The notes: generated by a model not told the origin, from the sequence alone. Shown: positions 1 to 64,000, counted from the first letter of the stretch. The stretch is 64,000 bases of DNA from Alphaproteobacteria bacterium (GCA_002401965.1 NVUR01000003.1:51738-115737); one strand, 5' to 3'. Numbers and translations: made by a program.

Positions 1-1
1 T

Positions 2-385
2 GAGCATTTAAAGTCTGATTATGTTTTATTTGAAACTCTTGAATATCCTGACAAAAAAGCATATGTCCTTGAATATGAAACGCCCGAGGGTAAAACTAAA
101 AGGCTATATCGGTATTTGTTTGTCGATTTTGACGATAATTTTCTCTATGAGATATCATTTGGTACGTATGATTTTACAACCAAGGTGGATCAAGAAATGG
201 GTAATATAGGAGACGATGAGCGTCTTTATCATCTTGATGTGTATTGTCCAGATCGTGAGGACGATAATGGTGTTCCTATGTGGGGCAGTCATACAACGCT
301 TGGATTTTTCAGTGTTCCGATGGAATTAGAGAAATTAACAAAAACGATTTATGATAAAGAAAAAGGTCAAATACGCTGTAAATAG
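2..385 (+). CDS. hypothetical protein, 5'-truncated by window edge
   Basis: Frame of ORF 116..385 stays open to the window start (EHLKSDYVLFETLEYPDKKAYVLEYETPEGKTKRLYRYLFVDFDDN...), so the gene begins outside the window. Confidence 0.7.
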   Translation, partial: EHLKSDYVLFETLEYPDKKAYVLEYETPEGKTKRLYRYLFVDFDDNFLYEISFGTYDFTTKVDQEMGNIGDDERLYHLDVYCPDREDDNGVPMWGSHTTLGFFSVPMELEKLTKTIYDKEKGQIRCK

Positions 386-408
386 CGTTGAATTAAAGGT
401 ATAAAAAT

Positions 409-825
409 ATGGCAAATGCACAAACAATCAATTTCGAACTGGTATCACCTGAAGCTAAGCTGGTGTCAGAGCCGATGTATCTGGTGGAAGTGCCGGGTGA
501 TGACGGTGCGTTTGGCGTTGCGGTGGGGCATTGTTCTTTGGTGTCTTCTTTGCGTGCGGGCGTTGTGCGTTTGCATAAGGAACAAGGTACAAGTAATGTT
601 CGTGAAATCTTTATCGCAGGTGGTTTTGCCGATGTAACAGCCGAGAGCTGTACCATTTTGGCGGAAGAGGCTATTGATGTGAAGGATTTGAACAAGGAAA
701 GCCTTGAGCAACACCTCTCTGATTTGGCAGAAGATCTTGGGATGTCTGAAGAAGCAGAAGACAAGGCGCGTGTGCAGGCTAAAATTACTCTGACACAGGC
801 TAAACTAAACGCTGTTTCTGTTTAA
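409..825 (+). CDS. atpC: F0F1 ATP synthase epsilon subunit
   Basis: 138 aa; INFELVSPEAKLVSEPMYLVEVPGDDGAFGVAVGHCSLVSSLRAGVV...IFIAGGFADVTAESCTILAEEA is the classic epsilon N-terminal beta domain. Confidence 0.95.
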   Translation: MANAQTINFELVSPEAKLVSEPMYLVEVPGDDGAFGVAVGHCSLVSSLRAGVVRLHKEQGTSNVREIFIAGGFADVTAESCTILAEEAIDVKDLNKESLEQHLSDLAEDLGMSEEAEDKARVQAKITLTQAKLNAVSV

Positions 826-840
826 TTTTATTCTGATTTA

Positions 841-1443
841 TTATGGCGCGGGGTCTGGTTCTTCTGACCATAAGTTGAGAAATTGGAACATGTTACCGTT
901 GTCACTATCTGGGTTATTTTGTTGGCCATGTTCATGCGGTTGGTCGTATGTTGGGTTTAGTACAATGCTTGCACGGCGCACTTGATCTGGCGTATTTCCG
1001 AATTCTTTGCTCAGTGGTGTGCAATTCTCACCATTTCCGTATAAATCCATAAATTGCTCTTGTGGAACATAACGTTCCATAAGGGCATCTCTAACAGCGC
1101 CCATGCGGCGATAAGATAAAGCGAAGTTATCCTTGCTTTTGTCGGTGCTGCTGCATCCTATAATCTCGAACGTGTCACCACTTTTAACGAGGTAGTCGGC
1201 AACGTCCCATAAATGCTGGTCATGTTCTGACCCTAAATCATCTTCATTGATGTTAAAAAAGAATGTTAGTGCGGGTGGCTCGCGTTTGATTGTACCCATA
1301 ACTTCTTCAGTTGCAGGGGAGGACATTATTTGCGGTTCTTTTTCGATTTTTTCTTCGCCGTTCGAGGCAAAACATCCCGTAAGAACTATTGTAATAGCTA
1401 ATGCAGATGCGGCATTTGCAAAACTTTTTTCTGGCATAATCAA
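841..1443 (-). CDS. OmpA-family (C-terminal-like) lipoprotein
   Basis: Lipobox LTGC; FNINEDDLGSEHDQHLWDVADYLVKSGD...SYRRMGAVRDAL...RRASIVL resembles a peptidoglycan-binding OmpA domain. Start may be 1437. Confidence 0.65.
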   Translation of the reverse strand: MIMPEKSFANAASALAITIVLTGCFASNGEEKIEKEPQIMSSPATEEVMGTIKREPPALTFFFNINEDDLGSEHDQHLWDVADYLVKSGDTFEIIGCSSTDKSKDNFALSYRRMGAVRDALMERYVPQEQFMDLYGNGENCTPLSKEFGNTPDQVRRASIVLNPTYDQPHEHGQQNNPDSDNGNMFQFLNLWSEEPDPAP

Positions 1444-1538
1444 TAGCGCTCTATCATCAAATGAAGTGACTAGTTCAAAGTACAGAGTTTTTGTTTTTAT
1501 GTCAAACTAAAATATACCGAAAGTTTGTGCGAGAATGA

Positions 1539-2939
1539 TTATTTAGACTCTGTGTGAAAGGATTGAAAAATTGCTTCGGCTTTATCTAGCGTTTCTTGAT
1601 ATTCATCTTCGGGGTTTGAATCTGCAACGATGCCACCGCCTACTTGCAAGCTGACTCGATCATTATCGTAGGTTAGGGTGCGTATAAGGATGTTGGTGTC
1701 CATTGTATCATCAAACCCGATATAGCCCATAGAGCCACAATAGGCGGCGCGGCGCGTTGGTTCCAGCTCTTCAATGATCTCCATCGCGCGGATTTTCGGT
1801 GCGCCTGTTATTGATCCTCCGGGGAAGCAGGCACGTAACAGGTCAATCGCGGTTTTGTTATGCTCTAATTGTCCGTGAATGGTTGAGACAAGGTGGTGGA
1901 CGCTGGCAAAGGTTTCCAGCTTACATAAACCGGTGACCTTGATGGAGTGCGCCTCACACACACGCGACAGATCATTACGCAATAAATCCACAATCATTGT
2001 GTTTTCTGCATTATCTTTTTCGCTGGATTGTAAGTCCTGTTTATAGGCGCGGTCTTTGGTATGATCTTTAACATGTGGACGTGTGCCTTTAATCGGGCAG
2101 GTTTCGACCTGTTTATCACGTAGCGTTATAAAGCGTTCGGGCGAGGAGGAAGATATCTTGATATCCCCGATATTCATATAGGTTGAAAATGGCGCAGGGT
2201 TAATTTTACGCATATTGAGGTAATGGATAAAGGGATCAAAATTTTCGGGTAAATTTGCATCAAAGCGTTGTGCCAGATTAGCTTGGAAAATATCCCCATC
2301 ATGGATGTAATCGACAACTTTCTGGACGTACCTCATGTAATCTTGTGGCTCAAAATTTGCTGTCCAGTTCAGGTCATGTTGTTGGTATTGTGGCGTATCA
2401 TATTCTTGTGAAAATTGATCTATTAGGAAGCTGCATTTCTTATGGGCTTCATCTTTGTTGCGGGCATGGGTGAATATATAGGTTTTTCTGAGTAGGGCAT
2501 CATGTGCCAAGACCTGATCGTAAATACCGACAGCCATATCGGGGATATTCGTGTTATTTGCTGCCGTTTCGGGGAGTTCTTCGAAATACCGCCCTAAATC
2601 ATACCCAAACAAGCCAGCCGCCCCGCCTTGGAAAGGGGGCATGTTGGGGATATGTATTGTTTTTTCGACCCAAGATGTCATACGTGATTGCAAAATAGTG
2701 AGAGGATCACCAGTAAGGGAGAGCTTTTGTTCCCAGTTTGTGAGGGTTATATCGCCGTCTTTTACATGGATTGTCTCAATCGGGTTGCACATGACAAAGC
2801 TGTAGCGGCTGTTTGAATGTTTTCTATCAGAACTATCCAGAAGTAAACTGTAGGGCAAATGCTTTACCGCAAGAAAGGCCTTGAGATAGTCGATACCGGT
2901 AACATCGCGAATAAATGGTTTCATTGAGGTTTCAAACAT
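1539..2939 (-). CDS. pabB: aminodeoxychorismate synthase component I (chorismate-binding)
   Basis: 466 aa; DGDIFQANLAQRF, SSSPERFI, CPIKGTRPH (PIKGT favours PabB over TrpE), MIVDLLRNDLSRVC, FPGGSITGAPK. Confidence 0.88.
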   Translation of the reverse strand: MFETSMKPFIRDVTGIDYLKAFLAVKHLPYSLLLDSSDRKHSNSRYSFVMCNPIETIHVKDGDITLTNWEQKLSLTGDPLTILQSRMTSWVEKTIHIPNMPPFQGGAAGLFGYDLGRYFEELPETAANNTNIPDMAVGIYDQVLAHDALLRKTYIFTHARNKDEAHKKCSFLIDQFSQEYDTPQYQQHDLNWTANFEPQDYMRYVQKVVDYIHDGDIFQANLAQRFDANLPENFDPFIHYLNMRKINPAPFSTYMNIGDIKISSSSPERFITLRDKQVETCPIKGTRPHVKDHTKDRAYKQDLQSSEKDNAENTMIVDLLRNDLSRVCEAHSIKVTGLCKLETFASVHHLVSTIHGQLEHNKTAIDLLRACFPGGSITGAPKIRAMEIIEELEPTRRAAYCGSMGYIGFDDTMDTNILIRTLTYDNDRVSLQVGGGIVADSNPEDEYQETLDKAEAIFQSFHTESK

Positions 2940-3038
2940 TGTGTGTGTGGGTAAGGTTGCAGTATAGAATTACTTGCTATAAAAGCACAAACTTTGCTAG
3001 AATTACTATCCACAATATCTGATATATTGAGTAGCATA

Positions 3039-3623
3039 ATGGACAAGAACTTAGTTAAAAATAACCATTTTCCTTCTATAGAGCGGGGGTTTATGAATTT
3101 CACTGCTAAGGATCCTTTGCCAAATATCAAGGTAAGTGATGTTGGGTTGAATAATGCATTGACGCGTGTGTATGAGGATGCAACGGCAGGTGAGCATAAA
3201 GTGGCGATGGATAATGTCGCGGAGGATATGCACAATCAGTTTATAACAATATTGGATAGTATATGTTTTCCTTATGATAGTGCGGATAGCCAGATAAAAT
3301 CTATAACCCAGCAAAAAAATAGAGGTGGGCAGAATAATGTGCCTATTTCGCGGCGTGTGACAAGCCTGAGCGCGCTTTGTGATACCGCTATTCAGATTGC
3401 AAAAGGGTATGAAGATATTGGTTATGAAATGGATGGTGGCGTGGCGGAGTATTATCTTACGAAGATACATTTGGCAAAAGCGCGCTTGAATTTTGAGATA
3501 GGAAAGGTTGGAGATATTGTTGTAGAGGGGCTTAATCCTGATATGTTGTATCTTGAAACATTGGCCGCAAAGTCAAAAGATTTTAAGGGTTTTGTTGGTT
3601 TTGATCGTGATAATGATCTTTGA
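3039..3623 (+). CDS. hypothetical protein
   Basis: Long ORF in an otherwise open region; ATG at 3039 preferred over the TTG at 2994. No family recognised. Confidence 0.6.
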   Translation: MDKNLVKNNHFPSIERGFMNFTAKDPLPNIKVSDVGLNNALTRVYEDATAGEHKVAMDNVAEDMHNQFITILDSICFPYDSADSQIKSITQQKNRGGQNNVPISRRVTSLSALCDTAIQIAKGYEDIGYEMDGGVAEYYLTKIHLAKARLNFEIGKVGDIVVEGLNPDMLYLETLAAKSKDFKGFVGFDRDNDL

Positions 3624-3627
3624 TTTT

Positions 3628-6426
3628 TTAGCTTTTATTATGAAACGCTCTGATTTGCTGAACAACATCACTTAAACCTGTTTTTATAATCTCCGTATCT
3701 TCGGGGAATGCGCCGTGTAGGCGTGAGGGTAACATTGAGTCTAACATCACAAATATACCCCGATCATCGGCGCGGCGGATCAATCTGCCGAAGGCTTGCT
3801 TTAGTTTGAGGCGGGTGATCATCTCGTCATAGCGGCGTTTGCCGAAGGCTTCGCGGCGGGCTTTGTGCAAGATGGTTGGGCGTGGCCACGGGACGCGATC
3901 AAACACCAATAAACGCAGCGACTCGCCCGGCACATCGACGCCATCACGCACCGCGTCTGTTCCCAATAAACATGAGTTTACATCATCGCGGAAAATATCG
4001 ATCAGCGTGCCGGTATCCATATCATCCATATGTTGCCCGTAAAGTGTGATGCCTTCTTTCTCCAGAGGCAGGGCGATTTGCCCATGTATGGCGCGCAGGC
4101 GTTGCACGGCGGTGAACAGGCCAAGTGCGCCGCCGTTACTTGCGGTGAAGAGGGCGCGATAGGCCGCAGAGACTTGCCCTAAATCATTCTTATTCACGTC
4201 ATTGACGATAAAGACCTTTGTGTTTTCCGCATAATTAAAGGGCGAGGTAAAGCTGCTTTTATGTGGCTGGGTTGTCAGGTATTTCGCGCCTGTACGCTCA
4301 AACGCGGTTTGCCAGTCTAATTCGTCGTCATCTGTATGATCTTTTAATGTGGCGGAGGTCACCGCCATGCCATGGACATGCGGGCGGACGCTGGCGGTGA
4401 AGGGCTTCATTGGGTCGGCATAATGGCGATAAATGCCGACATCTACGGATTTTCCGTCGATGCGCTCAACTTCCATCCAGTCGACAAAACCATCTGCTTT
4501 GTGGGCTTGTTGTTCTTTGTCTTTTTCCTCCAGAGTATCCAGCATCGCGATCCAGCTTTTTAAGGTCATCGCGCCGCGTCGCTCCAGTGATACGCTCAAC
4601 GTGTCTAGTCGTCTGCGGATATCCGCGTCCATTTCCCCTTGATCGTCGACCAAGCGTTTAATCATAATTTTGGATAGGGCGTTGATTGGTTTTAACAATG
4701 CGGCCAGCGCGGTTTTCAGATTTGCGCATGCTTCTAACGCCGCGTCATCTACGGGATGTAATGCCGTTTCAATGGAGTAGGGTGTATCCGTTCCTTGCGC
4801 GCGGGCATAAGCCAGACGGTAAATCTGCATCAGGAATTCTTCGGTGGGGCCGTTTGGTAGGTTATCTTTGAATCTGCGGCTCCACCCCATACCGCATAGT
4901 GCGTTTGCGTGGTGCAATATATCCTGTAAGGCGTGTTCGGCTTCTTCATCACCGGTGATTAAATCTTCTATGCGGCGCTTTAATCCGCGGCCACGGCCTT
5001 TGTTATTGCCCTCCACACCCAAAATCCAGCGGCGTAACTCGGCAGTTTCGCGCGCGGTTAAATGTGCGGAAAAGGCGCTGTCTGCGGCGTCGAATAAATG
5101 ATGCCCTTCGTCAAAAATATAGCGTGTTGGCAGGTTTTCCAAAGGCGATGACATGGCGGATTGAATCATGACCAGCGCATGGTTGGCGATGATGATGCGC
5201 GCGCGTTTTGCTTTGCGGATAGAGCGTTCAACAAAGCACCGATGGTAATGATCGCAGGCGGAGAATATGCATTCCCCCCGTCGATCCGCTAGCCCGTACG
5301 TGTTGGCCATGCCCAGCAATCCCGCCAGCCAGCCGGGAAAGTCATTGCCTGACAAATCGCCGTCTTTGGTGGAGGCCGCCCAACGCACCATGATGCCTGC
5401 CGCAATGGCGTGGCGCGGGGTATGTGTTAGAGCGGCGCCTGCTGATAAATCCTCTAAATTCAGCAAACACAGATAATTCTCGCGTCCTTTACGAACGGCG
5501 ACATAGGCGTTTTTGACCTCGGGATGTGGGTAGAGGCGATCCAGTTCGCTGTCGATTTGGCGTTGCAGATTTTTGGTGTAGGTTGAAATCCAGACCGCGC
5601 CTTCATTCTTTTCTGCCCAAACACTGGCGGGCGCAAGATAGCCTAGGGTCTTTCCAATGCCTGTGCCTGCCTCGGCCAGAACGATGTGCGGGTTTTCATC
5701 TTCGCGCATCGGTTCGAACATTGCGCGCATGGCGTTGCTGTATGATTTTTGCTGTGGCCTGATTTCTGCGGTGGTGTCTCCGACATTGAGGAGTTCCTCC
5801 AGCTTTTCAGAGGCTTCGCTTTCACTGACACCGTGATGGGATGGTGGAGGCTCCGGCGCGTCTTCTGCCCATTCGGGGAGATGCTTCCAGACGTTTAGTG
5901 CAGTTTTGGAAAAGACCTCTTCCTGTGGGTCATACTCTTGCCCAAGTGCAGAGAATATGAAATGCGCCCAAGGCCAGCCCTTGCCCTTTAAGCCCATAAT
6001 GCCTGCGATTTTAAGCGGATTTGCTTTATCGCCGAGTGTGTCTTTTTGTAAATCCTGCAACAAAGTACGGCTGATGTCCATGAGGGTGAAGGGGTAATCC
6101 TCGAACGCCTCGGGAACGGATAGCCCCAAAGCGCGCGTCAAACCCACAGGGGTGGGGACGCAGAACTTGGTCGGGTGAACGAAGGCAAACAGCTCCAGCA
6201 CGTCAAAGGTATAAAATTCGTCATAGCCAAGGCGTTTCTTGGTATGTGGTGCATGGCAGACCAGCGCGGTTTTGTTATAGAGCAGGGCTTGTGCATCTTG
6301 ATGGGACAGGGTTTGCAGTTCTCCCTCATCGCTTAAAATCACACACTCACGCGCATTGGCGACAATTGCCGGAATATCCGGCAGGGAAATTTTTGCGGGG
6401 GTGGGAATCGTTTGCTCTGCACTCAT
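3628..6426 (-). CDS. ATP-dependent DNA helicase, DinG/XPD-like superfamily 2
   Basis: 932 aa; Walker A AEAGTGIGKTLGYLAP, IIANHALVM, DEGHH box, VTSATLKD, C-terminal FGRLIRRADDRG. Confidence 0.9.
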   Translation of the reverse strand: MSAEQTIPTPAKISLPDIPAIVANARECVILSDEGELQTLSHQDAQALLYNKTALVCHAPHTKKRLGYDEFYTFDVLELFAFVHPTKFCVPTPVGLTRALGLSVPEAFEDYPFTLMDISRTLLQDLQKDTLGDKANPLKIAGIMGLKGKGWPWAHFIFSALGQEYDPQEEVFSKTALNVWKHLPEWAEDAPEPPPSHHGVSESEASEKLEELLNVGDTTAEIRPQQKSYSNAMRAMFEPMREDENPHIVLAEAGTGIGKTLGYLAPASVWAEKNEGAVWISTYTKNLQRQIDSELDRLYPHPEVKNAYVAVRKGRENYLCLLNLEDLSAGAALTHTPRHAIAAGIMVRWAASTKDGDLSGNDFPGWLAGLLGMANTYGLADRRGECIFSACDHYHRCFVERSIRKAKRARIIIANHALVMIQSAMSSPLENLPTRYIFDEGHHLFDAADSAFSAHLTARETAELRRWILGVEGNNKGRGRGLKRRIEDLITGDEEAEHALQDILHHANALCGMGWSRRFKDNLPNGPTEEFLMQIYRLAYARAQGTDTPYSIETALHPVDDAALEACANLKTALAALLKPINALSKIMIKRLVDDQGEMDADIRRRLDTLSVSLERRGAMTLKSWIAMLDTLEEKDKEQQAHKADGFVDWMEVERIDGKSVDVGIYRHYADPMKPFTASVRPHVHGMAVTSATLKDHTDDDELDWQTAFERTGAKYLTTQPHKSSFTSPFNYAENTKVFIVNDVNKNDLGQVSAAYRALFTASNGGALGLFTAVQRLRAIHGQIALPLEKEGITLYGQHMDDMDTGTLIDIFRDDVNSCLLGTDAVRDGVDVPGESLRLLVFDRVPWPRPTILHKARREAFGKRRYDEMITRLKLKQAFGRLIRRADDRGIFVMLDSMLPSRLHGAFPEDTEIIKTGLSDVVQQIRAFHNKS

Positions 6427-6494
6427 TTATTGTTTGTATCAGATAGGCGGGTTTCTTTGAATTAAATCTTGCAAATTAGGCTAATCTCTCAGGA

Positions 6495-6713
6495 CTAATG
6501 TCGTTGATTGGGGCGAGTGTGCCACGATATTACCCAATCCCCATTTTCATCAAAGGCCATTGAATACCATTGTTCATCTTTTGTTATTTCGGGCAAAACA
6601 CCTGTAAACCATAGAAAGAATAGAAGGGCAGGTACGATTATCCAGAATAGCAAAACAGATTTTTGTTCTCGCTGGTCATTCATGGGTATATAATTCCAGT
6701 TATTAAAATACAA
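6495..6713 (-). CDS. small single-TM hypothetical protein
   Basis: 72 aa with one hydrophobic segment (SVLLFWIIVPALLFFLWFTGV); a more likely start is the ATG at 6683. Confidence 0.5.
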   Translation of the reverse strand: MYFNNWNYIPMNDQREQKSVLLFWIIVPALLFFLWFTGVLPEITKDEQWYSMAFDENGDWVISWHTRPNQRH

Positions 6714-6765
6714 TATTTTACATGGTCAGTCGCGCTTCAGACTATTATTTATAAATAGCTATGGT

Positions 6766-7935
6766 TTATTTCTCCGGCGGAGTGAAGATCTCCGGATCGC
6801 TGCCTGTTGGCATGCTTTCCAGATAGATGGATTGTGATGGGAAGGCGAAGCTTGTTCCTACTTTTTCCTCAACAATTTCTTTAATTACCAGCGCGAATTC
6901 TTCCTTAACCGCCAGCCATTCACCCCAATTAGTTGTTTTGGTGAAACAATAAATCATGAAATCAATAGAAGAGTCATTGAAACTGTCCAGTCTTACAAAA
7001 GTAGAGACCTTAGGCGGCTTTTCAAAATCATCACAGGTGGCAAGGTAATTCGCAATTTCATCGCGGATTAAGGTGAGTTGCTCTCGCGTTGTGCTGTATG
7101 TGACACCAATTTTCCAGTAAATACGGCGATTTGTCATGCGGCTGAAATTTGTAACAACGGCATCGGATAGTTCAGAGTTCGGGACATAGACAGGGGCTTT
7201 GTCAAAACGGCGGACACGGGTGGAGCGAAAGCCGATTTCCTCAACTGTCCCTTCGACGATACCGTCAACCTTAATCCAGTCACCAGGGTAGAAGCGTTTT
7301 TCTGCGATAACGGTCAAGCCGCCAATCAGGTTTTTGAACAGATCTTGCGCGCCCAAAGCGATGGCAACACCAAACAAGCCAACTCCGCCCAAGAGTGGAC
7401 CAATAGCAATGCCCCAAATTTCTAAAATAACGGCAGCACCAATGAAAAAAACCAGAACCTTCAGGAATTTGAAAATCCAGACAGTCATGACTTTTGTTAA
7501 GAGCTTTTCGAGCTTTCTTGAAATGTGTTGAATGGGATCAAGAGCGCGATGCAATGCCCAGAAAATAGTGAAAGCGATCATGGATCGGATTAGGCGGGTT
7601 AAAAATTCGGCAACGATGCCGTCAAATTCTAAGGCTTGGGCGGCAAAGAACAAGCCCATAATGATGGGGATAAAGCGGACAGGGGGCAGCAGGGCTTCGA
7701 TAATTTTGTCATCAAGATCGGTGTTGGATTTTTTTGTCCAGAGGTGCAGTGTGTGTAGTATATACTTACTGAGAACACCGCGCAGGATTAGAAATATACT
7801 GAAAATTCCTATCGCTACAATAATCTGTCCGATATCAATACCAAGAAATCCATTGTTCCAGACATCAACAACTTCTGCCCAAAAGTTACTTGCTTGTTCT
7901 GTTACTAACTTAGGGGATTCTTGTTTATCCGCCAT
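6766..7935 (-). CDS. mechanosensitive ion channel family protein (MscS-like)
   Basis: 389 aa; GGVGLFGVAIALGAQDLFKNLIGGLTVIAEKRFYPGDWIKVDGIVEGTVEEIGFRSTRVR is the MscS TM3/beta-domain signature. Confidence 0.93.
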   Translation of the reverse strand: MADKQESPKLVTEQASNFWAEVVDVWNNGFLGIDIGQIIVAIGIFSIFLILRGVLSKYILHTLHLWTKKSNTDLDDKIIEALLPPVRFIPIIMGLFFAAQALEFDGIVAEFLTRLIRSMIAFTIFWALHRALDPIQHISRKLEKLLTKVMTVWIFKFLKVLVFFIGAAVILEIWGIAIGPLLGGVGLFGVAIALGAQDLFKNLIGGLTVIAEKRFYPGDWIKVDGIVEGTVEEIGFRSTRVRRFDKAPVYVPNSELSDAVVTNFSRMTNRRIYWKIGVTYSTTREQLTLIRDEIANYLATCDDFEKPPKVSTFVRLDSFNDSSIDFMIYCFTKTTNWGEWLAVKEEFALVIKEIVEEKVGTSFAFPSQSIYLESMPTGSDPEIFTPPEK

Positions 7936-8043
7936 GGTAATTTTCTCCTGCTTATAGAATTCAGAATGGCAGGGTAATGGTTCAATGCCTGAGAAGCAAG
8001 AGGGCTGTTTTGTTAAAATAGTTTTAGAGGGAGAAGGTAAGGG

Positions 8044-8553
8044 TTATGCCGATCCCCAGAAAGATTTGAAAAGGTTAGCGAGGCTAAAGCGATTAAAGTT
8101 TGCTTTTAGATGTAATTTTAATGCGGCGTTTCTTAAGGCTATTTTGTAATTAGGCCCAATACCGACGGTGCCGTCTTTCATCGTGACGATGGAGAGGTTG
8201 CCCTTACCGTTAGGGCCCGCGATAACGGCACTTTCGGCGACCATATTTCCCTCTAAAGAGCGAGAGCGTTTGGCATTGAAGCCAGGGTAATCCCGCATAA
8301 CGTGCGCTTCATGGGTTAAACCCATATCATATTCTCGTTCGTCTAGTCCTTGCCAGAGGAGGCGTCTTCCATCTTCAGCCTGTTGATATCTGTATTTTCC
8401 AAGCATAAGAACCGCGCCAATGCTCAATTCTTTGTTTATTGCTCTAAATTCTGAAGGTGAGTAATGTGTTTTTCCCATGCAAAAACTTTCGAACGTACTG
8501 ACGTTGTTTAGGATTTTTTTTGCTGTGGGGCGCGCATTTTCAATATTAAGCAT
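8044..8553 (-). CDS. hypothetical protein
   Basis: 169 aa ORF, no overlapping competitor; no family recognised. Confidence 0.55.
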   Translation of the reverse strand: MLNIENARPTAKKILNNVSTFESFCMGKTHYSPSEFRAINKELSIGAVLMLGKYRYQQAEDGRRLLWQGLDEREYDMGLTHEAHVMRDYPGFNAKRSRSLEGNMVAESAVIAGPNGKGNLSIVTMKDGTVGIGPNYKIALRNAALKLHLKANFNRFSLANLFKSFWGSA

Positions 8554-8718
8554 AAAATTTTTACTCTTTAAGTTAAATTTTCAGTTATTTTTAATGTAAA
8601 TGCCTTCCCTACACTATGCGTGTTTAGGAACGCTATAGTATTCATAATACTGTGCGTGTACTTAAAATTTACTTAAAATTTGAACTAATTTTTACGAAAA
8701 CTTGTTTCAAAAGCGGTT

Positions 8719-10344
8719 TTATGCGGTTTTTGCCAATTTATTATCCAGTGCATCGCGAATTAGGGTGACTGTTTTATCCGTTCCATAAAGCGCAATGAAA
8801 GAGCCAAAGCGTGGACCTTGATCTTGCCCTAGCAATATTTGGTAGAGTGCCTGAAACCAAGTGCGAAGCTCGTTCTTCTCATAGCCATTTTCTTTACCTG
8901 CTGCAAAAACGGCGGTCATATAGTCTTCGGCGGTTAGTCCGCTTTCCATGTTGCTTAGAGTATCGGCCAGCGCGGATAGAGCAGTGTTCTCACGATCATC
9001 TGCGGCGCGGTATGATTTTTTGGGTAAGACAAAGTCCTTATAATATTGAATGGCATAATCAACCAAGCGATCAAGGAAGGGCGCATTTTCAGGTGTGGCA
9101 TCAGGTGCATATTTCTGAATAAAGCCCCAGAGCGTTGCTGCGTCATCCGTATTGGCGGCGTTCACAAGGTTTAGTAGTAGAGCAAACGAAATTGGCGTAT
9201 GTTGCGTTGCTGGTACTTCGCCATGGTGGATATACCATGTAGGGTTGTCCAGTTTTTTTGCGGGTTCTTGCTCGTTGAGTTTCTCTGCAAAGGTGATGTA
9301 TTCATCAACAGCTTTCGGGATGATGTCGAAATAAAGCTTCTTCGCTGAAGTCGGGCGTTGGAATAGATAATAGGCCAGACTTTCTTGTGGCGCATAGGTT
9401 AGCCACTCTTCCAGACTAAGGCCATTTCCTTTGGATTTGGATATTTTTTCGCCTTTCTCATCAAGGAACATTTCATAGTGGAAGCCTGCTATATTCGGCT
9501 TACCAAGGATTTTCAGGATTTTCTTGGAGATATCGGCAGAGCTTTTCAGGTCTTTACCGCTCATCTCGTAATCAACATCCAGAGCATGCCAGCGCAGCGC
9601 CCAATCTGCGCGCCATTGCGCTTTGACTTTTCCGCCTGTGACTTTTTGGATGATACGTGTGCCGTCAACATCTTCGAAACAAATAGTATCGTTTTCATTG
9701 TCAATTTCAAGAATAGGCACTTGTAATACAGCTCCTGTTGAAGGTGAAATTGGTAAGAAAGGTGAGTAGCTTGCGGCGCGTTCTTCGCCTAATATAGGAA
9801 GGACGGCGTGCTTGATATAGTCATGATGTTTTAGCATCAAAAGCAGCGTTTCATCGAAGTCACCCGACTTATAACACGCGCTCGCAGATTTGAATTCATA
9901 ATCGAAACCTGCATCATCTAGGAATTCACACAGCGCCGCATTATTGTGATGGGCGTAGCTTGGGTGATCTGTGCCAAATGGGTTAGGCACGAGGCTTAAC
10001 GGTTGCCCTAAATGCTCTGTCAGCATCTCTTGTTGCGGTACATTGGTGGGCACTTTACGCAGGCCATCCATATCATCGGAAAAACAAATCAGCTTGGTCG
10101 GGATTTCAGGGTGTAGGGCTTCAAAGGCTTGCTGTACCATGGCGGTACGGCAAACTTCGGCGAAAGTTCCGATATGCGGCAGACCGGAGGGGCCATATCC
10201 TGTTTCAAATAACACATAGCCTTTTTCAGGTGTCTGTACCTGTCCGCGACCTATGGCACGCAAGCGTTTCACCACGGCTTTAGCCTCTTCAAATGCCCAT
10301 GTACGGTTCTTTATGGCGATCTCTGCGGTGATGTCGTTTGTCAT
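8719..10344 (-). CDS. lysS: lysine--tRNA ligase, class I
   Basis: 541 aa; HIGH-like PSGLPHIGTFAEVCRT and KMSKS-like KISKSKGNG; class I LysRS architecture. Confidence 0.93.
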   Translation of the reverse strand: MTNDITAEIAIKNRTWAFEEAKAVVKRLRAIGRGQVQTPEKGYVLFETGYGPSGLPHIGTFAEVCRTAMVQQAFEALHPEIPTKLICFSDDMDGLRKVPTNVPQQEMLTEHLGQPLSLVPNPFGTDHPSYAHHNNAALCEFLDDAGFDYEFKSASACYKSGDFDETLLLMLKHHDYIKHAVLPILGEERAASYSPFLPISPSTGAVLQVPILEIDNENDTICFEDVDGTRIIQKVTGGKVKAQWRADWALRWHALDVDYEMSGKDLKSSADISKKILKILGKPNIAGFHYEMFLDEKGEKISKSKGNGLSLEEWLTYAPQESLAYYLFQRPTSAKKLYFDIIPKAVDEYITFAEKLNEQEPAKKLDNPTWYIHHGEVPATQHTPISFALLLNLVNAANTDDAATLWGFIQKYAPDATPENAPFLDRLVDYAIQYYKDFVLPKKSYRAADDRENTALSALADTLSNMESGLTAEDYMTAVFAAGKENGYEKNELRTWFQALYQILLGQDQGPRFGSFIALYGTDKTVTLIRDALDNKLAKTA

Positions 10345-10397
10345 TTTTCATATCCTTATTTCAAGGCATAAAGAAATAGCAGAGAACGTAGCGGTTT

Positions 10398-10682
10398 TCA
10401 AAGGGGATTTGTCGGTTCTTTATATTTTCTGCGCTTATAGAGCGTGATGCCGATGATGAAGGTGACAAAAAATACATTTACGGCGTTCACGGCAGAGAGT
10501 TTGAAATCGTTTAATGTGTAGATACCATAAAGTAAACTGACTATAGAAGTGTAGTTCCAAATAAACCATGTTGGCAGGGATATATCGTCGCATGTTGATG
10601 TGCTGCGCCATAGTTTTAAGGCTTGCGGCATATATGAAATGGTAACAATAATACCAACTGTGGAATATAAATAATCGATCAT
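10398..10682 (-). CDS. SemiSWEET / PQ-loop family small membrane protein
   Basis: 94 aa with three hydrophobic segments and a PQ motif (ISYMPQALKLWRS), typical of SemiSWEET-like proteins. Confidence 0.7.
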   Translation of the reverse strand: MIDYLYSTVGIIVTISYMPQALKLWRSTSTCDDISLPTWFIWNYTSIVSLLYGIYTLNDFKLSAVNAVNVFFVTFIIGITLYKRRKYKEPTNPL

Positions 10683-10845
10683 GTGTTATTTTTTCTAAAA
10701 TAGTATTTCATCATCTGTATTATCGTTTGATTGTGATTGATCTGCTATTTTCTTTTGTGGTGCTTCTAATAATTTCTTTTTTTCTTTTGCTATAAGGAAT
10801 GGTGTGTATTCTTCAGCATTTTTCATCATTCCTAGAATATCAATG

Positions 10846-10853
10846 ACTTTATC
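10846..10853. repeat. target site duplication, left copy (ACTTTATC)
   Basis: Identical 8-mer ACTTTATC directly flanks both ends of the element. Confidence 0.9.
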
Positions 10854-10947
10854 GTAAGCGTCTGGTGTCGGGCGCCTTATGGGTATGAACTGAATTTGTT
10901 ATGCTTTTCTCCGATGTTGAGATTATTGAGATGAAAGGCGTAGTGCT

Positions 10948-11118
10948 ATGGAATTTATTGGTATTGAGACGGATGAGGATGTGCGTCGGGGTGCGCTTGA
11001 GCAATCTTTGGGGGCGTGCAGCATTTCTGTAACGCTTCAAAACGGCAACAGAATAGAAATTACAGGTGATGTATCCGGCGCGGCGGTTGGTGAAATTGTA
11101 CGGGCGGCGGCGGCATGA
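10948..11118 (+). CDS. short IS66 TnpA-like ORF (56 aa)
   Basis: MEFIGIETDEDVRRGALEQSLGACSISVTLQNGNRIEITGDVSGAAVGEIVRAAAA*; ATGA overlap with tnpB. Not in the supplied ORF track; translated by hand. Confidence 0.65.
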   Translation: MEFIGIETDEDVRRGALEQSLGACSISVTLQNGNRIEITGDVSGAAVGEIVRAAAA

Positions 11119-11465
11119 TTTCTGTACCTTCAAACACAAAAATTTGGCTGGCCGCTGGCGTGACCGATATGCGCAAAGGCTTTAATGGGCTGTCTGCCCT
11201 GACGCAGGAGATATTGGATAAAGATCCGTATAGCGGTCATATTTTTGTCTTTCGCGGCCGCCAAGGGGATTTACTGAAGATGATCTGGTGGGATGGAAAT
11301 GGCGCATGTTTGTTTACGAAGCGGCTTGAGCTGGGGAAATTTGTATGGCCTTTGTCGAAGGAACGCTGCACCATTCATTTGCGTCAGGCTCAATTATCGA
11401 TGCTGCTTGAGGGCATAGATTGGCGGGTTTTGAAGGACACGATGCGTCCGCTAAAAGCCGCATAA
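11115..11465 (+). CDS. tnpB: IS66 family accessory protein TnpB (Orf2)
   Basis: MISVPSNTKIWLAAGVTDMRKGFNGLSALTQ...GDLLKMIWWDGNGACLFTKRLELGKFVWP is diagnostic of IS66 TnpB. Confidence 0.96.
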   Translation: MISVPSNTKIWLAAGVTDMRKGFNGLSALTQEILDKDPYSGHIFVFRGRQGDLLKMIWWDGNGACLFTKRLELGKFVWPLSKERCTIHLRQAQLSMLLEGIDWRVLKDTMRPLKAA

Positions 11466-11527
11466 AATATGGTATTTTAACAGAATTTCACTGCCTTTCA
11501 AAATAAGCTTATGCTATACTCACAGCC

Positions 11528-13042
11528 ATGTTAAACAAACCTACGCCTCTCCCTTCCGAGCTATCAAGTGCGCATGATTTAATCACGGCGCAAGGGCATG
11601 AAATTCATAATCAAAGCATCCTGATAGAGAAGTTGAAAGCGCAGCTTTCCGGTATGCAGCGCCACCGTTTCGGGCAATCTTCGGAGAAGCTGAATCAGAT
11701 TGAAATGAGCCTTGAAAATACGGAGATTGAAGCGCAAAGCGCATCATCAGAACCAAACGTGAAGCCGGCAGAAGACACCAAAGACAAACCTAAACGCAAA
11801 GCTCTGCCTGAACATCTTGAGCGCATTGATGATGTTGTTCCAATCGCCGTTTCCTGTTGCCGTGAGTGCGGTGGGCACCTTCGTCCCTTATCCGAAAGCA
11901 TCACAGAAGAGCTGGATTATGTGCCGTCTCGTTTTGTGGTTAAGCGCATCGTGCGCCCGAAACTATCCTGCCGCACTTGCGAAACCATCCATCAAGCGCC
12001 GATGCCGCCCCGCCCGATTGAGCGCGGTAGGCCGAGCGCAGGATTGATCGCCCATGTTCTTATTTCTAAATATTGCGATCATCTGCCGCTCTATCGCCAA
12101 TCACAGATTTATGCGCGCGAGGAGATTGATCTATCCCGCTCCACTTTGGCCGGATGGGTAGCGCAAAGTGCGCAATTATTAGAGCCACTCGCGGACGCCA
12201 TCGGCAAACATGTGATGGAGGGAAGCGCTATCTTTGCGGACGATACAACCATCCCTTGCCAAGCGCCGGGTAAGGGCAAAACCAAGACGGCGCGGATATG
12301 GATCTATGTCAGGGATGAGCGCGGATTTGGCGGCCAGAGCGCCCCCGCGGCCTATTACAAATATTCCCCCACCCGTGATAGCGCCCAACCATCGCGGCAT
12401 CTGGCGGGTTTTAACGGCTTTATGCATGCGGATGGCTATGCCGGATATAACGCGGCAATTGCTGATAATGACATCACGCTTGTTGCCTGTATGGCGCATG
12501 TGCGGCGTAAGTTTTTTGATATTTATAAGGCGAGCAAATCGCCATTGGCGCAAGAGGCAATCGCACGCATAACAGCGCTTTACGAGATCGAAAAAGAAAT
12601 CAAAGGACGCCCGCCCGATGCAAGGGCAGCCGAAAGACAAGAACGCGCAAAACCCTTGTTGGAAGAGTTTGAGACATGGTTAACGCAGGTGCTTCAAACG
12701 GTTTCCGGAAAAACACCCTTTGCGAGCGCGGTGCGTTATGCTTTGCGGCGGATGGAAGGTTTGCAGGTTTATCTGGCGGATGGCCGCCTCGAAATCGACA
12801 ACAACACCGCAGAACGCGCCATGCGGCCAATAGCGCTTGGTCGGAAAAATTACATGTTCGTAGGCTCAGATGCAGGCGGAAAATCCGCGGCTATCCTCTA
12901 TACCTTGATCGAAACCGCAAAGCTCAATGGTGTAAACCCACAAGAATGGCTCACCAATGTCCTAAACCGCATCCCAGAGCACAAAATTAACCGCGTAGCT
13001 GAGCTCGCACCATGGAACCACAATCCGCCGACAAAGGCATAA
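11528..13042 (+). CDS. tnpC: IS66 family transposase (TnpC)
   Basis: 504 aa; [11 protein letters not shown], zinc-finger-like CCRECGG...[70 protein letters not shown]. Confidence 0.97.
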
Positions 13043-13082
13043 ATCTATGCCATCCGCAAGGCGACCAACACCGGACGTTTAC

Positions 13083-13090
13083 ACTTTATC
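13083..13090. repeat. target site duplication, right copy (ACTTTATC)
   Basis: Second copy of the ACTTTATC 8-mer at the right IS boundary. Confidence 0.9.
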
Positions 13091-13767
13091 TGCACATGAG
13101 GTCGCATCTTTTTTCAAGGATATGTACAAAGACCCTAGCATTTCTGCTGGTGTTTTGTCTTTATCTACTGATGCCGCAAAATTATTTAATTTATTGAAAA
13201 GGTCATTCCTTTTTAAGTCAGTTAAATCGAGCTTATTGAGATCTTTACGAATTATATCAAGATGATGATGTATTTTTGTGCGTATGGCAGGGGTTAATAC
13301 GTAGGAGGGATTTAGGTGTGATTTTTGTTTTTTAGCTAGTTTTAGTTTTGATTCCATTACTTTTAGTTCAATTGCTCTTTTTGCAAAGCTGTTATTGTAG
13401 AGCATTTCATTATCATCAATACCAAGAGAGATGCCATTAATGTTACAGAATGCGATTATGCGGCTAATATAGATATCATCATCAGAGGTTTTGTTTCCAT
13501 ATTCGTTTACTACCAAGGCGTTTTATTTTACCCATGGTTCAAATAAAGCTAGGGCATCTTCTGGATCATCTGGCAATGATAATAAAAACTCTTGTTCGGA
13601 TAGCAGTTGTTCAGATTCTGACATATTAATTTCCTGTGATTTTAAGATTGCGAGCATTTTAGCAGTTTACTATTGAGAACAGAAGGGAAGCATTACCGTT
13701 TCCAATTGGCAATGTGGATAAAAGGTTATCCGTTTATTTTCTTGATGTTTTGCTATATATATTTTTC

Positions 13768-15828
13768 ATGAAAGCCATGATCCCAAATAATGACAGGCCA
13801 TTGATGGGCGAGGCGGAGTTTGATCGCTCTAACCCGTTTCGCATTGAGTCTGATTTTACACCAGCAGGGGATCAGCCTTTGGCGATTAAAACGCTGACCG
13901 AGGGCTTGCGCGATGGGCTGACGGATCAGGTTTTGCTTGGCGTGACGGGGTCGGGTAAGACGTTCACTATGGCGCATATTATTCAGGAGCTGCAACGTCC
14001 TGCGCTTATCCTTGCGCCGAATAAAACCCTCGCCGCTCAGCTTTATGGGGAGTTCAAAACATTTTTCCCCGATAATGCGGTGGAGTATTTCGTATCCTAT
14101 TATGATTACTATCAGCCCGAGGCCTATGTCGCACGCAGTGATACCTTCATTGAAAAAGACTCCAGCATTAATGAACAGATAGACCGTATGCGCCACGCCG
14201 CCACCCGCTCATTGTTTGAGCGAAAGGATTGTATCATCGTCGCGTCGGTGTCGTGCATTTACGGTATCGGCAGTAAAGAAGATTATATGGCGATGGCGTT
14301 TCCATTGACCACAGGCCAGACCATAGAGCGCGAAACTTTGATCACGAAAATGGTTGAACTGCAATATACCCGCAATGATATCGCGTTTGAGCGTGGCACG
14401 TTTCGCGTACGCGGAGATACGGTTGAAATCTTTCCTGCCCATTTTGAGGATCGCGCATGGCGGTTCTCTTTGTTTGGGGATGAGCTGGAGCAAATCACCG
14501 AGTTTGATCCATTAACGGGTGAAAAATTTGAGGAGCTGGAGGGTGTACGTATTTTCGCGAACTCGCATTACATCACCCCTGGGCCAACGATCCAGCAAGC
14601 CATCGCCCAAATCAAAATCGATCTCGCCAGTCGTTTGGAATATTATGAGGTCGAGGGCAAGCTGCTGGAAGCGCAGAGGTTAGAGCAACGCACGAAGTTT
14701 GATCTCGAAATGTTGGCTGCGACTAATAGCTGTAAGGGGATCGAGAATTACTCGCGTTATTTAACGGGCCGTCCGGCGGGGGCTGCGCCACCAACATTGA
14801 TTGAGTATTTACCTGATGACGCGCTGATGTTTTTGGATGAAAGCCACGTGATGGTGCCGCAATTGCGCGGGATGTATAATGGTGACCGCGCGCGGAAAAC
14901 GACATTGGTGGAGCATGGTTTTCGCCTGCCTGCTGCGATAGATAACAGGCCGTTACAGTTCGAGGAATGGAACGCCCTGCGCAAGCAAACGGTGTACGTC
15001 TCTGCCACCCCGAATGCGTGGGAGCTGGAGCAATCGGGCGGTATCTCGGCAGAGCAAGTCGTACGCCCCACAGGCCTAATCGATCCGCCTGTTGAAATTC
15101 GCCCCACGGAAAATCAGGTTGATGATTTGATGCACGAATGCCATGAAATTGTGAAGCAGGGCGGGCGTATTCTGGTGACGACCCTGACCAAGAAAATGGC
15201 GGAGGCTTTAACCGAATATCTGGATGAGCATAATATAAAGGTGCGTTATCTGCACTCCGATGTTGATACATTGGATCGCATTGAAATCCTGCAAGAGCTG
15301 CGCGAGGGGGTGTTTGACGTGCTGGTCGGCATTAATTTGCTGCGTGAGGGGTTGGATATTCCTGAATGTATGCGCGTGTGTATTCTGGATGCGGATAAGG
15401 AGGGGTTCTTGCGCTCGCGTACCTCGCTGGTGCAGACCATCGGGCGTTGTGCGCGTAATATTGACGGCCGAGCAATCCTCTATGCCGATAAAATCACCGA
15501 CAGCATGCAATATGCGATTGACGAAACGCAGCGCCGCCGCGAAAAACAAATTGCCCATAACGAAGCCAATGGCATCACTCCGAAAAGCGTGAAGAAGGCG
15601 TTGTCTAATGCGTTCGATCATATGTATGGGCAAAAGAAGGTCGCAAAAGTGCATAGCCTGAATGATGATGCTTTAAGTGACTTCCTGCACAATCCCGCCA
15701 AAATGCGTAAGCATATTGATGGCTTGAAAAAACGTATGCTAAACGCGGCAGGGGATTTGGAATTTGAGGAAGCTGCGAGATTAAGGGATGAAATCAAGGT
15801 GCTTGAAGATCGGGCGTTGGGAGTATGA
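13768..15828 (+). CDS. uvrB: excinuclease ABC subunit UvrB
   Basis: [70 protein letters not shown]-terminal UVR motif. Start at the ATG 13768 rather than 13714. Confidence 0.97.
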
Positions 15829-16301
15829 ATACTAAGGAAAGTTGTCACAGTTTGGTTTTTATAAAGCTTATTTTTTCCGCGGCATTAGCTTGTTTTTTAT
15901 TCGGTGCAATTATGCCAATAATTTTTGATCTTATTCTTGAGCAAACTATATCGTATTCATCAGTGAAATTTATGTTTAATCAGGGAGTATTTCTTTCTGT
16001 TTTTGGGTTGCTATTTTCTTTTCCTACACTGTTTGTTTTTGTATGGCCAGTGAGCTGTTTTCTTATTAGGCACAAACTCTCTAATTTTTTCGTTTGGCTT
16101 TTATTATATGTGTTGGCGGCTACTCTGACTCCTTTCCTTTATGCATATGTGCCTATTAAAATGAGTCTTAGCTCTACAATTACATTTATAAAGATTTTTG
16201 GTGCATGTGGCTTTTTTACAGTAATTATCATGTGGCTTATGATCTGGGGAAGACCCCGTGTGTCTGATTTTATAAGGCTGCATCGTGAGTTGGGTGATTA
16301 A
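15825..16301 (+). CDS. hypothetical integral membrane protein
   Basis: 158 aa, four hydrophobic segments; ATG overlaps the uvrB stop (ATGA). Confidence 0.65.
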
Positions 16302-16558
16302 ATACCTTTTTGATCGCTGAATAAACTCCTGTTTTTTTTATTCTTCAAGTCAATTTCAATCATTTTTCTGGTTACTTCGCCTTCGGTGTGGACGCATTTG
16401 AAATTTCTTTCGATTTATGCACAGGGTAATCTTTTGTTTTGAAACAGTTTTTTGCAATACATGTGCAAGTTTAGCATGTTGCACATATTGCCTATTCTTC
16501 GTCTGATCGGGTAAAATAGAATTTGTTATTTTAAACATCATAAAAGAAGGAGAGTTCA

Positions 16559-16867
16559 ATGAGGAAAAATGGTTTTTTCAGGCGGAATATAGGGGAGGCG
16601 CAAAGGATGAAAGAGGCGCGTGAAAGGGGTGATCCCGTATTGGGCGTAATCACGCGTGATGATGCTTTCGCGGTTTTAAATGATATCGAGACAGAGCTGT
16701 GCGCTCTTCAGGATATCACGGATATGCTGGATCATTTACCGTGTGAATATACGCCGCCAACATATTTGGGGTGCTGTATTACCGCGCATGTACGGGCGAT
16801 GCGCACGCGTTTTGATGCTGCGTGGGCGGTTATTATAAAGGGTGAGGCTCTCTCCTCGCGATCATAA
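16559..16867 (+). CDS. hypothetical protein
   Basis: 102 aa, purine-rich RBS-like aaggagag just upstream; no family recognised. Confidence 0.55.
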   Translation: MRKNGFFRRNIGEAQRMKEARERGDPVLGVITRDDAFAVLNDIETELCALQDITDMLDHLPCEYTPPTYLGCCITAHVRAMRTRFDAAWAVIIKGEALSSRS

Positions 16868-17035
16868 CGTCCAAACTATAAATAAAAAACGCCAGTGTGG
16901 GTGCGTTTTACCGTCTCTTTTCTTTTTGTTGGACACTCCCACCAAGCATCACCTCCGCAAAAAATAATAAAACTATAGGAACGCATTATCATAGAATGTA
17001 TGGTAAGTTGCGATAACTTTGAAAGCAGGGGTAAG

Positions 17036-17398
17036 ATGTCAGAAGCATTTTTGAAAGCATTAAAGTGGTACATATTGGTTGGCTGTGCGATTATCGGGAC
17101 GTCGGCGTTTATTATCTCTGACAATACCGGATCAACCAAGCCTATGATTATTGGTGTCTTGGGGTATGGTGTGGTCTATATCATGTCGTATTTCTGGAAA
17201 GAGTTTCGTCAAAAATTATTGCTCTATAGTATTATTGTTTTTCTTGCCTTGTCTTTTCTATCGCCTAAAATTCCAATTTGGATGTATATATTTTTTAACT
17301 ATAACCCCGCTTCTTTTGATCCGTATTTTACTTGGGCGGCGACTGTTGGTGTTTTGGGAATCCCGATTATGACGTTCATTTTCAAAAAGTATGATTAA
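17036..17398 (+). CDS. hypothetical membrane protein
   Basis: Four hydrophobic segments; ATG at 17036 with upstream ggggtaag preferred over 17000. Confidence 0.6.
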   Translation: MSEAFLKALKWYILVGCAIIGTSAFIISDNTGSTKPMIIGVLGYGVVYIMSYFWKEFRQKLLLYSIIVFLALSFLSPKIPIWMYIFFNYNPASFDPYFTWAATVGVLGIPIMTFIFKKYD

Positions 17399-17549
17399 GA
17401 AAATAGGCGGAATGTCATCAGTTTTGAATATTTCTGTACAGGGCTATATTATTGTAGGGGAATGATTTTTCTGGTTTATTCATGCGTTGCAGCACAATAA
17501 AATATTCTGAAACTCGCGTGTATACTGTGTTTTATGCTATAATGAGGGT

Positions 17550-18200
17550 ATGAGACATGAACAAGTTAAGACTTGGTTTCTCATTCCGTTTGATTATTGT
17601 AAAGGCCAGGAGTTCCTTAGTAAGTTAATTTTGTGTACCAGTTTATTGGCCTTATCGGGGTGTTTAACCACCGGAAAATCGAAACCATTGGCGCCATCGC
17701 CGCCATCGGTCACAAGTGCTTCATTATCTGAGCAACAATCAAATCTCGCTTATCAGCCACATTATTTTTCTGCGCCGTTACGCATGGCCTTATTAAAGGC
17801 TGAGCAATCACCGGTTATTCAAGAGCATCTTAACTCTGGCGTTGTGCCGCTTTCCTTGAAAGGTAAGCGGGGTACGTCTTCTTCGTTTAAGAAATGCGGA
17901 ATAAAGGACAGGTTTGATCGCAAAGCGGTGCTTGCCTATGAATGGGGGCGCAGCCGTATGGCTTTGGATGTTGATGGTGTTAATCTGAGTGGTGGAAGCG
18001 AGCGGTCTGTACGTTTGGAATATAAAATAAAATTCCAGCCTGAAAAAACCAGAAAGCAACGTTGTCGTTATTCTTCGTCGTGGCAGGGGCTTATTGGCTC
18101 GGGCTATAACGAATTTTTTATACGCAAAGAGGATACCGTTTGGGGAGAGTTGAAAGACATTAAAAAGCAGACCATGCATTATGTTGATAGCATGTTTTAG
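17550..18200 (+). CDS. hypothetical lipoprotein
   Basis: 216 aa; lipobox LALSGC followed by TTGKSKPLAPSPPS. Confidence 0.65.
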   Translation: MRHEQVKTWFLIPFDYCKGQEFLSKLILCTSLLALSGCLTTGKSKPLAPSPPSVTSASLSEQQSNLAYQPHYFSAPLRMALLKAEQSPVIQEHLNSGVVPLSLKGKRGTSSSFKKCGIKDRFDRKAVLAYEWGRSRMALDVDGVNLSGGSERSVRLEYKIKFQPEKTRKQRCRYSSSWQGLIGSGYNEFFIRKEDTVWGELKDIKKQTMHYVDSMF

Positions 18201-18337
18201 CGGGTATGTTTATCTTGTGCTTTGTGGTGTTTGAAAAATGTCGCGTGCTATTATCATGAAAATATTGTAGTATTCTTTCGTAGTTCCTTTGCGTATCTCC
18301 CTTATAAAATTATCAACTAGAGGCGTTTGTATATTCT

Positions 18338-18610
18338 ATGCAATGTAATATTTGTAGTGTTTTATTCGTGTTACCTGTTTTTTTAATTGTCGGATGCTCT
18401 ACGGATTATGCGGCGCGTGATGGTGAACGCTTGGTTGTGCAGGAGAAAACAGCAGGCATTGAAAATGAACCAATTACACGCTTATCTTTTTTGCCCGCGC
18501 AGAATGTGTATGATGAAATTGAGGTCGTTATTTATCAAGATAATCACGCTTTGGCACAGATTATGCCTGCTTCTGGGGGTGATGTTTCTGCGGCAGAAAC
18601 CCTTGATTAA
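18338..18610 (+). CDS. small hypothetical lipoprotein
   Basis: 90 aa; signal peptide FVLPVFLIVGC lipobox. Confidence 0.55.
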   Translation: MQCNICSVLFVLPVFLIVGCSTDYAARDGERLVVQEKTAGIENEPITRLSFLPAQNVYDEIEVVIYQDNHALAQIMPASGGDVSAAETLD

Positions 18611-18734
18611 ATAGTCTCTATATTAAAATATATTTAATATTTCAGATATCTATGTTGATTTTTTAATGTTGTTGACGTACGATCACCGAATGTTTCGCGC
18701 TCTGCGTTTCTTTTCTGTGTACGTATCTTAATTT

Positions 18735-19535
18735 TTGTTGGGAAATATCATGGGTAAGCCTTTTTTACGGATAATGGTTCTTTGCACACCTCTAATGCTG
18801 GTTGCATGTGGTGAGGGATGGGAGGCACAGCGTATTGATAATGTTGTACCTTATGGCGGGTCACGTACCGCAGGCAGTGGGGTTGCGTATGTTCGTGCAA
18901 AGATGATGCCGGAAAAAGAATTAAAGGTTGAGCCGATTATTGAAATTGTTGCTGACTCTGTTATTGAAACCAAGCCTGTCCTGCATGCGGAGGAAATATT
19001 TTCCGAGGCGCAGGTAAAGGGTGGATCTCCTGTCGTGCATGCGGTTGAGAAAAAGGCTTCTCCTGTTGCTACGGAAATTGAGGAACACTCATCTAAAGAT
19101 GTTATTGAGAAAGTAGCAGAAAAAATAACTGATGATGCTAATAGTGATATTCTTGCCGAGGTGGAGAAAGCAGAAAAAGTTGTTGAAAATGTGATCGTTG
19201 AGGCTGCTGGTTCTTCTTCTACTGATTTAAGCGCAGAAGAATATATTGAGCAAGCTCCGAAGAAACTAGAATCTGTAAAGGTGGAAGAGGTGTCTGTTGC
19301 TGCACGGGAAGTCGTTGAAGAGGAAAGCGCGGAAAATGTTACGCAGCATGTTGCCAATGTTGCACCATCCGTTAATTCTGGGACAGATATAGAAGAAGCC
19401 ATAGACGTTCAGGAAAATAAAGTTGTTCAGCCTGCGGCAGAAATTATTGCTCCTAAAAAGGATTTCTTTGAATTTAAATCAAAAGGACAATATGATCTTG
19501 AAGATATATATTCCGATCCATTTGTTGATGATTAA
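18735..19535 (+). CDS. hypothetical Glu/Val-rich lipoprotein
   Basis: 266 aa; lipobox LMLVAC; long acidic low-complexity body. Confidence 0.65.
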   Translation: MLGNIMGKPFLRIMVLCTPLMLVACGEGWEAQRIDNVVPYGGSRTAGSGVAYVRAKMMPEKELKVEPIIEIVADSVIETKPVLHAEEIFSEAQVKGGSPVVHAVEKKASPVATEIEEHSSKDVIEKVAEKITDDANSDILAEVEKAEKVVENVIVEAAGSSSTDLSAEEYIEQAPKKLESVKVEEVSVAAREVVEEESAENVTQHVANVAPSVNSGTDIEEAIDVQENKVVQPAAEIIAPKKDFFEFKSKGQYDLEDIYSDPFVDD

Positions 19536-19566
19536 TGAATTAAAACAATAAGGTAATGTTTTAAAG

Positions 19567-19592
19567 CGGTGCATATATCATGCGCCGTTTTT
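19567..19592 (+). terminator. intrinsic terminator after the 18735..19535 lipoprotein gene
   Basis: CGGTGCAT-atatc-ATGCGCCG hairpin (one T-G wobble) followed by TTTTT. Confidence 0.7.
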
Positions 19593-19803
19593 GTTTGTTC
19601 TTACGAATTAATCATGGATAAAGATAAAAATTTAGATAATTTCAAAACGATAATTCTGGACAGATCACCTCTCGTGAAGTTACCATAATAAGGTAAGTGT
19701 TGTTTAATATGCATTGGAGAATTTATTTTCTTTGTGCTTAATAATTAAAAAAATAACGCACTTTAAATTGTATTTTACAACATTTCAGGAAAGGTTTTGG
19801 GTT

Positions 19804-20451
19804 ATGTCTATAGAGGTAGAAACAGTAGTGGCTGTATCAGTAATGATGGCCGTCTTCTCGGCAGTTGCGGCGGTCGGGACAAGTATCGTCCTTGGCGCGG
19901 GGTTTGAGCGTTTACGCTCCGGCTTTGAGGTCATAAGCAAGCAAACAGGGTTCTTCAGTGATGCAATACATAAGCTGGAGCATAAAATGGAAGTGGTTGA
20001 CGACCAGACTGGCAAATTTTCTCGCTCGATTGAGGTGATGGAGGCCAAGGTTACTAGTGTTGGTGAGCAGGCCAATGCGTTTACCGGTTCGATACAGAGT
20101 CTTGAGAGAAAAGTCGAAGTTGTTGATAAACAGGCTGGTTACTTTGGTGATGCTATTCATCGCCTTGAGGATAAGGTCGGTAAAGTCAGCGCGCATGAAG
20201 ATGTGTTGAACGAGAAAATAGAACAGCATGCAGATGCGGATGTTTTAAGTGTCGGTAAGACAGAGGCTCTTGTTTCTCATGCTGAGGCGTTGTTAACGCA
20301 AATGGGCGCGATTGCTGATAAAATGTCGGAAACACCTGTAACTCTTTCTCAGAACATATCTGATGAAGGTCAGAGTATGGCCTCTGTACATGGATTTGCA
20401 CATTATACGCATGCTCCAGCAACAGATGCCGTAGGCGTGAGTTATAACTAG
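19804..20451 (+). CDS. membrane-anchored coiled-coil protein with 21-aa tandem repeats
   Basis: N-terminal TM (VVAVSVMMAVFSAVAAVGTSIVL) followed by four contiguous 21-residue repeats; ATG at 19804 preferred over 19714. Confidence 0.75.
   Translation: MSIEVETVVAVSVMMAVFSAVAAVGTSIVLGAGFERLRSGFEVISKQTGFFSDAIHKLEHKMEVVDDQTGKFSRSIEVMEAKVTSVGEQANAFTGSIQSLERKVEVVDKQAGYFGDAIHRLEDKVGKVSAHEDVLNEKIEQHADADVLSVGKTEALVSHAEALLTQMGAIADKMSETPVTLSQNISDEGQSMASVHGFAHYTHAPATDAVGVSYN
19942..20193 (+). repeat. four tandem 63-nt (21-aa) coding repeats
   Basis: QTGFFSDAIHKLEHKMEVVDD / QTGKFSRSIEVMEAKVTSVGE / QANAFTGSIQSLERKVEVVDK / QAGYFGDAIHRLEDKVGKVSA. Confidence 0.85.
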
Positions 20452-20476
20452 CCGTGATTGATATAAATTAGGAAGG

Positions 20477-20504
20477 AAGGTCGGATCAGTATCCGGCCTT
20501 TTCT
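20477..20504 (+). terminator. intrinsic terminator after the coiled-coil gene
   Basis: AAGGTCGGAT-CAGT-ATCCGGCCTT stem (one wobble) followed by a T-rich tail. Confidence 0.8.
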
Positions 20505-20565
20505 GTTTTCTAAACAATAGGTAAAATAAGAAGTGGCAAGCGCAGGGAAAGACAGATAAACTGAA

Positions 20566-21357
20566 TTGTCAGGGTGGTTCTTGATATGTGTTATTTTTAT
20601 AAAGGGGTTTCTTTTGTCACTGTCTTTTATTCTTTGGTTTTTGATTTCAGCGTTGTTGTTGGGGTTCTGGTTTTGGACGAGCTATCTTATTTTTCGGCAA
20701 AAGGCCGCTTGGAAGCTCTATGCAAATAAGCGGGGCTTGCGTTATTATTCTAATGGCTTTTATGAAACCCCATCTATGAGCGGGGCCGTCGATGGTTATA
20801 ATATATCTTTTTTCGCTAGTGAGCATTCGGAATTAGATGCGCGTTCCCAAAGGCGTTTAACCGCAATCGAAATCAATATGCATTCTGGTTTGTCCGTTGT
20901 TAGCGCGATTGCCAGTGGTGGTATGACGCCAGTTGTTGATACACTTGATATTCATAAGGAATATAGGCCTTCTTATAAAGATGGCAAAGGGAATGAATGG
21001 GATAATAGCTATGTTATCCGTACGCAAGATGTGGCCTATATGCAGGAATATCTGAATGATGAGCGCGTCGGCAGCATTCTTGGCTTAATGAAAATTGATA
21101 AAGCGTGGATTATTATTCTTTTTTTCGAGGAGACTGGCTTGGTACGTCTTGATACGCCGTTGCCTTTGGATGACCCGAAAAAGGTTGATGAGGTTGTTAA
21201 GAAGATGATTTCTGTTGTTCGGACGCTTGAAATGGGTGATGGGGAAGAGAAGGATATTCAAAGATCTTTGTCTAAGCATAGTGGTAAAAAACAAAAAACA
21301 TTAGAAATTGATGATGATCTTCTTAATGATGATATTGGCTTTGAGTTAGAAGATTAG
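20566..21357 (+). CDS. hypothetical membrane protein
   Basis: 263 aa; hydrophobic N-terminus then soluble domain. Start codon uncertain (TTG). Confidence 0.6.
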   Translation: MSGWFLICVIFIKGFLLSLSFILWFLISALLLGFWFWTSYLIFRQKAAWKLYANKRGLRYYSNGFYETPSMSGAVDGYNISFFASEHSELDARSQRRLTAIEINMHSGLSVVSAIASGGMTPVVDTLDIHKEYRPSYKDGKGNEWDNSYVIRTQDVAYMQEYLNDERVGSILGLMKIDKAWIIILFFEETGLVRLDTPLPLDDPKKVDEVVKKMISVVRTLEMGDGEEKDIQRSLSKHSGKKQKTLEIDDDLLNDDIGFELED

Positions 21358-21407
21358 AGCAGTTTTTAGGGGAATTTCCCTCTCCCTATTTTTGTATATC
21401 CATATAG

Positions 21408-23012
21408 TTAAGGCTCTTTAAATTCATCAATATGAAAGGCGTATGGGGCGTATTTTTGTCCCTTATACTGGGTTTCTACACAAGACAGATTAAATATACA
21501 ATGCGTTTCGTTTGATGAATTGTAACGCCTTAAATCTATTATATTTGAGTTACTTGTCTCTATAAACTCATGATTTCCATTAATTATTTCTGGTTTTATT
21601 TTTCTCCAATGGATAAATTCTTTTGTGAAATTTAAAACGGATGTTTTTTCTTTGTTTTGTGTTTGTATATTTAGTATGTGATGTGCTTTTGGAATTGGTA
21701 GCCACGGCAATGTTTGTGAAAACCCACAATAAATGGAATTATCCCATATCATAGGTGTTCTACACCCATCTCGCCCTTGCCATTGTGGGTATGTTTCCTT
21801 TGCCCATGGGTCTTGGATATTTTTAAATGCGATTTTTGCTTCGGGTAGCCCTAGCTCTTCACCTTGGAATATAAATGCTGTTCCAGGGAGGCATCCTAAA
21901 AGGGCTATCAGCATTTTTGAAAAAGCATTATTATAACTATATGGCTTGTACCAACGGCTTTGGGCACGTACAACGTCATGATTTGAGAATGCCCAACTTG
22001 GCCATGCAGATGATTCTTTGACCGATTCGGCCAAATTATTTACCTCAGAGTGTTGAGCGAAAAATGTTTCGATTGGCACACGTACAAGGTCTTCGGTCAA
22101 TGTCTTTTGTGTGCCTGACATCATGTGTGGATTGTAACATGTGTGCAGGTGATTTTTACCATTTGTGTATTCTTGTGCCAATTTGTAAGGATGGTCATCG
22201 CCAATCTCACCAACTAAAACACGGTCACTATATTGATCGGTAAGAGCGCGTAATTTTGCAATAAAATCCAAATTTTCGGGGCGGGATTTATCGTATATAT
22301 GTTGTTGCGTTGAATAGGGCGTTTCTTTTTCAAACTGGGTTGCAAATTTTGCGCCGCTTTGACGGGGAGGATTGTCGCGCAAAAGCGGATCGTGAAAATA
22401 GAAATTTACGACATCAAGGCGAATGCCATCAATGCCGCGATCTAGCCAGTATTTACAGATATCGATGATTTCGCTCTGTACGTCTAGATTATGAAAGTTT
22501 AAATCTGGTTGCTCTTTTAGAAAGTTGTGGAAGTAATATTTCTCGCGCTGTTCACACCATTCCCATGCAGAACCTCCAAAAACGGAGACCCAGTTATTGG
22601 GAGGAACGCGATTATTATCCTTATCATGTTTCGCATCTGCCCACACATACCAATCTTTTTTAGTTTCATCTAAGAACCATGGGTGTTCCTCTGACGTATG
22701 GGAGAATGCGAGATCGATAATGACCTTTAGATTCAGGCTATGTGCTTTTTCTAGTAAATCATCAAAATCATCGTTATTGCCAAAGATGGGGTCTACATCT
22801 CGATAATCGGAAATGTCATACCCAAAGTCCTTCATCGGTGATTTGAAAAAAGGCGATATCCATATGCCGTCAACACCAAGATCCGCAACATAGTCTAGTT
22901 TCTGCGTGATGCCAGCAAGGTCGCCAATGCCATCATTATTACTGTCATAGAATGAGCGTGGGTAAATCTGGTATATGATTGCGCCGCGCCACCAATCCAC
23001 ATGGTTAGACAT
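21408..23012 (-). CDS. GH13 family alpha-glucosidase / alpha-amylase family enzyme
   Basis: 534 aa; WWRGAIIYQIYPRSFYDSNNDGIGDLAGI, VIIDLAFSHTSEEHPWF, GIDGIRLDVVNFYF, VGEI, FSNHDVVRA, FIFQGEELGLPEA. Confidence 0.95.
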   Translation of the reverse strand: MSNHVDWWRGAIIYQIYPRSFYDSNNDGIGDLAGITQKLDYVADLGVDGIWISPFFKSPMKDFGYDISDYRDVDPIFGNNDDFDDLLEKAHSLNLKVIIDLAFSHTSEEHPWFLDETKKDWYVWADAKHDKDNNRVPPNNWVSVFGGSAWEWCEQREKYYFHNFLKEQPDLNFHNLDVQSEIIDICKYWLDRGIDGIRLDVVNFYFHDPLLRDNPPRQSGAKFATQFEKETPYSTQQHIYDKSRPENLDFIAKLRALTDQYSDRVLVGEIGDDHPYKLAQEYTNGKNHLHTCYNPHMMSGTQKTLTEDLVRVPIETFFAQHSEVNNLAESVKESSAWPSWAFSNHDVVRAQSRWYKPYSYNNAFSKMLIALLGCLPGTAFIFQGEELGLPEAKIAFKNIQDPWAKETYPQWQGRDGCRTPMIWDNSIYCGFSQTLPWLPIPKAHHILNIQTQNKEKTSVLNFTKEFIHWRKIKPEIINGNHEFIETSNSNIIDLRRYNSSNETHCIFNLSCVETQYKGQKYAPYAFHIDEFKEP

Positions 23013-23793
23013 GGATTTTGCCTTGCATATAGAGGACGGCTTTGCCGGTTATTTCAACGCGATCATCTTTAAGAGTGCATAGTAGGTCGCCGCCACGGGC
23101 GGAAAGCTGTTTTGCGTGCATTGTGGTTTTGCCAAGAACCTTTCCCCAATATGGGATTAAAAGGCAGTGAATAGCACCTGTTACAGGATCTTCATCAATG
23201 CCGATTTGTGGTGCGAAGAGGCGTGAAACAAAATCCGTGTCGCCTGTTCCACGCGCAGTGATGACAAGGCCGAATGTATCGGTCAGGGTTTTTATTTTTG
23301 TAATGTCAGGTTTGTAATTTTGCACGGCGTTGGGGCTGTCGAGAATCGCAAAGGTTTTTGTGCTTTTGAGGACGGTTTGGACTTTCAGCCCAAGGATATC
23401 TTCAATATTGGATACATCCTGTTGAACTGTATAATCCCATGTCGGGAAATTGAGCGTGTAGCCTGCTGATGTTTTTTTGACACTTAACTCGCCTGAACGA
23501 GAACTGAAATACACTGTATCTTGTTCGAAGCCTAAATTTTCGAAAATACAATATGCACTGGCCAGTGTTGCGTGCCCGCATAAATCTATTTCTGTTGTTG
23601 GTGTGAACCAGCGGAGGTGAAAGCCTTTACCCTCTGGAACAAAAAATGCCGTTTCAGAGAGGTTATTCTCTGCGGCGATGCTCTTTAATATCTCGTCAGG
23701 AAGCCATGTACTCAATGGGCAAACGGCGGCTGGGTTGCCGCCGAAAACCGTATCTGTAAATGCATCAATTTGATATAGGTCTATATCTGTCAT
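23005..23793 (-). CDS. PhzF family phenazine biosynthesis-like isomerase
   Basis: YQIDAFTDTVFGGNPAAVCPL, NNLSETAFFVP, LRWFTPTTEIDLCGHATLASAY, DPVTGAIHCLL. Confidence 0.93.
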   Translation of the reverse strand: MTDIDLYQIDAFTDTVFGGNPAAVCPLSTWLPDEILKSIAAENNLSETAFFVPEGKGFHLRWFTPTTEIDLCGHATLASAYCIFENLGFEQDTVYFSSRSGELSVKKTSAGYTLNFPTWDYTVQQDVSNIEDILGLKVQTVLKSTKTFAILDSPNAVQNYKPDITKIKTLTDTFGLVITARGTGDTDFVSRLFAPQIGIDEDPVTGAIHCLLIPYWGKVLGKTTMHAKQLSARGGDLLCTLKDDRVEITGKAVLYMQGKIHV

Positions 23794-23810
23794 GTGCTGT
23801 GCTTGCAGAG

Positions 23811-24398
23811 TTATTCTGCTGCTGCTGCTTTTTCTTCAGTAGGAGCTTCTTCTGCGGTTTTTTCAACAACCGGGGCAATTGTCATCTTAACAATTTTATC
23901 CGGGCTGGATGGTGGTTCACCAACTGCAACTTTGTCAATGAACTCCATGCCGGATGTTACTTGACCAAGCACGGTGTATTGACCAGTTAGAAAGCTACAA
24001 CCTGTGTCTGTGAAACAGAAAAAGAATTGTGAGTTTGCACTGTCAGGGTTTGTGGAGCGCGCCATGCCTATTGTTCCACGCTTATATGCGTACTTGCTGA
24101 ACTCTGCAGGAACGTCAGGGTATTTTGAACCACCCGTACCTGTACCTGTTGGGTCACCGGTTTGTGCCATAAAGCCACTGATTACACGGTGGAAAATAAT
24201 TCCATCATAGAAACCTTCGCCGATCAGCGTTTTAATACGCTCAACATGTTTTGGGGCAATATCGGGCAGTAATTCTATAACAACGGTTCCACCGCTGGAC
24301 ACTTCCATATTTACTGTATTTGCGGAATCCGCTTTTGCATCTGTTCCTGCTGTCATGATCAAAAGACCTCCAAGTGTAAGCATAAATTTCTTAAGCAT
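23811..24398 (-). CDS. peptidylprolyl isomerase (cyclophilin type), exported
   Basis: Signal peptide; FYDGIIFHRVISGFMAQTGDPTGTGTGG, SQFFFCF, LTGQYTVLGQVTSGMEFIDKV. Confidence 0.94.
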   Translation of the reverse strand: MLKKFMLTLGGLLIMTAGTDAKADSANTVNMEVSSGGTVVIELLPDIAPKHVERIKTLIGEGFYDGIIFHRVISGFMAQTGDPTGTGTGGSKYPDVPAEFSKYAYKRGTIGMARSTNPDSANSQFFFCFTDTGCSFLTGQYTVLGQVTSGMEFIDKVAVGEPPSSPDKIVKMTIAPVVEKTAEEAPTEEKAAAAE

Positions 24399-24480
24399 TT
24401 TATATCCTCTTAAGAGTTAACGTTAAGGGATTATTGGTTACATACCATGGGCGTAAATGCAAGGGGAGTGTAGGGATTTG

Positions 24481-24723
24481 TTACACGGATTCTTTATTTT
24501 TATTGGTTGCTTTTTGCATTTGGTCTGATAATTCACCGATTGTCATAGTGTTGTTATGTGTATCAACCATCGTTTTAAGTTCACCAATACATGTTCCGCA
24601 ATTTATGTCTGCCCCGTCTGAACACGCGGCGTACACATCTTTAACGCGTGTGCTTTTCTTTGTCGTATCCAAATGGTTACGAACATCCGTGTCAGTAAAG
24701 GGGTTGCACATGCATATATACAT
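24481..24723 (-). CDS. bfd: bacterioferritin-associated ferredoxin-like (2Fe-2S) protein
   Basis: 80 aa; four-Cys pattern CMCNPFTDTDVR...VKDVYAACSDGADINCGTCIGEL. Confidence 0.85.
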   Translation of the reverse strand: MYICMCNPFTDTDVRNHLDTTKKSTRVKDVYAACSDGADINCGTCIGELKTMVDTHNNTMTIGELSDQMQKATNKNKESV

Positions 24724-24760
24724 AAGATTATTTCCAACATATTTGATTCGTTGTTAGTAA

Positions 24761-24775
24761 TGATAATTATTATCA
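24761..24775. promoter_or_regulatory. Fur-like operator
   Basis: TGATAAT-T-ATTATCA, a perfect 7-1-7 palindrome, 38 bp upstream of the bfd start. Confidence 0.7.
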
Positions 24776-24885
24776 CCTAGCTTTTGTAAATGCAAGTCAT
24801 TATCAGTTGGGGAAATGTATCTATTTTTGTTTATGTGACGAATTAGGGTATATGTTATGTTTATTTTATTTATGGAGAGCGTAGA

Positions 24886-25383
24886 ATGATTTCAAAACGA
24901 ATGGTGGTAATTACTTTATTTATGGCTGTTTTTATATCTGCAATAGCGGTGCAAGCGGCGGATAAGCAGGGCGTAGAAATTCACAAAATCTCACCTCATA
25001 GAATTGCGCGTGATATTAAGAATATAAAAGGGCAGAAGCGCGCCATTGTTCTGTACGCGTCATGGTGTCCGAATTGTGTGCAGAAGATGCCACAGATTAT
25101 AGAGATAGAGCGTGCCAAGGCGAGTTCTATTATTGCGATTTCTATTGATGAGAGCCGTCAAGATTTTGCGCGTTATATGAACAAGCTGGGAGATGTTCCG
25201 TTTAAGGCCATTGTCATTGACGGGGCGGAATGGAAGCTGGCGGAAGAGTTGGAACGCTTTGGTGTTGAAGTGTGGGAGGCCATTCCGCATGTTATTTTGC
25301 TGGATGAAAATAATAAAACTGTAGAGCAGGGGAATTTCTCGCCGAAATATATCGAAGCGTTTTTAGGGATTCCATCATCTTAA
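24886..25383 (+). CDS. thioredoxin-like (TlpA/ResA-type) exported protein
   Basis: Signal peptide; AIVLYASWCPNCVQKMPQIIEI (CxxC motif), IISISIDESRQDF-like segment. Confidence 0.85.
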   Translation: MISKRMVVITLFMAVFISAIAVQAADKQGVEIHKISPHRIARDIKNIKGQKRAIVLYASWCPNCVQKMPQIIEIERAKASSIIAISIDESRQDFARYMNKLGDVPFKAIVIDGAEWKLAEELERFGVEVWEAIPHVILLDENNKTVEQGNFSPKYIEAFLGIPSS

Positions 25384-25388
25384 AACAA

Positions 25389-25422
25389 AAATACCTGCCG
25401 CTTTATTGTGCCGCAGGTATTT
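25389..25422. terminator. bidirectional intrinsic terminator between thioredoxin-like gene and bfr
   Basis: AAATACCTGC ... GCAGGTATTT perfect 10-bp inverted repeat between convergent genes. Confidence 0.75.
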
Positions 25423-25447
25423 GGAATTTCGTGTAGGTAGGGGAGTA

Positions 25448-25936
25448 TTATCCCTCTGCGTCTAATGCGCTTTCAGAGTTAATCTGAATATAATTCTGAA
25501 TACCCATATTCTCAATCATTTGTAATTGTGTTTCCAGATAATCAATATGACCTTCCTCATCAGCAAGGATTTTCGCGAATAGGTCACGTGATACATAATC
25601 TTTCACTTCTTCTGCGTGCTCAACAGCTGCGCGGTAATGGCCTGCGCCGCCATGCTCCAGCTTTAGATCGCATTCAAGGATTTCCTTGACGTTTTGCCCG
25701 ATCATTAGCTTTTCAAGGCTCTGTAGGTTCGGAAGCCCTTCAAGGAACAATATACGTTTGATGAGGTTATCAGCGTGATGCATTTCCTCTATCGATTCGT
25801 TATATTCGTGCTTGGCGAGTTTTGTGATGCCCCAATCTTCTAACATACGTGAATGCAGAAAATATTGGTTTACGGCGGTTAGCTCTTTTTTAAGAGCCTC
25901 GTTCAAAAACTCTATAACTTTTTTGTCACCTTTCAT
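25448..25936 (-). CDS. bfr: bacterioferritin
   Basis: [77 protein letters not shown]. Confidence 0.97.
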
Positions 25937-25967
25937 GGTGTACCTCTCTTTATATATTCAAAACGCT

Positions 25968-27278
25968 TTATTTAAAGGCGCGGTCTAATATTGCGCCAAT
26001 ATTCTTCGTGTAAGCATCATACTTAAATATAGCATCTAGCGCATTTTTGTCAAGTTTTTCAGTGACTTGCAAATCACTCTCAAGCGCATTACGTAGTGTT
26101 AATGTGCCTTTGCCGCTGCTGCGGTCTGCCCAGACGGTCATGGCGGATTTCTGAACAATGCGATAGGCATCTTCACGTGAAATTCCGGCCTGTGTCAAAG
26201 CAAGCATGGTGCGTTGTGAGAAGACAAGCCCGCCTGTCATTTCCAGATTATGTTTCATGCGTTCAGGGTAAACCAACAATTTATCAATGATACCAGCCAA
26301 ACGGTTAAGCGCGTAATCTGCAGAAATTAACGCATCGGGTAGTATAGTACGTTCCACGGCTGAATGCGAAATATCACGTTCATGCCATAGGGCTACATTT
26401 TCAAGCGCAGGCGTTACAGCGGCGCGGATAATACGCGCTTGCCCTGTCAGATTTTCTGTTCCGATCGGGTTACGCTTATGCGGCATCGCCGATGAACCTT
26501 TTTGATTTGGCGAGAAATATTCCTCTGCTTCACGGACTTCGGTGCGTTGCAGATGGCGAATTTCAACGGCGATATTCTCGATAGAGCTGGCAACAACACC
26601 AAGCGTTACAAAGAACATAGCATGGCGGTCACGCGGGATGACTTGTGTGGCAACCATTTCTGGTTTTAAGCCGAGTTTGTCAGCAACGTGTTGTTCTACT
26701 GCCATATCAGTCGTGGCGTATGTGCCGACCGCGCCTGAAATTGTGATTGTGCTGACTTCTTCTTTGGCCAAAACCATGCGGTCACGCGCACGTTTAAACG
26801 CGGCGTAATGTCCGGCGAGTTTCATGCCGAAGGTTGTCGGCTCACCATGAATACCGTGGGAGCGACCAATACAAAGCGTGTCTTTATGCTCTAGTGAACG
26901 TTTTTTAAGGGCAGCCATCACTTTTTCAAGGTCGGCAATAATAATGTCTGCGGCTTGGGTCAACATAACGGCAAAGCTGGTATCTATGATATCGGAACTG
27001 GTCATACCCTGATGCACATAACGCGAGTCTTCACCGACATATTCACCAACAGAGGTCAGGAAAGCAATCACATCATGGTGAATTTCGGCTTCTATTTCAT
27101 TGATGCGATCAATATCGAAATTGCCTTTTTCACGCAGGGCGATGGCCGCACTTTCAGGAACAGTGCCAAGCTCCGCCATTTTCTCCAGAGCAAGTGTTTC
27201 AACTTCTAGCCAGATACGGAATTTATTTTCCTGTTCGAAGATGCTGGTCATTTCTGGTCGTGAATAGCGAGGAATCAT
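25968..27278 (-). CDS. purB: adenylosuccinate lyase
   Basis: MIPRYSRPEMTSIFEQENKFRIWLEVE, HQGMTSSDIIDT, GSSAMPHKRNPIGTENL signature. Confidence 0.96.
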   Translation of the reverse strand: MIPRYSRPEMTSIFEQENKFRIWLEVETLALEKMAELGTVPESAAIALREKGNFDIDRINEIEAEIHHDVIAFLTSVGEYVGEDSRYVHQGMTSSDIIDTSFAVMLTQAADIIIADLEKVMAALKKRSLEHKDTLCIGRSHGIHGEPTTFGMKLAGHYAAFKRARDRMVLAKEEVSTITISGAVGTYATTDMAVEQHVADKLGLKPEMVATQVIPRDRHAMFFVTLGVVASSIENIAVEIRHLQRTEVREAEEYFSPNQKGSSAMPHKRNPIGTENLTGQARIIRAAVTPALENVALWHERDISHSAVERTILPDALISADYALNRLAGIIDKLLVYPERMKHNLEMTGGLVFSQRTMLALTQAGISREDAYRIVQKSAMTVWADRSSGKGTLTLRNALESDLQVTEKLDKNALDAIFKYDAYTKNIGAILDRAFK

Positions 27279-27350
27279 GAATAAGCCTTTACAATAATTA
27301 TGTGTTTATTGCCCAGAACTTATTCGATTTTCGGCGGAGGATCAAGGGGG

Positions 27351-28145
27351 TTAGAGATAGTTACCCTTATTAAATACATAGCGCCCGTTCTTTGCCGTGG
27401 CATGCGCGGGGGTGCGGTATGTTTCGAAGTGGTCATAGCCTTCTTTTAGGTTTTCCCAAAACGGATACCAGTGTGATGTGTTGCGTGCAATCATATTGTC
27501 TTGCGTCATACGGAATGGATAAATATGGATCGGGATGGATTTATGCCCGTATTTAAAGTTTTGCTCAACAATCAGGTAAATTTCACCGATGCTTTTATCT
27601 GTCATGGCAAGACACCCAACGGATACACAATTGCCGTGGATCATCAGCAGAGACCCTGTGCGCTTTAATGATCTGTCATAGGCATTGGGGAAGCCGATAT
27701 TAAAGGATAGGAAATATTGGCTGTTCGGATTTAGGCGGTCTTTGGTGACGTTATAAAATCCCTCCGGTGTTTGTTTGTCGCCTTCCTTTAGCTTTGGCCC
27801 TAAAACGCCTGATTTACTACAGACATTATATGTTTTGAAGAGGTCATATTCATTGCTGTAGCTGCTTTTTACCCATAGCTCCAGTTTCATTTCCGATTTA
27901 AAGGCGCGGAGCAGCATAGGGTTATCCATGCTCATCCCTTTTATCACCATTTCAGTGCGGAGAACGGAAAAGTTTTTTTCGCGCAGGTTTTCAAGCTGCT
28001 TGTTCACTGTGTCTTGTCGCTGTACTTGTCCGTTCATAGGCGGTGGTGCGATGTAAATACGACGTGGTCGAGATGTGCAACCCGTGGAGAAGAATAAAAC
28101 AAGGGCGAGGAGAATGGTCAGTAAAACGGGCGGCCAAATATACAC
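27351..28145 (-). CDS. L,D-transpeptidase / YafK-like murein protein
   Basis: LELWVKSS...TPEGFYNV...LMIHGNCVSVGCLAMTD catalytic HG...SVGC motif; lipobox FFSTGC. Confidence 0.85.
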   Translation of the reverse strand: MYIWPPVLLTILLALVLFFSTGCTSRPRRIYIAPPPMNGQVQRQDTVNKQLENLREKNFSVLRTEMVIKGMSMDNPMLLRAFKSEMKLELWVKSSYSNEYDLFKTYNVCSKSGVLGPKLKEGDKQTPEGFYNVTKDRLNPNSQYFLSFNIGFPNAYDRSLKRTGSLLMIHGNCVSVGCLAMTDKSIGEIYLIVEQNFKYGHKSIPIHIYPFRMTQDNMIARNTSHWYPFWENLKEGYDHFETYRTPAHATAKNGRYVFNKGNYL

Positions 28146-28849
28146 TAAATTAAGCCCTCATTACGAAAGGAGGTATAACCATTACGCGCAATCACAATAT
28201 GATCGTGGATTGTAATTTCAAATGGTTTTGCCGCGGCGATGATGGCATTTGTCATGTCGATATCCGCTTGTGAGGGTTTAGGATCACCACTTGGATGGTT
28301 ATGCATAAGTATAAGGGCGGTTGCGCCTAATTCAAGGCTGCGTTTCATAATTTCACGTGGATATGCGGGGGTATGGTCAACTGTACCTGAGCCTTGAATT
28401 TCATCGGCGATCAATTCGTTCTTTTTATTCATGAAGAGGATGCGGAAATGTTCTTTCTTTTCGTGCGCCATGGTCATGTGGCAATAATCCATGAGGCGCG
28501 TCCAGTTATTCAGAATTGGCTTTTGCATCAGTTCTTGCTTCATCATGCGTTCCGCTATGGCGGTGACGGTTTTAATTGCGGTGGCCACATTTTCACTGAT
28601 GCCGTCTATTTGTGTTAGCTCATGATGTGAGGCGCTCATCAGTTCGGGCAGAGAACCAAAGGTGGAGAGCAGGGTTTTTGCCAGTTCCTTTACATCACGG
28701 CGTGGGATTGCCATGAATAATAACAGTTCCAGCAACTCATAATCTTGCAGTGCGCCCGCACCTGCGCCAACAAAGCGATCTCTCAACCTTTGTCTATGAC
28801 CAGCATAATGCGGGGGTTTCTTTTCTTGCTTTCCGAACAAATCGGTCAT
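28145..28849 (-). CDS. radC: RadC / MPN (JAB) domain DNA repair-like protein
   Basis: YELLELLLFMAIPRRDVKELAKTLLSTFGSL, ILMHNHPSGDPKPSQADIDMT. Confidence 0.95.
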   Translation of the reverse strand: MTDLFGKQEKKPPHYAGHRQRLRDRFVGAGAGALQDYELLELLLFMAIPRRDVKELAKTLLSTFGSLPELMSASHHELTQIDGISENVATAIKTVTAIAERMMKQELMQKPILNNWTRLMDYCHMTMAHEKKEHFRILFMNKKNELIADEIQGSGTVDHTPAYPREIMKRSLELGATALILMHNHPSGDPKPSQADIDMTNAIIAAAKPFEITIHDHIVIARNGYTSFRNEGLI

Positions 28850-28863
28850 TTAAGTCCTGACCT

Positions 28864-29688
28864 TTAGCTGTATGGCGGCTTTGTGAACCCTTTGGGGGAC
28901 AGGGTGAATATTTCAAAGCCATCTTCCGTGACGGCGAGGGAATGTTCAAACTGGGCAGAGAGCGAGCGGTCACGTGTTACTGCCGTCCAACCATCACTTT
29001 TAAGAACTTTGGTTGTGTAATGTCCGGCATTTATCATCGGCTCAATCGTAAAAAACATGCCTGGTTCTAATACTGTACCGGTATTTTGTTTGCCGTAATG
29101 CATCACTGATGGGGCAGCATGAAACACGCGACCTAGGCCGTGACCACAGAAATCTCGTACAACGGAGAAACGCTGTTTCTCGGCAACTTGTTGAATGGCA
29201 TACCCGATATCACCAAGCGTCGCGCCGGGCTTTACGGCTTCGATGCCTGCCATCATGGAATCATAGGTTACATCACATAGGCGTTTTGCTTTGATAGGTG
29301 TTTTACCGCCTGCCAAATACATGCGCGATGTATCGCCGTGCCAGCCATCAAGAATAACCGTGACATCAATATTAACAATATCACCATCGCGGAGCGTTTT
29401 TTCGTTTGGTATGCCGTGACATACAACGTGATTAATGGATGTACAAATTGATTTTGGGAACGGCGTTGGCCCACCGCCTTGATAATTAAGTGGCGCGGGG
29501 ATTGCACCTGCCTTTGTGCAATGGTCGTGACACAGGCGATCCAGTTCCTCTGTTGTCACACCGGGGACAACATGATCGGTAATCATATCCAGAATTTCTG
29601 CCGCTAGTTTTCCTGCCTTACGCATGCCCTCAAAATCTTCGGGGGGGTGGAGTTCTATACCTTCGGCGGTGAACGTGGATGTTGTCAT
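28864..29688 (-). CDS. map: type I methionyl aminopeptidase
   Basis: MRKAGKLAAEILDMI, DGWHGDTSRMYLAG, RDFCGHGLGRVFHAAPSVMHYG, FTIEPMINAG. ATG 29688 preferred. Confidence 0.96.
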   Translation of the reverse strand: MTTSTFTAEGIELHPPEDFEGMRKAGKLAAEILDMITDHVVPGVTTEELDRLCHDHCTKAGAIPAPLNYQGGGPTPFPKSICTSINHVVCHGIPNEKTLRDGDIVNIDVTVILDGWHGDTSRMYLAGGKTPIKAKRLCDVTYDSMMAGIEAVKPGATLGDIGYAIQQVAEKQRFSVVRDFCGHGLGRVFHAAPSVMHYGKQNTGTVLEPGMFFTIEPMINAGHYTTKVLKSDGWTAVTRDRSLSAQFEHSLAVTEDGFEIFTLSPKGFTKPPYS

Positions 29689-29766
29689 TTTTATTCCTTT
29701 TGCAAATGCTATCATCTTTTATCTACACATGTTAAATATAGGTTTGTACAAGGCGTGTAAAGAAGA

Positions 29767-30510
29767 TTGGATGAAACGATGAGCAAGCAATATAGCGCAG
29801 CAATGATTGTGATTGGTAATGAAATTTTATCGGGGCGAACGCAGGATTTAAATGTTAATTACGTTGCGAATAAATTGGTTGAATGCGGTGTTGTTTTGTC
29901 GGAGGTACGGGTTATCCCTGATATTGAAGATGTGATTGTCTCAACAATCAGGGAATTTAACGATAAAGTTGATTATATATTCACCAGTGGTGGTATCGGT
30001 CCGACACATGATGATATTACGGCAGCCAGTGTGGCAAAGGCATATGGCGTTGCGTTGGAAGAACATGCAGAGGCGAAGTCGTTGTTGCAGGCGCATTATG
30101 GTGCGGGTGATTTAAATGCGGTGCGTCTTCGTATGGCGCGCATTCCTGTCGGGGCGGCGTTGATTCCCAACCCTGTGTCTATTGCACCAGGTTTTGTTAT
30201 TGAGAATACATATGTTATGGCGGGTGTACCGCGCATTATGCAGGCGATGATGGATCATGTTGCTTCTACGCTGAAGGGGGGGGCGGTTATTCAATCACGC
30301 ACAGTGTCTTGTGCCTTAACGGAGAGCATAATTGCAAAACCTTTAGGCGCGATACAAGGTAAATGGGGTAGCATAGATATAGGCAGTTATCCCTATTTCA
30401 AAGACGGCGTATTAGGGGTGAATATCGTTTTGCGCTCTAGTGTAGAAAATGATTTGGAACAGGCTATAAACGATGTTTCAGACATGGTCGATGGTCTAAT
30501 AGGCACCTGA
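29767..30510 (+). CDS. CinA N-terminal / molybdopterin-binding domain protein
   Basis: AAMIVIGNEILSGRTQDLNVNYVANKL, YIFTSGGIGPTHDDITAASVAKA, MAGVPRIMQAM. Confidence 0.9.
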   Translation: MDETMSKQYSAAMIVIGNEILSGRTQDLNVNYVANKLVECGVVLSEVRVIPDIEDVIVSTIREFNDKVDYIFTSGGIGPTHDDITAASVAKAYGVALEEHAEAKSLLQAHYGAGDLNAVRLRMARIPVGAALIPNPVSIAPGFVIENTYVMAGVPRIMQAMMDHVASTLKGGAVIQSRTVSCALTESIIAKPLGAIQGKWGSIDIGSYPYFKDGVLGVNIVLRSSVENDLEQAINDVSDMVDGLIGT

Positions 30511-31992
30511 TCCGCCCAAAACAACGCGCAGGGTTTTAATCATAATTACAATATCACCCCAGAGTGACCAATTACGTACATACCAGCCATCCCAGTAGAC
30601 GCGTCTGTCAAAGCTGGCATCGCTGCGCCCGCTGACTTGCCAAAGTCCTGTAATGCCAGGGCGAACCTGATAGTAATGGTTGATGCCTTCGCCAAAGAGG
30701 GGAACCTCTTCATCAAGGATGGGGCGCGGACCTACGAGGCTCATATCACCGATAAGGACGTTCCAGAGCTGTGGCAGTTCATCAATACTGGTTTTGCGTA
30801 TAATACGTGCGGTTTTTGTTGTGACGCGCGGATCATTCCTGAGTTTTCTGAATTCTTCCCATTGTATTTTAGCTTCAGGATCACGCTCCAGTAATTCGTG
30901 GAGTAAATGATCTGAGTTAGGCTCCATCGACTGGAATTTCCAGCATTTAAACTTATTCCCATTTCTGCCAATGCGATATCCGCCATAAAAGAATGAGCCG
31001 CCTTGTCCCTCAAGTTTGAGAAAAGCCATAACGCCAAGCATGATAGGAGAAAGCAGTAGAAGTGCGATAGATGCCGCCGTAATATCCATTGTGCGCTTTA
31101 AGAAACGCCCCATAGGGGAGAATATAGATGTCTTGGCGTGCAGCAGCATGATGTCATAGCCAAAGAAGTATCGAGGCTCCATTTCGAACAGGCTGACACG
31201 TGATACGGGTGGTACAACAGCATAGAGCGCTTTTAGCTCCGTTAAGACCTTAATAAGCTCATCGCGTTCTTCCCCGCGGAATGTTTCAAGGGAGATAACG
31301 AAGAAATGGTCTATATTTTTTTGTATGGATTCACGGTAATTAATCCTTCCGTGAAACACGTTTATGTCTTTATATTGTGCAGGAATCGTATTTCTATCGA
31401 GACCTTTATCGGCATTTCTATCACGTAAGGAAACTGTTTTCACATCATAACCCGTATAGCGGTCTGCACTGAATGCGTACAGGACGTCTGTTACTGTGTT
31501 AATGTCCCCAATTATAACCGTTGGAATACGCCAAACGCCTTTTCCACGGGCGATCGCGTAAACGATTTGCCGTCCAGCAAGTGTTAGAAAGAAAACATAA
31601 ACCCAGCTTAACCCGATCAGTAGTCTGGAAAATGACATATCAAGGGCAAAGCGAAGAAAGCCATCCATAATTAAGGCCATCAGGCATACGGTAAGAACAT
31701 TTTGTACTTGGCTCCACCATGGTACGCGTTGCGTGTAATGACCTTTTGTGAAAAACAGAAACAGAACGACAGGACACATCCATATAAAGAATAGATCATG
31801 GATCATTGCGTAGTCTGATAAGGGTTTATTGTATGTATCTGGTAATATCAGATCTTTTAAAAATTCTGCGGTTAATAAAGCAAGTATAAATGAAAAGCTC
31901 ATAGCAATCATGTCATAGAAGATCAGAGTGATGCTGACCGTTTTTTTGACCAAGGGTCTTACTTTGTCGTTTTTTTCTATTTTCGGTAACAT
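30496..31992 (-). CDS. undecaprenyl-phosphate sugar (galactose) phosphotransferase, WbaP-like polyprenyl glycosylphosphotransferase
   Basis: 498 aa; N-terminal TMs; KRTMDITAASIALLLLSPIM, RIGRNGNKFKCWKFQSM, RKTSIDELPQLWNVLIGDMSLVGPRPI, RPGITGLWQVSGRSD. Confidence 0.93.
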   Translation of the reverse strand: MLPKIEKNDKVRPLVKKTVSITLIFYDMIAMSFSFILALLTAEFLKDLILPDTYNKPLSDYAMIHDLFFIWMCPVVLFLFFTKGHYTQRVPWWSQVQNVLTVCLMALIMDGFLRFALDMSFSRLLIGLSWVYVFFLTLAGRQIVYAIARGKGVWRIPTVIIGDINTVTDVLYAFSADRYTGYDVKTVSLRDRNADKGLDRNTIPAQYKDINVFHGRINYRESIQKNIDHFFVISLETFRGEERDELIKVLTELKALYAVVPPVSRVSLFEMEPRYFFGYDIMLLHAKTSIFSPMGRFLKRTMDITAASIALLLLSPIMLGVMAFLKLEGQGGSFFYGGYRIGRNGNKFKCWKFQSMEPNSDHLLHELLERDPEAKIQWEEFRKLRNDPRVTTKTARIIRKTSIDELPQLWNVLIGDMSLVGPRPILDEEVPLFGEGINHYYQVRPGITGLWQVSGRSDASFDRRVYWDGWYVRNWSLWGDIVIMIKTLRVVLGGSGAY

Positions 31993-32095
31993 TGAATTTC
32001 TCGGTTTATGCGGTATTTATTCTAGATGTAATAGGCTTACAATTTATTAAGGTATATTGAAGCCACGGGAAAGGACTATCGAACAAAATTATTTA

Positions 32096-33124
32096 TTAAG
32101 GCGATAAATCAAAATAGATACGGTGATAGGTGTTCTCACTGTCGGGGGAAAGGCGTTTTTCTCTTAAGATTTTTGTGGTTTTCTTCAGAGATAGGACAAT
32201 CATGCTGCCCTTACCATTGTTCAGGGGTTCAACACTGTAGGATTCTAGAAGTTTAGAATTTCTGAATGTTTTATTGTTTCCGTCAATCCATCGCGCGTCG
32301 GGTAGCTCGATAATAATAAGTTTTTCATCATTATCCAGATCGATACTGAAATTGCTTCTGTGGTTTGTGTCTAGCACAATACGCAGTTTATCTGCATGTT
32401 CTCCAACACGCAGATTCATCGCAACAAGACCGTCATATGTTGGCGGTGGTGTGGCTTTGGGGGCAACCCGTTTTTCGGGGGGCTCTTTTGGTTTATTATG
32501 TTGTTTTTTCGGAGGCTTATCCGGTTCTTTATTTACTTGAGGTGGGGGAGCTTGCGCCTGAACAACTTTCTGCGGGTCAAGTCGTGGTGAGGGCTGTGGT
32601 GTCAGTTGCGTTACTTGCAACTGAGGTTCAGAGGGCTCTACCAATGTTTGAGGTGGCTGATTGGCTGGTGTTTCCTGCAGCAATACCTCGAGTTCCTTGA
32701 TAAGGTTCTGAATGTCCGACTCCACAGCGGCTAACCGGACGATAGATGGTTTGTAAGTATCAAATTCTTTCTTAAGATCAACAACGGCATTTTCAACGCG
32801 ATTAAAGCGGTCACCGGTGTCTTTGATGTTCTTTGTGAATAACGTGTCTGCGTTAATGCCTTTCATTGGCTTTAAGGCAGGCAGACCATTGGGCATATAT
32901 TGATTTTTCGTCTGCCCCAGCTTGGTTGGCTGGTTATTAAATGCTGGTGGAAGGGCGATTGGTGCGCTAATGCTTTCGTTCTTACCTGCATTTTTTGATT
33001 TTTTTGCAGATGGCGCAGTATTTGATTCGGTTGTTTTAAGGTGCAAAAGTCCTTCAGGACTACACGCAGTAAGTAGACCCAAAAATAGTGTGAAACATAG
33101 ACTCAAAGCTATTTTTTTATACAT
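32096..33124 (-). CDS. AMIN-domain-like lipoprotein
   Basis: Lipobox LLTAC; Pro-rich linker; C-terminal NLRVGEHADKLRIVLDTNHRSNFSIDLDNDEKLIIIELPDARW resembles AMIN. ATG 33124 preferred. Confidence 0.65.
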   Translation of the reverse strand: MYKKIALSLCFTLFLGLLTACSPEGLLHLKTTESNTAPSAKKSKNAGKNESISAPIALPPAFNNQPTKLGQTKNQYMPNGLPALKPMKGINADTLFTKNIKDTGDRFNRVENAVVDLKKEFDTYKPSIVRLAAVESDIQNLIKELEVLLQETPANQPPQTLVEPSEPQLQVTQLTPQPSPRLDPQKVVQAQAPPPQVNKEPDKPPKKQHNKPKEPPEKRVAPKATPPPTYDGLVAMNLRVGEHADKLRIVLDTNHRSNFSIDLDNDEKLIIIELPDARWIDGNNKTFRNSKLLESYSVEPLNNGKGSMIVLSLKKTTKILREKRLSPDSENTYHRIYFDLSP

Positions 33125-33423
33125 ATAGTAAAGAACCACAAGCCTCAGAATAGAGACATTAAGAACTAAAAAAGTACGCAGCAGAAAACACCAGATTAGA
33201 TTCTATCCTGAAAACACTATTGGCATCAATAGGATATTTAAAAATAAAGTGAAAATTATGGTTGATTTTTTGTTTTTGATTCATTGGGCTGTGCTTTTAT
33301 CTCTAAATGTAGGAAATAGTGGTTATCTGTATGTTGCAGCAGTTATTATCGTTTATAGTCGTTGCGGTAGGGTGTGTGTTTTTGTATAGTTGCTTATTGT
33401 CATGAAGGTTTGGGAGGCTTAGT

Positions 33424-33876
33424 ATGCGTTTTTTTTGCGGCTTAATATGCGTTTTTTTTCTTTTTACATCTCCTACATATGCGGGGGTCACAACGGTTCG
33501 GGCGCTTAGTTTTGGTCAATTTGTGATGAAGAATAATGATGCTGCTTATGATATAACGATCAACACCAATGGTAGTTATTCTTTCTCGGCTGCGGGGTAT
33601 ATAGAAATTGTTGCGCCGCAAGAGGGGGTTTATGATCTGGATGGTATGGCTGCAAATACTGCGATTACCAGTGTTACGGTTACGCAATTAACATCGTTGA
33701 GTGGGTCTGGGTTTGATATGCAGATGATTAACTTTCAGGAAACGCATCCAGCCAGTACTGATGGTTCTGGTGTGGCGAGGATAGAGATTGGCGCAACGGC
33801 GCGTAATAATGCTATTGGTGGCTCTTATATCGATCAAACGTTTGGTGGCGTAATACAAATTCAAATTAATTTTTAA
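33424..33876 (+). CDS. DUF4402-like secreted (candidate pilin-like) protein 1
   Basis: Signal peptide to TYA; VRALSFGQFVMKNNDAAYDITINTNGSYSFSAAGYIEIVAPQEGVYDLDG; terminal beta strand GGVIQIQINF. Confidence 0.7.
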   Translation: MRFFCGLICVFFLFTSPTYAGVTTVRALSFGQFVMKNNDAAYDITINTNGSYSFSAAGYIEIVAPQEGVYDLDGMAANTAITSVTVTQLTSLSGSGFDMQMINFQETHPASTDGSGVARIEIGATARNNAIGGSYIDQTFGGVIQIQINF

Positions 33877-33918
33877 TCTCTTACATGATTTTATTAAAGT
33901 AAAAAAGGAATTGTAATA

Positions 33919-34770
33919 ATGAAGAAATATTTATTGTCTCTGTTTATTTGGAGTGTTGTCCTGAGTGGTTTCTTTGGGGGGGCTGTGCAGGTTGCGCAGG
34001 CTGATATTTTGATTACGCCGACGCGTGTTGTCTTTGAAGGGCGCGATCGTTTCGGGACGGTGACGCTTGCCAATAATGGGGATAAGGTGAGTACGTACAA
34101 GATGGATTGGCGGTTTTTCCGTATGCAAGAGCAGGGACCAGCCTATGTAAGGGTTCAGGGCGAGGAGGTTGCACTTGATTTGTCTAAGTATATCGTTTTT
34201 TCACCACGGCAGGTCACGTTACAGCCTGGGGCGTCGCAAAAAGTACGTTTGGCGTTGCGCCGCTCAGAGGAGATTCCAGATGGTGATTACCATGTGCATT
34301 TAAGTTTTTCTACGGTGTCTAGTGAGAGTCTTGATATTGTTGAAGGTCAGGAGCCCAAGGCGCAGCCAACGTCGGGTATGTCTGTTAAAATCAATGTTGG
34401 TTATACTATCCCGATTATTTTGCGATCTGGGGATGTGCATGTTGATTCGTCGATTGGTCGTATTAGTTTATCGCGGAACCCTAACAATGGATTTTTGAAA
34501 GTCGCGGTGCCAGTTCATCGTGGGGGAGGACCGTATTCTGTTTTAGGGCATCTTATGGTGTATCATATAGATGAAAATGGTAATGAAGTGCGCGTGGGAG
34601 AGATCAGTAATGCTCATATTTTCCCAGAAGTGGATCGTCGCGTTTTCGATGTACAGTTAATAAAGGATATTGCTGGCGGTTCGTTAAGGGTCGTGATGTA
34701 TGATTATACATACAATAAAAGCATTGATAATAATGTTATTTATGCGGAAGAGACATTTCCCTTGGAGTGA
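33919..34770 (+). CDS. PapD-like periplasmic fimbrial chaperone
   Basis: ILITPTRVVFEGRDRFGTVTLANNGDKVSTYKMDWRFF, FSPRQVTLQPGASQKVRLALRR...PDGDYHVHLSF, matching the PapD N-terminal domain pattern. Confidence 0.85.
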   Translation: MKKYLLSLFIWSVVLSGFFGGAVQVAQADILITPTRVVFEGRDRFGTVTLANNGDKVSTYKMDWRFFRMQEQGPAYVRVQGEEVALDLSKYIVFSPRQVTLQPGASQKVRLALRRSEEIPDGDYHVHLSFSTVSSESLDIVEGQEPKAQPTSGMSVKINVGYTIPIILRSGDVHVDSSIGRISLSRNPNNGFLKVAVPVHRGGGPYSVLGHLMVYHIDENGNEVRVGEISNAHIFPEVDRRVFDVQLIKDIAGGSLRVVMYDYTYNKSIDNNVIYAEETFPLE

Positions 34771-35166
34771 TATGTTGAGGCGTAGGGTGGTTTTTGTAGT
34801 CCGTTGGTCTGGTATTATTCAGGTCTAACGGGCTTAATGCTTCGCTTGCAGAGGGGGATATAGTGTGCTTTGCTGGTTATCTGGCTGTGCTGTTGTTTAT
34901 TGTAGGTGTTTCGTTGCAGTAGCATTTAATCTCTATCTGGGTTCCTTCCCCGCAGCCTTGCGGCGTCAAATATTATCATAAAGCGAATGTATTTTTAGCA
35001 CTTACTCTGCCTATACACCGTAGTCTTGCTGAGGAGTTATTCATTTTATGACATATTGTTACCGTATATTTATACGGCTACGTGCTTTGTTCTAAATCTC
35101 GTACATAAATAAAGTCACATTCACTAAATGTAATTTCGCTTTATGGGTATCGCAGTATCAGGCAAT

Positions 35167-35194
35167 AAAAAAGGCATCCATAGATGCCTTTTTT
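35167..35194 (-). terminator. intrinsic terminator downstream of the second DUF4402-like gene
   Basis: AAAAAAGGCATC-CATA-GATGCCTTTTTT perfect inverted repeat. Confidence 0.9.
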
Positions 35195-35228
35195 GTATTT
35201 CGTAATAAATTTCGGTATTCTCTTAGTC

Positions 35229-35813
35229 TTAGTAAGAGAATGTCACATCAAAACTTGCTGGATGAACACCATCTGCAGCTTGTTCTGCAAACGTTATTGT
35301 TCCACCAAATGTAACTGTTTCTGCTGTGGCTGCGCCTACAACTGTTACTGTTCCAGTGTCTGTGTTCGCATCAAGAGAGATTGGACCTTCGGAGGCCGTT
35401 CTATATGATGTGGTGTTGAGAGATATCCCAGCATCGGCAAAATCACTGTCACCTGAACGGGTTATGGTCAAGGATGATGCGGATGGTGTTTCAACGGTAA
35501 CGACGCCCTCTGTTAGGGGGGCTGTAACTTGTAAGACTGTTGAGTCTGTTACACCAGCAACTGATGAGGCAACGGTTCCATCGCTTGTTAGTGTGATGAT
35601 AACGTCATTTGACGTGTCATCTGCACCACCTGCAGGGATGATGGCAACCCATTCACCAAAATCCATGTCGGATACGTCAACGGTTGTAATTGCGCTGGTC
35701 AGTGTAAGTGTTGCATTAACTGTTTCTGTTTGTGCAAATGAATTGCTTGTCATGGCGAAGCCAAGCGATACTGCGCTTGCGAAGGCCAAAAGTTTAAGGG
35801 TGTTATGTCTCAT
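35229..35813 (-). CDS. DUF4402-like secreted (candidate pilin-like) protein 2
   Basis: 194 aa; signal peptide ...MTSNSFAQ; ETVNATLTLTSAITTVDVSDMDFGEWVAI; terminal strand HPASFDVTFSY. Confidence 0.75.
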   Translation of the reverse strand: MRHNTLKLLAFASAVSLGFAMTSNSFAQTETVNATLTLTSAITTVDVSDMDFGEWVAIIPAGGADDTSNDVIITLTSDGTVASSVAGVTDSTVLQVTAPLTEGVVTVETPSASSLTITRSGDSDFADAGISLNTTSYRTASEGPISLDANTDTGTVTVVGAATAETVTFGGTITFAEQAADGVHPASFDVTFSY

Positions 35814-35842
35814 TAGGTTTCTCCTTTTTTCCCTAGATTAAG

Positions 35843-35888
35843 ATACTGTTACTCAGTCGGTGAGTGGGATAAAATACTGATACTCAGT
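35843..35888. promoter_or_regulatory. paired direct repeats, candidate regulator-binding sites
   Basis: ATACTGTTACTCAGT (35843-35857) and ATACTGATACTCAGT (35874-35888), one mismatch, 31 bp start to start. Confidence 0.45.
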
Positions 35889-36137
35889 AAGTAGTAAAGA
35901 TAAGATAGATATCTCTAAGTACCATTATCATACATAAATGGTTAAATCATTATTAATATAGTCAGTTTAGTTAAAATACATGTGGCTAACTTAGATGGTC
36001 ACCCAGAGAAGTACGTTGTTTTTATCATTAATCAATTGTCTTTGTCAAGTGGTTGTGATGTAATGTGCTTAATGGTTTTCAACTCTTACCCACAGAGTTA
36101 TTCGTTTTTTATATACAGGAACATTGGTTGTTTTCGA

Positions 36138-39100
36138 ATGAAGCATTTCTTTCATTTTTGTTTTTTATATGGAATTTTTACGTGTTTTATCTTCGCGCCT
36201 TCTTATCTAAGCGCGCAGCAATTAACACATAACACTGGTGATGCCTTTGTACAGAATCAAAAGAGGTTGGCCTTGGCGCGTTCTTTTGTTGCAAAGCTGA
36301 AGGCTGGGTTGGGGCGTGGTCATGTTATCCCTTCGGAGACGAATATATTACCGGAAGGAGAAATTCTATTGTTGCAGCCTATTTTGGGCGGTAACTTGCG
36401 TGTGGATGGTTTGATTTATGGTCTTGTTAAAAATCGGGGCGTTTTGTTATCATTGCGCGATATAAGCGATGTTTTGCAAATTCCATTGGTGATTGATATT
36501 GAAAAAAAGACTGTCGAAGGGTGGTATGTCAGGGAAGATAAAGTATTTTCATTAGATCTGAATACTGGCATTGCGCGCACTGATATCGGTGAATTTAATA
36601 TATCCAAAAATGTTTTTATTGAGGGTGATGATGTTCTTGTTCCGGCCTCTGAACTGGGTCAATGGATGGATTTTGAATTTAAGCCTGTTGTATCGGCGCA
36701 AGACTTGCGTATTACCTCTGCGGAACTATTACCTATTCAAGCGCGGGATAAACGTAGGCAATCAAGCCTTGGCGGGCATAAAATTCCAAAGCCGTCATTA
36801 CCGCGCATTGATGATGATTATAGAGCTGTTGGCATGCCTTCCATCGATGTCGCCACGCGTTCTGTCTATCGAAGGCAAGGCGACAGTACTGAGGGCGTTG
36901 ATGCCCATAGTGCAACACTGCGTAGCATTGGAGATTTCGCGCATGGGACGTTATCAACGCAAATACAGTTAAATGATACGGATTACCTAAAAAATGTACG
37001 GGTGAAATATAAACGGGAATCCTTGGATGCTGATTTATTGGGAGCGTTAAAGGCACGGCGCTTTGAGGTCGGTGATATAACAACAACGCATGTGCCGTTG
37101 GGGGGGCGTACGTCTCAAGAATTAGGTGTTCGGGTAACAAATACAGATTCTCTGCGAACCTTCAGTACGCCAACAACGGGAATATCTGGTACGGGATTCC
37201 CTGGTTGGGATGTTGAATTATACCGCGATACTCAGCTTGTCGGGTTTAGAGAAATAGGCGAGGACGGGTTTTATCAATTTTCGAATGTGAATCTGTTTCA
37301 GTCTGATAATAATTTTCGCTTGGTATTTTATGGACCGCAAGGCGAGGTAAGGGAGGAAGAGTTATATATTCCCGTTGATCGTACGTTGCTCTCTCGTGGA
37401 GAGGGAATATATGACGTTTCTATAAGTCTGGATGGGGAAAATACATATGATAAGTCTGATGCGAATTTGAATTCGGATGACGATACGAATGTTAGTGTAT
37501 CCGCGCTGTATGAATATCCCGTCGCTGATGGTGTTACGGTAAGTGCAGGTGCGCGCAGCCATGTTGAACAGGCGCAACGTGATAGTGTCGCAAATATTGG
37601 TGTGTCTCTTGTCGCAAGTCAGGTCTTGATTAACGCGGGGCTTGCTGTTGATGATGAGGGGGATATATCCGCTCAGCTTGTTGGACGCCGTGATTTCGGT
37701 GAACATAAAGTGAGTGGCACATTGGATTGGCTTGGCGCGAATTTTGATGTGCAAGGTGGTGGCGCAGAAAATGATATTGGAACTTTACGCAGTAATATTA
37801 GCGTGAACGGCCCATTACCGTTTCAATTGGGGCATAAGACCAGATATAATCTCTCCACAAATTATTTATTGGATACGAATGATGAGTATAGTTTAAGATC
37901 ATCCGTAGGGGTTAACACGATTTGGAAGCGTTTAGCCCTAAATGAACAGTTGACGCATCTAACAGGCTCAACGCTTCAGGATGACAGTCTTGATTCTGTA
38001 ACCAGTGTTACGGGAACATACGGGCGTAATCATGTCAGGCTTCTCGCAAATTATGAATTAAAGCCGAATAATGAGCTTAACAATATTTTGGCATCTTATA
38101 AGCGGGATTTTACCAAAAAGCTAAATATGGAGTTAAGGGTTGATAAGCGCTTTGAAACAGCATTAACGGAGTATTCAGCAAAACTGGATTGGCAGGCAGG
38201 CTTTGCCCGTATTTCTCCAAGGGTGACTTATAATAATCAGAAAGATTTTTTCGCGGGGTTGGATACGCGCTTTAGTTTGTTGCGTGATCCGTCGCAAGGG
38301 CGCGTGAAAATGTATGATTATAATATTACAAGTTCTGGTGGTGTCAGTGCATTTGTCTATCTTGATAAGGATGGCGATGGTTTGTTCAATGGTGAAGATG
38401 AGCCATTAGAAGGGGTCGTTGTTAAGGCACCTCAAAATGGTGGTCGTCAATTGACGGATGGTAATGGTATCGCGCTGTTTACGCGTATGGGGAAATTGCG
38501 CCTTACAGATGTCTATGTCGATGCAGAGTCATTGCAAGATCCCACTTGGGTTTCGGATTTTGACGGGGTATCTATTCTGCCGCGTGAAGGGAATATTGTG
38601 GAGGTTAATTTCCCTGTGCATATATCTGGTGAATTGGATGGCAATGTTTATGCGCGCGCTGTGCCTTTGCCGCAAGTTGATGGTGAAGAGGTGCGCGCGG
38701 CAAAGCCTGTGTCTTTGAAGAATGTTCGCTTGAAGCTGTATAATGATAAAGGTGCGCTACAGGATAGTACTTTTACGGATGTGACTGGGTTTTACTATTT
38801 CCCCCGTATACCACCAGGGCGTTACCTTGTGATTATTGATGAAAGGAGCGCGGCACGTGGGCAATTTATCAGACCTGCGCCTCAACAAATAGAAATTGGT
38901 TATGATGGGACGGTTATTTACGGTAATGATATTTATGTTGATGTCGGCAAGGGAGATATCCCAAGCGCATTCTTACCTGATTTAGATGATTATAAAGCCC
39001 GACACCCCCATATTGATTTTTCCAATGATGATTATGATTTTGTTTTGAATTTAGGGGACTATAATTCAAGGTTATTGATGTCAGTGGTGTGGTATAAGCT

Positions 39101-39365
39101 GCGCTCACGTTATGATGCCATGCTTACGGGGGCGGATATTTTTGTTCCTCCCACGCAAAGCTATGTCGATGTGAAAACAGGAAAACATACATTACGTGTG
39201 GGGGTGCGCCACATTACTTTGGAACAGGCCTATAATCGTTGTCGCGCACTGATGGTGCGGGAACAATATTGTAAGGTTGAAATCTATCCTTCTTACATAA
39301 GGCAGAAACCTGTGAAACAGGCACAAGCCGATATTGCGGTGACGCCGGATCATGCTTTGAAATGA
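36138..39365 (+). CDS. usher-like outer membrane protein with C-terminal SdrD-B/carboxypeptidase-regulatory-like domains
   Basis: About 1075 aa from the ATG at 36138. GWDVELYRDTQLVGFREIGEDGFYQFSNVNLFQSDNNFRLVFYGPQGEVREEELYIPVDRTLLSRGEGIYDVS resembles an usher plug region. It is followed by barrel-like alternating strands and VFVYLDKDGDGLFNGEDEPLEGVVV-type and KNVRLKLYNDKGALQDSTFTDVTGFYYFPRIPPGRYLV domains. Confidence 0.75.
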   Translation: MKHFFHFCFLYGIFTCFIFAPSYLSAQQLTHNTGDAFVQNQKRLALARSFVAKLKAGLGRGHVIPSETNILPEGEILLLQPILGGNLRVDGLIYGLVKNRGVLLSLRDISDVLQIPLVIDIEKKTVEGWYVREDKVFSLDLNTGIARTDIGEFNISKNVFIEGDDVLVPASELGQWMDFEFKPVVSAQDLRITSAELLPIQARDKRRQSSLGGHKIPKPSLPRIDDDYRAVGMPSIDVATRSVYRRQGDSTEGVDAHSATLRSIGDFAHGTLSTQIQLNDTDYLKNVRVKYKRESLDADLLGALKARRFEVGDITTTHVPLGGRTSQELGVRVTNTDSLRTFSTPTTGISGTGFPGWDVELYRDTQLVGFREIGEDGFYQFSNVNLFQSDNNFRLVFYGPQGEVREEELYIPVDRTLLSRGEGIYDVSISLDGENTYDKSDANLNSDDDTNVSVSALYEYPVADGVTVSAGARSHVEQAQRDSVANIGVSLVASQVLINAGLAVDDEGDISAQLVGRRDFGEHKVSGTLDWLGANFDVQGGGAENDIGTLRSNISVNGPLPFQLGHKTRYNLSTNYLLDTNDEYSLRSSVGVNTIWKRLALNEQLTHLTGSTLQDDSLDSVTSVTGTYGRNHVRLLANYELKPNNELNNILASYKRDFTKKLNMELRVDKRFETALTEYSAKLDWQAGFARISPRVTYNNQKDFFAGLDTRFSLLRDPSQGRVKMYDYNITSSGGVSAFVYLDKDGDGLFNGEDEPLEGVVVKAPQNGGRQLTDGNGIALFTRMGKLRLTDVYVDAESLQDPTWVSDFDGVSILPREGNIVEVNFPVHISGELDGNVYARAVPLPQVDGEEVRAAKPVSLKNVRLKLYNDKGALQDSTFTDVTGFYYFPRIPPGRYLVIIDERSAARGQFIRPAPQQIEIGYDGTVIYGNDIYVDVGKGDIPSAFLPDLDDYKARHPHIDFSNDDYDFVLNLGDYNSRLLMSVVWYKLRSRYDAMLTGADIFVPPTQSYVDVKTGKHTLRVGVRHITLEQAYNRCRALMVREQYCKVEIYPSYIRQKPVKQAQADIAVTPDHALK

Positions 39366-39409
39366 TGGGAAATCATTTGGTATTCTGCTTTTTTTTATGT
39401 GTGGGAGGG

Positions 39410-39495
39410 TGGTGGGCCTGGCCGGGCTCGAACCGGCACGCCTATACAGGCAACAGATTTTAAGTCTGCAGCGTCTACCATTCCGCCACAGGCCC
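39410..39495 (-). tRNA. tRNA-Leu (anticodon TAA), CCA encoded
   Basis: Minus strand GGGCCTGTGGCGGAATGGTAGACGCTGCAGACTTAAAATCTGT...GCCGGTTCGAGCCCGGCCAGGCCCACCA; acceptor 7 bp paired, loop CTTAAAA. Confidence 0.95.
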
Positions 39496-39611
39496 AAATG
39501 TTAGCGTTAAAACATCATATATTTGTTTCGCTAAATTCATTTCCTGTTTTAAGTAATGGTTATCTTGGGTTTGGTCAATAGAATATTCACTCTGCGTTCC
39601 ATTCATTCTCA

Positions 39612-39941
39612 TTATTTTTCGGCGAGCAGGGCTGATACGTTGCTGATGACATCTCGTCCTTTTTTTGTCAGAAACAATTGTTTTCTCCGCCGTTCTTTGG
39701 ATGAAATTTTTATCTGCACCAGAGCATAATTCTTTCCGCGTGCTTTTTCCTTTGCCAGTGCGCTTGTTATCCTTGATATGGTGGACAGAGCTGTGCCAGT
39801 TCTTTCGGATAAATCAGTTAGGCACAGCCCTTCATCTAAGGCAATTTCAAACAGGCATCGTGCATATTGAAGCGGAAATTCCGGATCAATTTTTTGAAGC
39901 TCATGCAGGAGTTTTATGAATGTTTCTATGTCCTGTTTCAT
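39612..39941 (-). CDS. MarR-like winged-helix transcriptional regulator
   Basis: 109 aa; CLTDLSERTGTALSTISRITSALAKEKARGKNYALVQIKISSKERRRKQLFLTKKGRDVI. Confidence 0.7.
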   Translation of the reverse strand: MKQDIETFIKLLHELQKIDPEFPLQYARCLFEIALDEGLCLTDLSERTGTALSTISRITSALAKEKARGKNYALVQIKISSKERRRKQLFLTKKGRDVISNVSALLAEK

Positions 39942-40182
39942 CTATCTCATCCGTTTGGCCAATGGTTTTATGGCGTGGTGTAAAAATTATGGTGGTAAAA
40001 GGCAATTGGATAATTGTCTCGGTCTTATATTTTTTTGTCAAAAAATCGGGCGACCCACCCAATCTATAGTTTATCTCTATGTAAATCGCAAATAGCCCGC
40101 GATAGTGTAGATATATTGTCATTTATAATTCCCCTCTATTGATGTCTAAGCATGGCATCAACACACACATAATTATTTTGGA

Positions 40183-40845
40183 TTAGGCCATTCTTTCTGT
40201 TTCTTTGAAACTGTCTAAAAACACTTGATTATCATTGGTTAATGGCGACTTGGCGTATGAATAAATTGCCTTCATCAGTTCGGGCAGGATTGTTCTTGGA
40301 AATGTTTTTATGCCAATTTTAATGCTATGATCCAGAATAATAATATGCGTATTCATGAATCCTTTTAATACTATCGGATGTTTTGACATTTTGTGCATTT
40401 GTCCATCTTCGGATGCAAAGAGGCATCCTGTCATATTGGCTGTAAAGTAGAAATCCAGATCAAAGCAAGATAGTGTCGAGAAGATGCAATCTTGTATATT
40501 CGTACCATCAATAAGTGTCGCGCCAAAACTGGCACTTCTGAAATCACTTTTATTGAGATCAGAGTAAGATAGGCAGGTGTTATAGAGTGAAGCATTGTAA
40601 AAAATGGAATTTGTCAGATGTGCTTCGGATAAATTTGCGCCTGTTAAATTTGTATTTATGAAGTTGGCATTGGGCATGTGGGCGCTGTCAAGGTTGGCGT
40701 TAGACAGGTTTTCGTTTTTTAAATTAATATGGGTTAGGTTTATTTGGTTTTCGACGGCATCCTCCAGACATTTGATAAAGGATGTGTAGTACCCTGAGAA
40801 TATTTCTGTATGGTCTGTATGTTTGTGAAGTCTAAAATATGGCAT
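40183..40845 (-). CDS. pentapeptide repeat protein
   Basis: Tandem A(N/D)LXX units: NLKNENLSNANLDSAHMPNANFINTNLTGANLSEAHLTNSIFYNASLYNTCLSYSDLNKSDF. Confidence 0.85.
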   Translation of the reverse strand: MPYFRLHKHTDHTEIFSGYYTSFIKCLEDAVENQINLTHINLKNENLSNANLDSAHMPNANFINTNLTGANLSEAHLTNSIFYNASLYNTCLSYSDLNKSDFRSASFGATLIDGTNIQDCIFSTLSCFDLDFYFTANMTGCLFASEDGQMHKMSKHPIVLKGFMNTHIIILDHSIKIGIKTFPRTILPELMKAIYSYAKSPLTNDNQVFLDSFKETERMA

Positions 40846-41140
40846 GTTGTTTTCCCCTTAATATTGTATTAACACAGCCCGATACTTGACAGCGTGCAAG
40901 TATTTGTCAAACGGTTTTCCATATTATGTGTAGGGGCTGTGGACTGTAAATATGGTTTTAGTCTTTAAAAACAACGTAACAACCATAGGTTTAATAAAAT
41001 CTATGCGTGTATCCTTTTGGATAGTGTGTGTGGACATCAGAAGGGCTGATCGTGCTGTAATCGTGTTATTATATTTGAATTTTGGTATTTGGAAGGTTAT
41101 CGTTAGGGGCTGTACGCATTCTTAATGAGTATGAAAGAAT

Positions 41141-42991
41141 ATGAAAAAATCATCGATTGAACAAGCTATTGAAATAATTAAGGGCTATGTCGCTTCTTTA
41201 CCCCTCAGCCCAGGGGTTTACCGAATGATTTCTGATGATGAGGATGTTCTTTATGTCGGTAAAGCCAAGGCATTAAAAAAGCGTGTTGCCTCTTATACGC
41301 ATTTTGAAAAGCTGCCACACAGGTTGCAACGAATGGTGTCTATGACGCGACGTATGGAGTTTATAAATACCCATACCGAAGCGGATGCGCTTATTCTTGA
41401 AGCAAACTTGATTAAGCAATATAAGCCACGTTTTAATATCTTGCTGCGTGATGATAAATCTTTTCCTTATATTCTATTGAAGGAAGACCATGATTTTCCA
41501 CAGATCCTAAAACATCGTGGCGCGCGGACATCTAAGGGGGCGTATTTTGGCCCTTTCCCCAGTGCAGGGGATGTGAATAGGACGCTTTTTGCGCTGCAAC
41601 GTGCTTTTTTATTGCGAAATTGCAGCGATAATACTTTGAAGACGCGAACGCGCCCGTGTTTACAATATCATATAAAGCGTTGCACTGCACCGTGTGTCGG
41701 AAAGGTTAGCAGGGAAGAATACGCGCAGCAGGTCAAAGGCGCGCAAGATTTTATGCAAGGCAAAAGCCGCGCTGTGCAGGAGCATCTCACCATACGTATG
41801 GAGGAGGCAAGCAATGCCACGGATTACGAAGTGGCCGCAGGGTATCGTGATCGCATTCGCGCCTTAACCTCCATTCAGGCAAAGCACGAGATGAATGATG
41901 ATCTTGGTGATGTTGATGTTATTGCGCTTATAAAGAGCGGGGATATGAGCTGCATTCAGATGTTTTTTTACCGTGGAGGGCGGAATCTGGGCAATAGATC
42001 GTATTTTCCGCGCCATGATAAGGATGAAAGCGCAGGCGCGGTGTTGTCCGCGTTTATGGCGCAATTCTATCAAAATAAAACTGTGCCTAAAGACGTTATT
42101 GTTAATAGGGAGATGGATGATAAAGCTCTGCTTGAAGAGGCTTTATCTGCTCCATTACCTTATAAAATACGTATTTCTGTGCCAAAAAGGGGAAAGTATA
42201 AACGCGCAGCAGATTTCGCACTCAAGAACGCATCGGAGGCGTTAAAACGTCACGCAACACTCTCGACGACGCGGCTGAAAATGCGCTCTGGTGTTGCTGA
42301 TTTATTCGGGTTAGATGATGTTCCCACGCGGATTGAAGTTTATGATAACAGCCATATTTCAGGCACAAATATGGTCGGTGCGATGATCGTTGAAGGCGAA
42401 GAAGGCTTTCAGAAAAAATCATATAGAAAGTTCAATATAAAAGAGGCTGGCGCCGCCGATGATTACGCGATGATGCGCGAAGTTTTATCACGACGTTTTA
42501 AGCGGGCCTTGCAAGAGGATAAGGGCGCGGGTTCGGAAAATTGGCCGGATATCCTGTTGATTGACGGCGGGCTTGGGCAATTAAGTGCCTGTCGCGGGGT
42601 GTTAGAAGATTTAGGTATCTTGGATCAACTCACTTTGGTGGCGATTGCGAAGGGCGCGGATCGTAACGCTGGACGTGAAAAATTCTTCATGATTGATCGC
42701 GATATGTTCCAATTGCCAGTGAATGATCCTGTCTTACATTACTTGCAATGCTTACGCGATGAAGCGCATCGTTTTGCGATCGGTTCACACAGGGCGCGGC
42801 GGGCGAAGGCGTTGGTTTCCTCGCCGTTGGATCACATTGATGGCATCGGTGCAAAGCGTAAAAAATCATTGCTGCTGCATTTTGGCTCTGCCAAGGCGAT
42901 TGAGGCTGCGAGCATTCATGATATATCGCAAGTGGAAGGTATTTCCCAATCTCTTGCACGGGTAATTTATAATTATTTCCACGAAGGGTGA
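41141..42991 (+). CDS. uvrC: excinuclease ABC subunit UvrC
   Basis: PGVYRMISDDEDVLYVGKAKALKKRVASY, RPCLQYHIKRCTAPCVG, IEVYDNSHISGTNMVGAMIV, LLIDGGLGQLSA, C-terminal HhH. Confidence 0.97.
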   Translation: MKKSSIEQAIEIIKGYVASLPLSPGVYRMISDDEDVLYVGKAKALKKRVASYTHFEKLPHRLQRMVSMTRRMEFINTHTEADALILEANLIKQYKPRFNILLRDDKSFPYILLKEDHDFPQILKHRGARTSKGAYFGPFPSAGDVNRTLFALQRAFLLRNCSDNTLKTRTRPCLQYHIKRCTAPCVGKVSREEYAQQVKGAQDFMQGKSRAVQEHLTIRMEEASNATDYEVAAGYRDRIRALTSIQAKHEMNDDLGDVDVIALIKSGDMSCIQMFFYRGGRNLGNRSYFPRHDKDESAGAVLSAFMAQFYQNKTVPKDVIVNREMDDKALLEEALSAPLPYKIRISVPKRGKYKRAADFALKNASEALKRHATLSTTRLKMRSGVADLFGLDDVPTRIEVYDNSHISGTNMVGAMIVEGEEGFQKKSYRKFNIKEAGAADDYAMMREVLSRRFKRALQEDKGAGSENWPDILLIDGGLGQLSACRGVLEDLGILDQLTLVAIAKGADRNAGREKFFMIDRDMFQLPVNDPVLHYLQCLRDEAHRFAIGSHRARRAKALVSSPLDHIDGIGAKRKKSLLLHFGSAKAIEAASIHDISQVEGISQSLARVIYNYFHEG

Positions 42992-43213
42992 TGGTTTTGA
43001 TTTGGTATTTTACGTATCAAAATAGGACTGAAAAGGCATCTGAAAATAAAATTGTTTTGAATCAAAATGATGCGTTTTTGTTTGGGGAAAACTCCGAATC
43101 ATACCTTGCGGAGCTTAAATCACCGTGTTATCTTTTAGTCAATTCAGTCATAGTTAACTACAAATTTGGTGCGTACATTGGTACGTGCCGAACTCTAATA
43201 CTCTTATGGAAAG

Positions 43214-44089
43214 GTGTGCAGAAAAATGTTTCATCGAGTGAAATCAGACGTTCAGGGTACTGGGCAAAAGCAACAAGTAGAATCTGATAAAGGATATCGT
43301 GATGTGGAAACACGCACGTCGTCAATTCGTCAGGAACAAGATAAGCCAGAGGTGAACGAAGAGAATACCGAACGTTCGCAGGAGGCAACATACGGAAAAA
43401 AACAACCCAAAACTCAGGAAGAAACACGTAGTATGAGAGCAAGAGAAGAGATAGCAACACGTAAATATGGCCAAGATACAGAAGAAGAGCGCACGAACGC
43501 GCCTTCTACAGGTCGTGCAGCAAGTTACCAACCGTCTGTCGCACGTTCCGGTGGTTATCCTGGTTCATATTCAGGCTCGTCATCATATACTGCGCCGCAG
43601 GCATCTGATGTTTATTCCGGTGGTGATCGTACTTTGACAATTGGTCGCGGTATTAACATGTCTGGTGAAATTGATGCTTGTGACCATTTAATGGTTGAAG
43701 GTACGGTCGAAGCGGCACTTAAAGGTGCTAAATTGCTTGAAATTGCAGAGTCCGGTACATTTTATGGCACAGTAGAAATCGAAGAAGCAACGATTGCAGG
43801 TCGCTTTGAAGGTGATATTACAGTCAATGGTCGCTTGACGATTAAGTCATCTGGTGTGATTACAGGTTCTGTCGCATATCGTGAGTTGGCGGTTGAATCA
43901 GGCGCGGTTATTGATGGTCGTATGACACCTTTAAAAGGGACTGTAGACCCGAAGAGCGTTGACAGATACCGCGCAGGCAGCGATGCTTCTGCGATGGCCA
44001 AGGCGAAAGAAACTGTGTCAAAAAAGGATAACAGGGAGCCTGCGAACACAGAGAGTGGTCTGTTTTCTAAGGCGCATACATCATATTAA
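43214..44089 (+). CDS. bactofilin (polymer-forming cytoskeletal protein)
   Basis: TLTIGRGINMSGEIDACDHLMVEGTVEAALKGAKLLEIAESGTFYGTVEIEEATIAGRFEGDITVNGRLTIKSSGVITGSVAYRELAVESGAVIDG. Confidence 0.93.
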   Translation: MCRKMFHRVKSDVQGTGQKQQVESDKGYRDVETRTSSIRQEQDKPEVNEENTERSQEATYGKKQPKTQEETRSMRAREEIATRKYGQDTEEERTNAPSTGRAASYQPSVARSGGYPGSYSGSSSYTAPQASDVYSGGDRTLTIGRGINMSGEIDACDHLMVEGTVEAALKGAKLLEIAESGTFYGTVEIEEATIAGRFEGDITVNGRLTIKSSGVITGSVAYRELAVESGAVIDGRMTPLKGTVDPKSVDRYRAGSDASAMAKAKETVSKKDNREPANTESGLFSKAHTSY

Positions 44090-44210
44090 GTTTAAGTACG
44101 AGCAGGCTATAATCGCTTTGTTTAAGCGGTGGTCTGTTTCGTTTGTTCTTGTGTATGAGGTATGTTGAACGATATATTCCGTTCGATCCCTGAAAATTAT
44201 GAAATATTAT

Positions 44211-44240
44211 AAAGCCGTGCAGTGATGTACGGCTTTCGTT
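44211..44240 (+). terminator. intrinsic terminator downstream of bactofilin
   Basis: AAAGCCGT ... ACGGCTTT hairpin followed by CGTTGTTTTT. Confidence 0.7.
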
Positions 44241-44395
44241 GTTTTTACCTTCTATACACTTCATCTCTCATGGCATTCTTATTAGTTTGTTCGTAGAATT
44301 TTTTCTCGTTTTTTGTATTTTATATAGGATAAAAGGCGCAATTTTCCTGCAAGTAAGGTATATTATAGGAAAATATGTCTAAAAAATCAAGGGAA

Positions 44396-45034
44396 TTATG
44401 CGTTTGATATTTTGTCCTTGAAGGCACATAAATCATAAACGGGGCAAGTGTTGCATTCGGGTTTGCGCGCTTTGCAAGTATATCGACCAAGCAGGATCAG
44501 CCAATGATGTGCGTGCAGAGCATATTCATCGGGCATGATTTTAAGCAAGGCGCGTTCAACGGCGTCAGGGTTTTTACCTTTTGCCATGCCTGTACGGTTT
44601 GACACGCGGAAAATATGCGTATCCACGGCCATTGTCGGTTGTTTGAAGATAATGTTTAAAACCACGTTTGCGGTTTTCCGCCCAACACCAGGCAGGGTCA
44701 TGAGGTTTTCGCGGGTATCAGGGATTTCTCCGTCATAGTCGCGTACCAGAATTTCGGACAGGGCGATGACGTTCTTGGCTTTGTTGTTATAAAGCCCGAT
44801 TGTCTTGATATGCTGTTTCAGTTCATCAACACCTAAATCGACCATCTTTTGTGGCGTATCTATGGTTTTGAACAGCGCGTTTGTTGCCTTATTCACACCG
44901 ACATCTGTTGATTGCGCGGATAATGTCACGGCAACCAGCAGAGTATATGGGTTCGTATATTTCAAATCACTTTTTGGCGCGGGGTCTATGGCGTGAAGGC
45001 GTTTAAAAAATTCGTGAATATTTTCTTTTTTCAT
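44396..45034 (-). CDS. nth: endonuclease III
   Basis: YTLLVAVTLSAQSTDVGVNKATNALF, LMTLPGVGRKTANVVLNI, VDTHIFRVSNRTGMA, Fe-S cluster CKARKPECNTCPVYDLC. Confidence 0.97.
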   Translation of the reverse strand: MKKENIHEFFKRLHAIDPAPKSDLKYTNPYTLLVAVTLSAQSTDVGVNKATNALFKTIDTPQKMVDLGVDELKQHIKTIGLYNNKAKNVIALSEILVRDYDGEIPDTRENLMTLPGVGRKTANVVLNIIFKQPTMAVDTHIFRVSNRTGMAKGKNPDAVERALLKIMPDEYALHAHHWLILLGRYTCKARKPECNTCPVYDLCAFKDKISNA

Positions 45035-45068
45035 AGTAGTTTAAATAGCAGCACAGAAAGGCTAAGTC

Positions 45069-45575
45069 ATGGAAAAAATTACCTATGGATTTTATAAATC
45101 ACCAATTGGTGAGATGGTATTGGCACAAAGTGAAAAAGGGTTATGTTGGCTTGGTTTTATGGTGGAGGGCTATAAGGGCAATGGGTATGATCGTATGGTC
45201 GGTCATTTTCCGAAGGTCGATTTTGTTCGCAATGATGATGTTATTCAATCTGTTGGGGATCAGTTAATGGTTGTTTGGAAAAAGGGGCATGGTGCTGATA
45301 TTGCTCTTGATTTGCGTGGGACGGCGTTTCAGAAATCTGTGTGGCAAGTGTTGCTGAATATTCAAAAAGGGCAGGTTAAAACATACGGTGATGTTGCCAA
45401 TGATATTGGTAAGCCTAAGGCTGCGCGTGCGGTGGGCAGTGCGGTTGGGTCAAATCCAGTCTCATTGATAGTGCCTTGTCACCGTATCATACAGCAATCA
45501 GGTGATATCGGGAATTTTGGCTGGGGTGTTGATTTAAAACGCCGGATATTGCTTGAAGAAGGCTTTAATATCTAG
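45069..45575 (+). CDS. ogt: methylated-DNA--[protein]-cysteine S-methyltransferase
   Basis: GTAFQKSVWQVLLNIQKGQVKTYGDVA, ARAVGSAVGSNPVSLIVPCHRIIQ (PCHR active site). Confidence 0.93.
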   Translation: MEKITYGFYKSPIGEMVLAQSEKGLCWLGFMVEGYKGNGYDRMVGHFPKVDFVRNDDVIQSVGDQLMVVWKKGHGADIALDLRGTAFQKSVWQVLLNIQKGQVKTYGDVANDIGKPKAARAVGSAVGSNPVSLIVPCHRIIQQSGDIGNFGWGVDLKRRILLEEGFNI

Positions 45576-46345
45576 AGGTCTAAGACGTCACGCATAGAGT
45601 ATAATCCAGCAGGTTTTTCCGCGCTCCATAATGCGGCGCGTAGTGCGCCTTTTGCATAGAGTTTCCTGTTTGTGGATTTATGAGTAAGTTCAAGGCGTTC
45701 ACCTTCGCCAAAGAAAAATGCGGTATGTTCACCCACAATATCACCACCACGTGCAACGGAAAATCCGATTTTCCCTTTTTCACGGACACCGATTTTCCCG
45801 TGTCTGTCATAATCTGCGAGGTTTTCTAAGCTGTTATTACGTCCGGCTGCGGCGGCTCTTCCAATCGCCAGAGCCGTACCTGATGGGGCATCGACTTTAT
45901 ATTTATGGTGAGATTCAAAAATTTCGATATCCCATTCAGGGTCAAGGCGGGCGGCGGCTTGTTCCACCAAGGCCAGCAGTAAGTTTACACCAACACTCAT
46001 ATTGGCGGCGTAGACAATCGTAGTTTTTTCTGCTGCTTGTTTGAGCAGAAATTCATCATCTTGTGTCAGACCTGTTGTGCCAACGATCAGCGTCTTTTTA
46101 TGCTCGGCGGCAAGTTTGGCGTGATTGCGTGTGCCTTCGGGCAGGGTAAAATCGATAATAACATCAGAGACTTTAAATAGGGCTTCTTCGCTGTCGGTTG
46201 TGAAGTATTGGCCGCCATTATCCACGGCTTCGCGGGCAGAACCACCAGCCAGAATAAGATTATGTGCATCCCAATCTTCTGAGAGGAGTTCGTCAATAAT
46301 AAGTTTTCCAACGCGCCCATTACAGCCAACAACACCGATTTTCAT
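45572..46345 (-). CDS. dapB: 4-hydroxy-tetrahydrodipicolinate reductase
   Basis: MKIGVVGCNGRVGKLI, IIDFTLPEG, VGTTGL, ANMSVGVNLLLALVEQAA, EIFESHHKYKVDAPSGTALAIG. Confidence 0.96.
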   Translation of the reverse strand: MKIGVVGCNGRVGKLIIDELLSEDWDAHNLILAGGSAREAVDNGGQYFTTDSEEALFKVSDVIIDFTLPEGTRNHAKLAAEHKKTLIVGTTGLTQDDEFLLKQAAEKTTIVYAANMSVGVNLLLALVEQAAARLDPEWDIEIFESHHKYKVDAPSGTALAIGRAAAAGRNNSLENLADYDRHGKIGVREKGKIGFSVARGGDIVGEHTAFFFGEGERLELTHKSTNRKLYAKGALRAALWSAEKPAGLYSMRDVLDL

Positions 46346-46376
46346 GTTAAATATCTTTCCTTTATCGTGTTTTATA

Positions 46377-47534
46377 TTATTCGCTTAAATCATCCCAGAA
46401 TTCACGGATTTTTTTGAAAAAGCCGCTCGATTCAGGAGAGTTTTTGCCCGCAGATTTGCCTTCATCCATAGATTTATCAAGATCACGCAGCAAGTCTTGC
46501 TGTTTTTTATTTAGATGAACAGGAGTTTCTACAAAAATATTGATATACATATCACCGTGTGCGTCAGAGCGCAGCATGCTCATGCCTTTGCCCCGCAGGC
46601 GGAATTGTTGGCCAGTTTGCGTGCCTGAGGGGATCTTTACGCTGGCGCGTTTTCCTTCGATTGTGGGTACATCAATTTCACCACCAAGGGCGGCGCGTGT
46701 GACGGTGATTGGTACGCGGCAATAAAGATTTGCGCCATCACGTTGGAATAATTTATGCGGTTTGACGTTCATCATAACGTACAGATCGCCGCGCGACCCC
46801 CCGCGTAATCCTGCTTCACCTTCGCCTGTTAGGCGAATACGGCGTCCGGTTTCAACGCCAGCAGGGATTTTTATTTTAAGTGTTTTTGCTTTTTTAATAC
46901 GTCCTGCACCAGCGCATTTTTTGCAGGGGTCTTTAATGAAAGCACCTTCACCGTGACAGGTCGGGCAGGCACGCTCAATTGTAAAGAATCCTTGTTGCTG
47001 GCGTACACGTCCTGCGCCGTTACAGGTGCTGCAACTTTGACTGGACGTGCCTTTTTGTGCGCCTGAGCCGCTGCATTCGTCGCAAGAATCGTTGACGGGG
47101 ATTTTTATTGTAGCTTCTTTGCCTTTATAGGCATTCTCTAAGGATAGTTCCATCGTATATTGCATGTCAGAGCCACGTGCAGGGCCGTTACTGCGTCTGC
47201 CACCGCCACCGTTGCCCATGAAATCGCCAAACATATCTTCGAATATATCGGAAAATGCACCTGCGCCGCCCATACCACCAGGGTGACCGCCGCCGCCGCC
47301 CATGCTGCCGTCGAAGGCGGCATGACCGTATTGGTCATAAGCTGCGCGCTTTTGCTCGTCTTTCAGGATATCGTAAGCCTGATTGATTTCCTTGAATTTT
47401 TCTTCTGCCTTAGGGTTGTCTTGGTTTTGGTCGGGATGGTATTTCATCGCCAACTTACGGTATGCTTTTTTAATCTCGCCCGCATCGGCGGATTGTTCAA
47501 CGCCGATTACTTCGTAAAAGTCTTGTTCAGCCAT
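46377..47534 (-). CDS. dnaJ: molecular chaperone DnaJ
   Basis: J domain with HPD, Gly-rich linker, four CxxCxG-type zinc motifs ([37 protein letters not shown]). Confidence 0.98.
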
Positions 47535-47539
47535 AATAG

Positions 47540-47926
47540 TTACTCTTTTCCGGAGTTATGCTTCTTCTGCATGGTTGTTTTAGGTGGCATGAAAAACTCG
47601 ATGAAGCTGTCCCATAATCCCGTATCATTGGAGGCTGATTTATTGTCGTTATCGGCTTTCAGGTTAATGCCCTTGGGCTGACCTTGTTGTGAAAGCAGCA
47701 AGCGATTATAACGCGCGCGTCCATTGGGTGTTTTCAGTGCGGCGTATGCTTCATTAATTAAACGAAAGCGTAAAGCAGCAATTTTCTTATTTCCTGGATT
47801 TTTATCAGGGTGATAAATTTTTGCTAATTCCAAATAAGACTTTCTGATATCCGCATCAGGTGAATCCGGATATATTTTTAGAATGTCATAGTAAGATTTA
47901 CTTTTGTTTTCTTGTCTAAACATCAA
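47540..47926 (-). CDS. small J-domain protein
   Basis: 128 aa; [55 protein letters not shown] with HPD motif, no zinc domain. Confidence 0.9.
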
Positions 47927-48026
47927 GTCACCATATTTATTGCATGTTTATTATGTATTTATAAGGATACCGAAGGCCAAATAGGGCGCGCCGATATCCT
48001 TGAATATATATATTTAATTATAAAAA

Positions 48027-49970
48027 CTAAGCAGATTTCTCTTCATCGTCTGTTTCTTCTTCGATCTCAAGATCAGTGAAGTCAGCGTCAATGGCATCAT
48101 CATCAGAAGGGTTTCCTGCATCAGTGGATGCATCTTCGCTATCCGCTTCACCGGCGGCATCTTCCTGTGCTTGGCGGTATGCCAGTTCGCCCAGTTTCAT
48201 GCTTGCCTGCGTCAGAGCATCATTCTTTTCTTTGATGTCTGTTGCATCTTCACCTTCTAAGGCTGTTTTCAGATCAGAGATTGCCGCTTCGACTGTGGCT
48301 TTTTCGTCATCAGGGATTTTATCGCCAAGCTCTTCGATTGAGCTTTCCGTTGCGTGGATCATTGCCTCTGCTTGATTACGCATTTCAACGGTTTCACGTT
48401 TTTCTGCATCTGAATCTGCGTTGGCTTCTGCGTCTTTGACCATTTGATCGATATCTTCATCAGATAGACCGCCCGATGCTTGAATACGGATTTGCTGTTC
48501 CTTATTCGTTGCTTTGTCTTTGGCGGATACGTTAACAAGACCGTTCACATCAATATCGAAGGTGACTTCGATTTGTGGTATACCGCGCGGCGCGGGAGGA
48601 ACGCCAACAAGATCAAATTGTCCCAGGACTTTATTGTCTGCGGCCATTTCACGCTCCCCTTGGAAAACGCGGATAGTCACAGCATTCTGATTATCTTCAG
48701 CCGTGGAGAACACTTGAGATTTTTTGGTTGGGATTGTTGTATTGCGCTCAATCAAACGTGTGAACACGCCGCCCAATGTTTCGATACCAAGTGAAAGTGG
48801 TGTCACATCAAGAAGCAAAACATCCTTCACGTCACCGCGTAAGATACCGCCTTGAATAGCCGCACCGTTGGCAACGACTTCATCAGGGTTAACACCTTTA
48901 TGTGGCTCTTTACCGAAGAAGTCTTTAACCGTTTCGATGATTTTAGGCATGCGGGTCATCCCACCAACCATAACGACTTCATCAATTTCAGATGCTTTTA
49001 GTCCGGCATCTTTTAGGGCTGATTTAAGCGGGGTAATTGTGCGCTTGATATAGTCAGCAACTATGCTTTCCAGTTTTGCACGGCTAAGTGAAATTTGTAG
49101 ATGTTTTGGCCCAGAAGCATCTGCGGTAATAAAGGGCAGGTTCACTTCGGTTTGTGTTGTGCTGGATAGCTCAATTTTTGCTTTTTCTGCGGCTTCTTTT
49201 AGACGTTGAAGTGCAACAGTGTCCTCGCGTAGATCAATGCCTTGCTCTTTTTTGAACTCATCAGCGAGGTAGTCAATGATGCGTGCGTCAAAGTCTTCAC
49301 CACCAAGGAATGTATCACCATTGGTTGCTTTCACTTCGAAAACGCCATCGCCGACTTCAAGGACGGATACGTCGAATGTACCACCACCAAGGTCATAAAC
49401 AACAATTGTACCTGTTGTACCTTTGTCCAGACCATAGGCTAATGCCGCGGCTGTTGGCTCGTTAATGATGCGCTCAACTTCAAGACCTGCGATTTTACCC
49501 GCGTCTTTTGTGGCTTGGCGTTGTGCATCATTGAAATATGCAGGTACGGTAATAACGGCCTTTGTTACAGGTTCACCAAGATAGCTCTCGGCAGTTTCCT
49601 TCATTTTTTGCAAGATCATTGCAGCAATTTGGGACGGGGCGTATTTTTCGCCTTCAATTTCGACCCATGCATCGCCATTATCACCTTTGATAATTTTGAA
49701 AGGGGATTTTTTGGCCATTTCCTGTACTTGTTTATCATCAAAGGGACGTCCGATAAGACGTTTGATGGCATAGACTGTGTTTTCAGGATTTGTGACGGCT
49801 TGGCGTTTTGCGGGCTGTCCGGCCAAACGCTCTCCATCTTTTGTGAAAGCGATCATGGACGGGGTTGTCCGTGCGCCTTCTGCATTTTCGATCACGCGTG
49901 GCTCTTTACCGTCCATCACGGATACACATGAATTGGTAGTACCTAAGTCAATACCGATTACTTTGCTCAT
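48027..49970 (-). CDS. dnaK: molecular chaperone DnaK
   Basis: [69 protein letters not shown]. Confidence 0.99.
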
Positions 49971-50120
49971 TTTAGTTTCCTTTTAGTTTTGGCGAATTAC
50001 AAGCAGCCCATACCAGTGGCACCACGTAAATTCCCGAAGGTTTTCATTTAGGATCGAACTATATCAAGAGGATGTACAAAAATCCAGCATAAGAATATCA
50101 ATTTATAATATTTTATGTGC

Positions 50121-50813
50121 TTAGACTTCGGTATTTATTGTTTGGCCTGGTTCAGGCGAGGGGTGTTTTTGCCCTGTATTGTCACTTTTTGCGATACCAA
50201 CGCGGGCAGGGCGTAAAATACGACCATTCAGGGTGTATCCAGGTTCTATCACTTGGATAATCGTTCCTCTTACTTTGTCAGGCATGGGGGTTTCGAACAT
50301 AACTTCGTGGAAATTGGGGTCGAAGCGTTCGTCCAAAGGCTCTGTTTTTTTGATGCCGTTTTTCTCGAAGCAACGCAGGAGTTCTCTCTCTGTGGCATCA
50401 ATGCCATCGGTTAGGTTCTTTACTTGTGGATGTTGTTCTTGCAGCTCCGCGGGGATGGCATCAAGGGCGCGGCGAAGGTTGTCGGCAACGCTTAATATAT
50501 CGCGGGCAAAGTTAGATACAGCAAATTTCGAAGCATCTTCGCGATCTTTCATGGCGCGCTTACGACCATTTTCGGCCTCTGCGACTGTACGCATCATAAG
50601 GTCTTTTGTGCGCTCCAGTTCTGTTTCAAGAAGGGTAATGCGCGCCTGATCTTCGTTTGGTTCTGAAGCTGTGGCGGTTGCCGCTGTGTCTGTATCATCG
50701 GAAAAAGAATCATATTCCAGTTCTTCACTGTCGTCGGCCTCTACGCGAAATTCATTTTGTGCGTCTTGCTCTGCTTGTGTTCTTTGAGCAGCATTATCCT
50801 GTTCATGAGACAT
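50121..50813 (-). CDS. grpE: nucleotide exchange factor GrpE
   Basis: AEAENGRKRAMKDREDASKFAVSNFARDILSVADNLRRAL...FDPNFHEVMFETP...GTIIQVIEPGYTLNGRILRPARVGIAK. Confidence 0.95.
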   Translation of the reverse strand: MSHEQDNAAQRTQAEQDAQNEFRVEADDSEELEYDSFSDDTDTAATATASEPNEDQARITLLETELERTKDLMMRTVAEAENGRKRAMKDREDASKFAVSNFARDILSVADNLRRALDAIPAELQEQHPQVKNLTDGIDATERELLRCFEKNGIKKTEPLDERFDPNFHEVMFETPMPDKVRGTIIQVIEPGYTLNGRILRPARVGIAKSDNTGQKHPSPEPGQTINTEV

Positions 50814-50904
50814 TTTGTCGCATCCTTAAATATGGTGATTTGTTGTATAAAATCTACACAAGTATCCTGAATTATACATGTTATGTGATGATGAAGGCCT
50901 TATA

Positions 50905-51795
50905 TTAACGCAAGCGCTTTATATATTCGCTGTTATATGTGTTCTTTGTACGCTTTGCAATGACTTTTAGATCATATAACTCTTCAACAGGGCCATTTGC
51001 ACCATATCTTGTTTTAGAGAGCGTTACTTTCCCAACAGGAATTCTTGCATCAAGTGAATCTAGTCCTTTAGTGAAACGTCCTTCTGTGTCAGAGAATACA
51101 ACATAGTTATGAAGATCATGTTGGAATTGGTAGTCTTTAACGACTTTCTCAACTGGGGTCAGGCCATTTTCCATTCCAAATTTACGAATTGCATCACGTA
51201 CATCGTCTCTGTTTTTTGCATTGGGAGTCTCTAGAACCACTGTGTTTTTGGGCAGGAACCAGAATGTTGTATTATATTCTTGTCTCTGTGATGGCACGGT
51301 TAGCTTGATGCTGTCTTTTTTTACTTTTATATCAACCGTTTGGTAGTCGCCGTATTCTCTGCTTTTTAATGAGATATGTTCGATTTCATCTTCTATCAAT
51401 TGGTCACGATCAAGCAGAACATCAAAAAAGGATTCATTTTGCTTTATTTCACATTCGTGGTTGGAATAAAGTGGTTCCTTATCATCTAGAAGGACTTCAG
51501 ATTCAACGACTTCGACTTTTAGTGTGTCTGTTGCTCTATCTATTTCTACGTAACTTCCTGTTGTGTGGGCGCATCCGGAAACTTTTCCAAGGGCATATAA
51601 GCGCATTGTGAATGTATTATCGGATAAATGCGGTGTATTAAAAAATCTAACTTTATAATAACTGCGGGAAAGCAGGTTTGTTATCGTGCCTTCTTCTTGT
51701 TCATAATCCTCTATATCAGCGCGTGCAGAGAGGGGAAAGGTCATTCCGATTAGAATCATAGAGAGTAGAAAGGAAGAAAACAATTTTTGTATCAT
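50905..51795 (-). CDS. hypothetical exported protein
   Basis: Signal peptide MIQKLFSSFLLSMILIGMTFPLSARA; no family recognised. Confidence 0.65.
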   Translation of the reverse strand: MIQKLFSSFLLSMILIGMTFPLSARADIEDYEQEEGTITNLLSRSYYKVRFFNTPHLSDNTFTMRLYALGKVSGCAHTTGSYVEIDRATDTLKVEVVESEVLLDDKEPLYSNHECEIKQNESFFDVLLDRDQLIEDEIEHISLKSREYGDYQTVDIKVKKDSIKLTVPSQRQEYNTTFWFLPKNTVVLETPNAKNRDDVRDAIRKFGMENGLTPVEKVVKDYQFQHDLHNYVVFSDTEGRFTKGLDSLDARIPVGKVTLSKTRYGANGPVEELYDLKVIAKRTKNTYNSEYIKRLR

Positions 51796-51999
51796 AATAT
51801 TAAAACCCAAATTTAGTGTACATACAGCGTCATGATATTACAGTGGAAAACGATATTACGCAAAACATATCTTTGATAATTAAAGTTTTTCGCCTTTTTT
51901 TGATTTATATTTGAACTTAAGCGTGCGCGAAATTGACAATTGGTTTGATGTGGGTAATGGTGTCGCACTGTTTTAAATATTATATAAGGATAACGTAAT

Positions 52000-52719
52000 A
52001 TGCCCCGTCCATCAGGTCGTACTTTAAATGAATTAAGAGCCGTCGAGATTATTCCAAATTTTTCAAAACACGCAGAAGGTTCATGCCTTATCAAATTTGG
52101 TGATACACATGTTTTATGTACGGCCAGCGTTGAAGAACGCGTTCCTGGATGGATGAAAAACTCTGGTAAAGGCTGGGTGACTGCGGAATATGGTATGTTG
52201 CCGCGCTCCACAAATTCGCGTATGGATCGTGAAGCGGCACGTGGTAAGCAATCAGGCCGTACACAGGAAATTCAGCGTTTAATCGGGCGTGCTTTGCGGG
52301 CGGTTGTTGATATGAAGAAACTGGGTGAGCGTCAGGTACGTATTGATTGCGATGTTATTCAGGCCGATGGCGGTACACGTACGGCGGCAATCACGGGCGG
52401 ATATGTGGCACTTCACTTGGCGATGCAGCATTTAGTGAATATCGGCGCATTGGATGAAATCCCGATGAGCGATAGTGTTTCGGCAATTTCGTGCGGTATA
52501 TATAAAGGTGAGCCTGTACTTGATCTTGATTATGATGAGGATTCCGATGCGGATACAGATGCAAATTTTGTGATTACGGGCAAGGGCGGTATTTGTGAAA
52601 TTCAAGGCACAGCCGAGAAAGAGCCATTTTCAGAAGATGAATTCTTAGCGTTATTGGCTTTGGCCAAGGCGGGTTGTGTAGATATTACCGAAGCACAAAA
52701 CAAGGCATTGGGGTTGTAA
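52000..52719 (+). CDS. rph: ribonuclease PH
   Basis: [93 protein letters not shown]. Confidence 0.98.
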
Positions 52720-52720
52720 G

Positions 52721-53317
52721 ATGCGTCAATTCGATGGCGATGAGTTGCTGATTGCGACACATAATAAAGGTAAGGCGCGTGAAATATCGGCGTTGCTTGC
52801 ACCTTATGTGTCGCGTTTTTGTACGGCGGATGAGCTTGGCTTACCAGAGCCAGAGGAAACGGGTGCGACATTTATCGAAAACGCGATTTTAAAAGCGCAA
52901 GCCGCGGCGCAGGTCAGTGGTAAGGTATCGCTTGCGGATGATAGTGGCTTGGCGGTTAATGCGCTTGGCGGTGATCCAGGGATTTATTCTGCGCGTTGGG
53001 GTGGTGTCGATAAGGATTTTAATCTGGCAATGCGAAAGGTTCATGATGCATTAGGGCGGGAAGAAGACCGTAGTGCATCTTTTGTGTGCGTGCTTGCGCT
53101 TGGCTGGCCTGATGGACATTCTGAGGTGTTTGAAGGGTTTGTTCATGGCTCAATTACGTGGCCGATGCGCGGATCACATGGTTTTGGTTATGATCCTATT
53201 TTTCAGGCGGAAGGCTATGATATCAGCTTCGCGGAAATGAATCCTGAGGAGAAGCAGGCAATTTCTCATCGCGCGAATGCGTTTAAGTTGCTGGTTGAAA
53301 ACTGTTTAAAAGGATAA
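52721..53317 (+). CDS. rdgB: XTP/dITP diphosphatase (RdgB/HAM1 family)
   Basis: LLIATHNKGKAREISALL, ATFIENAILKAQAAA, SLADDSGLAVNALGGDPGIYSARWGG, GFGYDPIF. Confidence 0.96.
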   Translation: MRQFDGDELLIATHNKGKAREISALLAPYVSRFCTADELGLPEPEETGATFIENAILKAQAAAQVSGKVSLADDSGLAVNALGGDPGIYSARWGGVDKDFNLAMRKVHDALGREEDRSASFVCVLALGWPDGHSEVFEGFVHGSITWPMRGSHGFGYDPIFQAEGYDISFAEMNPEEKQAISHRANAFKLLVENCLKG

Positions 53318-53324
53318 CTATTTC

Positions 53325-54494
53325 GTGTTTCGTGATAATCAGATGGGCGTTTATATTCATTGGCCTTTCTGCGCGGCAAAATGCCCGTATTGCGATTTTA
53401 ATTCTCATGTCCGTGGCGCTTTTGACCAGAAGGAATGGGCAGATGCATATGTTAAATCTTTAGAATATTACGCAGAACTTTTACCTGATAAACAGGTGGT
53501 GTCGATCTTCTTTGGGGGCGGTACGCCGTCCTTAATGGCGCCTGAAACGGTACAGGTGATGATTGACGCGGTGCAGAGGTTATGGGTGTGCGTGAATGAT
53601 ATTGAAATCACGTTAGAAGCTAATCCGACTTCGGTTGAAATCGGGAAGTTTAAAGCCTTTAAAGAGGCGGGGATTACGCGCATATCACTAGGCGTACAGG
53701 CGTTGAATGATAAGGACTTGGCATTTTTGGGGCGCGAGCATAGCGTTGATGAGGCTTTCAAAGCCATTGATATCGCAGGTGAATGCTTTGAGCGTTACAG
53801 CTTTGATCTAATATATGGTCGTCCCGACCAAACTTTGCAGGACTGGGAGGCGGAATTAACGCGTGGTTTGTCTTATGCACGTGGTCACATGTCGCTATAC
53901 CAGCTGACGATTGAGCGTAATACGCCTTTCTATATGCAGTATAATCGTGGAGCATTCTCTATTCCTGATGATGTGAAAGGTGCGGAATTTTATCACCTGA
54001 CTCAAGACATTATGGAGGGTGCGGGCATGCCTGCCTATGAGGTGTCCAATCACGCACAAGAGGGACAGGAATGTCGTCATAATCTTGTGTATTGGCATAT
54101 GGCGGATTATATCGGCGTTGGCGCAGGGGCGCATGGGCGTTTTATGAATGCTCTTGATGGAAATATAGATAAGTTTGCGAGCAGGGATCACAGTGCGCCA
54201 GAAATATGGTTGAAGCGCGTACAGGAAAAGGGCTATGGCGCGCATGAATTTGAAAAGTTGAGTGCAAATGATCGCTTTGTTGAAGCTCTTATGATGGGGT
54301 TGCGTTTACGTGATGGCGTGTCGATAATGCGGTGTGAAGCCTTGTCGGGGCTCACGTTTGATCGCGTGATTGATAGTGAAAAATTGCAAACGGTTTGTAA
54401 CGCGGGGTGGGCGCATGTCACGGGCCATCAGATACATTTAACGCGTGAAGGTGTATTGCGTTTGAATGCTCTGATCCCGTTTATTCTTAAGTGA
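53325..54494 (+). CDS. hemW: radical SAM heme chaperone HemW (coproporphyrinogen oxidase-like)
   Basis: GVYIHWPFCAAKCPYCDFNSHV (CxxxCxxC), SIFFGGGTPSLM, ISLGVQALND, FDLIYGRPDQ, YEVSNHAQEGQECRHNLVYW. Confidence 0.95.
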   Translation: MFRDNQMGVYIHWPFCAAKCPYCDFNSHVRGAFDQKEWADAYVKSLEYYAELLPDKQVVSIFFGGGTPSLMAPETVQVMIDAVQRLWVCVNDIEITLEANPTSVEIGKFKAFKEAGITRISLGVQALNDKDLAFLGREHSVDEAFKAIDIAGECFERYSFDLIYGRPDQTLQDWEAELTRGLSYARGHMSLYQLTIERNTPFYMQYNRGAFSIPDDVKGAEFYHLTQDIMEGAGMPAYEVSNHAQEGQECRHNLVYWHMADYIGVGAGAHGRFMNALDGNIDKFASRDHSAPEIWLKRVQEKGYGAHEFEKLSANDRFVEALMMGLRLRDGVSIMRCEALSGLTFDRVIDSEKLQTVCNAGWAHVTGHQIHLTREGVLRLNALIPFILK

Positions 54495-54500
54495 ATAGGC

Positions 54501-56075
54501 TTAGTCAAAATCAATCGTTGATGTATCTTGACCATTGAGCAGGAATGCCCCTTGTGGTGTTGCTTCAAACTCAAAGCTATAGGATATTCCCCGGTTGCTT
54601 CCTGTGCTGGCTTTACCTAAATATTTTAGCTTTTCTAACTGTTTTATGATGCCTGTTGTATCTGTATTTTCTGTGTCACGAGGAATACGAGAAAGCAGAG
54701 CGTCCAGCCCTTGGAATATTACGTTGAATTTCGCAGAAAATCCCATGATCGCCGTTAAGTTGGTTACCGCTTGGCCGTTTAAAGAAATGTCGTAAATATC
54801 GTTTTTGATATTATTGTCTTTTATAACCAGCTTTGTATTTGCTTGAGATAAAATGGCAGGCAGTTTCATGAGAAGGCTCATCCCGACCATTTGTGCAGAA
54901 TCAGGATTCCTTGTCAGTGAGGCGACGCTGTTTTTTGCGATTTCGGAAAGGGTTTCATACGGGATATTCTCTACTTTTATATCAAAATTTGTATGTGCAG
55001 GAAGGAAGTCTAGAGATATATGCTCAGGATTTTCTGATTGTATATCAATGGTATCATACCCTGTTTTAATATTAAGCTCGCCTTTTTCAGTGTTTAGGTT
55101 ATTAAAACCGAAGCCCATGAATGCAGAGCCAAGTTTCAGTGTGTCAAAGTTCTTGTTTTCATCTTCGGGGGCGGAATTAATCTCTAGATTTTTAAGGCTA
55201 TATTCAATGTTAAAACCGTTCATATCAATATCATAGAGATCAAGAATCATATCCATAACGTCTTGACCGTTAACGTCTTTGGCGTCATCTTCATTTTCTA
55301 TGTTGGTTAATGATTGGAAAATACCTGCATGCTTCATAAGTTTTGCTTTATATTCCGTCAATGTCGGGAGAGAAAATTCCGTCATTGTGGAGCCTATTTT
55401 TAATTCACCTATTTTTATTGTGCTGTTTTCTTCTTCTGGGGCGATGAATAGATCACTGATAAGGGCGTATGCGGGACCAGAAAATGTTCCAGCATCGTTT
55501 TTGTCTAGATTGATATAAAATTGGAGGTTACCTATGGATACACCAATATCTTCTTGCTCAATATTAAAGCTAACATTTGATAAATTTAGGTTCATTTTAG
55601 TGAAATAGCCGAGTGTATCATCAAGCAGGGCGATGATATTTTGTTTCCCCCAACGTATGGAGAAATCTGTATCGGCTTCACCAGACATGGTCATTGTTTC
55701 GGGTAATGTCCATGTCGTTTTCCAATGCCCTGCTTGGTCATCGGGCATTGCATTAATGGAGATGATACCCATATCAAAAGTCTGATCTTCGTCTTTTGAT
55801 TTTTCGTCACCTTCTTCTGCGGGTGTTATAATAGGGCTTTTTAACAGAATACGGGGCAGGGTAATGGTGTAGTATTCGCTTTCTTGCTTAACGGTGATTT
55901 CACCCTCATAGATCACACGTACAGAGCCAAAGGCTTCGTTGACCTCTTTTTGATATGCAAGGATATTTTCAAAGGATGTTTTGAGCTTTTGCGCGCCTTG
56001 ATCGTTGATTTCTACCGCCATAGCATTAAGGGGTAAAAGAAGCATAACAAATAGAATTGAAGCGAGCCGGATCAT
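54501..56075 (-). CDS. large hypothetical exported protein
   Basis: Signal peptide MIRLASILFVMLLLPLNAMA at ATG 56075; no confident family. Confidence 0.65.
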   Translation of the reverse strand: MIRLASILFVMLLLPLNAMAVEINDQGAQKLKTSFENILAYQKEVNEAFGSVRVIYEGEITVKQESEYYTITLPRILLKSPIITPAEEGDEKSKDEDQTFDMGIISINAMPDDQAGHWKTTWTLPETMTMSGEADTDFSIRWGKQNIIALLDDTLGYFTKMNLNLSNVSFNIEQEDIGVSIGNLQFYINLDKNDAGTFSGPAYALISDLFIAPEEENSTIKIGELKIGSTMTEFSLPTLTEYKAKLMKHAGIFQSLTNIENEDDAKDVNGQDVMDMILDLYDIDMNGFNIEYSLKNLEINSAPEDENKNFDTLKLGSAFMGFGFNNLNTEKGELNIKTGYDTIDIQSENPEHISLDFLPAHTNFDIKVENIPYETLSEIAKNSVASLTRNPDSAQMVGMSLLMKLPAILSQANTKLVIKDNNIKNDIYDISLNGQAVTNLTAIMGFSAKFNVIFQGLDALLSRIPRDTENTDTTGIIKQLEKLKYLGKASTGSNRGISYSFEFEATPQGAFLLNGQDTSTIDFD

Positions 56076-56183
56076 GGATTTTCCTCTGAAAATAAGAATA
56101 AAGTACTTTTGTTGGGTGAATTTATACAAAAACTCTTGCCGTGTCCAAGGATAAACGGCATTAATACCCAAACAGATTAACGA

Positions 56184-57356
56184 TTGGCGTATTTACAAGT
56201 TATGTTAGAAGCAAAAGCATCACAATTTATATTATCCGCAGAAGGACAAATCCTTTGGCAGGAAAAGTTGAACAATCCATTACCGGGGGTCGCGGTTGCG
56301 TGCCTTGAGAAGGGAGAGGTTGCCTTGAAGCCTGTTCTGAAGGTTTTGGAGAATGAACACACGGCGAAGCATGACCAAGTGGAGCTGAAAAACAGTTTGA
56401 GCATGTGGCTTAATATGCATTTTAATGCGGTTTTAGAGCCATTGATGCTGTTGGAAGTGCCGCAAGGCGTTGCTGTTAAGGATGATGCGGTCTCGCAGAT
56501 TGCCCAGAAGGTCTATAATGGGCTTGGTATTGTGCCGCGCGGTGATCTTGAGAGCATGATTACGGAATTAACGCCTGAAACGCGTGCAGATTTGCGGGCG
56601 AAGAAAATTCGTTTAGGGCCAATATTGGCGTTTATCCCCGCGCTTAACAAACCTGCGGCGGTGAAATTGCGAGCTTTGCTGTGGTCGTTATTTCAAGGCA
56701 AGGAATTGCCAGCGAAGACGCCTGCGGATGGTATCGTTTCCGTTAAAATTGAAGATGTGACGGCCAGTGAGGATTATTATCGCTCTATTGGTTATCCTCT
56801 TTATGGTGGTCGCGCGGTTCGTATTGATATGCTGGATCGGGTGATTAGCTGCGTTTACGATAATGCACAGGATGGAAAATTTCAGGCGCGTCATGAAATG
56901 GCGGAATGGCTGGGATGTCCGATTGATGATCTTTATAAAGTTTTGGTCTCTATGGGGCATATAAAAGTTTATGATCCTGCGGACGTGAAAGCGAAAGAGG
57001 AAGATGAGGGCGCGGCTAAGCCTGTTACAGAAGAAGAAAAATCTGAAGATAAGCCTGAAGAAAAACTCGAAGAAAAATCTGAAGAAAAAACAGATAAAGA
57101 TGAGTCGAAAGAAAAAGTAAAAGATGTAAAGCCGGAGCTTGCCACGTTTAGATTGAAAAAGGGTAAGGCTTTTCAAAAGGGGAATGCGGGCGGTGCGCCT
57201 GAACGTAAAGCCAGTAAGAAACCCAAAAGCGCGAAGCCCAAAAAAGATGTGAAGAAGAGACCTAAGAAAGATAATTCTCCACGTATCATGTCTGCCGAAG
57301 CGAAGGTTAATGATGAGGATTCGCCTTTCGCAATTTTACAACAATTGAAAAAGTGA
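56184..57356 (+). CDS. free-standing protein resembling the C-terminal domain of alphaproteobacterial Suv3/MgpS-type helicases
   Basis: KIRLGPILAFIPALNKPAAVKLRALLWSLF and YYRSIGYPLYGGRAVRIDMLDRVISCVYDNAQDGKFQARHEMAEWLGCPIDDLYKVLVSMGHIKV resemble that helicase tail. No Walker A, DEAD or helicase C motifs present; Lys-rich C-terminus. Confidence 0.6.
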   Translation: MAYLQVMLEAKASQFILSAEGQILWQEKLNNPLPGVAVACLEKGEVALKPVLKVLENEHTAKHDQVELKNSLSMWLNMHFNAVLEPLMLLEVPQGVAVKDDAVSQIAQKVYNGLGIVPRGDLESMITELTPETRADLRAKKIRLGPILAFIPALNKPAAVKLRALLWSLFQGKELPAKTPADGIVSVKIEDVTASEDYYRSIGYPLYGGRAVRIDMLDRVISCVYDNAQDGKFQARHEMAEWLGCPIDDLYKVLVSMGHIKVYDPADVKAKEEDEGAAKPVTEEEKSEDKPEEKLEEKSEEKTDKDESKEKVKDVKPELATFRLKKGKAFQKGNAGGAPERKASKKPKSAKPKKDVKKRPKKDNSPRIMSAEAKVNDEDSPFAILQQLKK

Positions 57357-57365
57357 AACGGGAGT

Positions 57366-57770
57366 TTGATGACTAAACGATTAAAGCTAAATGTCTTTAA
57401 CATTGCTGTTTTCTTTGTTATTGGCGCGGCTTGTTTGTCTTTGTCTCCTTATAAGTTACATGCAGCGAAATTTTCTGGTGATTATTTACTGAAGGTTTGC
57501 TCTGTGAACAGGGATGGTCGTGAACGCGTTGAAGGCGGTAAAATCGCCTGTCAGGCTTATATTTCAGGTGTTATAGATTATCATAATGTGTTGCGCTCTA
57601 TGGGATTAACGACGGATATGGATTTTTGTATTCCAGAGAAGGTCACGTTGAATGAGCTGCATGTTCGGGTTCTAGTTTATTTGTATGAGCATGTGAAATT
57701 GCACCGAAAATTTGTCGCCGCGCCGGCCGTGTCAATGGCATTGTATTCGCTCTATCCATGTCGTAAATAA
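57366..57770 (+). CDS. Rap1a/Tai-like domain exported protein
   Basis: Signal peptide; SGDYLLKVCSVNR...GGKIACQAYISGVIDYHN...DFCIPEKVTLNELHVRVLVYLYEH with conserved cysteine pattern. Confidence 0.65.
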   Translation: MMTKRLKLNVFNIAVFFVIGAACLSLSPYKLHAAKFSGDYLLKVCSVNRDGRERVEGGKIACQAYISGVIDYHNVLRSMGLTTDMDFCIPEKVTLNELHVRVLVYLYEHVKLHRKFVAAPAVSMALYSLYPCRK

Positions 57771-57830
57771 AATAGTAAGGTTTGTCCTGTAGTGTGAGCG
57801 ATTGAATTACAATGGTGCATTAGGGGTTAT

Positions 57831-58355
57831 ATGAGTAAGAAACAGCAATATACAATACGATTAGACCGTAATGCCGAAGATCATATTCTTCCTGCGGGTT
57901 TCTTTGATATTATTGTGCATCGTTTTTTACCCGTGCTTAGCCTGTCTTACATTGCCAGTATCATTGGTATTTCTATTAATAAAGGCGCGTTCTTTTACTA
58001 TATGTTTCAAGATAGTACGGCCTATACGATGGGGTTGTTTATTGTTCTTTGGGTTTCTGTTCCCGCCATTATATGGGTTTTATTGCATGGCAGCCCAATG
58101 TTTAAACATGTTGCCGACCTCTGGTATAAAATTCTGGCAGGCTTAATGATTATCACGATAGCCCTTAGCTTTTTTTTATTTCCTGAGGCGGATATTTATG
58201 GGCTTCAGGTTTATTTTATTTTATCTGTACCGCTATTTGTTTTGATATATTTTTTCTTCGTGAAAGATATTTTGCCGAAAGTCGCCTCTTACCCACTGAA
58301 TGCGTTAGGGTTTTGTGCGTTAATTTATGGTGCATTTGTAAATATTATTTTCTAA
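57831..58355 (+). CDS. hypothetical integral membrane protein
   Basis: 174 aa with five hydrophobic segments. Confidence 0.65.
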   Translation: MSKKQQYTIRLDRNAEDHILPAGFFDIIVHRFLPVLSLSYIASIIGISINKGAFFYYMFQDSTAYTMGLFIVLWVSVPAIIWVLLHGSPMFKHVADLWYKILAGLMIITIALSFFLFPEADIYGLQVYFILSVPLFVLIYFFFVKDILPKVASYPLNALGFCALIYGAFVNIIF

Positions 58356-59413
58356 ACACCAGCCATATTCATTAACCATCCAATCAACAAGACTTGTGGA
58401 ACAGTGACGAGCGGAATCATTAAGGCGATTTTCCATGATTTTGTAAATTCACGCACGGCCATTAATTCCGTATAATCTGTTGCGACACCAGCCATTAAGA
58501 ATGTAAATCCGTTGCCTGGTGCGTGGGCATTGGTGAAAATCTCACCTGCAACGGGAGCAGAGCCTTCGGAACAAATCTCAACAATTGTGGCAATGAATAA
58601 TGTAATAAACAACCCAGCCACTGATGGTCCAAGCCATAGGGCAAATAATTCGGTTGGAACGAAACTGCGTAGGGATGCGGCGATGATCGTGCCAAAGAGC
58701 AGCCATTTTATAATCATTTTACCATCGTTCCAGCCAGACTTTAGTATATTCTTACATCCTGATTTGGTGAAAGTGACTGTTTTCAGCAGGGCTTTGCTTT
58801 CGCGTAAGAGATTAAAATCCTCGGCTATTTCAGGCTTGTTTGGATTATCAGGCAGTCGTCCGCTTTTGATGAGGCGTTGTAATATAACGCCGGTGATTAG
58901 GGCAATAATCACTGAGCCGAGAATATAGAGCATTGTCCATTTAAACCCGATGAGCGTTATAAGGATCAGCGTTAAAGAGAGGGAATTCCACGGGCTGGCC
59001 ACTAAAAAAGTGACAACTTGCGGCAGGCCGACACCGCGCTCATACAGTTTTGCTGCGACCAGTAAAATCCCGTGACAGCATAAATCGAGCAATAGGCCGC
59101 CAAAAACTGCACGCAAAAGACCAGAGAAATTATCGCTACGTCCCATCATACCGGTAAAGAAATCGCGGGGAATTTTGCTCATCAAACCAATGATAATAAT
59201 GCCGAGCGCAACGCCCCACCACATGGTCATCAATATTTGCAGGCAGGCATGGGCAAAATGATGCAGTAATATGGGCGATAAGTCTAATGAAGACAGGATT
59301 GCATTCAGACCAATAGATACAGCGATGACAATTGTGCTGATAATCAGTAACCAGTCTTTTTTGCCTTTAGGCGTTTTGGATGGGCAGCAGTTATCAATGT
59401 GTTCGTGTTCCAT
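58352..59413 (-). CDS. permease (DUF318/ArsP-like, possible metal efflux)
   Basis: 353 aa polytopic; N-terminal HEHIDNCC; LLLDLCCHGILLVAAKLYERGVGLPQVVTFLVASPWNS; EICSEGSAPVAGEIFTNAHAPGNGFTFLMAGVATDYTE. Confidence 0.8.
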   Translation of the reverse strand: MEHEHIDNCCPSKTPKGKKDWLLIISTIVIAVSIGLNAILSSLDLSPILLHHFAHACLQILMTMWWGVALGIIIIGLMSKIPRDFFTGMMGRSDNFSGLLRAVFGGLLLDLCCHGILLVAAKLYERGVGLPQVVTFLVASPWNSLSLTLILITLIGFKWTMLYILGSVIIALITGVILQRLIKSGRLPDNPNKPEIAEDFNLLRESKALLKTVTFTKSGCKNILKSGWNDGKMIIKWLLFGTIIAASLRSFVPTELFALWLGPSVAGLFITLFIATIVEICSEGSAPVAGEIFTNAHAPGNGFTFLMAGVATDYTELMAVREFTKSWKIALMIPLVTVPQVLLIGWLMNMAGV

Positions 59414-59423
59414 GGATTATATC

Positions 59424-60443
59424 CTAAAAACTGCGGGTAATCGTGTATCCTGTGAGGTCACATAGCAATGCTTTGATTTCGCAATCGGGTAATGCAGAGA
59501 GAGATTGTGTCGCATCATCTGCATATTTTTGTGCCAGTGCAATGGTTTTATCTAATGCGTTATGGGATTTTATGATTTCCATGGCGTGGTCGAAATCCGT
59601 TTCTTCTTGTTTTTTATACCCCAAAGTGCGCTTCCAGAATATACGCTCTTCTTCGCTGGCATTTTCAAGGGCAAAAATAATAGGGGCAGTCATCTTGCCT
59701 TCTTTGAAATCATCGCCGATTTCCTTGCCGAGTTTTTCCTGATCGGCGGCGTAATCAAGCGCATCGTCAATGATTTGGAACGCTGTGCCTAATTTTGTTC
59801 CGTAGGTACGCATGGCCGTAACCGTGCTGTCGTTTTGGCCGGAGAGTACTGCGCCAACTTCGCATGATGCGGCGAACAGGGCGGCGGTTTTGGATTCTAT
59901 AACATTTAAATAAGTCGGCATATCTGTTGCGATATCATTTGTAGTGGCAAGTTGCAGGACTTCGCCTTCTGCAATGATTGCAGAGGCTTTTGATAAAATG
60001 CGTAGGATATCCAGAGAACCGCTTTCCACCATCATTTGAAATGATTTGGAGAATAAAAAATCACCAACCAGAACGCTGGCTTGGTTTCCAAATACAAGGT
60101 TCGCGGTTTTCTTTCCGCGTCGCTCAAAACTCTCATCCACAACGTCATCATGTAAAAGGGTAGCGGTATGAATAAATTCTACTGCGGCGGCGAGGTTATA
60201 TGATTTATCCATAGAGCCATCAAACATCGCCGTAGAGGCCAGTGTCAAAAGCGGGCGGATACGTTTTCCACCTGCAGAAATCAAATATTGCGCCAGTTTC
60301 GGGATCAGTGGAACGTCAGAGTGCATGTTTTGTATTATCAACGCATCTACATTTTGCATGTCAGCATCAAGAAGGTCAGATAACCTGTTTAGCGGGTTAT
60401 CCTCTGCGTTATTTAGATCAGGTTGAGCCAGTTGATTTTGCAT
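59424..60443 (-). CDS. polyprenyl diphosphate synthase (octaprenyl type likely)
   Basis: GGKRIRPLL, LLHDDVVD (first Asp-rich motif), GDFLFSKSFQMM, FQIIDDALDY (second Asp-rich motif). Confidence 0.95.
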   Translation of the reverse strand: MQNQLAQPDLNNAEDNPLNRLSDLLDADMQNVDALIIQNMHSDVPLIPKLAQYLISAGGKRIRPLLTLASTAMFDGSMDKSYNLAAAVEFIHTATLLHDDVVDESFERRGKKTANLVFGNQASVLVGDFLFSKSFQMMVESGSLDILRILSKASAIIAEGEVLQLATTNDIATDMPTYLNVIESKTAALFAASCEVGAVLSGQNDSTVTAMRTYGTKLGTAFQIIDDALDYAADQEKLGKEIGDDFKEGKMTAPIIFALENASEEERIFWKRTLGYKKQEETDFDHAMEIIKSHNALDKTIALAQKYADDATQSLSALPDCEIKALLCDLTGYTITRSF

Positions 60444-60573
60444 ACTCGATTTAGAACAGTTTTTATGGTGGTGGGCAAGGGAAAAGACGAGGGGGCTTCG
60501 TTATTGTGTGTGGTATAGCCTCAAGATTACCTAAATACGATTTATTATTATCAAAATTTTGAACAATAAATAT

Positions 60574-61419
60574 CTATAAGATTTTTGCGTGCCATTGTAG
60601 GTGGTCATTGATAAAGCTCTGGATAAAGAAATAGCTGTGGTCATATCCTGCGTGTTGGCGGAGGGTTAGTTTTTGACCTGCTACGTTGCATGCTTGTTCA
60701 AATAACTCGGGTTTAAGTTGTTCTTTTAAAAAATCATCCTTTAGCCCTTGGTCGATTAAGATTTCTGCATTTTGATCTGCGGATTTTGCCTGTTGGACAA
60801 GCTGTATTGCGTCATGTTGTGCCCATTGGTCTCGATTTTCTCCCAAATAGGCGGCGAAGGCTTTGTGCCCCCATGGAACTTGCGTTGGCGCAACAATGGG
60901 GGAGAAAGCAGAGCAAGATTTAAACAGATCAGGATGCCTAAAATAGAGTGTTAATGCCCCATGCCCGCCCATGGAATGCCCCATAATTGACTTGCGCGCA
61001 GGGTCAAGGTCGAAAAACGCTTCACATTGTGGGATAAGTTCTTTGATAAGATAGCTTTCCATACGGAAATTTTTATCCCAGGGGGTTTGGGTCGCGTCCA
61101 GATAAAACCCTGCACCTTGTCCAAGATCATACCCGTCATCATTGGGGATATCATCACCGCGCGGCGATGTATCGGGCGCAAGAACCGCAAGACCAAGCGC
61201 CATCGCTGTCTGGTAGGCATTGGCTTTGGTTGTGAAATTATCTTCTGTGCATGTTAAGCCAGATAGGAAAATAACATACGCCCCCGTCTTCTTATCTTCG
61301 GGCGGCAGAAACATGGTAAAGCGCATTTGTGTACGTGTTTCACCGCTGTCATGGGTGTAATACCCGATAGTACCACCGTGACAGTGTTGCTCTTTTTCGC
61401 ATTCTATGTTGTTTTTCAT
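60574..61419 (-). CDS. fghA: S-formylglutathione hydrolase
   Basis: VIFLSGLTCTEDNFTTKANAY, GAGFYLDATQTPWDKNFRMESY, SIMGHSMGGHGAL, YDHSYFFIQSFI. Confidence 0.97.
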   Translation of the reverse strand: MKNNIECEKEQHCHGGTIGYYTHDSGETRTQMRFTMFLPPEDKKTGAYVIFLSGLTCTEDNFTTKANAYQTAMALGLAVLAPDTSPRGDDIPNDDGYDLGQGAGFYLDATQTPWDKNFRMESYLIKELIPQCEAFFDLDPARKSIMGHSMGGHGALTLYFRHPDLFKSCSAFSPIVAPTQVPWGHKAFAAYLGENRDQWAQHDAIQLVQQAKSADQNAEILIDQGLKDDFLKEQLKPELFEQACNVAGQKLTLRQHAGYDHSYFFIQSFINDHLQWHAKIL

Positions 61420-61424
61420 GTGAC

Positions 61425-62543
<1,119 letters not shown>

Positions 62544-62821
62544 CTATGGTTGATTATGTTATTTTTTAAATTTTTACTAAGAATCGTCTTCAATTGCCAG
62601 AGTTAATTGTTTTTTTGAACATTCATTCGTATGGATAAATGTATTATTTTGCGCTGAACACTTCGCGTGTGAGGATTTAGGTCAAGATACCCTTGAAAAT
62701 TATAATGGGATCATGCAGAATGTAAAGCTAGAGGTCACCTATGAGCGTTCTGTTTATAGGTATTCTAAGTCTTTGTGCGTGTATCGTGGAACGAATTTAA
62801 GTCTGTTAGGGTGATTATTTT

Positions 62822-63238
62822 ATGAAGGGTCATGTTTTAATCGTTGAGGATCAACATACACACCGCATGATGATGGGGGCTATATTAATGGATCTGGGGT
62901 TGGATGTTACCTCGGTCGATAATGGGGCGTTGGCGATTCTAAAATTAGAGGCAAATTCATCTGCCTTTGATCTTATTATAATGGATTGGGAAATGCCGGA
63001 AATGGATGGATTGGAAACGGTGCGCGAAATCAGGTTACGGCAGGTCAAATATGGCTGGAATCATATCCCCGTATTGGCATTTACCTCTAACCAAGGCGAG
63101 GGGGATATGGATAAATGTCTAGAGGCTGGAATGGATGATTATTTGCCTAAAAAGGCTTGGCTTCCGAAATGGCAACCTCTTTTACTTGAAAAATTGAGCA
63201 AGTGGATATCATCTGAAGACGAAATTGCAGCACCTTGA
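62822..63238 (+). CDS. single-domain response regulator (REC)
   Basis: HVLIVEDQHTHRMMM, FDLIIMDWEMPEMDGLETVREIR, VLAFTSNQGEGDMDKCLEAGMDDYLPK. Confidence 0.95.
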   Translation: MKGHVLIVEDQHTHRMMMGAILMDLGLDVTSVDNGALAILKLEANSSAFDLIIMDWEMPEMDGLETVREIRLRQVKYGWNHIPVLAFTSNQGEGDMDKCLEAGMDDYLPKKAWLPKWQPLLLEKLSKWISSEDEIAAP

Positions 63239-63255
63239 TTGGAGGAACGGTATTC

Positions 63256-63633
63256 ATGGGTTATGATGTTGATGTTATTGATTTGGATATGTTGAAGCAG
63301 GTGCAGACCTTGTTAAAAGAGCGTTGGCCTGAATTGGTGGATGGGTATTTAGAAAGTGCGACCACCTATATTGATAACATTAAAAATGGTTTGGTTGACG
63401 GGGATGCTCATGTCGTTTCTTCTAATGCTCACCCTTTGAAATCATCTAGCAGTGGTATTGGAATTGTGAGCGTAGGTGAAATCGCCGGGGCGATTGAGGA
63501 TGGTGCGAAGGGGGCGATTGAAAATGGTGCAGATATGTCGCATCTAGATGACCTTGTATTGCTTCTTGATGATGCTTTTCAACGAGCTGTTCCAAGGTTA
63601 CGTGCAACGGTTGGTGAGTGCGCGAGCGTATAA
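63256..63633 (+). CDS. Hpt (histidine phosphotransfer) domain protein
   Basis: AHPLKSSSSGIGIVSVGEIAGAIEDGAKG (HPLK phospho-His motif); RBS ggaggaac before ATG 63256. Confidence 0.85.
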   Translation: MGYDVDVIDLDMLKQVQTLLKERWPELVDGYLESATTYIDNIKNGLVDGDAHVVSSNAHPLKSSSSGIGIVSVGEIAGAIEDGAKGAIENGADMSHLDDLVLLLDDAFQRAVPRLRATVGECASV

Positions 63634-63697
63634 TAAAAAATATAAGATATTGATTTTTTCTTTAAAAGCCGATAATCCATAGTTCTGTATTTGAGAA

Positions 63698-63771
63698 GCG
63701 GGCGTAGTTCAATGGTAGAACGACAGCCTTCCAAGCTGTATATGCCGGTTCGATCCCGGTCGCCCGCTCCA
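63698..63771 (+). tRNA. tRNA-Gly (anticodon TCC), CCA encoded
   Basis: GCGGGCGTAGTTCAATGGTAGAACGACAGCCTTCCAAGCTGTATATGCCGGTTCGATCCCGGTCGCCCGCTCCA folds as a cloverleaf. Confidence 0.97.
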
Positions 63772-63812
63772 ATTTATTGTAGAGATAGTTCTTTAAAGTT
63801 CAGAATATAGCA

Positions 63813-63842
63813 AAAACCCATTGACATTGCGCGGTGGGTTTT
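63813..63842 (+). terminator. possible intrinsic terminator/hairpin between tRNA-Gly and tuf
   Basis: AAAACCCA ... TGGGTTTT inverted repeat. Confidence 0.5.
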
Positions 63843-63896
63843 CTACATAAAAGCATTGATTTTTATGCCATATGCGGCGCGTTTTTTAATAATTAA

Positions 63897-64000
<104 letters not shown>

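Follow-up and report, generated by a model that had tools for sequence, protein, structure and literature searches.

Chaperone-usher systems have been divided into six clades in three groups, with the classical and alternative systems confined to Beta- and Gammaproteobacteria (PMC9452303). The archaic (sigma) pili, such as Acinetobacter Csu (CsuC/CsuD), resemble the locus described here in combining small subunits with a PapD-like chaperone and an usher, in the proline and basic anchor residue of the chaperone, and in having an aromatic-rich terminal strand and an N-terminal alternating strand in the subunits. They differ in that the subunits belong to DUF4402 here and to SCPU there, while the tip-like subunit here has one domain and the Csu tip subunit, CsuE, is a two-domain adhesin (PMC9452303). 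The usher also differs, being mostly ~900-1290 aa here, with a Cu_amine_oxidN1-like N-domain, an SdrD_B domain and often AMIN or SPOR tails, and falling in a separate clade from PF00577 comparators whose sigma identity is assumed. The classical gamma pili (type 1, FimC/FimD) appear, from profile homology, to share the same usher and chaperone fold superfamily; however, most ushers of the present type are missed by Pfam Usher, their subunit family is different, they do not group with FimD (support 0.98), and the chaperone described here carries a threonine at the position of PapD Lys112 (manual alignment). Alternative (alpha) pili, represented by the E. coli common pilus (EcpB/EcpC), likewise have non-classical chaperone features and very divergent ushers, but EcpC stands apart from the clade found here, and no EcpA-like subunits were seen. 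The Gram-positive WxL/WxLIP complexes also have a two-domain Ig-like partner, which is predicted to insert a strand into a small beta protein; unlike the present system, they have no usher, a Gram-positive wall and a membrane-anchored partner. In the openly accessible literature searched, we found no publication on a DUF4402-linked usher clade, no usher with AMIN or SPOR domains, and nothing relevant on DUF4402 (PF14352).

Layout and conservation of the locus

The window, a 64,000-nucleotide stretch of a 2.09 Mb alphaproteobacterial draft genome, contains four open reading frames at 33424-39365, which an earlier note had read as a DUF4402, PapD-like chaperone and usher-like group. All four are present at these coordinates, together with a neighbouring lipoprotein gene:

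32096-33139, minus strand: putative lipoprotein with a C-terminal AMIN-like domain (homologue neighbours, domain fusion)
33140-33423, no strand: divergent intergenic region between the lipoprotein gene and the short-subunit/chaperone pair, a possible shared control region
33424-33876, plus strand: predicted DUF4402 subunit, short class, 150 aa (Pfam DUF4402 E 1.5e-5, above the gathering score; length class)
33919-34770, plus strand: predicted PapD-like periplasmic chaperone, 283 aa (PapD_N E 0.0034, below the gathering score; family profile)
35229-35813, minus strand: predicted DUF4402 subunit, long class, 194 aa (DUF4402 E 0.0086, below the gathering score; family alignment)
36138-39365, plus strand: predicted divergent outer-membrane usher, 1075 aa (hhalign to canonical ushers)
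Usher residues ~97-178: Cu_amine_oxidN1-like N-terminal domain
Usher residues ~350-430: predicted barrel plug
Usher residues ~857-902: SdrD_B/transthyretin-like C-terminal domain
Usher residues ~945-1052: SPOR-like C-terminal domain

Because the second DUF4402 gene lies on the minus strand, the window genes do not form one operon. The lipoprotein gene is transcribed divergently from the short-subunit gene; promoter and terminator scans gave no excess over shuffles, including none for promoters in 33140-33423, and NCBIfam returned nothing above cut-off for the window proteins. The earlier reading did not include the AMIN-like lipoprotein as a fifth component, the division of the subunits into two classes, or the SPOR-like tail of the usher.

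Conserved co-occurrence of these genes had been set beforehand as a test, and it is present. Linkage was counted by six-frame HMM search at the 53 usher loci that have 4 kb or more of flanking sequence on each side. Of these, 51 have the chaperone and 52 one or more DUF4402-like genes within 4.5 kb; 43 have two or more such genes. The neighbourhoods compared came from usher loci in the order, class and phylum of the window genome and on named plasmids; the HMMs were trained on same-order loci, and the independent counts are those from other orders and the rest of the phylum. At the level of whole genomes, 16 of 290 in the class sample carry DUF4402, 20 carry the usher and 12 carry both (Fisher p 3.5e-13), while the corresponding numbers for the phylum sample (378 genomes) are 14, 13 and 10, the two genes usually lying a few kb apart. 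The four-gene group is thus real, and its association goes beyond chance.

Usher homologues occur in 28/38 related genomes, and the window's own genome holds two further usher-like gene copies. Many loci have the order subunit-subunit-chaperone-usher on one strand, which is the order of a pilus operon; in the genus of the window, the prevailing arrangement is DUF4402 and chaperone genes in the forward direction, a reversed DUF4402 gene, and a forward usher gene. By synteny, the cluster spans Alpha-, Beta- and Gammaproteobacteria, and it is also carried on Sphingopyxis, Novosphingobium, Polaromonas and Pseudoalteromonas plasmids. On two Polaromonas plasmids, JS666 plasmid 2 (L179) and pE5SP1 (L178), it sits beside IS6 transposase genes and may be mobile. 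No relatives were found in the viral contigs scanned.

Usher, chaperone and possible peptidoglycan-binding modules

The 1075-aa protein is identified by homology as a divergent outer-membrane usher. A profile of 31 relatives aligns with 18 PF00577 ushers of the class (hhalign 99.75%, E 2.1e-27) over 646 columns that span the plug, the barrel and the first C-terminal domain, and the plug-like segment pointed out previously falls on the plug of canonical ushers in this alignment; the reversed profile, as a control, reaches 15% over 31 columns. Pfam Usher (PF00577) has no match at all to the window protein and matches 5/31 relatives singly (best 1.5e-8), with one relative scoring 30.2 bits against a cut-off of 27.1. 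The only meaningful Pfam matches of the window usher are SdrD_B and CarboxypepD_reg at residues 857-902 (SdrD_B E 6e-9). Cu_amine_oxidN1 matches the N-terminal domain in 11/31 relatives, and profile comparison relates this domain weakly to the usher N-domain. A single-sequence AlphaFold model, made with no alignment, has a pLDDT of 31.6, too low to read the fold, and phmmer searches of the PDB with the window usher and chaperone returned nothing meaningful. In public records, the usher relatives are named 'carboxypeptidase regulatory-like domain-containing protein', 'SdrD B-like' or 'hypothetical'. The one hit of the contig scan with the single usher, a Cupriavidus DUF11/SdrD repeat protein, has only the SdrD-like domain in common with it and was rejected as a relative.

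In the usher tree, all DUF4402-linked ushers lie on one side (support 0.954), with FimD and the PF00577 ushers grouped opposite (support 0.984); EcpC falls outside the FimD/PF00577 group and is also excluded from the DUF4402-linked clade (support 0.95). This tree is built on a difficult alignment (~14% identity) and is without the beta, kappa and pi clades and named sigma ushers such as CsuD, while its alphaproteobacterial PF00577 ushers are assumed to be mostly sigma and EcpC alone represents the alpha clade. Three subunits checked next to these PF00577 ushers are SCPU. Three loci (L132, L169 and L170) combine DUF4402 with ushers of canonical length (802-831 aa) that have no Pfam Usher match and lie within the DUF4402-linked side; these may be intermediate forms. 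As judged from this tree, DUF4402-linked ushers are a clade apart from FimD, EcpC and the sampled alphaproteobacterial PF00577 ushers. The earlier proposals that the large protein is a divergent usher, that DUF4402 proteins are its subunits, and that together they represent an under-described chaperone-usher branch are each backed by homology, by synteny across the three proteobacterial classes, and by the usher tree. On its sequence, the system is placed in the chaperone-usher superfamily by homology, without grouping with the gamma or alpha representatives and without the sigma subunit family.

The product of 33919-34770 is a PapD-like chaperone by family comparison. The earlier note had called it clear, which does not hold for the window protein alone, given its sub-threshold PapD_N score, but does for the family, in which PapD_N matches 20/31 relatives (best 9e-7) and the profile aligns with canonical chaperones (hhalign E 1.9e-18). 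Pro is the only invariant residue of the chaperone superfamily, and in archaic and alternative chaperones the carboxylate is anchored by the residue corresponding to CsuC Arg89 (PMC4654587). Here, the proline (Pro96 in the window) is present in 31/31 relatives, the position aligned with CsuC Arg89 in strand F1 is Arg in 19/31 and His in 12/31 (H125 in the window), and residues 156-164 alternate between hydrophobic and polar, as expected of a G1 donor strand. These three features match those published for non-classical chaperones (PMC4654587). Publicly, the chaperones are named 'molecular chaperone', once 'fimbria/pilus periplasmic chaperone' and once hypothetical. Among solved structures, the best match of the chaperone profile is EfmWxLIP1 (PDB 9i25, 9i1y; E 1e-5, with a low alignment accuracy of 0.69), which ranks above the known pilus chaperones and is not matched by the profile of canonical chaperones. 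This may hint at a common origin of WxL complexes and chaperone-usher systems.

AMIN or SPOR modules may hold the usher to peptidoglycan, which is the least certain part of our reading. SPOR domains bind peptidoglycan. The tail of window-type ushers is SPOR-like (hhalign 97.6%, E 3e-12, 24 relatives), a call that comes from the family profile, with no Pfam SPOR match to the isolated window tail, and separate SPOR genes adjoin the usher in gammaproteobacterial and other loci. In five loci (L046-L050), the usher C-terminus instead carries a fused AMIN-like domain. A search with the C-terminal 112 residues of the window lipoprotein finds the neighbouring lipoproteins of the other loci and these five usher C-termini (E 1e-10 to 6e-4). 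The window lipoprotein itself matches AMIN (PF11741) below cut-off (E 0.06), while a homologue (L050:11230-12543) scores 26.0 bits, above cut-off. Homologues of the lipoprotein gene adjoin the usher cluster in 18/53 loci, and the AMIN link as a whole is seen in under half of loci, mainly in relatives of the window genome. The AMIN domains of PilQ bind peptidoglycan (PMC5285504).

Two classes of DUF4402 subunit

Pfam DUF4402 (PF14352) scores 26.1 bits for 33424-33876, against a gathering score of 25.2, and 17.2 bits for 35229-35813. In public annotation, proteins of this kind go by 'DUF4402 protein' or 'hypothetical protein'. Profile comparison shows the long and short forms to be homologues (hhalign 99.2%, E 1e-19, against 0.1% for the reversed control), and they fall into two classes by the distance from signal-peptide cleavage to a conserved FG motif. 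Using a simple cleavage rule made without use of the motif, this distance is bimodal, with 29 subunits at 9-14 residues, 52 at 20-30 and none at 15-19; nine outliers beyond 30 residues appear to result from wrongly called cleavage sites or from divergent motifs. The window short subunit, with the mature N-terminus GVTTVRALSFG, has 9 residues before FG and no N-terminal donor-strand extension, while the long subunit has 24 and contains an alternating segment, QTETVNATLTL, as its putative donor strand. In the long class only, hydrophobic residues alternate at -20, -18, -16 and -14 before FG, followed by a break and then strand A. This alternation is the donor-strand pattern of chaperone-usher pilins and implies linear polymerization; the long-class N-terminal segment probably acts as a pilin donor strand.

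Both classes occur in 26/37 loci with at least two detected subunits, the other 11 not having both under the simple signal-peptide rule. No locus has more than one detected short subunit per usher, the sole locus record with two short subunits having two ushers, and a short gene immediately precedes the chaperone in 20/23 cases, a long gene in 5/38. A short subunit would be able to accept a strand but not to donate one and would therefore be the first one out, which suggests that it is the pilus tip or initiator and that the long subunit is the rod pilin. No two-domain tip adhesin was identified; the short subunit is single-domain and shows no additional adhesin domain. The C-terminal strand of alternating residues ending in, or close to, an aromatic, noticed at the outset in the two window subunits, proved general, an aromatic residue lying within the last three positions in 50/52 long and 20/29 short subunits. 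The absence of cysteine, also remarked on, holds for both window subunits and does not extend to the family (cysteine in 25/81 mature subunits). For the long subunit, AlphaFold without an alignment gave a pLDDT of 38.9, too low to read.

Assembly model and alternative explanations

The locus very probably encodes a pilus system of the chaperone-usher type, from a branch that is separate and widespread. In such a system, the Ig-like fold of a DUF4402 subunit would be incomplete on its own; in the periplasm, the chaperone would complete it with its G1 strand and then pass the subunit to the divergent outer-membrane usher. The short subunit, having no N-terminal strand to donate, would be exported first as the tip or initiator. 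Long subunits would chain on behind, the N-terminal strand of each fitting into the groove of the subunit ahead, and the fibre would exit through the usher pore. The usher may be anchored to peptidoglycan by the AMIN-like lipoprotein or by an AMIN- or SPOR-like tail of its own.

The exported DUF4402 proteins might instead make a surface coat or short adhesive fibrillae, not long pili. The number of small subunits is usually between one and three, the tip-like subunit is a single domain, and a two-domain tip adhesin was not recognised, which makes this conceivable, though we consider it doubtful, as the donor-strand pattern of the long class implies linear polymerization. It is unlikely that the system is simply a divergent archaic (sigma) one with no separate status, in which DUF4402 is a drifted spore-coat-U pilin. 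Such a relationship would account for the non-classical proline and basic anchor residue of the chaperone and for the similarity between DUF4402 and SCPU pilins, which consists of marginal HMM cross-matches and a C-terminal hhalign match of 55% over 31 columns that does not establish homology. However, the window subunits have no match to Pfam SCPU (PF05229), the DUF4402-linked ushers stand apart from the alphaproteobacterial PF00577 ushers, FimD and EcpC (supports 0.95 and 0.98), and even ushers of canonical length stay on the DUF4402 side when they accompany these subunits.

The match to EfmWxLIP1 (E 1e-5) and the peptidoglycan-binding domains in the locus bring up a WxL/WxLIP-like complex, in which the 'chaperone' would be a stable partner holding DUF4402 at the cell wall and not an assembly chaperone; the predicted insertion of a WxLIP strand into WxL (PMC10599100) also counts in its favour. 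Given the constant pairing of the chaperone with an usher, the PapD_N matches in 20/31 chaperone relatives and the low accuracy of the WxLIP alignment (0.69), we regard such a complex as very improbable.

Returning to the pilus system, we see the chances as evenly balanced that it constitutes a seventh major chaperone-usher lineage, about as common in the class as Pfam-detectable ushers and characterized by DUF4402 pilins, a one-domain tip and AMIN/SPOR-tethered ushers. Pfam detects ushers in ~22 of 290 class genomes, and DUF4402-type ushers occur in ~20. Since the two are about equally frequent, the pilus repertoire of the sampled class has probably been under-counted by about half under the Pfam Usher model alone. 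A large protein class now named 'carboxypeptidase regulatory-like' or 'hypothetical' gains a probable function, and, given the AMIN/SPOR link, one may ask how ushers come to be positioned in the cell wall. DUF4402, a family so far without a function, gains a probable one as a pilus subunit, and its two classes provide a simple test of which subunit starts the fibre.

Variation in subunit gene content was also seen. One 0.9 Mb genome (G274) has at least 14 DUF4402 genes spread over many contigs, an unusual subunit expansion, and at four loci of one subgroup (L048, L049, L050 and L054), a gene of ~400-430 aa on the opposite strand lies between two DUF4402 genes.
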